A stretch of 36,788 bases of DNA, taken from the NCBI GenBank assembly GCA_009698845.1, contig WLPI01000006.1:1-36788 (forward strand). Reading direction: 5' to 3'. The notes under the pieces are model-generated. The model saw only the letters and a program-made list of their open reading frames with translations, searched no databases and had not been told where the DNA came from. Positions 1 to 36,788 of this stretch are shown here, piece by piece; the stretch's first letter is position 1, and every line of letters starts with the position of its first letter. Position numbers and translations under genes: made by a program. Source of the DNA: Actinomycetota bacterium. GTDB taxonomy: Bacteria; Actinomycetota; Actinomycetes; Nanopelagicales; Nanopelagicaceae.

Positions 1-368
1 CGTACAACTACATTCGCTTGAAGCAATTCAAGAGACATTGAAATTGCTGGGCCTGAATTATTGAATTTATAGAGTAGGAATCCCTTTACTCCTTCAATAT
101 CAACTGGCACTTTAAATCCAGACCAGCTCTGGTGTGAAACTGATACTGGTTCAGAAACGATTGCAACCTTCGAAAGAATCTGCGTGTCAAAGTATTCAAG
201 CCCACCAGTTGCCGCACGTTTTTCCTGTCCGCCAACGACCAAGCGAATCTTTGTTGAAACGCTCTTTACTGGTTCCGCCCCAGAATTGGTTTTCCCAATC
301 TGAATCAATAATCCAGATTCAGCGTCAATTTCAAGCCAGTGATTCGAGTGCGGAGAAATAAGTTTCAA
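1..368 (-). CDS. Unrecognised protein, N-terminal part only (runs off the window)
   Basis: The minus strand stays open from base 368 to the window edge, giving 122 codons. The likely start is TTG at 368: the upstream crotonase stop is at 370-372 and an AGAGGA ribosome-binding site inside the crotonase end lies at a suitable distance. No ATG start is available near this end. The visible part has no signal peptide or membrane segment. It is rich in alternating hydrophobic and polar residues (for example SVSTKIRLVVGG and SGFKVPVDIEGV), which suggests a beta-rich fold such as the N-terminal sandwich of a sugar-processing enzyme. I do not recognise the family. It is the tenth gene in the minus-strand catabolic operon, so a role in the same pathway is inferred from position only. 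Confidence 0.6.
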   Translation of the reverse strand, partial: MKLISPHSNHWLEIDAESGLLIQIGKTNSGAEPVKSVSTKIRLVVGGQEKRAATGGLEYFDTQILSKVAIVSEPVSVSHQSWSGFKVPVDIEGVKGFLLYKFNNSGPAISMSLELLQANVVV

Positions 369-369
369 A

Positions 370-1137
370 TTATTTCCTCTTGAAGTTTGGCTTTCTCTTC
401 TCCTTAAATGCCAATCTGCCTTCATTGGCATCTTCTGTGGCAAATGCAATCACTTGAAGATCTCTCTCGTAGGCAATTGCTAAATCACGGCTCATGCTAA
501 ATGCCGCATTGAGATTGATCTTCGCACTTTCTGCTGCAATTGGTGCTCGATCTGCAACCATTCTTGCTATTTCAAGAGCGCGAGATTTAAGTTCCTCTGG
601 CTTAACACATTCGCTGATGAGTCCCCATGCAAGAGCTTTCTCTGCATCTATTGGCTCACCGGTCATAATCATCATGGCTGTGTGTGATGAACCGATTGCG
701 CCAGCGAGGAGCGCTGTCATTCCACCTCCACCAATCCATCCCAATTTGATTTCTGGTGCACCGAAGTTCGCGTTTGTTGAAGCTATGCGAATGTCGCATC
801 CCAAAGCCATCTCTAGCCCGCCACCAAGTGCCCATCCGTTTATCGCAGCGATTGCAGGTTTCTTTATAGACCTGACTGCTTCACAGTATCCAAAATGCGT
901 ACGCCAATCCCACGGTGTTTCATAAGAATCTAAATCTTTGATATCCGAACCTGCACAGAAAGCGCGTTCGCCTTCAGAGGTCAGAATTACAACCCTTACT
1001 TCATTATTGGAATTACAGGTTTCTACATATTCCCGAAGAAGTTTTGTCATTCCCCGAGTCATTGCATTTAATTTCTCGGGACGGTTGAGAGTAATAGTTG
1101 CTATGCCATCTTTGATTTCGAATAAAATCTCGCTCAT
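370..1137 (-). CDS. Enoyl-CoA hydratase/isomerase family protein (crotonase)
   Basis: A complete 255-residue crotonase-fold protein. The first oxyanion-hole segment is AFCAGSDI (about 59-66) and the second is GWALGGGLEMALGCD (101-115). Glu109 and Glu129 (in APEIKLG) occupy the positions of the two catalytic glutamates of rat mitochondrial enoyl-CoA hydratase, so hydratase chemistry is possible. The family also includes isomerases, dehydratases and beta-diketone hydrolases, and the substrate cannot be read from sequence. It starts 5 bases after the CoA-transferase stop with a purine-rich ribosome-binding stretch. It is therefore almost certainly co-translated in an operon that otherwise encodes sugar-acid oxidation. 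In that setting it may act on a CoA ester made by the neighbouring transferase, or cleave a diketo acid; both are inference. Confidence 0.93.
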   Translation of the reverse strand: MSEILFEIKDGIATITLNRPEKLNAMTRGMTKLLREYVETCNSNNEVRVVILTSEGERAFCAGSDIKDLDSYETPWDWRTHFGYCEAVRSIKKPAIAAINGWALGGGLEMALGCDIRIASTNANFGAPEIKLGWIGGGGMTALLAGAIGSSHTAMMIMTGEPIDAEKALAWGLISECVKPEELKSRALEIARMVADRAPIAAESAKINLNAAFSMSRDLAIAYERDLQVIAFATEDANEGRLAFKEKRKPNFKRK

Positions 1138-1142
1138 TTTCT

Positions 1143-2330
1143 CTACTTCCCCGCTACGTTGCCTGTTTTTAGGAGTGTGTCTATTTTTTCTTGTGAATAT
1201 CCCAAAGTCTTTAAGACTTCACTAGTGTCTTCTCCGATCAGTGGTGCACCTTTGGCAACACTGGCAGGAGATTTGGAAAATTTAAATGGGAATCCCGGTG
1301 CTTTTACATGACCTTCTGTTGGATGTTCGTATTCAACGAAAGTCTTGTTATGCGCAATTTGAGGATCGTTGACTAAATCCTTATAGCCATACACTTCGCC
1401 AGCCCAGATACCGTGCTCTCTAAAGATAACAAGCCATTCTTTCGCCGTTTTATTGAGTAAGCGTTCTTGGGTTTTTGCGAAAATCTCATCGCGGTGAGTC
1501 CACGAATCTTCTTCATCGTTATACGTTTCAAAGCTAGGTTCTCCGATAAGTTCTCCGAATTGCTTCAGCGATGGAAATGCGATTGCTATGTAATCTTCCT
1601 TGGTTTCAAAGACGCCATACGGTGCGCGAATATAAGAGTGAGCATGGGGTTGTTCCGAACGCACTTGTTCAATTTTGCCCACGGTATAAATTGAAATCTC
1701 TTGCATCTGAAGAGTGGTAATCACATCCAGCATGTTGATGCTGACTAACTGACCTTCTTTTGTTCGCTCTCTGTGCAGCAAAGCCGCAATTGTGGCTTCA
1801 CTTGCAGCAGCCGCCGTAACAGCATCGACTAAAAATTGTCCTGATGGCTTTGGGGGTTCACTTACGCGACCCGAAGAGAGCATCGCGCCGGAAAGTGCTT
1901 GCAACAACATGTCCTGACCTGGTCTATCGACATAAGGTCCACTCTCGCCATAACCAGAAATCGAGACGTAAATCAGATCCTTTTTCAGTTGAGAAAGTGT
2001 CTCGTAATCAACTCCTAAGCGCTTTGCTACACCTGGGCGATAGTTCTGCAAGAAAACATCACTGGAGGCCACTAAATCTCGCAAGACAGAGAGTCCTTCT
2101 TCGGATTTCAAATTAAGTGCAACTGATTTCTTATTTCTGTTAAGTGATAAGAATGAAACATTTATTTGATTGCCTTTAGCTCCTCCAGCAGATACATGTC
2201 TCTGCCATTCACCTGTAATTGGTTCGATTTTTATCACCTCGGCACCTAAATCACCGAGACGTTGGGCGGCAAATGGTCCTGCCATAGCAATACTGCAATC
2301 TAGGACTCTATAGCCGGTTAAAATTCCCAT
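1143..2330 (-). CDS. CoA-transferase family III (CaiB/BaiF type)
   Basis: A 395-residue class III CoA-transferase, the usual length for the formyl-CoA transferase / CaiB family. Family signatures are the N-terminal RVLDCSIAMAGPFAAQRLGD segment (8-27), LGAEVIKIEP (28-37), LNRNKKSVALNLK (63-75) and SISGYGESGPY (123-133). Asp169 in GQFLVDAVT falls at the number of the catalytic aspartate of formyl-CoA transferase, which forms the acyl-aspartyl anhydride. These cytoplasmic enzymes move CoA between carboxylic acids. The donor and acceptor are unknown here. A CoA-transferase is not part of the standard non-phosphorylative sugar pathways suggested by its neighbours, so it may activate an acid intermediate for the adjacent crotonase (inference). 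It starts 51 bases after the SDR stop. Confidence 0.93.
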   Translation of the reverse strand: MGILTGYRVLDCSIAMAGPFAAQRLGDLGAEVIKIEPITGEWQRHVSAGGAKGNQINVSFLSLNRNKKSVALNLKSEEGLSVLRDLVASSDVFLQNYRPGVAKRLGVDYETLSQLKKDLIYVSISGYGESGPYVDRPGQDMLLQALSGAMLSSGRVSEPPKPSGQFLVDAVTAAAASEATIAALLHRERTKEGQLVSINMLDVITTLQMQEISIYTVGKIEQVRSEQPHAHSYIRAPYGVFETKEDYIAIAFPSLKQFGELIGEPSFETYNDEEDSWTHRDEIFAKTQERLLNKTAKEWLVIFREHGIWAGEVYGYKDLVNDPQIAHNKTFVEYEHPTEGHVKAPGFPFKFSKSPASVAKGAPLIGEDTSEVLKTLGYSQEKIDTLLKTGNVAGK

Positions 2331-2381
2331 GTATCTACAACCAATCTGCCAGCAACGTTTGCGTCTCTGGCTAGTAAGGAC

Positions 2382-3149
2382 TTATTTGAAGAGCTGGATA
2401 CTGCTTCCACCATCGATTTTGAAATCTGCACCAGTAATGAACCCCAGCTCATCATTAATTAGGAAGTAGACAAGAGCTGCAACTTCTTCGGGTTTTCCTA
2501 AGCGTCGTACAGGGTGGAACTCCGCCCACTCTGCGGCCACATCTTCAGCTGTGCGTCCCATAATATCTTCGGCAACAATTTTTAGTAGCGGCGTGTTAAT
2601 TGAGCCAGGAGAAACACTGTTGCATCGGATGCCATCTAGCGCATGATCTACTGCAATTCCACGAGTGAGAGCTATAACTCCAGCTTTAGAAGCCGCATAG
2701 GCAGCTGTCGTTTTTTGATTCATATGTCCCAATACAGATGCAGTGTTAACAATTGATCCAGAACCATTTCTCTTAAAGATAGGAACTGCAAAAGAAGAAG
2801 AAATGAATTGTGCTGTCAAATTAACGCGAAGAGTGAATTCCCAATCTTCTAAAGATAATTTGTCGACTGTCCCGTATCGAGCAATTCCGACATTGTTGAA
2901 AACTCCATTTAGTCTAGGGAGTTCTTTCTCTGCAAACTTGTACGCATTCTCAATATCCTCAAATTTGGCGACATCGCAATGAACTGTCTTTATATTCTTT
3001 GACGACTTCTCAAGTTCAGCAAGCTCTTTATCCAATACGTCTGCTGCAATGACATTCCAGTTGCGTTCACTAAAGTATTTTGCAGTTTCGCCTCCGATTC
3101 CACGTGCTCCTCCGAAGATGAGAATGCCTTTATTTGAGTTATCTTTCAT
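2382..3149 (-). CDS. SDR-family oxidoreductase (classical)
   Basis: A 255-residue classical short-chain dehydrogenase. The Rossmann glycine motif GGARGIGG is at 13-20, an acidic Asp38 ends the second strand (IAADV), which favours NAD, and NNVGIA is at 85-90, a variant of the usual NNAG. The catalytic set is Ser138, Tyr151 and Lys155, with Asn110 in helix 4. The ATG overlaps the lactonase stop as ATGA, and AAGGAC upstream serves as the ribosome-binding site. Next to a lactonase and an enolase-superfamily dehydratase, it could oxidise the C4 hydroxyl of a 2-keto-3-deoxy acid, as in the L-fucose and L-rhamnose diketo-hydrolase routes, or be the first sugar dehydrogenase. The SDR at 9184 competes for either role. 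Confidence 0.93.
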   Translation of the reverse strand: MKDNSNKGILIFGGARGIGGETAKYFSERNWNVIAADVLDKELAELEKSSKNIKTVHCDVAKFEDIENAYKFAEKELPRLNGVFNNVGIARYGTVDKLSLEDWEFTLRVNLTAQFISSSFAVPIFKRNGSGSIVNTASVLGHMNQKTTAAYAASKAGVIALTRGIAVDHALDGIRCNSVSPGSINTPLLKIVAEDIMGRTAEDVAAEWAEFHPVRRLGKPEEVAALVYFLINDELGFITGADFKIDGGSSIQLFK

Positions 3150-4033
3150 TTGTCTGTCCTTTCGTATCGATTACTCTTGCTGCCCTTAAAAGAAGTACTG
3201 ACCTTAAAGAGTGATCCAGCAAGCGGTTCTTTGGCTAAAGCCTCTGAGTTCATGGCATAGCGGGCGGTTGTTATGAAGAGCTCAGACATATCTTTGCCTC
3301 CAAAGCAGCAACTTGTTACTTGCTTTACCGGAAGAGTAACCACATGAGTGAGCTCGCCGCTAGGGTCAAAGCGTCTTACTTCTCCGCCACCAAAGAACGC
3401 AACCCAAATTCCGCCATCTTCATCCGTAGTTAATCCATCAGGAATTTCTCCCGGTACATGAAACGAAATGAGAGGCCGACGGTTCTTTAGCTCTCCGCTT
3501 TGAAGATCACAATCGAAAATATCAACTCTTCCAGTTGGAGAGTCAATGAAATACATACTCTTCTGGTCTTTACTCCAGCCCATTCCATTTGCAATCGTCA
3601 GAACAGGCACTACTTCCTTGATACCTCTGGAATCCAAGCTGTATAGCGCTGCTACACCTGGCGTGAAATCAAATGCCATGGTTCCAACCCACATCCGCCC
3701 AGTGCTATCGCACTTGGCATCATTAGTTCGTATCGAAGCATCATCTGGTTCGATTGGTGCAAGTAAAGTATTTAGCTTGCCATCCCGAGACGCTACAAAA
3801 ACTCCATCTCTTGCAGCCACTATTAATTGCGAATCTTGATCCAAAATTACGGCGCTGACCTCTTGATCAAATTGAATTGTTTTTTCCGATAAATCTGATG
3901 GGGTAAACAGCTTTACTTGCTTATTTGTAATATCTACAAAATATAGCTCTTGCTTAACATCATCCCAGAAAGGACCCTCGCCAAGGTCACAATCCAATTC
4001 AACGGCGAGCTCAGCAGTAAGTACTGTAGGCAT
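3146..4033 (-). CDS. SMP-30/gluconolactonase/regucalcin-family sugar lactonase
   Basis: A 295-residue six-bladed beta-propeller lactonase of the SMP-30 family. The metal-binding residues can be placed: Glu19 in GEGPFW, Asn149 in ANGMGW and Asp199 in IPDGL. The conserved NDAKCDSTGRMWVGTM (104-119) strand is also present. Such enzymes hydrolyse the lactone formed by a sugar dehydrogenase to the open aldonic acid in the cytoplasm. It lies between the enolase-superfamily dehydratase (12-base gap) and an SDR (ATGA overlap), which supports a pathway of dehydrogenase, lactonase, dehydratase. No clear Shine-Dalgarno sequence precedes the ATG, so translation may be coupled to the gene before it. The sugar cannot be determined. 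Confidence 0.92.
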   Translation of the reverse strand: MPTVLTAELAVELDCDLGEGPFWDDVKQELYFVDITNKQVKLFTPSDLSEKTIQFDQEVSAVILDQDSQLIVAARDGVFVASRDGKLNTLLAPIEPDDASIRTNDAKCDSTGRMWVGTMAFDFTPGVAALYSLDSRGIKEVVPVLTIANGMGWSKDQKSMYFIDSPTGRVDIFDCDLQSGELKNRRPLISFHVPGEIPDGLTTDEDGGIWVAFFGGGEVRRFDPSGELTHVVTLPVKQVTSCCFGGKDMSELFITTARYAMNSEALAKEPLAGSLFKVSTSFKGSKSNRYERTDK

Positions 4034-4045
4034 CTACGAAATCAG

Positions 4046-5248
4046 TCACTTAGCCTTGGAAGTGCGGACGATTACTTCATCAGAAGAGCGAACCCACGAC
4101 TGTAATGTGATTCCGTGTCCGCTTGCATCAGAGATGTAGATTCTTCCATTTTCAATCTTTGGAATTCCATCAACGAAGTCCTTGTACCAAGTATTAACAA
4201 ATGCGCGAGCAGTCTCTTGCAAGAAACCATTTCGCTGTGAAAGAGAAAAATGCGTACTCGTTGCAAGTGCTACAGGTCCTGAGCAGTCGTGAGGTGCAAC
4301 TGGGACCGCAAATAGATCTGCAAGTGATGCAATCTTTCTAGATTCGGTGAGCCCACCAGTCCAGGAAATATCAATTGTTAGGTAATCTACGGCGCCTTTT
4401 TCTAATAGAGGAAGAATCTGTCGTCTTCCAATCGCGGTTTCACCCGTTGCTATCGGCACAGAAATCTCTGAGCGAAGCTTCGCCAACGCATCTACTGCAT
4501 CTGGGCGTAGTGGATCCTCAATCCAGAATGGCTGATACGGAGTGATTGCATCAATAATTCGCTTAGCTGTTGGTCGGTTCCAGAGAGCATGGAATTCAAT
4601 CATTAAATCCATGTCCATTCCGACTTCATCTCGAATCGCAGAAATAATCTTTACGCCAGCTTCTATCTCTTTCTGTGAAATAGAGTTTCCGAAAGATTTC
4701 TCTGCGGCCGGATCAAATGGCCAAATCTTCATACCTTCTATGCCACTGTCATAGAGTTCACGCGCTAGTTTTGCAGGAGTATTAAAGAATGCTTGTAGAT
4801 CTTCATACCCCTTCTCTTTGGACTCGGCAACGCCCCAATTCTTTGAATTCTGACTCGAAGTTTTTTTCATGTAAGAAGAGCCAGCACATGTATTGTAAAT
4901 CTTTACGGAATCTTGAAGCTTTCCACCTAAAGAATCTGCCATCGTCGCATTGATTGATTTGCCCCAAAGATCCCAAACTGCAACATCCAAGGCTCCTAAT
5001 GATCGAACTTCAATTCCGCCACCTTGATATCCAACATAGGGTGTTAATGCAAAATTCAAAGATTCAGGATTTATATTCGCACTGGCAAAAATCAGAGGCG
5101 CAGCAATCGTGTGGATGTACTCCTCTATTACTGTTTGACTAAAGAATGATTCCCCAAGGCCGACATTTCCTTTGTCGTCATGCACTTCCACCCATAGTGA
5201 AGAAGGGTGCGCCAACGGCCTAAAGGTTTCAATCTTCGTTATCTTCAT
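4046..5248 (-). CDS. Mandelate racemase/muconate lactonizing enzyme family protein, probable sugar-acid dehydratase
   Basis: About 400 residues of the enolase superfamily. The barrel carries MKIWPFD (about 173-179), a metal site of Glu218 (in MIEFHALWN), Glu244 (IEDP) and Glu270 (TGET), and the general acid/base His320 in APHDCSGP. His220 in the EFH motif resembles the second catalytic histidine of mannonate/galactonate-type dehydratases, so a sugar-acid dehydratase making a 2-keto-3-deoxy acid is the best call. The ATG at 5248 is chosen over an in-frame TTG at 5254 because AAAGG lies at a better distance. It is the first gene after the hairpin that follows the ABC binding-protein gene, and it is followed directly by the lactonase. 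Substrate possibilities include fuconate, rhamnonate, galactonate and gluconate. Confidence 0.9.
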   Translation of the reverse strand: MKITKIETFRPLAHPSSLWVEVHDDKGNVGLGESFFSQTVIEEYIHTIAAPLIFASANINPESLNFALTPYVGYQGGGIEVRSLGALDVAVWDLWGKSINATMADSLGGKLQDSVKIYNTCAGSSYMKKTSSQNSKNWGVAESKEKGYEDLQAFFNTPAKLARELYDSGIEGMKIWPFDPAAEKSFGNSISQKEIEAGVKIISAIRDEVGMDMDLMIEFHALWNRPTAKRIIDAITPYQPFWIEDPLRPDAVDALAKLRSEISVPIATGETAIGRRQILPLLEKGAVDYLTIDISWTGGLTESRKIASLADLFAVPVAPHDCSGPVALATSTHFSLSQRNGFLQETARAFVNTWYKDFVDGIPKIENGRIYISDASGHGITLQSWVRSSDEVIVRTSKAK

Positions 5249-5315
5249 TACCAAGCCTTTTCTCTAATAAAAATACAGGGGAACGCAAACCTTATTTACT
5301 AATTACTAAAAAGTG

Positions 5316-5369
5316 CCTGAGGAGAGTGGCGTTCTGACGCCATCAGAGTAAATCGCCACCCCCCTCAGG
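5316..5369 (-). terminator. Strong hairpin after the binding-protein gene (terminator or mRNA-stability element)
   Basis: Bases 5354-5369 and 5316-5331 are complementary over 16-base arms: CCTGAGG and GTGGCG pair perfectly, separated by a 3x3 mismatch. A small CTGA/TCAG hairpin sits in the loop. In the minus-strand transcript the hairpin comes 9 bases after the binding-protein stop and is followed by GCACTTTTT, so it resembles an intrinsic terminator. Because the downstream genes are in the same orientation and have no other obvious strong promoter, it may be a partial terminator or 3' stabiliser that raises binding-protein level relative to the enzymes. Confidence 0.75.
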
Positions 5370-5378
5370 ATTCCTTAA

Positions 5379-6407
5379 TTAAGCGAATACAGCCTCACGC
5401 TTCAAGATTGCATTGATGTTTGACGCATCAATTACAGCTGAACCTGTGTCGTATGAGAACGACTTGAAGCCTGGAGACATTTCCATCGCCAAGAGTGAAG
5501 ACGCAACCCATCCCTGTGCCCATGGGTTCTGATCCAATGTGAAGTCGATGTTTCCGGCCTTAATTCCCTGTAGTACAGGCTGAACAAGGTCGAAACCGCC
5601 GTTAGACAACTTCAGATTCTTGCGCTTCATAAGTGCACCGAAGAACTGGTGTGAGAACTCAGTTCCGATGTAACCAACAACGTCACCCTTTGCTAAACGT
5701 GCATCCATAATTGCTGATGCTTTAGCTTCATCGCTTGATGTCACCAAAACTTCAGTTGTATATGTTGTTCCGTTTGAGGCGTTGTATGCAGCTACACCTT
5801 GCTTTGCACCAGCAGCACGGTCTTCAAGAGCCGAGTTACCAGGAGCGAAGTTTCCGATAAGAATAACTCCAGAAGTTTTTCCGGTCTTCTTCTTAGCGTA
5901 TGTAGCACCTTGGATTCCAGCAATCTTTCCTGCTGGAACGAAATCTTGACCTACGAATGGGACGCTAAGGTCTTGATATCCCTTAGATCCAACGTTTGTA
6001 AGTACTACCTTGATTCCAAGACTTTGTGCCTTCTTAATGTTGGCATCAAATGCTTTGTCATCAATTCTTGTGAAGATCACTCCATTTGGCTTTGAAGCAA
6101 TCGCTGCAGCCTGAAGTTCAACTGTCTTCTGAATGTCTTGTCCTGTTGGACCAACATAGTTGACTTTCCAGCCCATTGATTTTCCGAATTCACGGAATCC
6201 TCGCTCTAGAGGAACGAAGAACGGGTTCAAATCGTGAATAACGCAAGTAACTTTCTTGCCACGTTGAATTGCTGCTGTCTTAGTAGCAGCCGCTGCAAAA
6301 GGTGTTCCGATTACAGATGAAGCACCTAGTAGAACAGCTGATGCGCCGCCTGCCTTTAGGAGATTGCGGCGGTTTAAACCACTCTCCTCTAATGTTTCCT
6401 TATCCAT
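5379..6407 (-). CDS. Sugar ABC transporter substrate-binding protein, Tat-exported (ribose/LacI-like type)
   Basis: A 342-residue periplasmic-binding-protein fold of the ribose/galactose-binding type. The N-terminus carries a twin-arginine signal (NRRNLLKAGG, 12-21) followed by a small hydrophobic stretch and FAAAA, so export by the Tat system is likely. There is no lipobox cysteine, which is notable for a protein that should stay near its transporter in a monoderm cell. The mature part begins VTCVIHDLNPFF and includes the PNGVIFTRIDD and GYIGTEFSHQFFGAL segments typical of the family. An AAGGAG ribosome-binding site precedes the ATG. It partners the permease (6477-7472) and the ATPase (7474-8253). 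The ligand is unknown, but the downstream enzymes suggest a sugar or sugar acid. Confidence 0.93.
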   Translation of the reverse strand: MDKETLEESGLNRRNLLKAGGASAVLLGASSVIGTPFAAAATKTAAIQRGKKVTCVIHDLNPFFVPLERGFREFGKSMGWKVNYVGPTGQDIQKTVELQAAAIASKPNGVIFTRIDDKAFDANIKKAQSLGIKVVLTNVGSKGYQDLSVPFVGQDFVPAGKIAGIQGATYAKKKTGKTSGVILIGNFAPGNSALEDRAAGAKQGVAAYNASNGTTYTTEVLVTSSDEAKASAIMDARLAKGDVVGYIGTEFSHQFFGALMKRKNLKLSNGGFDLVQPVLQGIKAGNIDFTLDQNPWAQGWVASSLLAMEMSPGFKSFSYDTGSAVIDASNINAILKREAVFA

Positions 6408-6476
6408 TTTTTCTCCTTAGTTAGGCCTGAGCTCTTTCAAACTAGGCTGGGTGTGTGATGGCGTCAGATCTATGTT

Positions 6477-7472
6477 TTACGTTCGAAGAGTCTTTCTCTT
6501 CTGTGCAACCAAAGTATTGATAACTACTGCTGCGAGGATTAGTAATCCGTTAGCAACAAAAGTCCAGTTTCCGTTTACGCCAACAAGCACAAGCACGTTG
6601 GTAATCAAGCCACCAACAATTGCTCCTAAAGTTGCTCCCAGAATTGTTCCAGAACCACCAAATAAGCTTGCTCCACCAACTGCGATGGCACCGACAATCA
6701 ATAGTTCCTGTCCCTGACCGGTGAGCGGATTGGAACTTCCTAACCAACCGACGAGCATGATGCCCGCCCATGTGGCCAAGAAACTTGAAAGCATGAAGGA
6801 TTGAATCTTCACTTTAGCTACGTTGATTCCGGCATTTTGAGCCGCAACTTTATTTCCACCAATTGCATATAGGTCGGAGCCAAACTTTGTCTTTGCCAAT
6901 ACAACTCCAACTATTGTGCATAGTGCGACCATCCAATACACCTGTGCAGAAATACCGAGGAAAGATCCGCCTACGAGTCCTGAAAAAGTTTTAGATTCTT
7001 TTGCGTAGATTGGAACTCCACCTGAAATCAGAAGTGTTGCTCCTCGCAGAGCGCCAAGTCCCGCCAGAGTTACTACGAATGATGGAATGTTGAGCCTGAC
7101 GCTGACGTAACCATTTAACCATCCAAGGAATACACCGAGTAATAAGGTGACAACGATCGAAGGAAGGATTGGCCAATCCATTTTCACTGAAAGCCAGGTG
7201 TACATCACGGCGCCGAGACCGTAAATGGAGCCAATTGATAAATCAATCTCTCCACAAATAACAACGAGTGACATACCTGCTGCACAAATCGCAACATATG
7301 AAACCTGCTGAAGAATAGTGTTTACGTTTGTTCCCACAGCAAAATTTGGTGTTAAGGACATCGCAACGATAACGACTCCAACAATTGCAACGACAACACC
7401 AAATTCCTCGGCTCGCAAAATTCGGCCAATTCTGCTCTCATGTTTATCTAAGCGTTTAGCTTTGCCCGACAT
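6477..7472 (-). CDS. Sugar ABC transporter permease (RbsC/FrcB type)
   Basis: A hydrophobic protein of about 331 residues with some eight to ten membrane segments, of the branched-chain/ribose permease family. The family signature GEIDLSIGSIYGLGAVM near residue 75 matches the (G/E)GIDLSVG pattern of RbsC, and LNIPSFVVTLAG and NPLTGQGQELLIVGAIAVGG segments follow. I chose the ATG at 7472, preceded by AAGGG at good spacing, over an in-frame GTG at 7481 that would overlap the ATPase gene. It forms the membrane channel with the ATPase encoded just upstream; presumably a homodimer. Confidence 0.93.
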   Translation of the reverse strand: MSGKAKRLDKHESRIGRILRAEEFGVVVAIVGVVIVAMSLTPNFAVGTNVNTILQQVSYVAICAAGMSLVVICGEIDLSIGSIYGLGAVMYTWLSVKMDWPILPSIVVTLLLGVFLGWLNGYVSVRLNIPSFVVTLAGLGALRGATLLISGGVPIYAKESKTFSGLVGGSFLGISAQVYWMVALCTIVGVVLAKTKFGSDLYAIGGNKVAAQNAGINVAKVKIQSFMLSSFLATWAGIMLVGWLGSSNPLTGQGQELLIVGAIAVGGASLFGGSGTILGATLGAIVGGLITNVLVLVGVNGNWTFVANGLLILAAVVINTLVAQKRKTLRT

Positions 7473-7473
7473 G

Positions 7474-8253
7474 CTATTCACCCTTCAATTCGGTTGATTG
7501 ACTCTGGAGGTTATGTTTAACAAAACTCTGATCGCCAACGATCATGCTGACTATCTCTTGTCTAGTGGTTTCCTTAGTGTTGCGAATTCCAGCAACTTGC
7601 CCAGCACGCATAACTACAATGCGATCTGAAACCGCCAAAACATGATCAATATTGTGGCTGATTATGACAATTCCTTTTCCTGCATCTCTGAGCTCTGTAA
7701 CGATTCGCAGAACGTTGGCTTGCTGTTCAGGTCCAAGTGCGGCAGTTGGCTCGTCTAACAATACAAAATCACTGCCTAGTCGAACCGCTCTCGCAATGGC
7801 GATGCATTGACGCTGTCCGCCAGAGAGTGATTCAACTTGCAACTTCGTAGAAGAGATTTTGATTTTAAGTTGATCCAACAACACTTTGGCTTCTTCGCGC
7901 ATCTTTGAAATTCTGACAAATCCGAATCTACGTAATTCATGACCCAAAAATACATTTCGTGCAACATCCATACTTCCAACAAGTGCTAAATCTTGATACA
8001 CAACGGAGATTCCATTTTCCACTGCATCTTGTGGTCTGTTAATTACTCGTACGCTTCCGTCGATGACGATCTGTCCGCTATCTGGTTTTGTTGCACCGCA
8101 GAGAATTCGAATCAAGGTTGACTTGCCAGCTCCGTTGTCGCCCATCAGAGCAACAACTTCTCCAGAATTGCATTCGAAGTCAACCGAATTCAGCGCCTGT
8201 ACTCCACCGTACCGCTTTGCTAAACCTTTGGCCTTGAGCGTTGTTGTCGTCAC
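7474..8253 (-). CDS. Sugar ABC transporter ATP-binding protein (single nucleotide-binding domain, FrcA-like)
   Basis: A 259-residue ABC ATPase. Walker A is GDNGAGKST (38-46), the Q-loop is Gln87, the signature is LSGGQRQ (143-149), Walker B is FVLLDEP (163-169) and the switch histidine is His200. It has one nucleotide-binding domain, unlike the fused double-domain RbsA/XylG proteins. It therefore probably works as a homodimer, as in the fructose importer FrcA. The start is GTG at 8253, one base overlapping the regulator stop (TAGTG), with GAGGAG as ribosome-binding site. It energises uptake through the permease and binding protein encoded downstream. Confidence 0.94.
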   Translation of the reverse strand: MTTTTLKAKGLAKRYGGVQALNSVDFECNSGEVVALMGDNGAGKSTLIRILCGATKPDSGQIVIDGSVRVINRPQDAVENGISVVYQDLALVGSMDVARNVFLGHELRRFGFVRISKMREEAKVLLDQLKIKISSTKLQVESLSGGQRQCIAIARAVRLGSDFVLLDEPTAALGPEQQANVLRIVTELRDAGKGIVIISHNIDHVLAVSDRIVVMRAGQVAGIRNTKETTRQEIVSMIVGDQSFVKHNLQSQSTELKGE

Positions 8254-9119
8254 TACATCTCCTCATTTTCTTCTTGGTTTTTACTGTTTGTTTCTGTAAC
8301 CATCTCAGCCGCAGCATCAATGAGCTTTCGGTGTAACGGATCTAACTGCGCTTGATTTCGAAGTACCTTAGCTAGAGGAAGATGTAGGTCGTCGCCATAC
8401 TTTTCTTGGCCGATCAACATAATTTGTCGCATGTATTCCTGCGCTGCCTCAGAATCTCTCGCTTCGATGGCCTCAACAACTTTGAGGTGTAGCGGAAGTC
8501 CAAGATTCGAAATTGTATGGTCAGTTAAGCTTCGAGTAATAGTTCCGAAAACTAAGTTCTTAATTGAGCTAAAGAGAATAAGCAAAACTGGATTCTGTGA
8601 AGCTTCTGCAATGCGCTCATGGAATTTCACATCTGCAAGTACGCTCTCATTTGGATCCGTTGTTGGTTGCATATGGTCATTGCAAAGCGCCCTCAGGACT
8701 TCAAGATCTTCATCGGTACGTCGGATTGCAGCTAATCCAGCAGTTGCGCATTCGATCATCAAACGTGCCTCAATGAGATCAGCTGGTGTAACCAATCCCT
8801 GTCGTGCTGCATTGACTACGCGAAATGGACCAGTCTTCGATTGGTCCTGAATGTAGGAACCACGACCAGGTTGAACTTTTATCAATCCTTGCCCTTCCAT
8901 GGAGCGAAGGACTTCACGCAACGTTTGTCGGCTCACGGAAAAGAGTGAGGCTAAATTTCTTTCGGATGGGAGGCGATCGCCAGGCTTAGCTTGAGCTGAG
9001 AAAATGAACTCTTCCAGAGCAGTTTGAAGTTCTCCACCACTTGGTGGAGTCAGCGATGTGCCAAGCACATCCTCAGAAACGAATCCGGAGGCTCCGGTAG
9101 TACTGGTCTGACCACTCAT
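8253..9119 (-). CDS. GntR-family transcriptional regulator, FadR/FCD subfamily
   Basis: A 288-residue regulator from the ATG at 9119. A winged helix-turn-helix occupies about 31-95 (PGDRLPSERNLASLFSVSR, then GRGSYIQ) and an all-helical FCD ligand domain follows. Candidate metal or ligand residues are Asp163, His167 and His211. The ATG at 9119 has AAGGA 7 bases upstream; an in-frame TTG at 9155 is more likely part of a promoter. An N-terminal tail of about 30 residues and a charged C-terminal tail are longer than usual. It heads the transporter-enzyme operon and is divergent from the SDR at 9184, so it probably senses a pathway acid and represses both sides. A matching operator lies at its own 5' end. 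Confidence 0.92.
   Translation of the reverse strand: MSGQTSTTGASGFVSEDVLGTSLTPPSGGELQTALEEFIFSAQAKPGDRLPSERNLASLFSVSRQTLREVLRSMEGQGLIKVQPGRGSYIQDQSKTGPFRVVNAARQGLVTPADLIEARLMIECATAGLAAIRRTDEDLEVLRALCNDHMQPTTDPNESVLADVKFHERIAEASQNPVLLILFSSIKNLVFGTITRSLTDHTISNLGLPLHLKVVEAIEARDSEAAQEYMRQIMLIGQEKYGDDLHLPLAKVLRNQAQLDPLHRKLIDAAAEMVTETNSKNQEENEEM
9104..9114. promoter_or_regulatory. Candidate FadR/FCD-type operator palindrome
   Basis: TGGTCTGACCA is a perfect palindrome around a central T. It fits the FadR-subfamily operator pattern TNGTNNNACNA. It lies in codons 2-6 of the GntR/FCD regulator itself, just downstream of the divergent promoter region, so autoregulation by a roadblock is plausible. 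Pattern match and location are seen; binding is inferred. Confidence 0.5.
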
Positions 9120-9183
9120 TCCGGTATCCTTCATCCCAACCCAGTTCCATGTCAAGGGTTTTCTCTAGATTTCGGAGGCCAAA

Positions 9184-9945
9184 ATGAGTTCACAGAGAGT
9201 GATCATTACGGGTGGAAGCGGCGATATTGGCTGTGCCATGGGAGCAAGGCTTTTTCGAGATGGATTCTCGGTCACCCTTTTAGACCTGAAGGCGCCTTCG
9301 GAGGTATCTGATGACGTGAAAGCGCTGATGGCACTTTCGCAAGATGGCCATGACTGTCTATACAGGCAGGTGGACGTTACAAACCGAGCACGAGTCGATG
9401 AGGTTTTATCAGAATGCGAAAAAGATCTTGTCGCTGTCTTGGCAAATGCTGGAATCGTTAAATCAGAACCATTCTTGGATATCTCTGAAACGTATTGGAA
9501 CCAACATTTGAATGCCAATCTGACAGGGGTTTTCCATACCCTGCAGAGCGCTGCAAGAATCTTTGTTAAGAACAAGCGCCCTGGCCAAATCATTATCACC
9601 GGATCATGGGTGGGTACTGTGCCTTGGCCTGAGATCGCTGCTTATTCGGCAACAAAAGCTGCAGTAGAAATGTTGGCGAAATCTGCTGCACGCGAACTTG
9701 CAGAACACAAAGTGAGAGTGAACGTTATCGCTCCTGGAATTGTGAATGCAGGATTAGCAAGGCATCAGTTAAACACTGAACCTCAGTATGCGGCTCGAGT
9801 CGCCAAGGTTATTCCGCTAAAAGAATTGCAAACGGCTGAACAGGTGGCAGATATTGCTTCGTTCTTATGTTCTAAATCTGGTGACTACTTAACGGGATCA
9901 ACCATTTTGGCCGACGGCGGAGCATCACTTTTCCAATTTGACTAG
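9184..9945 (+). CDS. SDR-family oxidoreductase, probable NAD-dependent sugar dehydrogenase
   Basis: A 253-residue classical SDR. The glycine motif TGGSGDIG is at 9-16, Asp34 ends the second strand (NAD preference), ANAG is at 87-90, and the catalytic residues are Ser141, Tyr154 and Lys158. The GGAGG ribosome-binding site is at ideal spacing before the ATG. It is transcribed divergently from the GntR/FCD regulator with 64 bases between the starts, so it probably belongs to the same regulon. It is a good candidate for the first step (sugar to lactone) or for oxidation of a downstream keto-deoxy acid, alongside the SDR at 2382. Which SDR does which step cannot be resolved here. Confidence 0.93.
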   Translation: MSSQRVIITGGSGDIGCAMGARLFRDGFSVTLLDLKAPSEVSDDVKALMALSQDGHDCLYRQVDVTNRARVDEVLSECEKDLVAVLANAGIVKSEPFLDISETYWNQHLNANLTGVFHTLQSAARIFVKNKRPGQIIITGSWVGTVPWPEIAAYSATKAAVEMLAKSAARELAEHKVRVNVIAPGIVNAGLARHQLNTEPQYAARVAKVIPLKELQTAEQVADIASFLCSKSGDYLTGSTILADGGASLFQFD

Positions 9946-9960
9946 AGCCTCAGTAACAAC

Positions 9961-11085
9961 TTACTCCTTAATAAATTGAGGATACAAATCTTCAATCTCT
10001 TGTAAGTCCCGAGCCGAAAAAGCTTTAGCGTTCAATATTCTGGTGAGTACATTGCCAACGCTAAACTGCAATTCTGGCCAACCCAAAATTCTTGGCCTGA
10101 CCCAAGCACCTTCTAGCGTCGAAAGTGTGTTTGCAAAGAAATCTGCTGTGAGTTCGTTGGCCTTCGCATCTTTCCAGACTGAAACATCACCTGGTTGGCC
10201 TCCGCCAGTTAAGTAATCACCTACCTGGATTTCTTTCGAACACATCGCCATTGCTGCTCTAGCAGCCAATTCTGGATTCTTCGACGCACTGGAAATACCG
10301 ACTCCAGCACCACCCAGAATTGATCCTCGTGCTAATCCATCAAATGAAGGTATCTGATAATACTTAAGTAGGTTTTTGCGAAAATTCTTTCGAGAATAAT
10401 TCGAGTACCCAAACATGCATACTCCGATTACATAGTCAGAACCTTCGGCAAGTCTCTCGGCAGTATCGATTGGATTAGATGTCGCGCAGAAACTTGGAAC
10501 GCTTTGAGAAAGTTCAATCATAAAACTGATCGCTTTCTCTGCCGTGTGCTTGTCTATGAAACTATTCGTGGAACATAAAGGGCTACCAAACTGGGCAATA
10601 AGAGTTGCGAAAGAGCAGAATGCATCAACAGGCTTATGCGGCCACAACACTTTCCCTTCTTTGGCCAATGAGAGAACGTCATCCCACAATGTAGGTGGAG
10701 ATTGGATTAAGTCAGGACGATAGGCACTGACTTGTGCTGCAGCATCGATGGCAAGAGCCCATTGCTTTCCACGATAAATATATGAATCATGAGATGGCCC
10801 AACACTTGAAATAGATAACTGATGTAACTCTTCTGCAGTAAGTAATTCATCAAATGGGATGATTGTGTTTGCGACCACAGCATCTGGTACGTGTGGGTGA
10901 TCAAGAATAATCAAGTCAAAATCTTTATAGAACTCAATCAGAGGTTGGTCGCCAAAATCCAATAATGAGCGCGCCTTCCAGTCAATTGAAATCCCGCTTA
11001 ACTCTTCAATCGCCTTATCGGCTGCAGTCAAGCAATCCAGCCCCCTTGGATGATCCCAAGTCATACCTTGCAGTTTTATAGTCAT
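9961..11085 (-). CDS. Solute-binding-protein-like protein without a signal peptide
   Basis: A 374-residue protein resembling family 1 extracellular solute-binding proteins: FDLIILDHPHVPDAV near 55-69, GKQWALAIDAAAQV near 106-119, then the second lobe with LGGAGVGISSASKNPELAARA. It lacks any signal peptide: the ATG is followed by TIKLQGMTWDHPRG, which is already the first beta strand of the mature fold. An AAGGAAAG ribosome-binding site supports this start. The protein should therefore be cytoplasmic, where it cannot serve an importer in the normal way. It is convergent with the SDR at 9184. It might be a ligand-sensing or enzyme-associated protein of the sugar-acid cluster, or a start-truncated transporter component. 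No partner permease is adjacent. Confidence 0.75.
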   Translation of the reverse strand: MTIKLQGMTWDHPRGLDCLTAADKAIEELSGISIDWKARSLLDFGDQPLIEFYKDFDLIILDHPHVPDAVVANTIIPFDELLTAEELHQLSISSVGPSHDSYIYRGKQWALAIDAAAQVSAYRPDLIQSPPTLWDDVLSLAKEGKVLWPHKPVDAFCSFATLIAQFGSPLCSTNSFIDKHTAEKAISFMIELSQSVPSFCATSNPIDTAERLAEGSDYVIGVCMFGYSNYSRKNFRKNLLKYYQIPSFDGLARGSILGGAGVGISSASKNPELAARAAMAMCSKEIQVGDYLTGGGQPGDVSVWKDAKANELTADFFANTLSTLEGAWVRPRILGWPELQFSVGNVLTRILNAKAFSARDLQEIEDLYPQFIKE

Positions 11086-11112
11086 TCTTTCCTTAAATAG
11101 TCAGATGTGCAG

Positions 11113-11150
11113 CGAGTTATTCGAGACATTAAGTATAAGAATGTAACTCG
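11113..11150 (-). promoter_or_regulatory. Candidate promoter with overlapping inverted repeat
   Basis: CGAGTTA (11113-11119) and TAACTCG (11144-11150) form a 7-base inverted repeat. On the minus strand a TATACT -10-like box (11137-11132) lies between the arms, with a weak TTACGA -35 about 17 bases further upstream. The layout suggests an operator-covered promoter for the gene starting at 11085. Seen in sequence; regulatory function is inferred. Confidence 0.35.
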
Positions 11151-11174
11151 GAAATCGTAACCCCGTCAAACAAA

Positions 11175-11993
11175 TTACTTTTCGAGCGGACCTAACCGGT
11201 ACCTATTCAGCTGTCCTACCGGACCTGATCGATTTCCGTGTTTTGATGAAAAAGCGCTGCTGCCATCATTTCCACATAGTCCCTGGATATAGCCAGGACC
11301 ACCTGGGTGAGAATCAATCCAGTTAGTTAAGTCGTATACATTCCCATCGATTACAGACCAGCACTTGCTCGCAGAATTATTTGCTCGTACCTGTGCCATT
11401 GTGTAGCCAACTTTTGTTACAGATGGTGTTGCAGATGGTGTTGGGGACGCGGTTGGAGCCGCGGCAACCGTTGGAGTTGGAGTTGGCTTTGCACCACGTA
11501 AGACTTCTCCTGGTTCTTCTCTTTGGCCAACTGCAATAGTGACGGCAGCCTTTCTTTTTGCAGTAACTACAAAGCTATATTCGCCAGCTTCTGCAACTGC
11601 TTTATATCTGGCAAGGTACAAATAATTCACTCCGCTGTAAGGCTCGTAGAATTTCGTGCGTTCAGAGAACTTGATGGTTACCGAAGTTCCTTTAGGGCTG
11701 GTGATCACAAGAGATGGCAGCTGAGCGGCACGCATTGTGTTCTCAGGCTTTCTATCGAAAATTAGATACTCAACGCTGAGCGGATCGCCCTGTGCGAATC
11801 CAGCACGAAAGGCCTTCTTCTCCCCTGGCTTGTTAAACGCTGCACGAACTGCGAATGAAATGGTTCCATCAACAAGAAGTGGGCCCCGTGCAGCCGTTGT
11901 ATCTGTATTGAGCAATTCGACAGGCTGATGAGCATAAGCAGGTGTAATTCCAATGAAGGCTAGAGCCAGTATCGGGATGAGCAACTTGCGCAT
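11175..11993 (-). CDS. Secreted protein with C-terminal cytochrome b5-like heme-binding domain
   Basis: A 272-residue exported protein. A Sec signal peptide (1-21, ending AYA) precedes a beta-rich domain of about 140 residues that I do not recognise, then a Pro/Thr/Ala/Ser linker (about 170-192). A cytochrome b5-like domain begins at GYTMAQV (196). The heme ligands are probably His229 in SHPGG and His252 in SSKHGN. Cys211 and Cys240 inside the b5 domain could form a disulfide, which fits an extracellular location and is unusual for b5 domains. It has no lipobox or C-terminal anchor, so it is probably free or associated through the N-terminal domain. A TAGCGT box six bases before the ATG may be a weak leaderless -10. 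Likely role: extracytoplasmic electron transfer or heme handling (inference). Confidence 0.85.
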   Translation of the reverse strand: MRKLLIPILALAFIGITPAYAHQPVELLNTDTTAARGPLLVDGTISFAVRAAFNKPGEKKAFRAGFAQGDPLSVEYLIFDRKPENTMRAAQLPSLVITSPKGTSVTIKFSERTKFYEPYSGVNYLYLARYKAVAEAGEYSFVVTAKRKAAVTIAVGQREEPGEVLRGAKPTPTPTVAAAPTASPTPSATPSVTKVGYTMAQVRANNSASKCWSVIDGNVYDLTNWIDSHPGGPGYIQGLCGNDGSSAFSSKHGNRSGPVGQLNRYRLGPLEK

Positions 11994-12296
11994 GAGAAAA
12001 CGCTACACGAAGGATTTGGGGTTCGCTCGTTTGAATTGTGTTCCGCCAGCGCACAGCACGCTCATTTGGCGTAAAAAGGCTTCTATTAATCGTAAAAACG
12101 ACCCAATTCTTCACAAAATTTTTTCGATTAATTCTGATTTCTAATGCTAAATACAAAAGTATTCTTCTTCCATTTTTTTCTGAAATCGCGAATGAAAAGA
12201 TTTACTATTCACAAGAGCCTACTCGCCCCATTAGTATTAAATTGATTACATAGCACATATGCGTGTGTTATAAATTTGAAATCTAAGGGGGACATA
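11994..12296. other. AT-rich intergenic region between divergent genes
   Basis: About 300 bases without a convincing gene. The short open frames here carry no ribosome-binding site or recognisable product. It must hold the promoter of the binding-protein gene at 12297. The best candidate is a -10 around TTATAA (12268-12273) with a weak TTACAT 16 bases upstream. It must also hold the promoter of the cytochrome b5 gene on the minus strand. I see no tRNA, large repeat or clear riboswitch. Confidence 0.5.
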
Positions 12297-13547
12297 ATGG
12301 AGAGACGGTCACGTTACGGTGTAATCGCCGCAAGCGTTTTGATTGGTCTAAGTTCGCTATCGCCAATTGCAGCAGAAGCTGCAGTTACAAAAATTACTTA
12401 TTCGAATTGGCAATTTGCTGAACCTGGTAGAGGAGATGCACTCCGTGCAATAGTAGATCAGTTCAACGCCACTCACAGCACGATTAAAGTTGAACCAGTT
12501 TCTATTCCATACGCATCATATGCAACAACCGTGCTCACTCAGATGGGTGCTAAATCTGGTCCAGATGTAGTGACTCTTGATTACGACGTTATGGTGAAGG
12601 CGCAAGCTGCAGGTTTAGTTGCAGATATCACTGGCAAAGTAATCACACCAACCAGTGGTTTTGCTGCCTATGACTCTAAGTTTATTGTCGATGGGAAGCG
12701 TTATGGAATTCCTTGGCAAAGTACTGGTTATGCTCTTATTTGCAACAAGGCACTTCTCGCTGCTGCAGGCGCTAAATTCCCAACAACTTTCGAAGAATTT
12801 GTTGCGACTGTAAAGGCGACCACCAAAGGCACAGACCAATATGGCTTTGCAATGCGTAACACCACTCCACAAGAAGGCGGATGGTGGTATGACTTGAGCA
12901 ACTGGACATACGGATTTGGTGGAGCTTGGACAGACTCAAAAGGTAATCCAACAATTAACTCTGCTGAGAATCTCAAGGGAGTTACAGAGTATGCAAAGTT
13001 CTACGATGCTAAGTACATCCCACAAGGTGCGGATGCAACTACTTATCGTCGTATGACATGGGAAGGCAAAGTTGCCTGCAATATAGATAACGGATCCGTT
13101 CCTACAATTTTTTCAGATTCAAACCCAGCAATCAAGGCAAATCTTCAGATTGGAAAAACTCCATTTCCAGTCGCAAAGAATGCCCAGATTCTGATTGGCA
13201 CAAGCTTGAATGCTGCTTCAAACAAGCAAGCTGCAAGCGTTAAGTTTTTGAACTGGATGCTTCAGGCAACAATGCAGAAGAAGATTCAAGCAGCAATGGG
13301 CGCTGAAGCCATTGCTACGAAAATTCTTCCGCCAGCAGCACTTCTCAAAGACAAGCCATGGTTGAAGACATATGCAAAACTCGCTGACAACGGAGTACTT
13401 GTACTCCCTGCCGGTGCAGAGCTAAAGACTGCAGAAATCCGAAAGGCAGTAATTGCCCAGGTGGATAAAGTCCTACGCTCTAACTTGAGTCCAAAAGATG
13501 CACTTGATGCAGCACAGGCAGAAGTGAAGACAATTCTCGGGAAATAA
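12297..13547 (+). CDS. Sugar ABC transporter substrate-binding protein (MalE/family 1)
   Basis: A 416-residue extracellular solute-binding protein. The start is the ATG at 12297 because AAGGGGG sits 6 bases upstream; an in-frame TTG at 12276 has no such signal. A Sec signal peptide (about 1-28, ending AAEAA) precedes the mature fold starting ITYSNWQFAEPGRG. There is no lipobox cysteine. The family pattern is clear: GPDVVTLDYDVMVKAQAAG, GKRYGIPWQSTGYALICNK, then a second lobe rich in Trp/Tyr (GGWWYDLSNWTYG) that may stack on sugar rings. Two permease genes follow after a strong hairpin. The ligand is unknown, probably a carbohydrate. Confidence 0.94.
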   Translation: MERRSRYGVIAASVLIGLSSLSPIAAEAAVTKITYSNWQFAEPGRGDALRAIVDQFNATHSTIKVEPVSIPYASYATTVLTQMGAKSGPDVVTLDYDVMVKAQAAGLVADITGKVITPTSGFAAYDSKFIVDGKRYGIPWQSTGYALICNKALLAAAGAKFPTTFEEFVATVKATTKGTDQYGFAMRNTTPQEGGWWYDLSNWTYGFGGAWTDSKGNPTINSAENLKGVTEYAKFYDAKYIPQGADATTYRRMTWEGKVACNIDNGSVPTIFSDSNPAIKANLQIGKTPFPVAKNAQILIGTSLNAASNKQAASVKFLNWMLQATMQKKIQAAMGAEAIATKILPPAALLKDKPWLKTYAKLADNGVLVLPAGAELKTAEIRKAVIAQVDKVLRSNLSPKDALDAAQAEVKTILGK

Positions 13548-13567
13548 TCTTCACAGCCAAATATGGA

Positions 13568-13607
13568 CAAGCATCGGGAGTAGTGGAAATGCTATTCCCG
13601 ATGCTTG
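13568..13607 (+). terminator. Long hairpin between binding-protein and permease genes
   Basis: CAAGCATCGGGAGTAG (13568-13583) pairs with CTATTCCCGATGCTTG (13592-13607): a 16-base stem with a single G-T wobble and an 8-base loop. Only a short T stretch (ATTTTC) follows, so complete termination is doubtful. Its position right after the binding-protein gene and before the permeases suits a transcript-end stabiliser or partial terminator that keeps binding protein in excess. Confidence 0.75.
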
Positions 13608-13664
13608 CACCAATTTTCGTCCAAATTCCGATCTATTCTTGATTTCTTGAAGGAGTTTTAGTCA

Positions 13665-14576
13665 GTGCAGAAAATTAAGCAGCGCAGCCCTAAGCAATTC
13701 TCAAGAAAATATGCGCACTGGGTACTGCTGGCTCCATCATTGCTATTCCTTGCCATGGTGATGGGATATCCACTTCTACGTGGTTTGCAGCTTTCTTTTA
13801 CTGAGACTAATTCTCTGACGCCGACAATGAGTAAGGGAGTGGGATTCAAGAATTATCAGAATCTGTTTCAATCTCCTGGTTTTGTAGCTTCATTGGTTGT
13901 CACAATCAAATATGCAGTTTCAAGTGTTGTTGGCGCCTTGGGGCTTGGTTTGGCAACAGCTTTACTCATGAATCGCACAGCTAAAGGAAAATACTTCATT
14001 AGAGCCGCAATCACTCTACCTTGGGCCGCTCCACCGATAGCTGTTGCACTTATCTTTACATGGATGTTTAACCCTCAGTACGGTGTGATCAATGCAGGAT
14101 TGCACGCGCTAAAAATTGTGCCGAAAGAAACTCACTGGCTGGATAGCCCAACTCTTGCACTTCCATCACTTGTATTTGTCACAGTGTGGATGACTTTCCC
14201 TCTGACCAGCTTGATTCTTCTGGCTGCACTTCAATCAGTTTCTAAAGAACTATACGAAGCAGCAAAGATTGATGGGGCTGGAACTTTCAACCTTTTCAGA
14301 TATGTAACTTTCCCCTTTATGAAACCCACGATTTATGTAATGACGTTACTTCTCTCTATTTGGGCGCTGCGAAGATTTGATCTCATCTGGGTTCTGACTC
14401 AAGGCGGACCGGTGGATTCGACGACAACAATGGTTGTACGCCTCTTTAGAGAGAGTTTCGAATTTGGGAATTTAGGCTACGGGGCAACCATCGGGACAGT
14501 CGGTTTTGTTCTCTCAGTCCTGTGCACTGTCTTCTACTTCTTAGCTGCGCGTCGTGTTGAGGAGTCAACTCGATGA
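13665..14576 (+). CDS. Sugar ABC transporter permease (MalF/UgpA type)
   Basis: A 303-residue inner permease subunit with about six membrane segments. The EAA-loop that contacts the ATPase is seen as YEAAKIDGAGTFNLFRYVTF. The N-terminus is short, as in the UgpA-like proteins, without the long MalF periplasmic insert. The start is GTG at 13665 with GAAGGAG about 9 bases upstream. It overlaps the next permease by four bases (ATGA). It forms a heterodimer with the 14573 product and takes substrate from the binding protein encoded at 12297. Confidence 0.94.
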   Translation: MQKIKQRSPKQFSRKYAHWVLLAPSLLFLAMVMGYPLLRGLQLSFTETNSLTPTMSKGVGFKNYQNLFQSPGFVASLVVTIKYAVSSVVGALGLGLATALLMNRTAKGKYFIRAAITLPWAAPPIAVALIFTWMFNPQYGVINAGLHALKIVPKETHWLDSPTLALPSLVFVTVWMTFPLTSLILLAALQSVSKELYEAAKIDGAGTFNLFRYVTFPFMKPTIYVMTLLLSIWALRRFDLIWVLTQGGPVDSTTTMVVRLFRESFEFGNLGYGATIGTVGFVLSVLCTVFYFLAARRVEESTR

Positions 14577-15400
14577 AAAAGTTAATCGGCAAAGTGTCAA
14601 TAACCTCCTTTACAATTCTCATCGCATTCATTGCTATTTTCCCAATTTATTGGATGTTCACGACCTCGCTTCTTCCTACAAGCAAAATGTTTAAAGCAGT
14701 TCCTCAGCTCTACCCGAATTTTGGAACATCGGGCGGGTATAACAATTTATTCGAAGTTCTCAATCTTGGACTGTGGCTTAAGAACACAGCATTCATTGCA
14801 GCTGGTTGCACTTTGACTTCACTTTTGATGGGCATCTTCGCTGCTTACGCGATCTCACGGCGCAGATTCCGTGCGAAAGGATTCGTAGGCTTCATTATGT
14901 TTGCGACTCAGATGCTTCCGGAGGCGTTACTTCTTATTCCTTTGTATGCGCTGTTTATTAAACTGGGGCTCATCAACAGCCTCTACGGTCTGATTGTTGC
15001 AAATACTGCCTTCGTAATGCCGATAACTGTATGGATTTTGAAGGGCGCCATTGACAATGTTCCTTACGAAATTGAAGAGGCAGCAACAATTGATGGTTGC
15101 TCAATCTTTAAGATTCAAAGACTAATCATTTGGCCTCTAATCGCTCCGTCAATAGTTGCGAGTTCTGTGATGGCGTTTTTCCATGCTTGGAATGAATATC
15201 TACTAGCGACAACCTTCATTCTTGATCCTGATAAGCGAGTTGCATCCACAGGCTTGGCAACGCTAATTGGAGAACTTGCTACTCCCCTTGATCGAGTTAT
15301 GTCGGCAGCGATGATTTACACCTTGCCACCATTGATCTTCTTCCTGCTTATCCAAAAACGCATTGTCTCTGGTTTGGCCAGCGGCAGCGTAAAGGGTTAA
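14573..15400 (+). CDS. Sugar ABC transporter permease (MalG/UgpE type)
   Basis: A 275-residue permease with about six membrane segments. The N-terminal pattern IFPIYWMFTTSLLP is typical of MalG-type subunits, and the EAA motif EEAATIDGCSIFKIQRLI lies near residues 167-184. The ATG overlaps the preceding permease stop. No ATPase gene follows: the next genes are a small lipoprotein and membrane proteins. The importer must borrow an ATPase encoded elsewhere, as actinobacterial sugar importers do with the shared MsiK. That sharing is known for the group and inferred here. Confidence 0.94.
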   Translation: MKKLIGKVSITSFTILIAFIAIFPIYWMFTTSLLPTSKMFKAVPQLYPNFGTSGGYNNLFEVLNLGLWLKNTAFIAAGCTLTSLLMGIFAAYAISRRRFRAKGFVGFIMFATQMLPEALLLIPLYALFIKLGLINSLYGLIVANTAFVMPITVWILKGAIDNVPYEIEEAATIDGCSIFKIQRLIIWPLIAPSIVASSVMAFFHAWNEYLLATTFILDPDKRVASTGLATLIGELATPLDRVMSAAMIYTLPPLIFFLLIQKRIVSGLASGSVKG

Positions 15401-15421
15401 TTGCTGCCTCCCGAACTGCTA

Positions 15422-15449
15422 TTGATTTTCTTGTGGGGCTCCCTACTAT
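15422..15449 (+). promoter_or_regulatory. Promoter of the small lipoprotein gene, leaderless type
   Basis: TTGATT (15422-15427), a 16-base spacer and TACTAT (15444-15449) form a plausible sigma-70-type promoter. Only six bases separate the -10 box from the ATG at 15456, and there is no ribosome-binding site. Transcription should start at or within a base of the ATG, giving a leaderless mRNA. Confidence 0.65.
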
Positions 15450-15455
15450 TTCCTC

Positions 15456-15668
15456 ATGAAAATTAAACTCCTATCTCTCCTGGCCATCACAGCTGCATTC
15501 ACTCTTACGGGGTGTGGGGGCGAAAAAGAATCAGAGTCTGGTGATACCCAGACCTACTCACAGTGCCTAGAGACCGAAGCGGCTAAGTTGCTGGATGAGA
15601 CTGGATCAAATCTCGACTTTGCAAATGAAAAAGCTGCTGAATTGTGCGCGGATAAGTCAGGAAGTTGA
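15456..15668 (+). CDS. Small secreted lipoprotein of unknown function
   Basis: A 70-residue protein with a classic lipoprotein signal: basic MKIK, a hydrophobic core and the lipobox LTGC, which puts the lipidated Cys at 20. The mature part is about 50 residues, acidic and rich in Glu, Ser and Ala, with one Cys pair (in QCLE and ELCAD) that could form a disulfide. It has its own leaderless-type promoter, so it is probably not part of the permease operon upstream. I do not recognise a family. The lipobox shows that the organism uses lipoprotein processing, in contrast to the two sugar-binding proteins in this window, which lack one. Confidence 0.75.
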   Translation: MKIKLLSLLAITAAFTLTGCGGEKESESGDTQTYSQCLETEAAKLLDETGSNLDFANEKAAELCADKSGS

Positions 15669-15700
15669 GATTCAAGGTGCGGTCGCTGGTCTAAGCACTT

Positions 15701-15733
15701 AACCTTGCGGAGATCCCGTGGGGATTAAAGGTT
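15701..15733 (+). other. Nested inverted repeats upstream of the membrane-protein gene
   Basis: AACCTT (15701-15706) pairs with AAGGTT (15728-15733), and inside it ATCCC (15713-15717) pairs with GGGAT (15721-15725). The composite hairpin lies between the lipoprotein stop and the GAGAGG ribosome-binding site of the next gene. It could be a weak terminator or a structured leader. The stems are short, so this is tentative. Confidence 0.3.
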
Positions 15734-15752
15734 TCTAGGAGAGGTAACAACA

Positions 15753-16130
15753 ATGAATGAGAAGGACTTAATTCAGCAGTGGAACAAGATGCGCGTGCAG
15801 ATTATTCAGGCACAGGTTGCACCGGCATTGGTGTTAATTGCAATCACAGTGCTTTCGGCTCTGCATGTTTTTCACAAAGGGCCTGAATCAGCAAAGTTTC
15901 TAGCTCTCGGTGTAGCAGCTGCGACAGGAATCTTGGCAACAATTAGCCAGTACGCAGCAGTTCGTGAAGGCGAAGCGCTGTTACTTGATCTCAAGAAGGT
16001 AGCAAACCCTTCTGCGCTGACAAAGAAGATTGCTGATTCACGTGGCTTGCTCTCGCTTTCTGCTATTGCAATTGTGGGTCTTGATATTGCGATCTTCGCT
16101 CTCGTTGTGTGGGCAGTGCTTGGTAAGTAA
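15753..16130 (+). CDS. Small integral membrane protein of unknown function
   Basis: A 125-residue protein with three predicted membrane segments: about 20-40 (APALVLIAITVLSALHV), 47-68 (FLALGVAAATGILATIS) and 100-123 (LSLSAIAIVGLDIAIFALVV). A cytoplasmic-looking charged loop (about 70-97) separates the second and third. A GAGAGG ribosome-binding site precedes the ATG. It is followed without a gap by a 40-codon membrane protein gene, and the two are probably co-translated. No family or function recognised. Confidence 0.8.
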   Translation: MNEKDLIQQWNKMRVQIIQAQVAPALVLIAITVLSALHVFHKGPESAKFLALGVAAATGILATISQYAAVREGEALLLDLKKVANPSALTKKIADSRGLLSLSAIAIVGLDIAIFALVVWAVLGK

Positions 16131-16253
16131 ATGGAATTTGGTTTTGTAGTTATTGCCATCTATGCGATTGCGGTCATAGCTCTGGTAACGCGTTTTGATG
16201 GTTCGAGAAAGAAGAAGAATCGATTAACTGGCCGCGGTGGCGACTTCGAATAG
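16131..16253 (+). CDS. 40-residue single-pass membrane microprotein
   Basis: The ATG directly follows the TAA of the preceding membrane-protein gene. The frame runs 40 codons to TAG at 16251. The product begins MEFGFVVIAIYAIAVIALV, a single membrane helix, and ends in a very basic tail (RFDGSRKKKNRLTGRGGDFE). The helix plus positive-inside tail, the zero-gap junction and the absence of a competing gene on either strand make it a credible small gene. It probably depends on translational coupling, because no separate ribosome-binding site fits well. It could be a partner or stabiliser of the 125-residue membrane protein (inference). Confidence 0.65.
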   Translation: MEFGFVVIAIYAIAVIALVTRFDGSRKKKNRLTGRGGDFE

Positions 16254-16256
16254 AAG

Positions 16257-16661
16257 TTACTTCTTTCTAGCTCGGTAACTACTCCATGCACCAGTGCTTC
16301 CCAGCGCCCAGATAACTAGAAGTGGTTGGAAGAAGAGGCGGATTAATCGCGCTTGGTCGCTATCTAAACCAAAAGCATCCACGCCATTTATATATTGCGA
16401 GATATTTCCCCAGAACACTGCGATGAAGAAGAAGGCAACTACCCAGCCGACTTGCACTCGATACTTCCACAGCGCAATCAAGCTAAGGCCAAGAAGTATT
16501 TCTACTACCCCTGAAGCAAGCACAACAAAGTCGGCATACTCTTTAAATAACGTCGGGACTTGTGCCTGAAACTCTTGGCGACTTGTGGTCAGATGCCCAA
16601 TTCCTGCATAGGCAAGTGCCAAGCCCAGCAGTACTTGAGGAAGTCGGCGAAGGATCTGCAT
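16257..16661 (-). CDS. DoxX-like family membrane protein
   Basis: About 134 residues from the ATG at 16661, with four membrane segments. The first carries LPQVLLGLALAYAGIGHLT, the DoxX-like helix 1 pattern. VVLASGVVEILLGLSLIAL, VGWVVAFFFIAVFWGNI and LFFQPLLVIWALG follow. Two starts are possible: GTG at 16676, or ATG at 16661, which has GATACT six bases upstream as a leaderless -10. I prefer the latter. The stop is only 4 bases from the convergent microprotein gene. DoxX-like proteins are poorly defined inner-membrane proteins, some linked to redox or sulfur chemistry; no specific role can be given here. Confidence 0.8.
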   Translation of the reverse strand: MQILRRLPQVLLGLALAYAGIGHLTTSRQEFQAQVPTLFKEYADFVVLASGVVEILLGLSLIALWKYRVQVGWVVAFFFIAVFWGNISQYINGVDAFGLDSDQARLIRLFFQPLLVIWALGSTGAWSSYRARKK

Positions 16662-16706
16662 GCTCGAAGTATCCACGATGGTAGAGGTAGGTTCAGGTTC
16701 CTTGAA

Positions 16707-18236
16707 TCAACAACTTCGCGTATAACTGCTAACCCTCTTGCCGGTCTTAGTTGTGTATCCCCTGACTGAACAACGCCCTCCGCCGCTGCTTGAACCAGAG
16801 TCACTAATGCTTTGAAAGGATTTCTTATTTTTGAAACCGTATAAAGTTTTTTTCGCTGCATACAAGGCGACTGGGTGGCGATCATCCTGAAAGAGAGAAC
16901 CTTTACCGATTGGGTAACTCGCTTGGTAGGCACTGTAGGCATTCAGGCACTTGGACGGAAAAGTTGGAATCCAATCCTGTAATACGGGGCTGTACTCCCC
17001 TTGCTTATTCATATTCAGAGATACATTAAAACTGAATGCGACAAATGGGCCAGAGAAGATTCCAATTGGTTCGGCTCGCTCAGGAATCATAAAGTCATAA
17101 CTTGGAAAAGTACTTGAAAAACTCTTTACTGCCTTGAAAGATAATTCAAATTGACCATTTGCATCAGTAGTAGCCTGGGCTAGCAATTTGCCTAAGTCCA
17201 TGACACCTTCGCCATACGCTCGGACTTCAAGTGTGTCGAATGAAGCCAATAGGCCATGCCTAAAAAGAGTTCCTTTGAACTTAGTAATTCCGCCAATCTT
17301 GCCCGGCTTCTGTATTTGTTCAAGAACTATGTTGGAATCAAATTTCGTCTGCATCCAACCAAATTCGCATTGTGTGCGAACATTATCGATGGCGATGATT
17401 TCTGGACTCTTTGGAAGAATTGAAATATTCATCTTCAGTACAGTTTGAAGAGTAATCATGCTAAGAAGTGAAACTTGAACTTCGGCTACTGTTGGACTCG
17501 AGGCGTTTGAAAATTGACTAAAGCTATCTCCGCAGAAGTAAATCACACCTGAGAGTATTTTTGGCATTCTCTTTGTGTAAGGGCTTGGCACAACCATTCT
17601 TGTTGAATTGACACTCGACACAAGTCCATCAAATCTGCTTCCTGACGGCTGAATCATTATTCTGCCACCAACTCTTACTTCAATATTTTCACCCTCAATA
17701 AAATCTGATCCATCTGTTTTCGTGACTTTTACGGCTGAATAGGGACAATCTTTATACCCAACTGTCAGCGGGTAATAAATTGGCCAAATCGTTACATCTA
17801 TTTTTCCATTTGAAGAACTGACGGGAGACTTTCCATCTGGGATTGCTGCTGCAGGAATCTGCGCAGCCGGAGTTGCTGCTTCCTGTGATGTTGTTCCAAG
17901 AGATGCTTTAACTTCAACTGAAAAATTTGATTGGCCAGAATTTGTACAGTGCACATTGAAGTTGTAACTTCCAAGAGCGTTGCCCGGAGTGTGAGTCACT
18001 GTATTGCCGTTTGCCCCAAGAACAAACGGAGTTGTTTTTCCGCCAGGGCTTGAAAGAACGCAGTTATCTCCTGATATACCTGTGATTTTAAATTTAAATG
18101 GAACCCCCGGGTACGCAACAGCTGGAACGCCCGTAATGGAAAGAGTTGCAGCAGCTGCCTGCGGTGCGACTAGCGATGCCAAGCACAGACAGAGGGCAAT
18201 CAGGTTGGCATACTTTGGGAGGTGCTTCATATTCAC
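16707..18236 (-). CDS. Large secreted protein of unknown function with Ig-like beta domains and a Cys-rich C-terminal motif
   Basis: A 509-residue exported protein. A signal peptide (about 1-29, ending APQAAAA) is followed by a beta-rich domain (about 30-112) with a Cys pair. A proline/alanine-rich linker (about 113-136) leads to two further beta-rich parts (about 143-275 and 280-420). The extreme C-terminus, GGGRCSVRGYTTKTGKRVSS followed by YTRSC, matches a short motif pattern (V-x-G-Y-x-x-x-x-G-x-x-V-x-x-Y-x-R) that I recall at the ends of many unrelated secreted bacterial proteins. Starts: GTG at 18236 with GGGAGG seven bases upstream, or ATG at 18230 as a leaderless start behind TATTAT. 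Function unknown; cell-surface interaction or adhesion is a guess. Confidence 0.8.
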   Translation of the reverse strand: MNMKHLPKYANLIALCLCLASLVAPQAAAATLSITGVPAVAYPGVPFKFKITGISGDNCVLSSPGGKTTPFVLGANGNTVTHTPGNALGSYNFNVHCTNSGQSNFSVEVKASLGTTSQEAATPAAQIPAAAIPDGKSPVSSSNGKIDVTIWPIYYPLTVGYKDCPYSAVKVTKTDGSDFIEGENIEVRVGGRIMIQPSGSRFDGLVSSVNSTRMVVPSPYTKRMPKILSGVIYFCGDSFSQFSNASSPTVAEVQVSLLSMITLQTVLKMNISILPKSPEIIAIDNVRTQCEFGWMQTKFDSNIVLEQIQKPGKIGGITKFKGTLFRHGLLASFDTLEVRAYGEGVMDLGKLLAQATTDANGQFELSFKAVKSFSSTFPSYDFMIPERAEPIGIFSGPFVAFSFNVSLNMNKQGEYSPVLQDWIPTFPSKCLNAYSAYQASYPIGKGSLFQDDRHPVALYAAKKTLYGFKNKKSFQSISDSGSSSGGGRCSVRGYTTKTGKRVSSYTRSC

Positions 18237-18249
18237 AATAATACCTCCC
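18217..18249 (-). promoter_or_regulatory. Hairpin that could hide the ribosome-binding site of the 509-residue gene
   Basis: On the minus strand GGGAGGT (18249-18243), which contains the Shine-Dalgarno sequence, pairs perfectly over 7 bases with ACCTCCC (18223-18217) inside the first codons. The loop is 19 bases and holds both candidate start codons. Folding would block initiation, so this may be a translational control element; it could also be chance. Confidence 0.4.
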
Positions 18250-18297
18250 GATTCCTGCCAAATTCATCTGCCATATCTACTCCATATTTAGAAACTA

Positions 18298-18322
18298 GCC
18301 TCAAGGAAATTCCTAGCGAGGC
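18298..18322 (-). terminator. Possible hairpin downstream of the M24-fold gene
   Basis: GCCTC (18298-18302) and GAGGC (18318-18322) flank an inner AGGAA/TTCCT palindrome. It lies 64 bases beyond the stop of the 18386-19573 gene, in minus orientation, and is followed by a short T-containing stretch. It could be a weak terminator separating that gene from the secreted-protein gene. Confidence 0.3.
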
Positions 18323-18385
18323 ACCTTAACCTTCGCTCATTCTAGGATCAGAATTCACTCACTAAAAAACTTACTCGCGGAAGTT

Positions 18386-19573
18386 CTACTTCTCCAAATA
18401 TGCAGGTGCAGTCTTTGAAAAGCGGATGTTTCCTGTGTTGCTCACCAAGAAGCCGGTTTCAACTCTAAACCCACCCCACGGTGCCATGAACAGTGGAACA
18501 TCGATTGATAAAAATGCATTATCTGGCACAACAAAATCAGAGACAGATGTGAGTATTGGTGGCTCAAACTCTGAAGTTCCGATGCTGTGAATTCCTGAAT
18601 AAACGCAGAGATCTATAAGACCTGCCTTGCGTAACACATCTAAGCCTGCGCCAGAAATATCTGCACCCACTGCTCCGACTTTCAGCTGAGCTTCAGAAGC
18701 AGCTGATGCTTCGATAGCTGTATCAATTGCGAACCTCACTTCTTTAGGTGCAGGACCCATTGAAACTGGTCGTGCAATAACTCCGTGATAACCCTCGTAG
18801 CGAGGTGCGACGGTAAGTAGTGCAAGGTCGCCAGCTTTGAGAGTGTTCATAGTTGTTCGAGTCAAAATTGGATAGGTATTTGTTTTTCCAAATCCAACAA
18901 TTGTGTCGATTCCACTTCCTTCTGATCCCATCTTGCGCATTGTGTATTCAATCTCTGCAGCAACTTCGCGCTCTGAGACTCCAATTGCAAGTGCATCAAT
19001 GCCAGCATTCAGACCAGCTTCAGCGATTTCAAATCCATACTTGAAGACTGCAATCTCTGCTGCACTCTTTGATGCCCGCAACATGCGATAGTCGAGTTCG
19101 AATCTATCCATCGACACCTTGGCAAATGAGAAAGAATTAATGAGTTCTACTAACCAATGCGGAAATGCGCTCTCACCCACAAAACCAATACGTGCACTCG
19201 AAGTGCCTGCTTCCTGAAGCAGGATATCTAGGAAAGATTTAAAGCTAATTGGCTTGGTGTATGGATACTCTTCTTCAGGCATATTGAATTCGTTGACAAC
19301 ATGAATAGAACCGATCTTGGCGGTGTTGTCATAGAACGTTTCACTTTCTGCACCTGTCGCAGAATGAATATCTCCTTGGCGAGGAACCACAGTGAGGATT
19401 GGCTCAAAATGCGCAGCATAATTTGTAAGCCAACGTGTGTGATTTGCACCAAATACCGCTCGATCATCTCCGTAGAAGAAGAGTAGGTCGATTGAGTGTG
19501 CCTGCATCAACTTCTGAATATTCGCCTTACGAAGCTGAAACTCGCTTGCTGGGATAACTGGAAACTGCGTCAT
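18386..19573 (-). CDS. Creatinase / Xaa-Pro peptidase-fold (M24) family protein with eroded metal site
   Basis: A 395-residue protein with an N-terminal creatinase-type domain (about 1-160) and a C-terminal pita-bread domain (about 170-395). In metallopeptidases of this fold the first two metal ligands are Asp in LLDxG and Asp in SDxTR. Here the matching segments are LLTVAPRYEG (Thr254) and YHGVIAR (Val265), so both aspartates are missing. His329 (SGIHSIG), Glu337 (EFEPP) and Glu372 (RVETG) remain. Creatinase is a known metal-free member of the fold, so a hydrolase of that kind is one possibility; a non-enzymatic role is another. A good promoter (TTGAGA-18-GATAAT) ends five bases before the ATG, so the mRNA is probably leaderless. 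Confidence 0.85.
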   Translation of the reverse strand: MTQFPVIPASEFQLRKANIQKLMQAHSIDLLFFYGDDRAVFGANHTRWLTNYAAHFEPILTVVPRQGDIHSATGAESETFYDNTAKIGSIHVVNEFNMPEEEYPYTKPISFKSFLDILLQEAGTSSARIGFVGESAFPHWLVELINSFSFAKVSMDRFELDYRMLRASKSAAEIAVFKYGFEIAEAGLNAGIDALAIGVSEREVAAEIEYTMRKMGSEGSGIDTIVGFGKTNTYPILTRTTMNTLKAGDLALLTVAPRYEGYHGVIARPVSMGPAPKEVRFAIDTAIEASAASEAQLKVGAVGADISGAGLDVLRKAGLIDLCVYSGIHSIGTSEFEPPILTSVSDFVVPDNAFLSIDVPLFMAPWGGFRVETGFLVSNTGNIRFSKTAPAYLEK

Positions 19574-19578
19574 GGTTC

Positions 19579-19608
19579 ATTATCGCTCTGGATGCGAGGC
19601 AATCTCAA
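19579..19608 (-). promoter_or_regulatory. Promoter of the M24-fold gene, leaderless type
   Basis: On the minus strand TTGAGA (19608-19603), an 18-base spacer and GATAAT (19584-19579) give five of six matches to each consensus box. The ATG follows after five bases, with no ribosome-binding site. Confidence 0.65.
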
Positions 19609-19628
19609 GGGTGTACACGCGCACATTT

Positions 19629-19656
19629 AGAGGATGTCAGTCCTCTCTCCTATCTT
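19629..19656 (+). promoter_or_regulatory. Leaderless -10 region with an upstream inverted repeat
   Basis: TATCTT (19651-19656) lies six bases before the ATG at 19663, a leaderless arrangement. Just upstream AGAGGA (19629-19634) and TCCTCT (19641-19646) form a perfect 6-base inverted repeat around TGTCAG, where a -35/spacer region or an operator would be. No good -35 box is visible, which suits an activator-dependent or weak promoter. Confidence 0.4.
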
Positions 19657-19662
19657 TATTGC

Positions 19663-20010
19663 ATGTTCACATGGTTTCGTCATAAGGCAATGGATCGCGA
19701 GCTCACGGAGATCCTTGATACGCATCAGCGAGTCAAGGCAGATGCTGCGATGGTTCGCGATTATTTATTGCAGGTAATTGAAGATGATCGCAATGGAATC
19801 GAGAAGTTCAGTGATGCTGCGCTTTTACGGGCGCAAGAGATTATCGAGGAAGTTGGACCGGGGGCTTTTTACTGGATGACAGATATTGCGGCGCAGATGG
19901 TCTTTTTATCAGAGGCAACGCTGAGGGGCTTTTCTACCAATGTCAGTATTGATTTAGGTGCGGATGCAACTGCTGATTCGATTGTCGAAACAGTGGTGAA
20001 GTTGCCGTAG
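19663..20010 (+). CDS. Hypothetical protein, small helical
   Basis: A 115-residue soluble protein with no signal peptide or membrane segment. The N-terminal two thirds look helical and charged (DRELTEILDTHQRVKADAAM, then VIEDDRNGIEKFSDAALLRA). The remainder contains GPGAFYWMTDIAAQMVFLSE and a short acidic C-terminus. I do not recognise a family. The coding character (regular codon use, no frame breaks) and the leaderless-type -10 box support it as a real gene. It is divergent from the M24-fold gene, with about 90 bases between the starts, and convergent with the DUF2256-like gene. Confidence 0.65.
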   Translation: MFTWFRHKAMDRELTEILDTHQRVKADAAMVRDYLLQVIEDDRNGIEKFSDAALLRAQEIIEEVGPGAFYWMTDIAAQMVFLSEATLRGFSTNVSIDLGADATADSIVETVVKLP

Positions 20011-20024
20011 TTTTCTTCTCGCTA

Positions 20025-20165
20025 CTACTTGCCCGCCTTACATTTTTCAGAGCAGTACTTCACGTTCTCCCAATCGCGAGCCCATTTCTTTCGCCACTCA
20101 AATGGACGATCGCAGCGAAGACAAATCTTCGGTGGGACTCCGTTCTTGGTTTTAGCTACAGCCAT
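20025..20165 (-). CDS. DUF2256-type zinc-ribbon microprotein
   Basis: A 46-residue basic protein of the DUF2256 type. The pattern is [19 protein letters not shown] followed by VKYCSEKC, giving two Cys-x2-Cys/Cys-x3-Cys pairs (Cys15, Cys18, Cys38, Cys42) that should bind zinc, with a conserved Arg/Trp-rich stretch between. The ATG at 20165 overlaps the last ten bases of the SDR gene in another frame, so translation is probably coupled to it. Length and motif match what I know of the family, whose function is undefined. Its co-occurrence with the SDR may only reflect compact packing. Confidence 0.85.
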
Positions 20166-20938
20166 GGCGGTGCATCGACAGGTTTATCCCAACTGTCGAT
20201 TGGTGCTTGTAGTGGATTATCAATCCAAAGGAATTCACCGTTGATGTTGGCTGATTCATCACTCACTAATTTCATAATCAGATCGGCAGCTTTCTTGGGA
20301 TCATCTCCCCCGGTCTTTTCAACCCAATCAACCCATGATTTGTAATCTACGCCGGCCTCGCCAAGTGCATCTGCCTTAGCGCTGATATCAGCCCACATTT
20401 CACTGCGAACATCGCCGGGGTGAATAACATTGGCAGTGACACCACTTCCGCTTATCTCAGCCGCAAGGTGGCGAGTGAATTGATTGAGTGCAACTTTTGC
20501 AGTGGCGTATGCGCTATTGAGTTTGCCTGGTTGATGAAGAGCTGCAGCAGAACTGAGATTGATAATGCGTCCCCACCGTGCATCTAACATTGCAGGCAAG
20601 AATGCACGCGATGTGTAATAGCAAGAGATGGCATCAATCATCATTGTTTCTAGCCACTGGTGTGGATTGCTATCTTTAATCAGAGCGATGGGTCCAAAGA
20701 TGCCTGCAGCATTGACAAGAATTTCTATATTGCCATGATCACGTTGAACTTGTTCGTGAAGGTCGTTGACGAATGCGAGATCGCTTATGTCGCCAGCAAT
20801 AGATGTGATGCGTTGATTGGTTTCATCTTTATTCGGTGTGCGAGAGACGGCGATTACCTGATGGCCAGCGCTGGCAAGGGCTAGTGCAATTTCGCGACCG
20901 ATTCCGCGTGATGCTCCGGTGACTAGGGCAAGTGACAT
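20156..20938 (-). CDS. SDR-family oxidoreductase, probable NADP-dependent
   Basis: A 260-residue classical SDR from the ATG at 20938. TGASRGIG is at 7-14, VNAAG at 75-79, and the catalytic set is Ser130, Tyr144 and Lys148. Arg33 after the second strand (VSRTP) suggests NADP(H). The frame is open further upstream, but the extra 46 residues would run through the divergent agmatinase start and lack family similarity. A TATCAT box six bases before this ATG supports a leaderless start. The C-terminal tail after the fold is long (about 30 residues, ending DAPPWL). The substrate is unknown. Confidence 0.9.
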
Positions 20939-20944
20939 GTGGTG

Positions 20945-20966
20945 ATGATAGTTCCGGCTATATGAT
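20945..20966. promoter_or_regulatory. Back-to-back leaderless -10 boxes of a divergent promoter
   Basis: On the minus strand TATCAT (20950-20945) is six bases from the SDR ATG at 20938. On the plus strand TATGAT (20961-20966) is six bases from the agmatinase ATG at 20973. Only 34 bases separate the two start codons, so each -35 region would overlap the other gene's start. Boxes and spacing are seen; promoter activity is inferred, and the -35 boxes are weak. Confidence 0.5.
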
Positions 20967-20972
20967 TTTGCC

Positions 20973-21971
20973 ATGGCTAACCACGGCAATATGTATGGCC
21001 CCGCATTCACATTCTTAGGTATTCCGGCATGCGATCTTGATGACCCATCAACATATAAGGGTGCAGATGTCATCATCGTGGGAGCTCCTATTGATAGCGG
21101 AACTTCTCATCGCTCGGGTGCGAAATTTGGGCCACAAGCAATCCGTGGTGGCGATTACTTGCCCCATGATGGGCAACGCCCACATCTTGCACTTCGTACA
21201 GATGGATTGAAAGATCTGAAAGTTTTTGATGCAGGTGATTTGCTCATGCCTGGTGGAGATTTGGTTGCATCTCTTGCCGTATTGCGCGAAGCAACAGAGA
21301 AGATTTCGCGAGCAGGTGCAATCGCTGTCGTGTTAGGCGGAGATCACTCCATCGCATCGGCAGATGTTGCAGGCATTGCAAATCATTTAGGTCACGGCAA
21401 AGTATCGATGATTCACTTTGATGCACACGCTGACACCGGTGAGGATCAATGGGGAGCGCTAGTCGGTCACGGAACTCCGATGCGTCGTCTTATTGATGAA
21501 GGTTATGTTCGCGGAGATCGCTTCTTGCAATTAGGGCTTCGTGGATATTGGCCAGATAGCAAAACTCTCGAGTGGATGCGCGATCAAGGAATGCGTTCGT
21601 ATGAGATGACGGAAATTCATCATCGTGGGCTTAAAGAAGTGCTCGATGAATCATTTGCAACGCTTACTAATGGGTGCGATGGCGTCTTCTTATCTGTAGA
21701 TATCGATGTTGTTGATCCAGGTATGGCCCCCGGTACAGGGACACCAGAACCAGGTGGGATGACTTCGCGAGAATTACTTGAAGCCGTTCGCCGGATTTGT
21801 CTGGAACTTCCAGTTGTTGGCATCGATGTTGTAGAAGTTGCGCCGCCATTTGATAGCGCGGACATCACGGCAATTTTGGCTAACCGCGTTGTGCTCGAGG
21901 CGTTAAGTGCAATTGCTAAGCGCCGTAACGGAACTGCTTATGACCCGAAGCAGAACATACTCGATCGCTAA
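20973..21971 (+). CDS. Agmatinase / ureohydrolase family protein
   Basis: A 332-residue ureohydrolase with the complete two-metal site: His125 in GGDHS, Asp150/His152/Asp154 in DAHAD, and Asp243/Asp245 in SVDIDVVDP. These proteins hydrolyse guanidino groups to urea with two manganese ions, as in agmatinase, guanidinobutyrase and relatives. The PGTGTPEPGG segment (253-262) and N-terminal extension favour the agmatinase-like branch over arginase, but the guanidino substrate cannot be read reliably. The gene starts from a leaderless-type promoter divergent from an SDR gene. No urease, putrescine or arginine-decarboxylase gene is nearby, so agmatine use is inferred from the family only. Confidence 0.92.
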   Translation: MANHGNMYGPAFTFLGIPACDLDDPSTYKGADVIIVGAPIDSGTSHRSGAKFGPQAIRGGDYLPHDGQRPHLALRTDGLKDLKVFDAGDLLMPGGDLVASLAVLREATEKISRAGAIAVVLGGDHSIASADVAGIANHLGHGKVSMIHFDAHADTGEDQWGALVGHGTPMRRLIDEGYVRGDRFLQLGLRGYWPDSKTLEWMRDQGMRSYEMTEIHHRGLKEVLDESFATLTNGCDGVFLSVDIDVVDPGMAPGTGTPEPGGMTSRELLEAVRRICLELPVVGIDVVEVAPPFDSADITAILANRVVLEALSAIAKRRNGTAYDPKQNILDR

Positions 21972-21992
21972 TACTGGTCAAAACCTTTAAAA

Positions 21993-23165
21993 CTATTGGT
22001 ATTCACCAATTACTGTTTTATACATTCGCGAAAGAGCAAATTCGTGGTGTCCCCCACGTTCTGCCTTTGTCAGCTTCCCGTTTGCAACTTCAATGATTTC
22101 ATCGAAAATGCGATCTCCGACTTGAGCAAGAGTCTCAATTCCGTCGGCAATCGTGCCGGCATCTAGATCAATGAGATCTGGAATTGCAGAATACATTGGC
22201 GTATTTGTTGAAACTTTTATGGTCGGCATAATCGCAGAACCAGTTGGTGTTCCGCGACCAGATGTAAATACGACAACATTTATATGTCCTGCGCCGAATC
22301 CTGCAAGCTGTTCAATGTCATGACCTGGGGTATCCATAAAGTACAAACCTGGCGTCAATGGTCTTTCGCCAAATTCCAGTACTCCTGTAAGTGGCGCATT
22401 TCCAGCTTTCTTTGCTGCGCCTAAAGATTTTTCTTCCAGGGTAGAAAGTCCACCTTCGATATTTCCACGAGATGGCTGCGCACCGCGAATGTCGATTCCC
22501 TCGTAGTTAATCGATGCTTCATAACGAGAAACCATGGCAACAATTCGTTTTCCTACTTCAGGGTCAATCGCGCGGGCGGCGAGTAAATGTTCTGCTCCAA
22601 GAATTTCTGTTGTTTCACCTAGGACAGACGTTGCACCCAGTTCAACGAGACGATCACTAGCTACGCCGAGAGCTGGATTGGCAGTAATTCCCGAGAGAGC
22701 ATCAGAACCGCCGCACTCGAGTCCCAGAACGATTGCACTCCATGGCGCCTCTATGCGTTTTTGTGATTTTGCTTCAACAACATATTTATTGGCAACTACA
22801 AGTGCATCTGATTGCAATTTCTCAAGTGAGCCGATTTCAGGTAATGAAAGAACTGTAAAATTCTTAAGTCCTAACGCTTGCGCACCATCGATGATTGATT
22901 TCTCTTCGGCGCTTCCAATAATCAGAAAAACGACCGCGTAATTATTTGGATTTGATGCATACCCAGAGAGGGTAAATAGTATGCGCGTAAGATCGCTATC
23001 AATCTCGCCAGACCAATCGTGACTAATTGCCACGGCTCCGTCAGATGTGTCGGCAATTGTGCGAGCACTAGAAGCTAACGCAGAATGCAGCGGAAGAACT
23101 AGGACATTGTTACGCAGTCCCCAACGGCCGTCATCGCGTAAGTAAGCAAATAGCTTTTCGCTCAT
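21993..23165 (-). CDS. UxaA/GarD-family dehydratase subunit with intact C-terminal and degenerate N-terminal domain
   Basis: A 390-residue protein of the altronate/galactarate dehydratase family, similar in length to the large SuyB-type subunits. The C-terminal domain is intact: LGLECGGSDALSGITANPAL (147-166), GGLSTLEEKSLGAAKKAG and TSGRGTPTGSAIMPTIKVS (301-319). The N-terminal catalytic-type domain is eroded. Where family members show HQHGC and GLGCE, this protein has SHDWSGE (48-54) and IIGSAEE (82-88), losing both cysteines. The ATG at 23165, with AGGAG six bases upstream, is preferred to GTG at 23168. It overlaps the paralogue's stop by one base. It probably acts as a complex with the two preceding gene products. 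Confidence 0.9.
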   Translation of the reverse strand: MSEKLFAYLRDDGRWGLRNNVLVLPLHSALASSARTIADTSDGAVAISHDWSGEIDSDLTRILFTLSGYASNPNNYAVVFLIIGSAEEKSIIDGAQALGLKNFTVLSLPEIGSLEKLQSDALVVANKYVVEAKSQKRIEAPWSAIVLGLECGGSDALSGITANPALGVASDRLVELGATSVLGETTEILGAEHLLAARAIDPEVGKRIVAMVSRYEASINYEGIDIRGAQPSRGNIEGGLSTLEEKSLGAAKKAGNAPLTGVLEFGERPLTPGLYFMDTPGHDIEQLAGFGAGHINVVVFTSGRGTPTGSAIMPTIKVSTNTPMYSAIPDLIDLDAGTIADGIETLAQVGDRIFDEIIEVANGKLTKAERGGHHEFALSRMYKTVIGEYQ

Positions 23166-23983
23166 CACACGCTCCTGACAACTCGCGGTGCTCGGATTTC
23201 ACCACTTTTATTCTTCTCTGCAATAGTGTGAATTCCATTTGCAACTGATTCGATCAAAGCGGTGATATCTGCCTCGACCTGTGATTCTGCTATATCAAAA
23301 TCAGCGCGAATCGCCTGGTGCAGGACGCTCGAACTTGCGACATTGATAACTGGAAAAAGTGGGAATCCTGAAGGTGGCTGTGTTTCACTCGGAAAACTAA
23401 TTACGATGTGCGCTTTCTCTTGTGCTAAACGAGAGAAGGATTCGGCAGATGAAAATGGTGAATCTGAAATTATTACTGTGTGGCCAGCTGCTTCAAGAAG
23501 ACCTCTGAGATTCGTCATCCCCGGATAATCGCGACCATTATCAATTCCCACGCGAAGAGTTGTGATCTCTGCAGGAACTGGCACAAATGAAGTATTTAAC
23601 TCTCGTGCTGCTTTCACTCCAGCTGCAACGGTGCCTTCTACTCCACCACTTTCTTGAATGATTCTGTACTGAGTCGATTCATTGCGCTCAAGCAACTTCG
23701 CGGCAAGTTCCTGTCCTTGGATAGTTTCGCAACCAAGGCCAATAACAAGAGCTGAATTCACATTGGGATGGTCAGCTAACTGGATAAAGAAATTATCAAT
23801 ACCTGCAACGTCATCTCCGATTATCGCGCAACCGTGTTGATGGGCAAAAGTGACGGCCTCAATTTCGGTGGCAATGCGACGGGAAACATGAGTAGAACAA
23901 ATAACGGATGGAAGAATAAGTTGGTGATTGCGAATTCCACTGCCACGATTTCCGTGAGCGTATCCCTTGATAACGGTACTCAT
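23165..23983 (-). CDS. UxaA/GarD-family dehydratase subunit with intact N-terminal and shortened C-terminal domain
   Basis: A 272-residue paralogue of the next gene. Its N-terminal domain keeps the family signatures: GYAHGNRGSGIRNHQLILPS, then VICST (Cys29), AHQHGC (Cys52) and GLGCE (Cys85). After IQESGGVEGTVAAGVKAARE the C-terminal domain is degenerate. LRVGIDNGRDYPGMTNLRGL stands where the family has LGLQCGGSDxFSGITANPAL, and FPSETQPPSGFPLFPVINVA replaces the TTGRGSPTGxxxxPVIKVxxN segment, with roughly 90 residues missing between. It overlaps the SAF-domain gene by ATGA and the large paralogue by one base. The reciprocal losses suggest an obligate heteromer (inference). Confidence 0.88.
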   Translation of the reverse strand: MSTVIKGYAHGNRGSGIRNHQLILPSVICSTHVSRRIATEIEAVTFAHQHGCAIIGDDVAGIDNFFIQLADHPNVNSALVIGLGCETIQGQELAAKLLERNESTQYRIIQESGGVEGTVAAGVKAARELNTSFVPVPAEITTLRVGIDNGRDYPGMTNLRGLLEAAGHTVIISDSPFSSAESFSRLAQEKAHIVISFPSETQPPSGFPLFPVINVASSSVLHQAIRADFDIAESQVEADITALIESVANGIHTIAEKNKSGEIRAPRVVRSV

Positions 23984-24255
23984 GACTGCGCCGATGAAAG
24001 TCGATCGCCCAAGATATTGTGGACGTGAACATGCTCACCGATAGCAATAGGTGCAACTGCATGCCCCATGCGCTCACCGTATTTGATGACTCCGTCATTC
24101 TTTGAAATCACTTGGGTCGCAATCTTGTGGCCACGCGGAATCCTGTTTAAAACCTTAATGGAGATGTCATCTTGTTCGACAGTATCACCTATCTCAAGAT
24201 CGACTAGGCAGACGGCGATGTTATCGCGCGAATCTAGGATCAGTATTTTTCTCAT
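23980..24255 (-). CDS. SAF-domain small subunit of a UxaA/SuyA-type dehydratase or lyase
   Basis: A 91-residue stand-alone SAF domain, equal to the N-terminal domain of altronate/galactarate dehydratases and to SuyA of sulfolactate sulfo-lyase. Recognisable segments are DNIAVCLVDLEIGDTV (11-26), IPRGHKIATQVISKNDGVIK (39-58), YGERMGHAVAPIAIGEHVHV (59-78) and HNI. It begins 11 bases after the FAD-dehydrogenase gene and overlaps the 272-residue subunit gene by ATGA. As a separate polypeptide it must associate with the two large subunits to rebuild the active site. Confidence 0.93.
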   Translation of the reverse strand: MRKILILDSRDNIAVCLVDLEIGDTVEQDDISIKVLNRIPRGHKIATQVISKNDGVIKYGERMGHAVAPIAIGEHVHVHNILGDRLSSAQS

Positions 24256-24266
24256 GATGGCGCACT

Positions 24267-25658
24267 CTAGTGAAAGATTTTGCCGGGATTGAGAATCCCA
24301 TTTGGATCAAGTGCTGCCTTTATCGATCTCATCACTGCAACCGATGTCTCGCCTGCTTCTTCCATGAGAGAGTCAATCTTGCCAACACCAATTCCGTGCT
24401 CGCCGGTGCATGTTCCACCCATTGCAATAATCTCAGATGTTGTTTTATGTGTAAGGGCACGAATTTGATCTAACTCTTCAGGTTTTCCAGGATCGGTAAG
24501 AATAAAAGTGTGGAAGTTTCCATCAGCGACATGGCCGAGTATCGAGAATGGGAATCCTGAGTCCTTCAAGATATTTTCAGCAACCGTAACCGCATCGGCT
24601 AACCTGGAAAGTGGAACTGCTGCATCTGTACTGATGCCACGTCTTCCAGGATGAGCAGCGATACCCGCCCAATACGCATTGTGTCGGGCTTGCCATAACT
24701 TTCGTCGTTGACCTTCTTCGGTGGTCCACTCAAAGTTAGTTCCGCCAAATTCTGAAGTGATTTCTTGAACAACTTTTGCATCTTCTTCTACGCCGCGAGG
24801 AGATCCATGGAATTCAAAGAGAAGTGTTGGGGCTTCTTCGAGGCTTAATCCATCGTGGGCATTAACATTCTTAATTGATTGCGCATCAAGAAATTCGCAG
24901 CGTGCAATAGCCACACCTGATCGCACAATCGCAATAGCAGCTTGCACGCCATCTGAAAGTGTTGGGAAGCGAGAGACCGCAGCAGCCATCTTCTCTGGGA
25001 TACCAAATAGGCGCAGAGTAATTTCAGTGACAACTGCGAGAGTTCCTTCGGATCCCACGATTAAGCGCGCTAAGTCATATCCTGCAGATAACTTACGAGT
25101 CTCGCGACCTGCATGAATTACTGTGCCATCGGCCAATACTGCAGTGAGCTTTAGTACATTCTCACGCATAGATCCGTAGCGCACTGTGGTGGTTCCAGCA
25201 GCGCCAGTTGAAGTCATTCCACCAATAGTTGCATCTGCACCAGGATCTACCGAGAAGAACAAACCGTCATTAGCTAACTTCTTGTTAAGTGCAACGCGCT
25301 TCACGCCTGCCTGCACAGTGACTGTTAAATCATCTGGAGAAATTTTGAGAATCGAATCCATCTCACTGAGGTCGAGTGAGATGCCACCAAAGAGAGGCAA
25401 AACATGGCCTTCAAGTGATGAACCCACACCGAAAGCAACCACAGGGATTTTCTCTGCGTTGCAGTATGCAAGAACTTTCGAGACTTCTTCGGTGGAATGA
25501 ACCATGACAACTGCAGATGGGCGAATAGGTGGAAATGCGGATTCATCGCGACCATGAGCATCGAGAACAGATTCATTTTGAGAGAGACGACCATCGACAA
25601 GAAGTGAGAGTGCTTTCACTTGCACATCAGTGAGATCAACACGTTGTGCAAATGCCAT
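24267..25658 (-). CDS. FAD-linked D-2-hydroxyacid (D-lactate) dehydrogenase, LDHD/GlcD type
   Basis: A 463-residue flavoprotein. The FAD-binding-4 domain shows PVVAFGVGSSLEGHVLP (72-88), VDPGADATIGGMTSTGAAGT (137-156), RYGSMRENVLK and GSEGTLAVVTEITLR. The C-terminal FAD-oxidase domain carries GHVADGNFH (375-383) and GTCTGEHGIG (415-424), with His376, His383 and His421 as likely active-site or metal residues. The order and wording of motifs resemble mitochondrial LDHD more than glycolate oxidase GlcD. It probably oxidises a D-2-hydroxy acid and feeds electrons to a quinone or flavoprotein. It is the first gene of a four-gene operon with the UxaA-family subunits. It starts 37 bases past tRNA-Glu and has no good ribosome-binding site. 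Confidence 0.92.
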   Translation of the reverse strand: MAFAQRVDLTDVQVKALSLLVDGRLSQNESVLDAHGRDESAFPPIRPSAVVMVHSTEEVSKVLAYCNAEKIPVVAFGVGSSLEGHVLPLFGGISLDLSEMDSILKISPDDLTVTVQAGVKRVALNKKLANDGLFFSVDPGADATIGGMTSTGAAGTTTVRYGSMRENVLKLTAVLADGTVIHAGRETRKLSAGYDLARLIVGSEGTLAVVTEITLRLFGIPEKMAAAVSRFPTLSDGVQAAIAIVRSGVAIARCEFLDAQSIKNVNAHDGLSLEEAPTLLFEFHGSPRGVEEDAKVVQEITSEFGGTNFEWTTEEGQRRKLWQARHNAYWAGIAAHPGRRGISTDAAVPLSRLADAVTVAENILKDSGFPFSILGHVADGNFHTFILTDPGKPEELDQIRALTHKTTSEIIAMGGTCTGEHGIGVGKIDSLMEEAGETSVAVMRSIKAALDPNGILNPGKIFH

Positions 25659-25695
25659 AATTTTCTCGATTCCTATCGATACGGATAACAGATTG

Positions 25696-25768
25696 TAGCC
25701 CCGAAGGGATTCGAACCCTCGTAGCTGACTTGAGAAGCCAGAGTCCTAGGCCGCTAGACGACGGGGCC
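25696..25768 (-). tRNA. tRNA-Glu (anticodon CUC)
   Basis: A 73-base cloverleaf on the minus strand. The acceptor arm GGCCCCG pairs with CGGGGCT (a G-U first pair), the anticodon arm is CTGGC/GTCAG with loop TTCTCAA (anticodon CTC), and the T-arm contains GGTTCGAAT. CCA is not encoded. It lies 51 bases beyond the tRNA-Gln gene in the same orientation, downstream of gltX. Confidence 0.93.
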
Positions 25769-25819
25769 GTGCCAAAAATAACTACTAGGACAAGTCTATT
25801 AAGTTGTACTGCAACTGCG

Positions 25820-25891
25820 CTGGGGTACCAGGACTCGAACCTAGACTTACTGAACCAGAATCAGCAGGGCTGCCAATTACCCCATACCCCA
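25820..25891 (-). tRNA. tRNA-Gln (anticodon CUG)
   Basis: A 72-base cloverleaf on the minus strand. The acceptor arm TGGGGTA pairs with TACCCCA, the discriminator is G, the anticodon loop is TTCTGGT (anticodon CTG) closed by GCTGA/TCAGT, and the T-loop is GGTTCGAGT. CCA is not encoded. It lies between gltX and tRNA-Glu. Confidence 0.93.
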
Positions 25892-25967
25892 ATATTCAAT
25901 TTTTTTGCCCATCGGTTTTTCATGCCTAGTGCAAGGTGAGAAGTTTACCCCACTGGTTGAGTGAAAT

Positions 25968-27428
25968 TTACAAGGCTAGAGCGGCAGAAATGCGTTCTAG
26001 GCAAGCATCCTTACCTAGCAATTCCATCGACTCAAACAGCGGCGGCGAGATTGTGCTTCCCGTTGTTGCAATACGAAGTGCCGTAAATGCAATACGTGGT
26101 TTTAACCCTAGCTCTTCAATCAACGATGAACGAAGTACGGCTTCGATTGATTCGTGATTCCAGGTATCGACGCTCTGCAACTCTTTAAGTGAGCGCTTAA
26201 GAATATCCTTAGCAGCACCATCTGTAATTTTAGATACAGCATCTGCATCAACCTGGAAATTGGCAACAAAGAGGAATTTAAGAAGGGCAGGTGCTTCATC
26301 TAACTTTACGATGCGCTCTTGAATAAGCGGCAGCGCCTTCTTAACAAGTGCAATTTCAGAGTCAGTTCCTGAAATTACTTCTGCTTTGATCAAGAATGGC
26401 AGAGTCCATTGTGCGAATTCTTCTAGTGAAAGTGCGCGAATCTTGTCGCCATTAATTGCCTCAAGCTTCTTCATATCAAAGCGTGCGGGTGAAGAATGCA
26501 CCTTTTCGACAGTAAAGAGTTCGGTCAGTTCTTTCATCGAGATATTTTCGCGGTCATCACCTGGTGACCAACCAAGCAGCGCTAAATAATTACAGATTGC
26601 CTCGGGCAAATAACCCTGCTCTCTATACCAAGCGATGGAAACTTCACCGTTACGCTTAGAAAGTTTTGCATTATCTTGCCCCATAACAAAGGGAAGATGA
26701 GCGAAAACTGGGTAATCCTCAGGCTTGATACCCATTGCTTGGTAGACACGTATCTGGCGAGGAGTTGAGGACAGTAAATCTTCGCCACGAAGAACGTGCG
26801 TGACGCCCATTAAAACATCGTCTATGGCAACAGCGAGTGTGTAGAGAGGAGATCCATCAGCACGCACCATCACAAAGTCCGGAACAAACTTGTGATCGAA
26901 GGTGACTTCTCCACGAATTTCATCTACGAATGTTGTTGTGCCATCGGGCATACGCATGCGTACAACGGCTTCGCGACCTTCTGCCTTAAATGCTGCAATC
27001 TGATCTGCGGTCAGATTTCGACAGTGGCCGTTATAGCCCGGTGCAACATTTGCTTTGCGTTGGGCTTCGCGAACAGCCTCCAATTCATCCGGCGAGCAAT
27101 AGCAGTGATAAGCATCGCCCTGAGTCAAAAACTTCTGAGCCCACTCTGCATAAATATCTAAACGCTGTGATTGCAGATATGGACCATTAGGTCCACCTAC
27201 TTCTGGGCCTTCATCCCACTGGAGTCCAAGCCATTTCAATGTGTCAATCGCTGCATTGATATATTCGTCAGTGACGCGAGTTGTATCTGTATCTTCTATG
27301 CGAAAGAGAAATGTTCCACCTGTATGACGAGCATATGCCCAGTCAAACAGTGCAGTTCTGATATTTCCAACGTGCAAGTCTCCTGTTGGTGATGGAGCAA
27401 AACGGACTTTAACTTTTTTCGCTGTCAT
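25968..27428 (-). CDS. gltX: Glutamyl-tRNA synthetase
   Basis: A 486-residue class I synthetase of the GluRS family. The HIGH-type motif is PSPTGDLHVGN (12-22), FLFRIEDTD is at 40-48, and the KMSKS-type motif KLSKR is at 255-259. The C-terminal helical anticodon-binding part is present, so the length is normal. It charges tRNA-Glu. In actinobacteria lacking a glutaminyl-tRNA synthetase the enzyme also misacylates tRNA-Gln for repair by GatCAB. The two substrate tRNA genes lie directly downstream. The ATG overlaps the stop of the fumarylacetoacetate-hydrolase-family gene, an order also known from mycobacteria. Confidence 0.97.
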   Translation of the reverse strand: MTAKKVKVRFAPSPTGDLHVGNIRTALFDWAYARHTGGTFLFRIEDTDTTRVTDEYINAAIDTLKWLGLQWDEGPEVGGPNGPYLQSQRLDIYAEWAQKFLTQGDAYHCYCSPDELEAVREAQRKANVAPGYNGHCRNLTADQIAAFKAEGREAVVRMRMPDGTTTFVDEIRGEVTFDHKFVPDFVMVRADGSPLYTLAVAIDDVLMGVTHVLRGEDLLSSTPRQIRVYQAMGIKPEDYPVFAHLPFVMGQDNAKLSKRNGEVSIAWYREQGYLPEAICNYLALLGWSPGDDRENISMKELTELFTVEKVHSSPARFDMKKLEAINGDKIRALSLEEFAQWTLPFLIKAEVISGTDSEIALVKKALPLIQERIVKLDEAPALLKFLFVANFQVDADAVSKITDGAAKDILKRSLKELQSVDTWNHESIEAVLRSSLIEELGLKPRIAFTALRIATTGSTISPPLFESMELLGKDACLERISAALAL

Positions 27429-28213
27429 GGTTTTGCGCTCACCTTATTTGTTAGTTGGCCAAGGCCCTCGATTGACATTGCAACCGTGGATTTCTCTGGC
27501 ATTGGGCCAATACCCGCTGGGGTTCCAGTGATGATGATATCTCCTGGCAAGAGTGTCATTACCTGAGTAACGAAATGAACAATATCTTCAATCGAGAAAA
27601 TCATTTGGGAAAGTGTTGCATCCTGCTTAATTTCCCCGTTAAGCGTTGTGGTGATTCTTTGATTGCCGGGTACGAATTCGGTCTCAATCCAGGGCCCAAT
27701 AGGACAAAAAGTATCGAAAGACTTTGCACGCATCCATTGTCCGTCTCTCTTCTGAATTTCACGAGAGGTGACATCGTTTGCAATGGTGTATCCAAAGATC
27801 ACATCATTGACGCGTTCCTTAGGAACTTCTTTACATACACGGCCAATAACAATTGCAAGTTCTGCTTCGAAATCTATTGAGGGCGCCATAGCTGGCCAGA
27901 CAATGGTGTCCCCTGGGCCAATAACTGAGGTATTTGGCTTCAAGAAAATAATTGGTTCGGTAGGGACCGCGCTTCCCATCTCGGCAGCATGATCTGCATA
28001 ATTCTTACCTACGCAAACGATTTTGGAGCGAGGTATCACTGGCGCGAGCAAACGTACTTTTGTGAGTTCAATCTTTGCCGCAGTTTTTTGAATACCGTGA
28101 TAAATCGGATCGCCAGCAATAATCGAAATCTGATTATCATCTTCTAGGATTCCAAAGAGCGGGTCGGTTCCTAATCCTGCATCAGGTTGAGGAGAGAATC
28201 GAACGACGCGCAT
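27425..28213 (-). CDS. Fumarylacetoacetate hydrolase family protein
   Basis: A 262-residue FAH-fold enzyme. The metal site is Glu116 and Glu118 in DFEAELAIVIG and Asp147 in ANDVTSRE. YADHAAEMG near 72-80 and TGTPAGIGPM near the C-terminus are family signatures. Members hydrolyse C-C bonds of diketo or acylpyruvate compounds or act as decarboxylases/isomerases. The general type here is acylpyruvase-like. It lies immediately before gltX with ATGA overlap, a conserved actinobacterial pairing. The ATG at 28213 has TAAGAT six bases upstream, so this may be the leaderless first gene of the gltX operon. Whether it serves the sugar-acid pathway at the left end of the window is an open question. Confidence 0.93.
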   Translation of the reverse strand: MRVVRFSPQPDAGLGTDPLFGILEDDNQISIIAGDPIYHGIQKTAAKIELTKVRLLAPVIPRSKIVCVGKNYADHAAEMGSAVPTEPIIFLKPNTSVIGPGDTIVWPAMAPSIDFEAELAIVIGRVCKEVPKERVNDVIFGYTIANDVTSREIQKRDGQWMRAKSFDTFCPIGPWIETEFVPGNQRITTTLNGEIKQDATLSQMIFSIEDIVHFVTQVMTLLPGDIIITGTPAGIGPMPEKSTVAMSIEGLGQLTNKVSAKP

Positions 28214-28219
28214 GAGCCA

Positions 28220-28225
28220 ATCTTA
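28220..28225 (-). promoter_or_regulatory. Leaderless-type -10 box of the FAH-gltX operon
   Basis: On the minus strand TAAGAT lies six bases before the ATG at 28213, with no ribosome-binding site. The spacing equals that of the other leaderless-type starts in this window. No convincing -35 box is visible. Confidence 0.45.
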
Positions 28226-28246
28226 TCTTTTAAGAGTGCGCAATGC

Positions 28247-28558
28247 CTAAATGGAGTGTTCGCTGCCCGTGGAATCTATGTAGAAAACTGTGGCATTCGG
28301 GTCAAAATCTTTAATCACTCTCGCATCACTTGGTGTGCTCCCTACAACTACAACGCTTTCAATTCCTGTTATTCCAGAAGCAAGTGCCACGGTCAGAACG
28401 GCTTGAAGAGCATCGAGATTAAGTGATGGTGAAACAACATTTACCGCAACATATGTGCGCCCAGTGGAATCACGAAGTGCAGCAGCTTGTTCAGTAGCAC
28501 TACGAGCCAAAGTTGATGATGCAAGGGTGACAAGTTTTGTATCTTCTGGATTATTCAT
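28247..28558 (-). CDS. Cytidine-deaminase-like protein lacking zinc ligands
   Basis: About 103 residues from the ATG at 28558 (GGAGG nine bases upstream), overlapping the CorC-like gene by eight bases. ALRDSTGRTYVAVNVVSPSL (about 28-47) corresponds to the cytidine-deaminase strand pair. The segment that should hold the Cys-Ala-Glu zinc/catalytic motif instead reads NLDALQAVLTVALASG, and the PCxxC site is also absent. In actinobacteria a small degenerate protein of this type often sits between the CBS-domain protein and era. It is therefore probably not a deaminase; its function is unknown. The era gene does not follow here. Confidence 0.7.
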   Translation of the reverse strand: MNNPEDTKLVTLASSTLARSATEQAAALRDSTGRTYVAVNVVSPSLNLDALQAVLTVALASGITGIESVVVVGSTPSDARVIKDFDPNATVFYIDSTGSEHSI

Positions 28559-29474
28559 GCTCATCAACCTCCTCATCTAGGCGCTCAATAATAACTGAGC
28601 TAATTCGGCGTCTGCGACCTATTGGACGCTCCGAAGTTATTGAATAACCATGCAAGTTAATCGTTGACCCTGCAATTGGTACTCGCCCAAGTTTCTCTGC
28701 CATGTATCCACCGATGGTATCCACATCTTCGAACTCTTCGCGATCCATCTCAATTTTTAGCTCATCTGCTAAATCTTCAATGTGCATCGATGCCTTAGCG
28801 CGCGCCTTGGTCTCAGAGATCCAGTTGAATTCCTCGACACCATCATCGTATTCGTCCGCAATTTCGCCAACGATTTCTTCAATGATGTCTTCGATAGTAA
28901 TGATTCCGGCTGTTCCACCGTACTCGTCGACAACGATGGCCAAGTGAATTTGGTCGCGCTGCATCTCTTTAAGTAGTTCTGCAGCTTCCTTATTCTCTGG
29001 AACAAAGACAGCGGGGCGCATATGCTGTTCAACTTTTTCGGTGGTCTCGGCCTCATGATGATCAAGGGCGCGCTTAGCTAAATCTTTCACATAAGCGATT
29101 CCGACGATTCGATCAATGTTCTCACCAGTAACTGGTATTCGTGAATAGCCAGAGCGAAGAGCGAGTGAAAGCGCTTGGCGAAGAGATTTATCTTTTTCGA
29201 TCCAGACCATGTCTGTGCGATGAACCATAAGCTCTCTGACTAGGGTATCCCCCAGCTCAAAAACATTCTGCAACATTTCATGCTCATCGGATTCAACGAG
29301 ACCACGATCATGAGCATGATCCATGAGTTCACGAAGTTCGTTTTCGTTGGTGAATAGACCCCACTGAAAACCTTTACCTGGTGTAATCAAATTTCCCAGA
29401 GCAATAACGCCTTTTGCAATGGGGGTATAGAGAAAAGCAAGTGCAAGACTTAACTTCTTACCGAATTGACTCAC
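28551..29474 (-). CDS. CorC/HlyC-type CBS-domain protein lacking the DUF21 membrane domain
   Basis: About 307 residues from GTG at 29474, which overlaps the ybeY stop as GTGA. Two CBS motifs occupy about 80-200 (ELMVHRTDMVWIEKDKSLRQ, then HLAIVVDEYGGTAGIITIED), and a CorC_HlyC domain (about 215-300) contains VDTIGGYMAEKLGRVP. Full-length actinobacterial homologues are about 430 residues, with an N-terminal DUF21 membrane domain. Here only a short hydrophobic remnant remains (LALAFLYTPIAKGVIALGNL, about 9-28). The result resembles the soluble CorC of proteobacteria. Possible roles are magnesium/cobalt efflux or nucleotide sensing, by family. Position after ybeY is conserved. Confidence 0.9.
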   Translation of the reverse strand: MSQFGKKLSLALAFLYTPIAKGVIALGNLITPGKGFQWGLFTNENELRELMDHAHDRGLVESDEHEMLQNVFELGDTLVRELMVHRTDMVWIEKDKSLRQALSLALRSGYSRIPVTGENIDRIVGIAYVKDLAKRALDHHEAETTEKVEQHMRPAVFVPENKEAAELLKEMQRDQIHLAIVVDEYGGTAGIITIEDIIEEIVGEIADEYDDGVEEFNWISETKARAKASMHIEDLADELKIEMDREEFEDVDTIGGYMAEKLGRVPIAGSTINLHGYSITSERPIGRRRRISSVIIERLDEEVDEHE

Positions 29475-29905
29475 TGTTTTTTCCACTCTTCTACTATTTT
29501 TTCCTGAAGTGCAAACATCACTTTTTCTTCATCTTTATCTGCATGGTCATAACCCAGTATGTGCAATAAACCGTGTGTGGCAAGGATGTACATCTCTTGT
29601 TCGGAGCTGTGGCCAGCGCGAGCAGCTTGCGCTGCTGCAACAGCAGGTGCAATCACGATATCGCCAAGAGTCACGACGTCACCCTTTTTCTCAGGCATAT
29701 CCATTGGGAATGAGAGAACATCGGTAGGTCCATCTTCTTGCATCCACTTGATGTGAAGTTCTTCCATTTCCTGTACATCGATGAAGCTCATGGAAACCTC
29801 GCACTCGGGATTGAGCTCCATATATGTGATTCCATAATTAATGAGCGATGTGATTTCCTTTTCGGGGATAAGCGCGCCAGATCTATTAACTAATTCAACG
29901 GTCAT
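29471..29905 (-). CDS. ybeY: Endoribonuclease YbeY (16S rRNA maturation)
   Basis: A 144-residue metal-dependent RNase. The signature HGLLHILGYDH (111-121) provides His111, His115 and His121 for zinc. TDVLSFPMD (61-69) is also typical. YbeY trims the 16S rRNA 3' end and takes part in ribosome quality control. It lies 8 bases after phoH and overlaps the corC-like gene by four bases; the phoH-ybeY-corC order is conserved in bacteria. Confidence 0.97.
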   Translation of the reverse strand: MTVELVNRSGALIPEKEITSLINYGITYMELNPECEVSMSFIDVQEMEELHIKWMQEDGPTDVLSFPMDMPEKKGDVVTLGDIVIAPAVAAAQAARAGHSSEQEMYILATHGLLHILGYDHADKDEEKVMFALQEKIVEEWKKQ

Positions 29906-29913
29906 GGGTCTAC

Positions 29914-30897
29914 TTAGTTGCTACGAAGAGGACGTGGAACTGATTTGGTTGCATCGTATTTATCGTAAGCCTTCACAATATCTCCGATGAGACGGTGACG
30001 AACAACGTCATCAGCAGTGAGCTCCATAAATGAAATGTCATCAACGCCGTCGAGAATATCTCTAATAATTGCCAGGCCTGAACGTTGTCCATTAGGCAGA
30101 TCGTTCTGAGTGACATCGCCTGTAATGACCATCTTTGAGCCAAAACCAAGACGAGTCAGAAACATTTTCATTTGCTCTGGAGTTGTGTTCTGCGCTTCAT
30201 CCAAAACAATAAAAGCATCATTGAGAGTACGTCCGCGCATAAATGCAAGCGGAGCAACTTCAATAATGCCGGTCTGCATCAGGCGTGGAATCGAATCTGA
30301 ATCAATCATGTCGTGCAGCGCATCGAAAAGTGGACGAAGATATGGATCGATTTTTTCATTGAGTGTCCCTGGCAAGAATCCCAGCTTCTCTCCTGCTTCA
30401 ACTGCAGGACGTGACAAAATGATGCGATTTACTTTCTTCGCCTGCAGGGCCGCTACAGCTTTTGCCATTGCAAGATATGTCTTACCGGTACCAGCTGGGC
30501 CGATTCCAAATGTGATCGTGTTCTCTTCAATGGCATCTACATACAGCTTCTGATTTGCAGTCTTAGGACGAATCGTCTTGCCGCGATTAGAAACAATATT
30601 GAGTGAGAGTACTTCTCCGGGATGCTGGACTGGTTCTGCCTCTAACATTGCAATGCTTCGAGTTACCGCATCAACATTAAGTGATTGTCCTGAGCGGATT
30701 ACGACCATCATTTCGGTAATGAGTTTTTCGAGTGCAAGGCAATCGATATGCGGACCGCGTAGAGTGATTTCATTTCCTCGAACTGTGACATTAACTGAAG
30801 GAAATGCCGCTTCTATTGCCAACATATTTGCATCGGAAACTCCGACGAGTGAAACCATCGGAATGGCGGGTGGGACGGTGATTAACAGGCGTTCCAT
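29914..30897 (-). CDS. ybeZ: PhoH-like ATPase (YbeZ)
   Basis: A 327-residue PhoH-family P-loop protein. Walker A is GPAGTGKT (133-140), the RPAVEAGEKLGFLPGTL segment (163-179) is characteristic, and Walker B is FIVLDEAQNT (229-238). The N-terminal part (about 15-100) is the KH-like region of YbeZ. It probably works with YbeY in RNA metabolism; PhoH proteins have been described as RNA helicase/ATPases. It is separated from rsmE by 32 bases. Confidence 0.95.
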   Translation of the reverse strand: MERLLITVPPAIPMVSLVGVSDANMLAIEAAFPSVNVTVRGNEITLRGPHIDCLALEKLITEMMVVIRSGQSLNVDAVTRSIAMLEAEPVQHPGEVLSLNIVSNRGKTIRPKTANQKLYVDAIEENTITFGIGPAGTGKTYLAMAKAVAALQAKKVNRIILSRPAVEAGEKLGFLPGTLNEKIDPYLRPLFDALHDMIDSDSIPRLMQTGIIEVAPLAFMRGRTLNDAFIVLDEAQNTTPEQMKMFLTRLGFGSKMVITGDVTQNDLPNGQRSGLAIIRDILDGVDDISFMELTADDVVRHRLIGDIVKAYDKYDATKSVPRPLRSN

Positions 30898-30929
30898 ATA
30901 GCTGAAAATCTATCGTTAATAGGTCGAAT

Positions 30930-31646
30930 TCACCACACGGAAAGTGCAGTGTTGAGTGCAGAAAGGGCAGCCAAACCCGCATGTGCTGAGCGCAGAACGG
31001 GTCTACCCATCACCACAACCTTGGCTCCGGCTGCAGCGAAGGAATCGACTTCTTCATCAGTTAATCCACCCTCTGGGCCAATGATGATTGCAATTTTCTT
31101 TGCTGCTGGATTAATCACTTGCGAAAGTTTTGCAGTAGCGCTTTCATGAAAGACCAGGGCAAGATCAACACGAGCAATCTCATCAATGATGTCTTCCGTT
31201 GTTGCTACTCCGACCACTGCCGGAATCCTAAAACGTCGAGACTGTTTGCTTGCCTCTCGCGCTGTTACTTGAAGTTTTTCGATTTTGTCATCAGATTTTC
31301 CGATACTTCTCGCTGCTTTCCACATCACTATTCGGTCTGCGCCACCTTCGGTAGAAAGTTCGATTGCTTCCTTAACTCGATCTCCCTTGGGTATCGCCTG
31401 AATGACTGTGAATGAGGTACTCAGCGCTTCTTCAAAACCAGATTCAACAACTTCAACATGAAGGACCTTTTTCTCAGATGTGCGCACTACAACTCGTGAC
31501 CAAGCTCCTCTGCCATCACTGAGATTGAAGATATCCCCTACGTTTGTGCGCAATACACGAATCGCATGCTGTGCATCTTCGTTTTTGAATTCGTACTGCT
31601 CGCCAACTGCTTTGGGTAGATCTTCAACAAAAAAGAGAGTCAGCAT
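30930..31646 (-). CDS. rsmE: 16S rRNA (uracil1498-N3)-methyltransferase
   Basis: A 238-residue SPOUT-class methyltransferase. A PUA-like N-terminal domain (about 1-70, with HAIRVLRTNVGD) precedes the knotted catalytic domain. IIGPEGGLTDEEVDSFAAAG lies at about 188-207. The SAM-binding knot ends in MGRPVLRSAHAGLAAL, a variant of the usual LGxRILRxETA. It methylates U1498 of 16S rRNA. The ATG overlaps the dnaJ stop by one base (TAATG). Linkage to dnaJ is conserved. Confidence 0.95.
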   Translation of the reverse strand: MLTLFFVEDLPKAVGEQYEFKNEDAQHAIRVLRTNVGDIFNLSDGRGAWSRVVVRTSEKKVLHVEVVESGFEEALSTSFTVIQAIPKGDRVKEAIELSTEGGADRIVMWKAARSIGKSDDKIEKLQVTAREASKQSRRFRIPAVVGVATTEDIIDEIARVDLALVFHESATAKLSQVINPAAKKIAIIIGPEGGLTDEEVDSFAAAGAKVVVMGRPVLRSAHAGLAALSALNTALSVW

Positions 31647-32761
31647 TAGCGGTTAAACGCATCTCTGAATTTTGAGAACAATCCATCTTTATGTCCCTTA
31701 ACCTTTACATCGCCCTCTTTTTCACCTCGCGATGATGCAAATTCTTTGAGCAGCTTCTCTTGATCGCGACTTAGTTTGTGTGGAGTAGCGACATCAACAT
31801 GAACAATCAGATCACCACGATTGTTGGTGCGAAGGCGAGTCATACCCTTGCCTTTTACGGGAATAGTTGTTCCACTCTGAGTTCCACCCTTGATATCTAC
31901 CTTTACTGGACCATCTAGGCATTCGACCTGCACGGATGTACCGAGCGCGGCTGCAGCGAATGAAACTTCGATAGCAATATGTAAGTTATCGCCATCACGA
32001 AGTAAGGATTCGTGATCAGATTCGACAATTTCTACATATAAATCACCTGCAGGTCCGCCGCCTTGTCCGACTTCACCGCGTCCTGCCATCTGAATTCGGT
32101 TTCCGGTCTCAACACCTGCAGGGACTTTAATGTTGATTGTCTGTCGAGCACGGACTCGACCATCGCCGCCGCACTCACGACAAGGATCTGTGATGACAGT
32201 TCCATAAGCAGAACAGTTATTGCATGGGCGGGATGTCATTACTTGGCCAAGGAAAGATTTCTGAACGAATTGAGTTTCCCCGCGGCCTTTACAGACAGGA
32301 CACATTGTTGGCGCACTGTTGTTTGCAGTTCCGTGACCTTCGCACTTGTTGCAGACAACAGCTGATTCGAGAGTGATATCTCGTTCAGTGCCAAAACAAG
32401 CTTCATTAAGATCTACTTCAATTCGAATAAGTGCATCTTGTCCTTGGCGCATACGTGGACGCGGTCCACGATTTCCTCCGCCACCGAAGAATGCATCCAT
32501 GATGTCGCTAAATCCACCGCCGCCGAAGCCGCCTCCGAAGCCGCCACCGAATCCACCTTGACCACCCATGTCATATTGCTGGCGTTTCTGCGGATCACTT
32601 AAGGTGTCATAGGCAGCAGTAACTTCTTTGAACTTGTTTTGTACCTCTGGATCAGGATTTACATCCGGATGTAACTCACGAGCAATTTTTCGATATGCCT
32701 TTTTGATGTCATCTTGTGATGCACCACGATCAAGTCCAAGCAGGCCGTAATAATCTGCCAT
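31646..32761 (-). CDS. dnaJ: Chaperone DnaJ (Hsp40)
   Basis: A 371-residue type I J-protein. The J domain has HPD at 31-33, and a Gly/Phe-rich stretch with many GGFGG repeats spans about 67-100. The zinc-binding region has cysteine pairs at 137/140, 154/157, 180/183 and 194/197. The third repeat reads CNNCSAYG instead of CxxCxGxG, a small deviation. The C-terminal client-binding domains are complete. It stimulates DnaK ATPase activity. It is co-translated with hrcA and rsmE (one-base overlaps), the arrangement of the second actinobacterial DnaJ (DnaJ2). Confidence 0.97.
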   Translation of the reverse strand: MADYYGLLGLDRGASQDDIKKAYRKIARELHPDVNPDPEVQNKFKEVTAAYDTLSDPQKRQQYDMGGQGGFGGGFGGGFGGGGFSDIMDAFFGGGGNRGPRPRMRQGQDALIRIEVDLNEACFGTERDITLESAVVCNKCEGHGTANNSAPTMCPVCKGRGETQFVQKSFLGQVMTSRPCNNCSAYGTVITDPCRECGGDGRVRARQTINIKVPAGVETGNRIQMAGRGEVGQGGGPAGDLYVEIVESDHESLLRDGDNLHIAIEVSFAAAALGTSVQVECLDGPVKVDIKGGTQSGTTIPVKGKGMTRLRTNNRGDLIVHVDVATPHKLSRDQEKLLKEFASSRGEKEGDVKVKGHKDGLFSKFRDAFNR

Positions 32762-33498
32762 TACTTAGCACTCTCAACAATATATCGACCGACATAACGA
32801 GCTACAGCAGAGACAGCTGAGATAGAAGCTGCGTAATCCATACGCGTTGGTCCTAATACTCCAAGTGAACCAAGTGATGGATCTGCCCCATATCCAACGG
32901 TGACCAGAGAAGTTGTCTGCAAGTTTGTCTCTAACTGTTCGCTGCCAATAGTTACGTGCACTGTTGGATGCGCATCACTGAGAAGGCGGAGGAGAACAAC
33001 TTGCTCTTCAAGTGCTTCCAGGATTGGAGAAAGAGTTGGTCCCAAGTCTTCACCTGATCGCGCGAGATTTGCAGTTCCAGAGATAGCCATCAATTCTCGT
33101 CCATGTGAATCACCAATATTTGGGTACTTCACCACTGCAACTTGCTTAGTGATATCTGCCAATAACTTTGCACTGCGCTTTACAACATCATCAAGGTCAT
33201 GTGCACCTTCTAGAAAGGTCTCAATTGCTCGTCGCTCTGCAGTCGATAGCGGCTTAACCGCTGCCAATTTATCTACAAAAAGTCTGTAACCAAGGTCAGT
33301 AGGTATGCGTCCAGCACTTGTATGTGGCTGAGTTATCAAGCCCTCTTCTTCAAGAACTGCCATCTCATTACGAATCGTTGCAGGACTAATCCCAAGAGAG
33401 CGCTTATCGGCGATTGCTTTTGAGCCGACTGGCACTTGCGTTTCCACGTATTCATCGACAATTGCGCGAAGAATCTCGAGGCGGCGATCACTGGTCAT
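32761..33498 (-). CDS. hrcA: Heat-inducible transcription repressor HrcA, short form
   Basis: A 245-residue HrcA, clearly shorter than the usual roughly 340 residues. The winged helix-turn-helix is normal ([20 protein letters not shown], 34-53; [13 protein letters not shown], 60-72), and the C-terminal [15 protein letters not shown] and ILGPTRMDY-like (VLGPTRMDY, 214-222) segments are present. The middle is missing: the sequence jumps from [10 protein letters not shown] (119-128) to ISGTANLAR (139-147), removing most of the GAF-like domain. The frame is intact, so this is a real in-frame loss rather than a frameshift. It represses chaperone genes through CIRCE sites by family; no full CIRCE is seen in this window. 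Confidence 0.93.
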
Positions 33499-33524
33499 AG
33501 TTTGGCAATCTTAGCGCGCAAGGG

Positions 33525-34643
33525 TTAGCGAAGCATTTCTTGCGTAAGGCGGTCAGCAATCATCCGCCCTGTAGGGGTAAGGGCCAGAGCGTTCTCTCGC
33601 TCGATGACGTGGCCACTCTTGATGTACTCCATCACGCGCTCATACTGCGCAACAGTGAGCGCAGCTTTCTTTACACCTTCTGGCATACGAATTGCGAGCA
33701 TGATGTATTCCGATTTCTTCTGCTCATCGTTAAGTATTTCCGAATCCTTTATTGGTGACTGACCTGCAAAGACTTTTTCCTTATACGCATTTGGATGTTT
33801 CACATTCCAGAATCGTTTCTGATCTATATGCGAATGCGCACCTGGGCCAAGTCCCCACCAATTTGCAGATTTCCAATACGCAATATTGTGGCGACATTGG
33901 TGGCCAGGCTTTGACCAATTAGAGAGTTCATACCACTTCAAACCTTTTTGTAGACACTGCTGATCAATAAGTAGATACATATCCGTCATTAAGTCGTCGT
34001 CTGGCATTGTGTATTCCCCGCGCTTAATCTGCGCAGCTAACTTTGTACCTTCTTCAATAATGAGTGCGTATGCGCTGATGTGATCGGTATTTAAAGAGAG
34101 TGCCTCTTTAACTGTGTTCGCCCAATCTGCCAAAGTCTCACCAGGTGCTCCATAAATGAGATCGACAGAAATTGATCCAAATCCCGCGCGACGAGCCATA
34201 TCAACTGCAAGGCGCACATTTTCAGGGTTATGTGTGCGATCGAGAACTTTCAGCACATCGGGATTCGATGATTGCATACCAAATGAGATGCGGTTAAAGC
34301 CAACTGCAATTAACTCGTTGAGTTTCTCTTGTGTTACTGAATCTGGATTAGCTTCTAAAGTGATTTCGCAATCTTCTGTGATCCCGTTACGTGATTTGAT
34401 TGCAGTGATAACGCGCCCTAGGTCTTTAGGGGGCAGTAGAGATGGAGTTCCTCCCCCAAAGAAGATTGTTGGTACAACATCAGTAGGAGCGTTCTCTAAC
34501 TCTTTTAGAACGGCATCGATGTAATCACCAGAGACAATTTCTAGAGTCGCTCCATCTTGAAGTTCTGATGGGGTGTAAGTATTGAAATCACAATACCCAC
34601 AGCGACGTACGCAGTAAGGAATATGTACGTAGAAAGAGAGCAT
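33525..34643 (-). CDS. hemW: Radical SAM heme chaperone HemW (coproporphyrinogen oxidase-like)
   Basis: A 372-residue radical SAM protein from the ATG at 34643. The Cys-x3-Cys-x2-Cys cluster motif is CVRRCGYC (Cys11, Cys15, Cys18), followed by FFGGGTPSLL and GVNRISFGMQS-like (VGFNRISFGMQS) segments. The C-terminal HemN-type domain contains WWGLGPGAHSHI. The start at 34643 places the protein right at the conserved FYVHIPYC. An upstream in-frame extension overlaps lepA and is not family-like. HemW inserts heme into respiratory proteins. It lies 4 bases after lepA, the usual actinobacterial order. Confidence 0.95.
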   Translation of the reverse strand: MLSFYVHIPYCVRRCGYCDFNTYTPSELQDGATLEIVSGDYIDAVLKELENAPTDVVPTIFFGGGTPSLLPPKDLGRVITAIKSRNGITEDCEITLEANPDSVTQEKLNELIAVGFNRISFGMQSSNPDVLKVLDRTHNPENVRLAVDMARRAGFGSISVDLIYGAPGETLADWANTVKEALSLNTDHISAYALIIEEGTKLAAQIKRGEYTMPDDDLMTDMYLLIDQQCLQKGLKWYELSNWSKPGHQCRHNIAYWKSANWWGLGPGAHSHIDQKRFWNVKHPNAYKEKVFAGQSPIKDSEILNDEQKKSEYIMLAIRMPEGVKKAALTVAQYERVMEYIKSGHVIERENALALTPTGRMIADRLTQEMLR

Positions 34644-34647
34644 GATC

Positions 34648-36528
34648 TTAGGATTCGAGCTTGCGCGCTGCTTTAATCTTTTCGATATCAGCGTCAGTTG
34701 CAAGAGCTGCAACGAATGCTTCTTGTGGAACTTCTACGCGCCCCACCATCTTCATGCGCTTCTTACCTTCCTTCTGCTTCTCCAGAAGTTTGCGCTTACG
34801 CGAGATATCGCCGCCGTAACACTTTGCAAGAACGTCTTTACGGATTGCGCGGATAGATTCGCGGGCGATAATTCTTGAGCCAATTGCAGCTTGAATAGGA
34901 ACTTCGAATTGCTGGCGTGGAATAAGCTCGCGAAGCTTGCCGGTCATCATCACGCCATATGAATATGCCTTATCGCGGTGAACAATTGCACTAAAAGCAT
35001 CGACTGCTTCGCCTTGCAAAAGAATATCTACCTTAACAAGATTGCCTTCTTCATCGCCTAGTTCTTCATAGTCAAGGGATGCATATCCTCGTGTACGAGA
35101 CTTAAGTTGATCAAAGAAGTCAAAGACAATTTCAGCAAGTGGCAAGGTGTAGCGGATTTCCACGCGATCTTCTGAGATGTAATCCATTCCAAGCATGACG
35201 CCGCGGCGCTCTTGGCAGAGTTCCATGATGGTTCCGATGAACTCTGAAGGCGCCAGAATAGTTGATTTTACGATTGGCTCTTTGACGTTATTAATCTTTC
35301 CATCAGGAAATTCTGATGGGTTGGTAACAACAAACTCTTTGCCATCTTCCATGGTTACGCGATACACCACGTTGGGAGCAGTTGAAATAAGGTTCAGTTT
35401 TGCTTCGCGCTCTAAGCGTTCTCGCACAATTTCCATATGGAGAAGACCAAGGAAGCCGCAACGGAAACCAAAACCGAGCGCTGCAGAACTTTCAGGTTCG
35501 TAGACAAGTGCTGCATCATTGAGCTGTAATTTTTCTAAAGCATCGCGCAAGACAGGAAAATCTGCACCATCGAGCGGGAACAACCCTGAGAAGACCATTG
35601 GCTTCGGATCTTTATATCCGCCGAGTGGATCTTTCGTTGGCCGAGCGTAGTTTGTGATCGTATCTCCCACACGAGATTGGCGAACATCCTTAACGCCAGT
35701 AATCAAATAACCTACCTCGCCAACACCAAGACCTTTAGATGGAAGTGGTTCTGGGGAAATAACACCGACTTCAAGGGCCTCGTGTTTAACACCTGTAGAA
35801 AACATCTGAATTTGTTCGCGTGGATTAATGCGTCCATCAACAACGCGAACATATGTAACTACGCCACGATAAGAGTCGTAGACCGAGTCAAAGATCAGTG
35901 CGCGTGCAGGTGCATCAGGATCTCCGACGGGCGCGGGAATCTGATCAATGATTTGATCGAGAAGATCTGCAACTCCATCGCCAGTTTTTCCAGAGACTCG
36001 TAAGACTTCTTCAACTTTGCAACCAATGAGGCCTGCAAGTTCTGCTGCGAATTTCTCTGGTTGCGCATTAGGGAGATCAATTTTGTTGAGAACAGGAATA
36101 ATCGTGAGGTTGTTCTCCATTGCAAGATAAAGGTTTGCAAGTGTCTGAGCTTCAATCCCTTGTGCGCAATCAACGAGAAGTACTGCGCCTTCGCATGCAG
36201 CAAGCGAGCGCGAAACTTCATAGGTAAAGTCAACGTGTCCAGGTGTATCAATCATGTTCAGGATATATTCCTGTCCATCGAGACCACTGCGCCATGGCAA
36301 GCGAACTGCTTGTGACTTAATAGTGATTCCGCGTTCGCGCTCGATATCCATACGATCGAGATACTGCGCGCGCATATTGCGTGCTTCAACTACCTCTGTA
36401 ATTTGAAGCATGCGATCGGCCAACGTAGATTTGCCGTGATCAATATGGGCAATGATGCAGAAATTACGAATCTGCGCGGGATTTGTTGAAGCGGGTTGAG
36501 GCGCCTTGGCAATGGAGATTGCAGGCAC
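34648..36528 (-). CDS. lepA: Elongation factor 4 (LepA), translational GTPase
   Basis: A 626-residue GTPase. G1 is AHIDHGKST (27-35), RGITIKSQ is switch I, DTPGHVDF is G3 and NKIDLP is G4. The LepA-specific C-terminal domain, with [20 protein letters not shown] and [13 protein letters not shown], is complete. EF4 acts on stalled or mistranslocated ribosomes and in initiation/assembly. The start is GTG at 36528 with AAAGG eight bases upstream. It follows rpsT by 46 bases and precedes hemW. Confidence 0.97.
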
Positions 36529-36574
36529 TTAAGCGACCTTTATCTTCAGATAATCTTTAGAAGACGAGTTCGAA

Positions 36575-36788
36575 TTAACGAACGCCGGCTTTAGCAGCAG
36601 CCTTAGCCATTGAAGACTTCTTGTTTGCAGCAGCGTTCTTATGGAGAACACCCTTTGATACTGCAATATCGAGAGCCTTTGAAGCGGCGCGGAGTTCAGC
36701 AGTTGTTGTAGCAGCATCACCCTTAGCAACAGCGTCGCGAAACTTGCGAACAGCAGTCTTGATTGATGATGAGACAGACTTGTTGCGA
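36575..36788 (-). CDS. rpsT: 30S ribosomal protein S20, C-terminal part (cut by the window edge)
   Basis: The minus strand is open from the window edge to TAA at 36575, giving 71 codons. The translated part contains [16 protein letters not shown] near the edge, then [20 protein letters not shown] and a basic end (KAGVR). These are the S20 helical-bundle signatures. Only about the first 15 residues are missing. S20 binds 16S rRNA. Position upstream of lepA is usual for actinobacteria. Confidence 0.95.

Follow-up and report, generated by a model that had tools for sequence, protein, structure and literature searches.

Background

The UxaA/GarD superfamily includes the D-altronate and galactarate dehydratases, known so far as single chains that carry four cysteines and the domains PF08666, PF04295 and PF20629. 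Watanabe et al. 2019 (PMC6336799) reported that four cysteines are conserved throughout the superfamily, with SuyAB as the exception. For D-arabinonate dehydratase, iron EPR signals and Cys-to-Ser mutants led to the proposal that Cys134, Cys173, Cys208 and Cys276 form the iron site (PMC6336799). This four-cysteine site is still a proposal, drawn from EPR, mutants and conservation rather than from a structure.

Several multi-gene forms are also related to these enzymes. A heteromeric L-fuconate dehydratase has been inferred in Paraburkholderia mimosarum (PMC6336799). At loci of Metabacillus, Priestia and E. albertii, a free SAF gene lies beside a large-subunit gene; in the two-gene forms read here, the single large subunit carries all four cysteines (pattern CCCC) and there is no second paralogue. 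The (R)-sulfolactate sulfo-lyase SuyAB combines a SAF subunit with one large subunit, SuyB, which lacks the first three cysteines (C1-C3), has lost several C-domain invariants, forms its own clade and has no second large-subunit partner.

Here we describe a three-gene module found in a 36,788-nt stretch of DNA (the window) from a freshwater actinobacterium of the Nanopelagicaceae (acI). This module has all three UxaA/GarD domains and, like the two-gene forms, a free SAF gene, but its domains are spread over three chains and its cysteines are divided 3 + 1 between two paralogues. No description of this arrangement was found in a literature search covering open-licence papers.

Gene layout and domain content

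The three genes lie on the minus strand, at the positions given in an earlier sequence-only reading of this DNA. They encode a 91-aa SAF (beta-clip) subunit (23980..24255), the paralogue M272, here also called the B subunit (23165..23983), and the paralogue L390, or A subunit (21993..23168), which is 390 or 391 aa long depending on whether it starts at the ATG at 23165 or the GTG at 23168. The SAF and M272 genes share an ATGA overlap, and the M272 and L390 genes overlap in GTGTGATGAGC by 4 nt with the GTG start or 1 nt with the ATG start. Since overlapping gene layouts are enriched among heteromeric complexes (PMC10666635), these overlaps support SAF, M272 and L390 as putative subunits of one complex. 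A gene for a GlcD-like FAD-linked 2-hydroxyacid oxidase (24267..25658, minus strand) lies 11 nt upstream of the SAF gene and probably belongs to the same transcription unit in the window genome; among relatives it is an inconstant neighbour of the module. On the other side of the module, an SDR gene (20156-21076, minus strand) and an agmatinase-family gene (20973-21971, plus strand) diverge, and their listed ORFs overlap; the true start of the SDR is probably an internal Met near residue 47 (MSLALVTG), and with this start the two genes no longer overlap.

The free SAF domain described by the sequence-only reading was borne out by a Pfam SAF match over the cut-off (28 bits); moreover, the protein matched the solved UxaA N-terminal domain 3k3s (phmmer E 1.5e-15), and it represents the equivalent of the UxaA/GarD N-terminal domain and of SuyA. 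L390 matched GD_AH_C (311 bits) and, weakly, GD_AH_second (49 bits), both over the cut-off, as well as GarD 6u7l (phmmer E 6.5e-60). M272 matched GD_AH_second over the cut-off (101 bits) and gave no Pfam match to GD_AH_C; together with the loss of most of the C-domain signature, this agrees with the earlier description of its C-terminal domain as shortened and degenerate. The superfamily domain set of SAF, GD_AH_second and GD_AH_C is therefore complete across the three proteins, and M272 and L390 are the only two GD_AH_second matches in their own genome. Scores against TIGR03248, the galactarate dehydratase GarD equivalog, did not reach the cut-off of 730.85 bits for L390 (222), M272 (23) or SAF (33).

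Division of conserved residues between the paralogues

M272 and L390 were aligned with UxaA, GarD and the two-gene relatives, a residue mapping that had been suggested along with the sequence-only reading. Canonical enzymes share four cysteines, C1 (P-T-x-x-C), C2 (HxxGC), C3 (GLGCE) and C4 (ECGGSD), at positions 144, 179, 215 and 288 in GarD numbering; from their spacing and conservation, we read these columns as probably the four cysteines of Watanabe et al. At the C1-C4 columns, M272 has C29, C52, C85 and Asn149, and L390 has Ala30, a gap, Ser86 and Cys152. C1-C3 are thus found on M272 (pattern CCC-) and C4 on L390 (pattern ---C), and the pair carries all four cysteines while neither protein does alone. 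The motifs HQHGC and GLGCE in M272 and SHDWSGE, IIGSAEE and ECGGSDALSGITANPAL in L390 are present as previously quoted; C29 of M272 (SVICS), which also belongs to the set, had been missed.

The division extends beyond the cysteines. Among 68 positions invariant in canonical enzymes (threshold at least 92%), A-type proteins have lost exactly four in all three lineages analysed (actinobacteria, Halobacteria and Alicyclobacillales), namely C1, C2, C3 and a Gln that aligns with Gln110 of M272, and these four residues are kept in 100% of B-type sequences. In B-type proteins, by comparison, C4 is missing from every lineage together with some 26 positions of the C-domain, and A-types keep these positions with one exception, a Pro in actinobacteria. 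The losses are unequal, as in every lineage A-types lack only C1-C3 and the Gln while M272-types lack most of the C-domain signature; L390, like UxaA/GarD, keeps this signature whole. A single one of the 68 invariants is missing from both partners, and this double loss occurs in one lineage. Observed against expected double losses were 1 and 6.6 in actinobacteria (Fisher p = 1.3e-4), 0 and 2.6 in Halobacteria (p = 0.025) and 0 and 3.8 in Alicyclobacillales (p = 0.0016), where the p-values are guides only, as columns were treated as independent and losses cluster by domain. The reciprocal cysteine pattern is not due to chance: it is invariant over about 75 loci, and the losses avoid each other.

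Distribution across genomes

In an order-level survey of 201 sampled genomes, 36 carried a clear M272 homologue. The gene order SAF-M272-L390, for which the sequence-only reading had suggested a genome search, was found in 29 of 29 order loci examined. A wider scan, which used one genome per species together with plasmid and whole-genome loci, identified the CCC- and ---C pair with SAF in Acidimicrobiia and Thermoleophilia, in Alicyclobacillus, in many Halobacteria and in one Terrabacteria MAG (ANGP1). The roughly 75 loci mentioned above come from Nanopelagicaceae, Acidimicrobiia/Thermoleophilia, Halobacteria and Alicyclobacillales. The order is SAF-B-A in actinobacteria and ANGP1 and A-SAF-B in Halobacteria and Alicyclobacillales, and the B subunit is shortest in actinobacteria, at about 270 aa, compared to 311 aa in Alicyclobacillales, 334 in ANGP1 and about 365 in Halobacteria. 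Wherever a CCC- locus is intact, a ---C partner lies next to it, and relatives with a single large subunit are CCCC except for the SuyB clade. The haloarchaeal loci correspond to runs of three genes annotated as 'UxaA family hydrolase'; these show the same reciprocal cysteine division with SAF, but differ from the actinobacterial module in gene order, in their longer B subunit and in a separate A clade. No description of these haloarchaeal runs was found in the open-licence papers searched. In a phage collection, only distant, partial matches to M272 were found.

A second survey of Halobacteria and Alicyclobacillales was queried by the C-domain family to avoid the bias of an M272 search. At each of the A-type loci listed, in 14 Halobacteria and 11 Alicyclobacillales genomes, a B-type adjoined the A-type, and canonical loci were CCCC in 19 of 19. 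The ---C large subunits without a B-type were SuyB-like only, with Arg at the C2 column; SuyB-like sequences were recognised by hpsN/hpsO and a sulfate exporter beside their relatives. Three loci (L093, L095 and L182) have A-types with Arg at the C2 column and a B-type adjoining; the locus tally enters L093 and L095, and L182 in the second set, as 'B plus SUY'. The tally also enters L142 as A+B; this locus, with UxaA-family motifs in three frames, is an apparent exception that probably reflects either a frameshift in a canonical gene or a mistake in the assembly. Locus L137 showed no C-domain motif within its 1887 bases. Four haloarchaeal pairs of SAF and a large subunit (L184 to L187) have the pattern YRGC, lack a B-type and group weakly with SuyB; they could possibly represent an archaeal sulfo-lyase or another lyase.

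Fold and selection

The AF2 model of M272 (pLDDT 93, pTM 0.90) aligned with GarD 6u7l over 239 residues (VIA-align Z 19.5), from which M272 is predicted to adopt the full GarD-like fold of two domains, with its C-domain trimmed. The L390 model (pLDDT 90.6) likewise resembles 6u7l (Foldseek E 5e-29). Residues 221-250 of L390 (PSRGN-EGG-EEKSLG) are strongly conserved and were modelled at a pLDDT of only about 50-68; this loop is perhaps ordered only by a partner in the complex.

In all 36 clear M272 homologues of the order, the reading frame stays open for 250 codons or more. Against near kin, dN/dS was 0.08-0.105 for M272, 0.04 for L390 and 0.06-0.08 for SAF, and M272 diverges faster than L390.

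A candidate composite active site

Taken together, these observations are best accounted for if SAF, M272 and L390 are obligate partners in a single iron-dependent aldonate dehydratase of the UxaA/GarD superfamily, a hetero-oligomer whose one iron site is composite, a reading to which we assign a probability of about 0.77. Canonical enzymes would be homodimers in which the metal site draws on the second domain of one protomer and on its partner's C-terminal domain. Once the gene was duplicated, the cysteine side would have been retained by one protomer and the C-domain side by the other; in the resulting obligate heterodimer, one site would be composite, built by the M272 second domain and the L390 C-domain, and the other would be dead, with SAF as the third subunit. 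A site spanning two chains in the canonical homodimers is needed here, because a within-protomer site followed by reciprocal loss would leave no complete site. In the GarD paper, the second domain is reportedly the dimer interface with the metal in the C-terminal domain, which fits a two-chain site. Moreover, as the same split is seen in freshwater bacteria, acidophilic bacilli and halophilic archaea, M272 and L390 probably share one active site. The sequence-only reading had suggested a duplicated dehydratase whose copies specialised into complementary halves of a heteromeric enzyme; strict co-occurrence, reciprocal cysteines, purifying selection and probable independent origins strongly favour this specialisation at the level of comparative sequence, but the term 'halves' does not hold, as M272 is modelled with a complete two-domain fold.

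It is unlikely, by comparison, that L390 and SAF alone represent a complete SuyAB-like two-subunit lyase with changed chemistry, with M272 as a separate enzyme or hanger-on. SuyB has likewise lost C1-C3 while keeping C4 and needs no partner other than SAF, which shows that activity of a ---C large subunit without an M272-like protein is possible in principle. However, L390-types keep all the C-domain invariants that SuyB has lost (D419, R440, G417 and G478 in GarD numbering) and fall outside the SuyB group, with L390 itself in the actinobacterial A clade; SuyAB membership of L390 was rejected by both tree and residues. Two paralogous large subunits are present at every module locus, compared to one in SuyAB, and outside SuyB no A-type without a B-type was seen among the loci surveyed. 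In addition, the M272 cysteines are kept under purifying selection, and no sulfonate genes were seen adjoining the module.

We consider it equally improbable that M272 is an accessory subunit for iron loading or protection, or for regulation, with the active site wholly on L390 and SAF, even though M272 has kept the cysteine side alone, with nearly all of the substrate-domain signature gone, and its faster divergence also counts for an accessory role. All four cysteines are located in one fold in the canonical homologue, so that one shared site is the simplest reading, and the exact reciprocity, including a non-cysteine Gln, and the probable repeated origin are a better fit to a shared site as well. 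Although its C-domain is shorter by about 120 residues, M272 is almost certainly not a decaying duplicate, as this was refuted by intact frames, constant gene order, low dN/dS, model confidence and the invariance of its three cysteines and Gln across phyla, so that the pseudogene check in close relatives proposed with the sequence-only reading came out against decay.

Origins of the split

Origins were analysed with a C-domain alignment from which the C4 column was removed; a tree of the second domain alone was too short to resolve them. In the C-domain tree, halophilic, Alicyclobacillales and actinobacterial A-types formed three supported groups among canonical sequences, with the halophilic group apart. 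With denser sampling, a single clade of all A-types was rejected (p-AU 0.020), while it had not been rejected with a sparser first sample (p = 0.07-0.08). A grouping of actinobacterial and halophilic A-types was also rejected (p-AU 0.019), but a grouping of actinobacterial and Alicyclobacillales A-types was not (p = 0.115). Therefore, it is likely, though not proven, that the split arose at least twice, and the number of origins is given as two or more rather than three. Slightly better than even, in our judgement, are the chances of the fuller scenario, in which an iron dehydratase homodimer with cross-interface sites turned at least twice, once in actinobacteria/bacilli and once in haloarchaea, into an obligate heterodimer whose two metal sites are one composite and one dead. 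Each time, one copy would have lost the same four residues, and its partner the C-domain site.

Pathway context and substrate

Next to the module, about a dozen acI genomes carry convergently oriented genes that encode glucuronate isomerase (uxaC) and a fructuronate/tagaturonate reductase-like protein. Five of 14 genomes checked have UxaC and no UxuA match, and all five hold the module; in the complete IMCC26077 genome, the single GD_AH_C match is the A subunit. This gene context suggests that D-altronate is the likely substrate in acI relatives with uxaC and the reductase beside the module. Genes for glucuronate interconversion have also been noted in acI tribe C1 (PMC5301498). A conserved protein of about 350 aa (L051:6946-8052, minus strand, and kin) adjoins uxaC in 12 triplet loci and has no Pfam match at 1e-10 and no NCBIfam match at 1e-8.

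UxaC was found neither in the window genome, the assembly of which is 80% complete, nor in its near kin G042, and neighbours of the module elsewhere include LldD-like dehydrogenase and rhamnulokinase-like genes; substrates may therefore vary, and another aldonate is a possible substrate in the window genome. Overall, an altronate or similar aldonate dehydratase appears to be the best explanation of module function. Separately, the window contains a sugar-acid island (370-9155, minus strand) that encodes an enoyl-CoA hydratase family protein, a CoA-transferase III, an SDR, an SMP-30 lactonase, an MR_MLE dehydratase-like protein (enolase superfamily), a sugar ABC transporter and a GntR/FCD regulator. 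The MR_MLE protein represents a second, unrelated candidate aldonate dehydratase in the window.

Implications

The split suggests that the unsolved UxaA/GarD iron site lies between the second and the third domain, which probably belong to different chains, and the split offers a natural dissection of this site. If its repeated origin is true, it would show cleanly how the two copies of a duplicated enzyme can undergo complementary loss. For the abundant freshwater actinobacteria, haloarchaea and Alicyclobacillales, pairs of 'UxaA family hydrolase' genes should be annotated as subunits of one enzyme; with the correct subunit reading, hexuronate and aldonate pathways in these groups would be annotated correctly.
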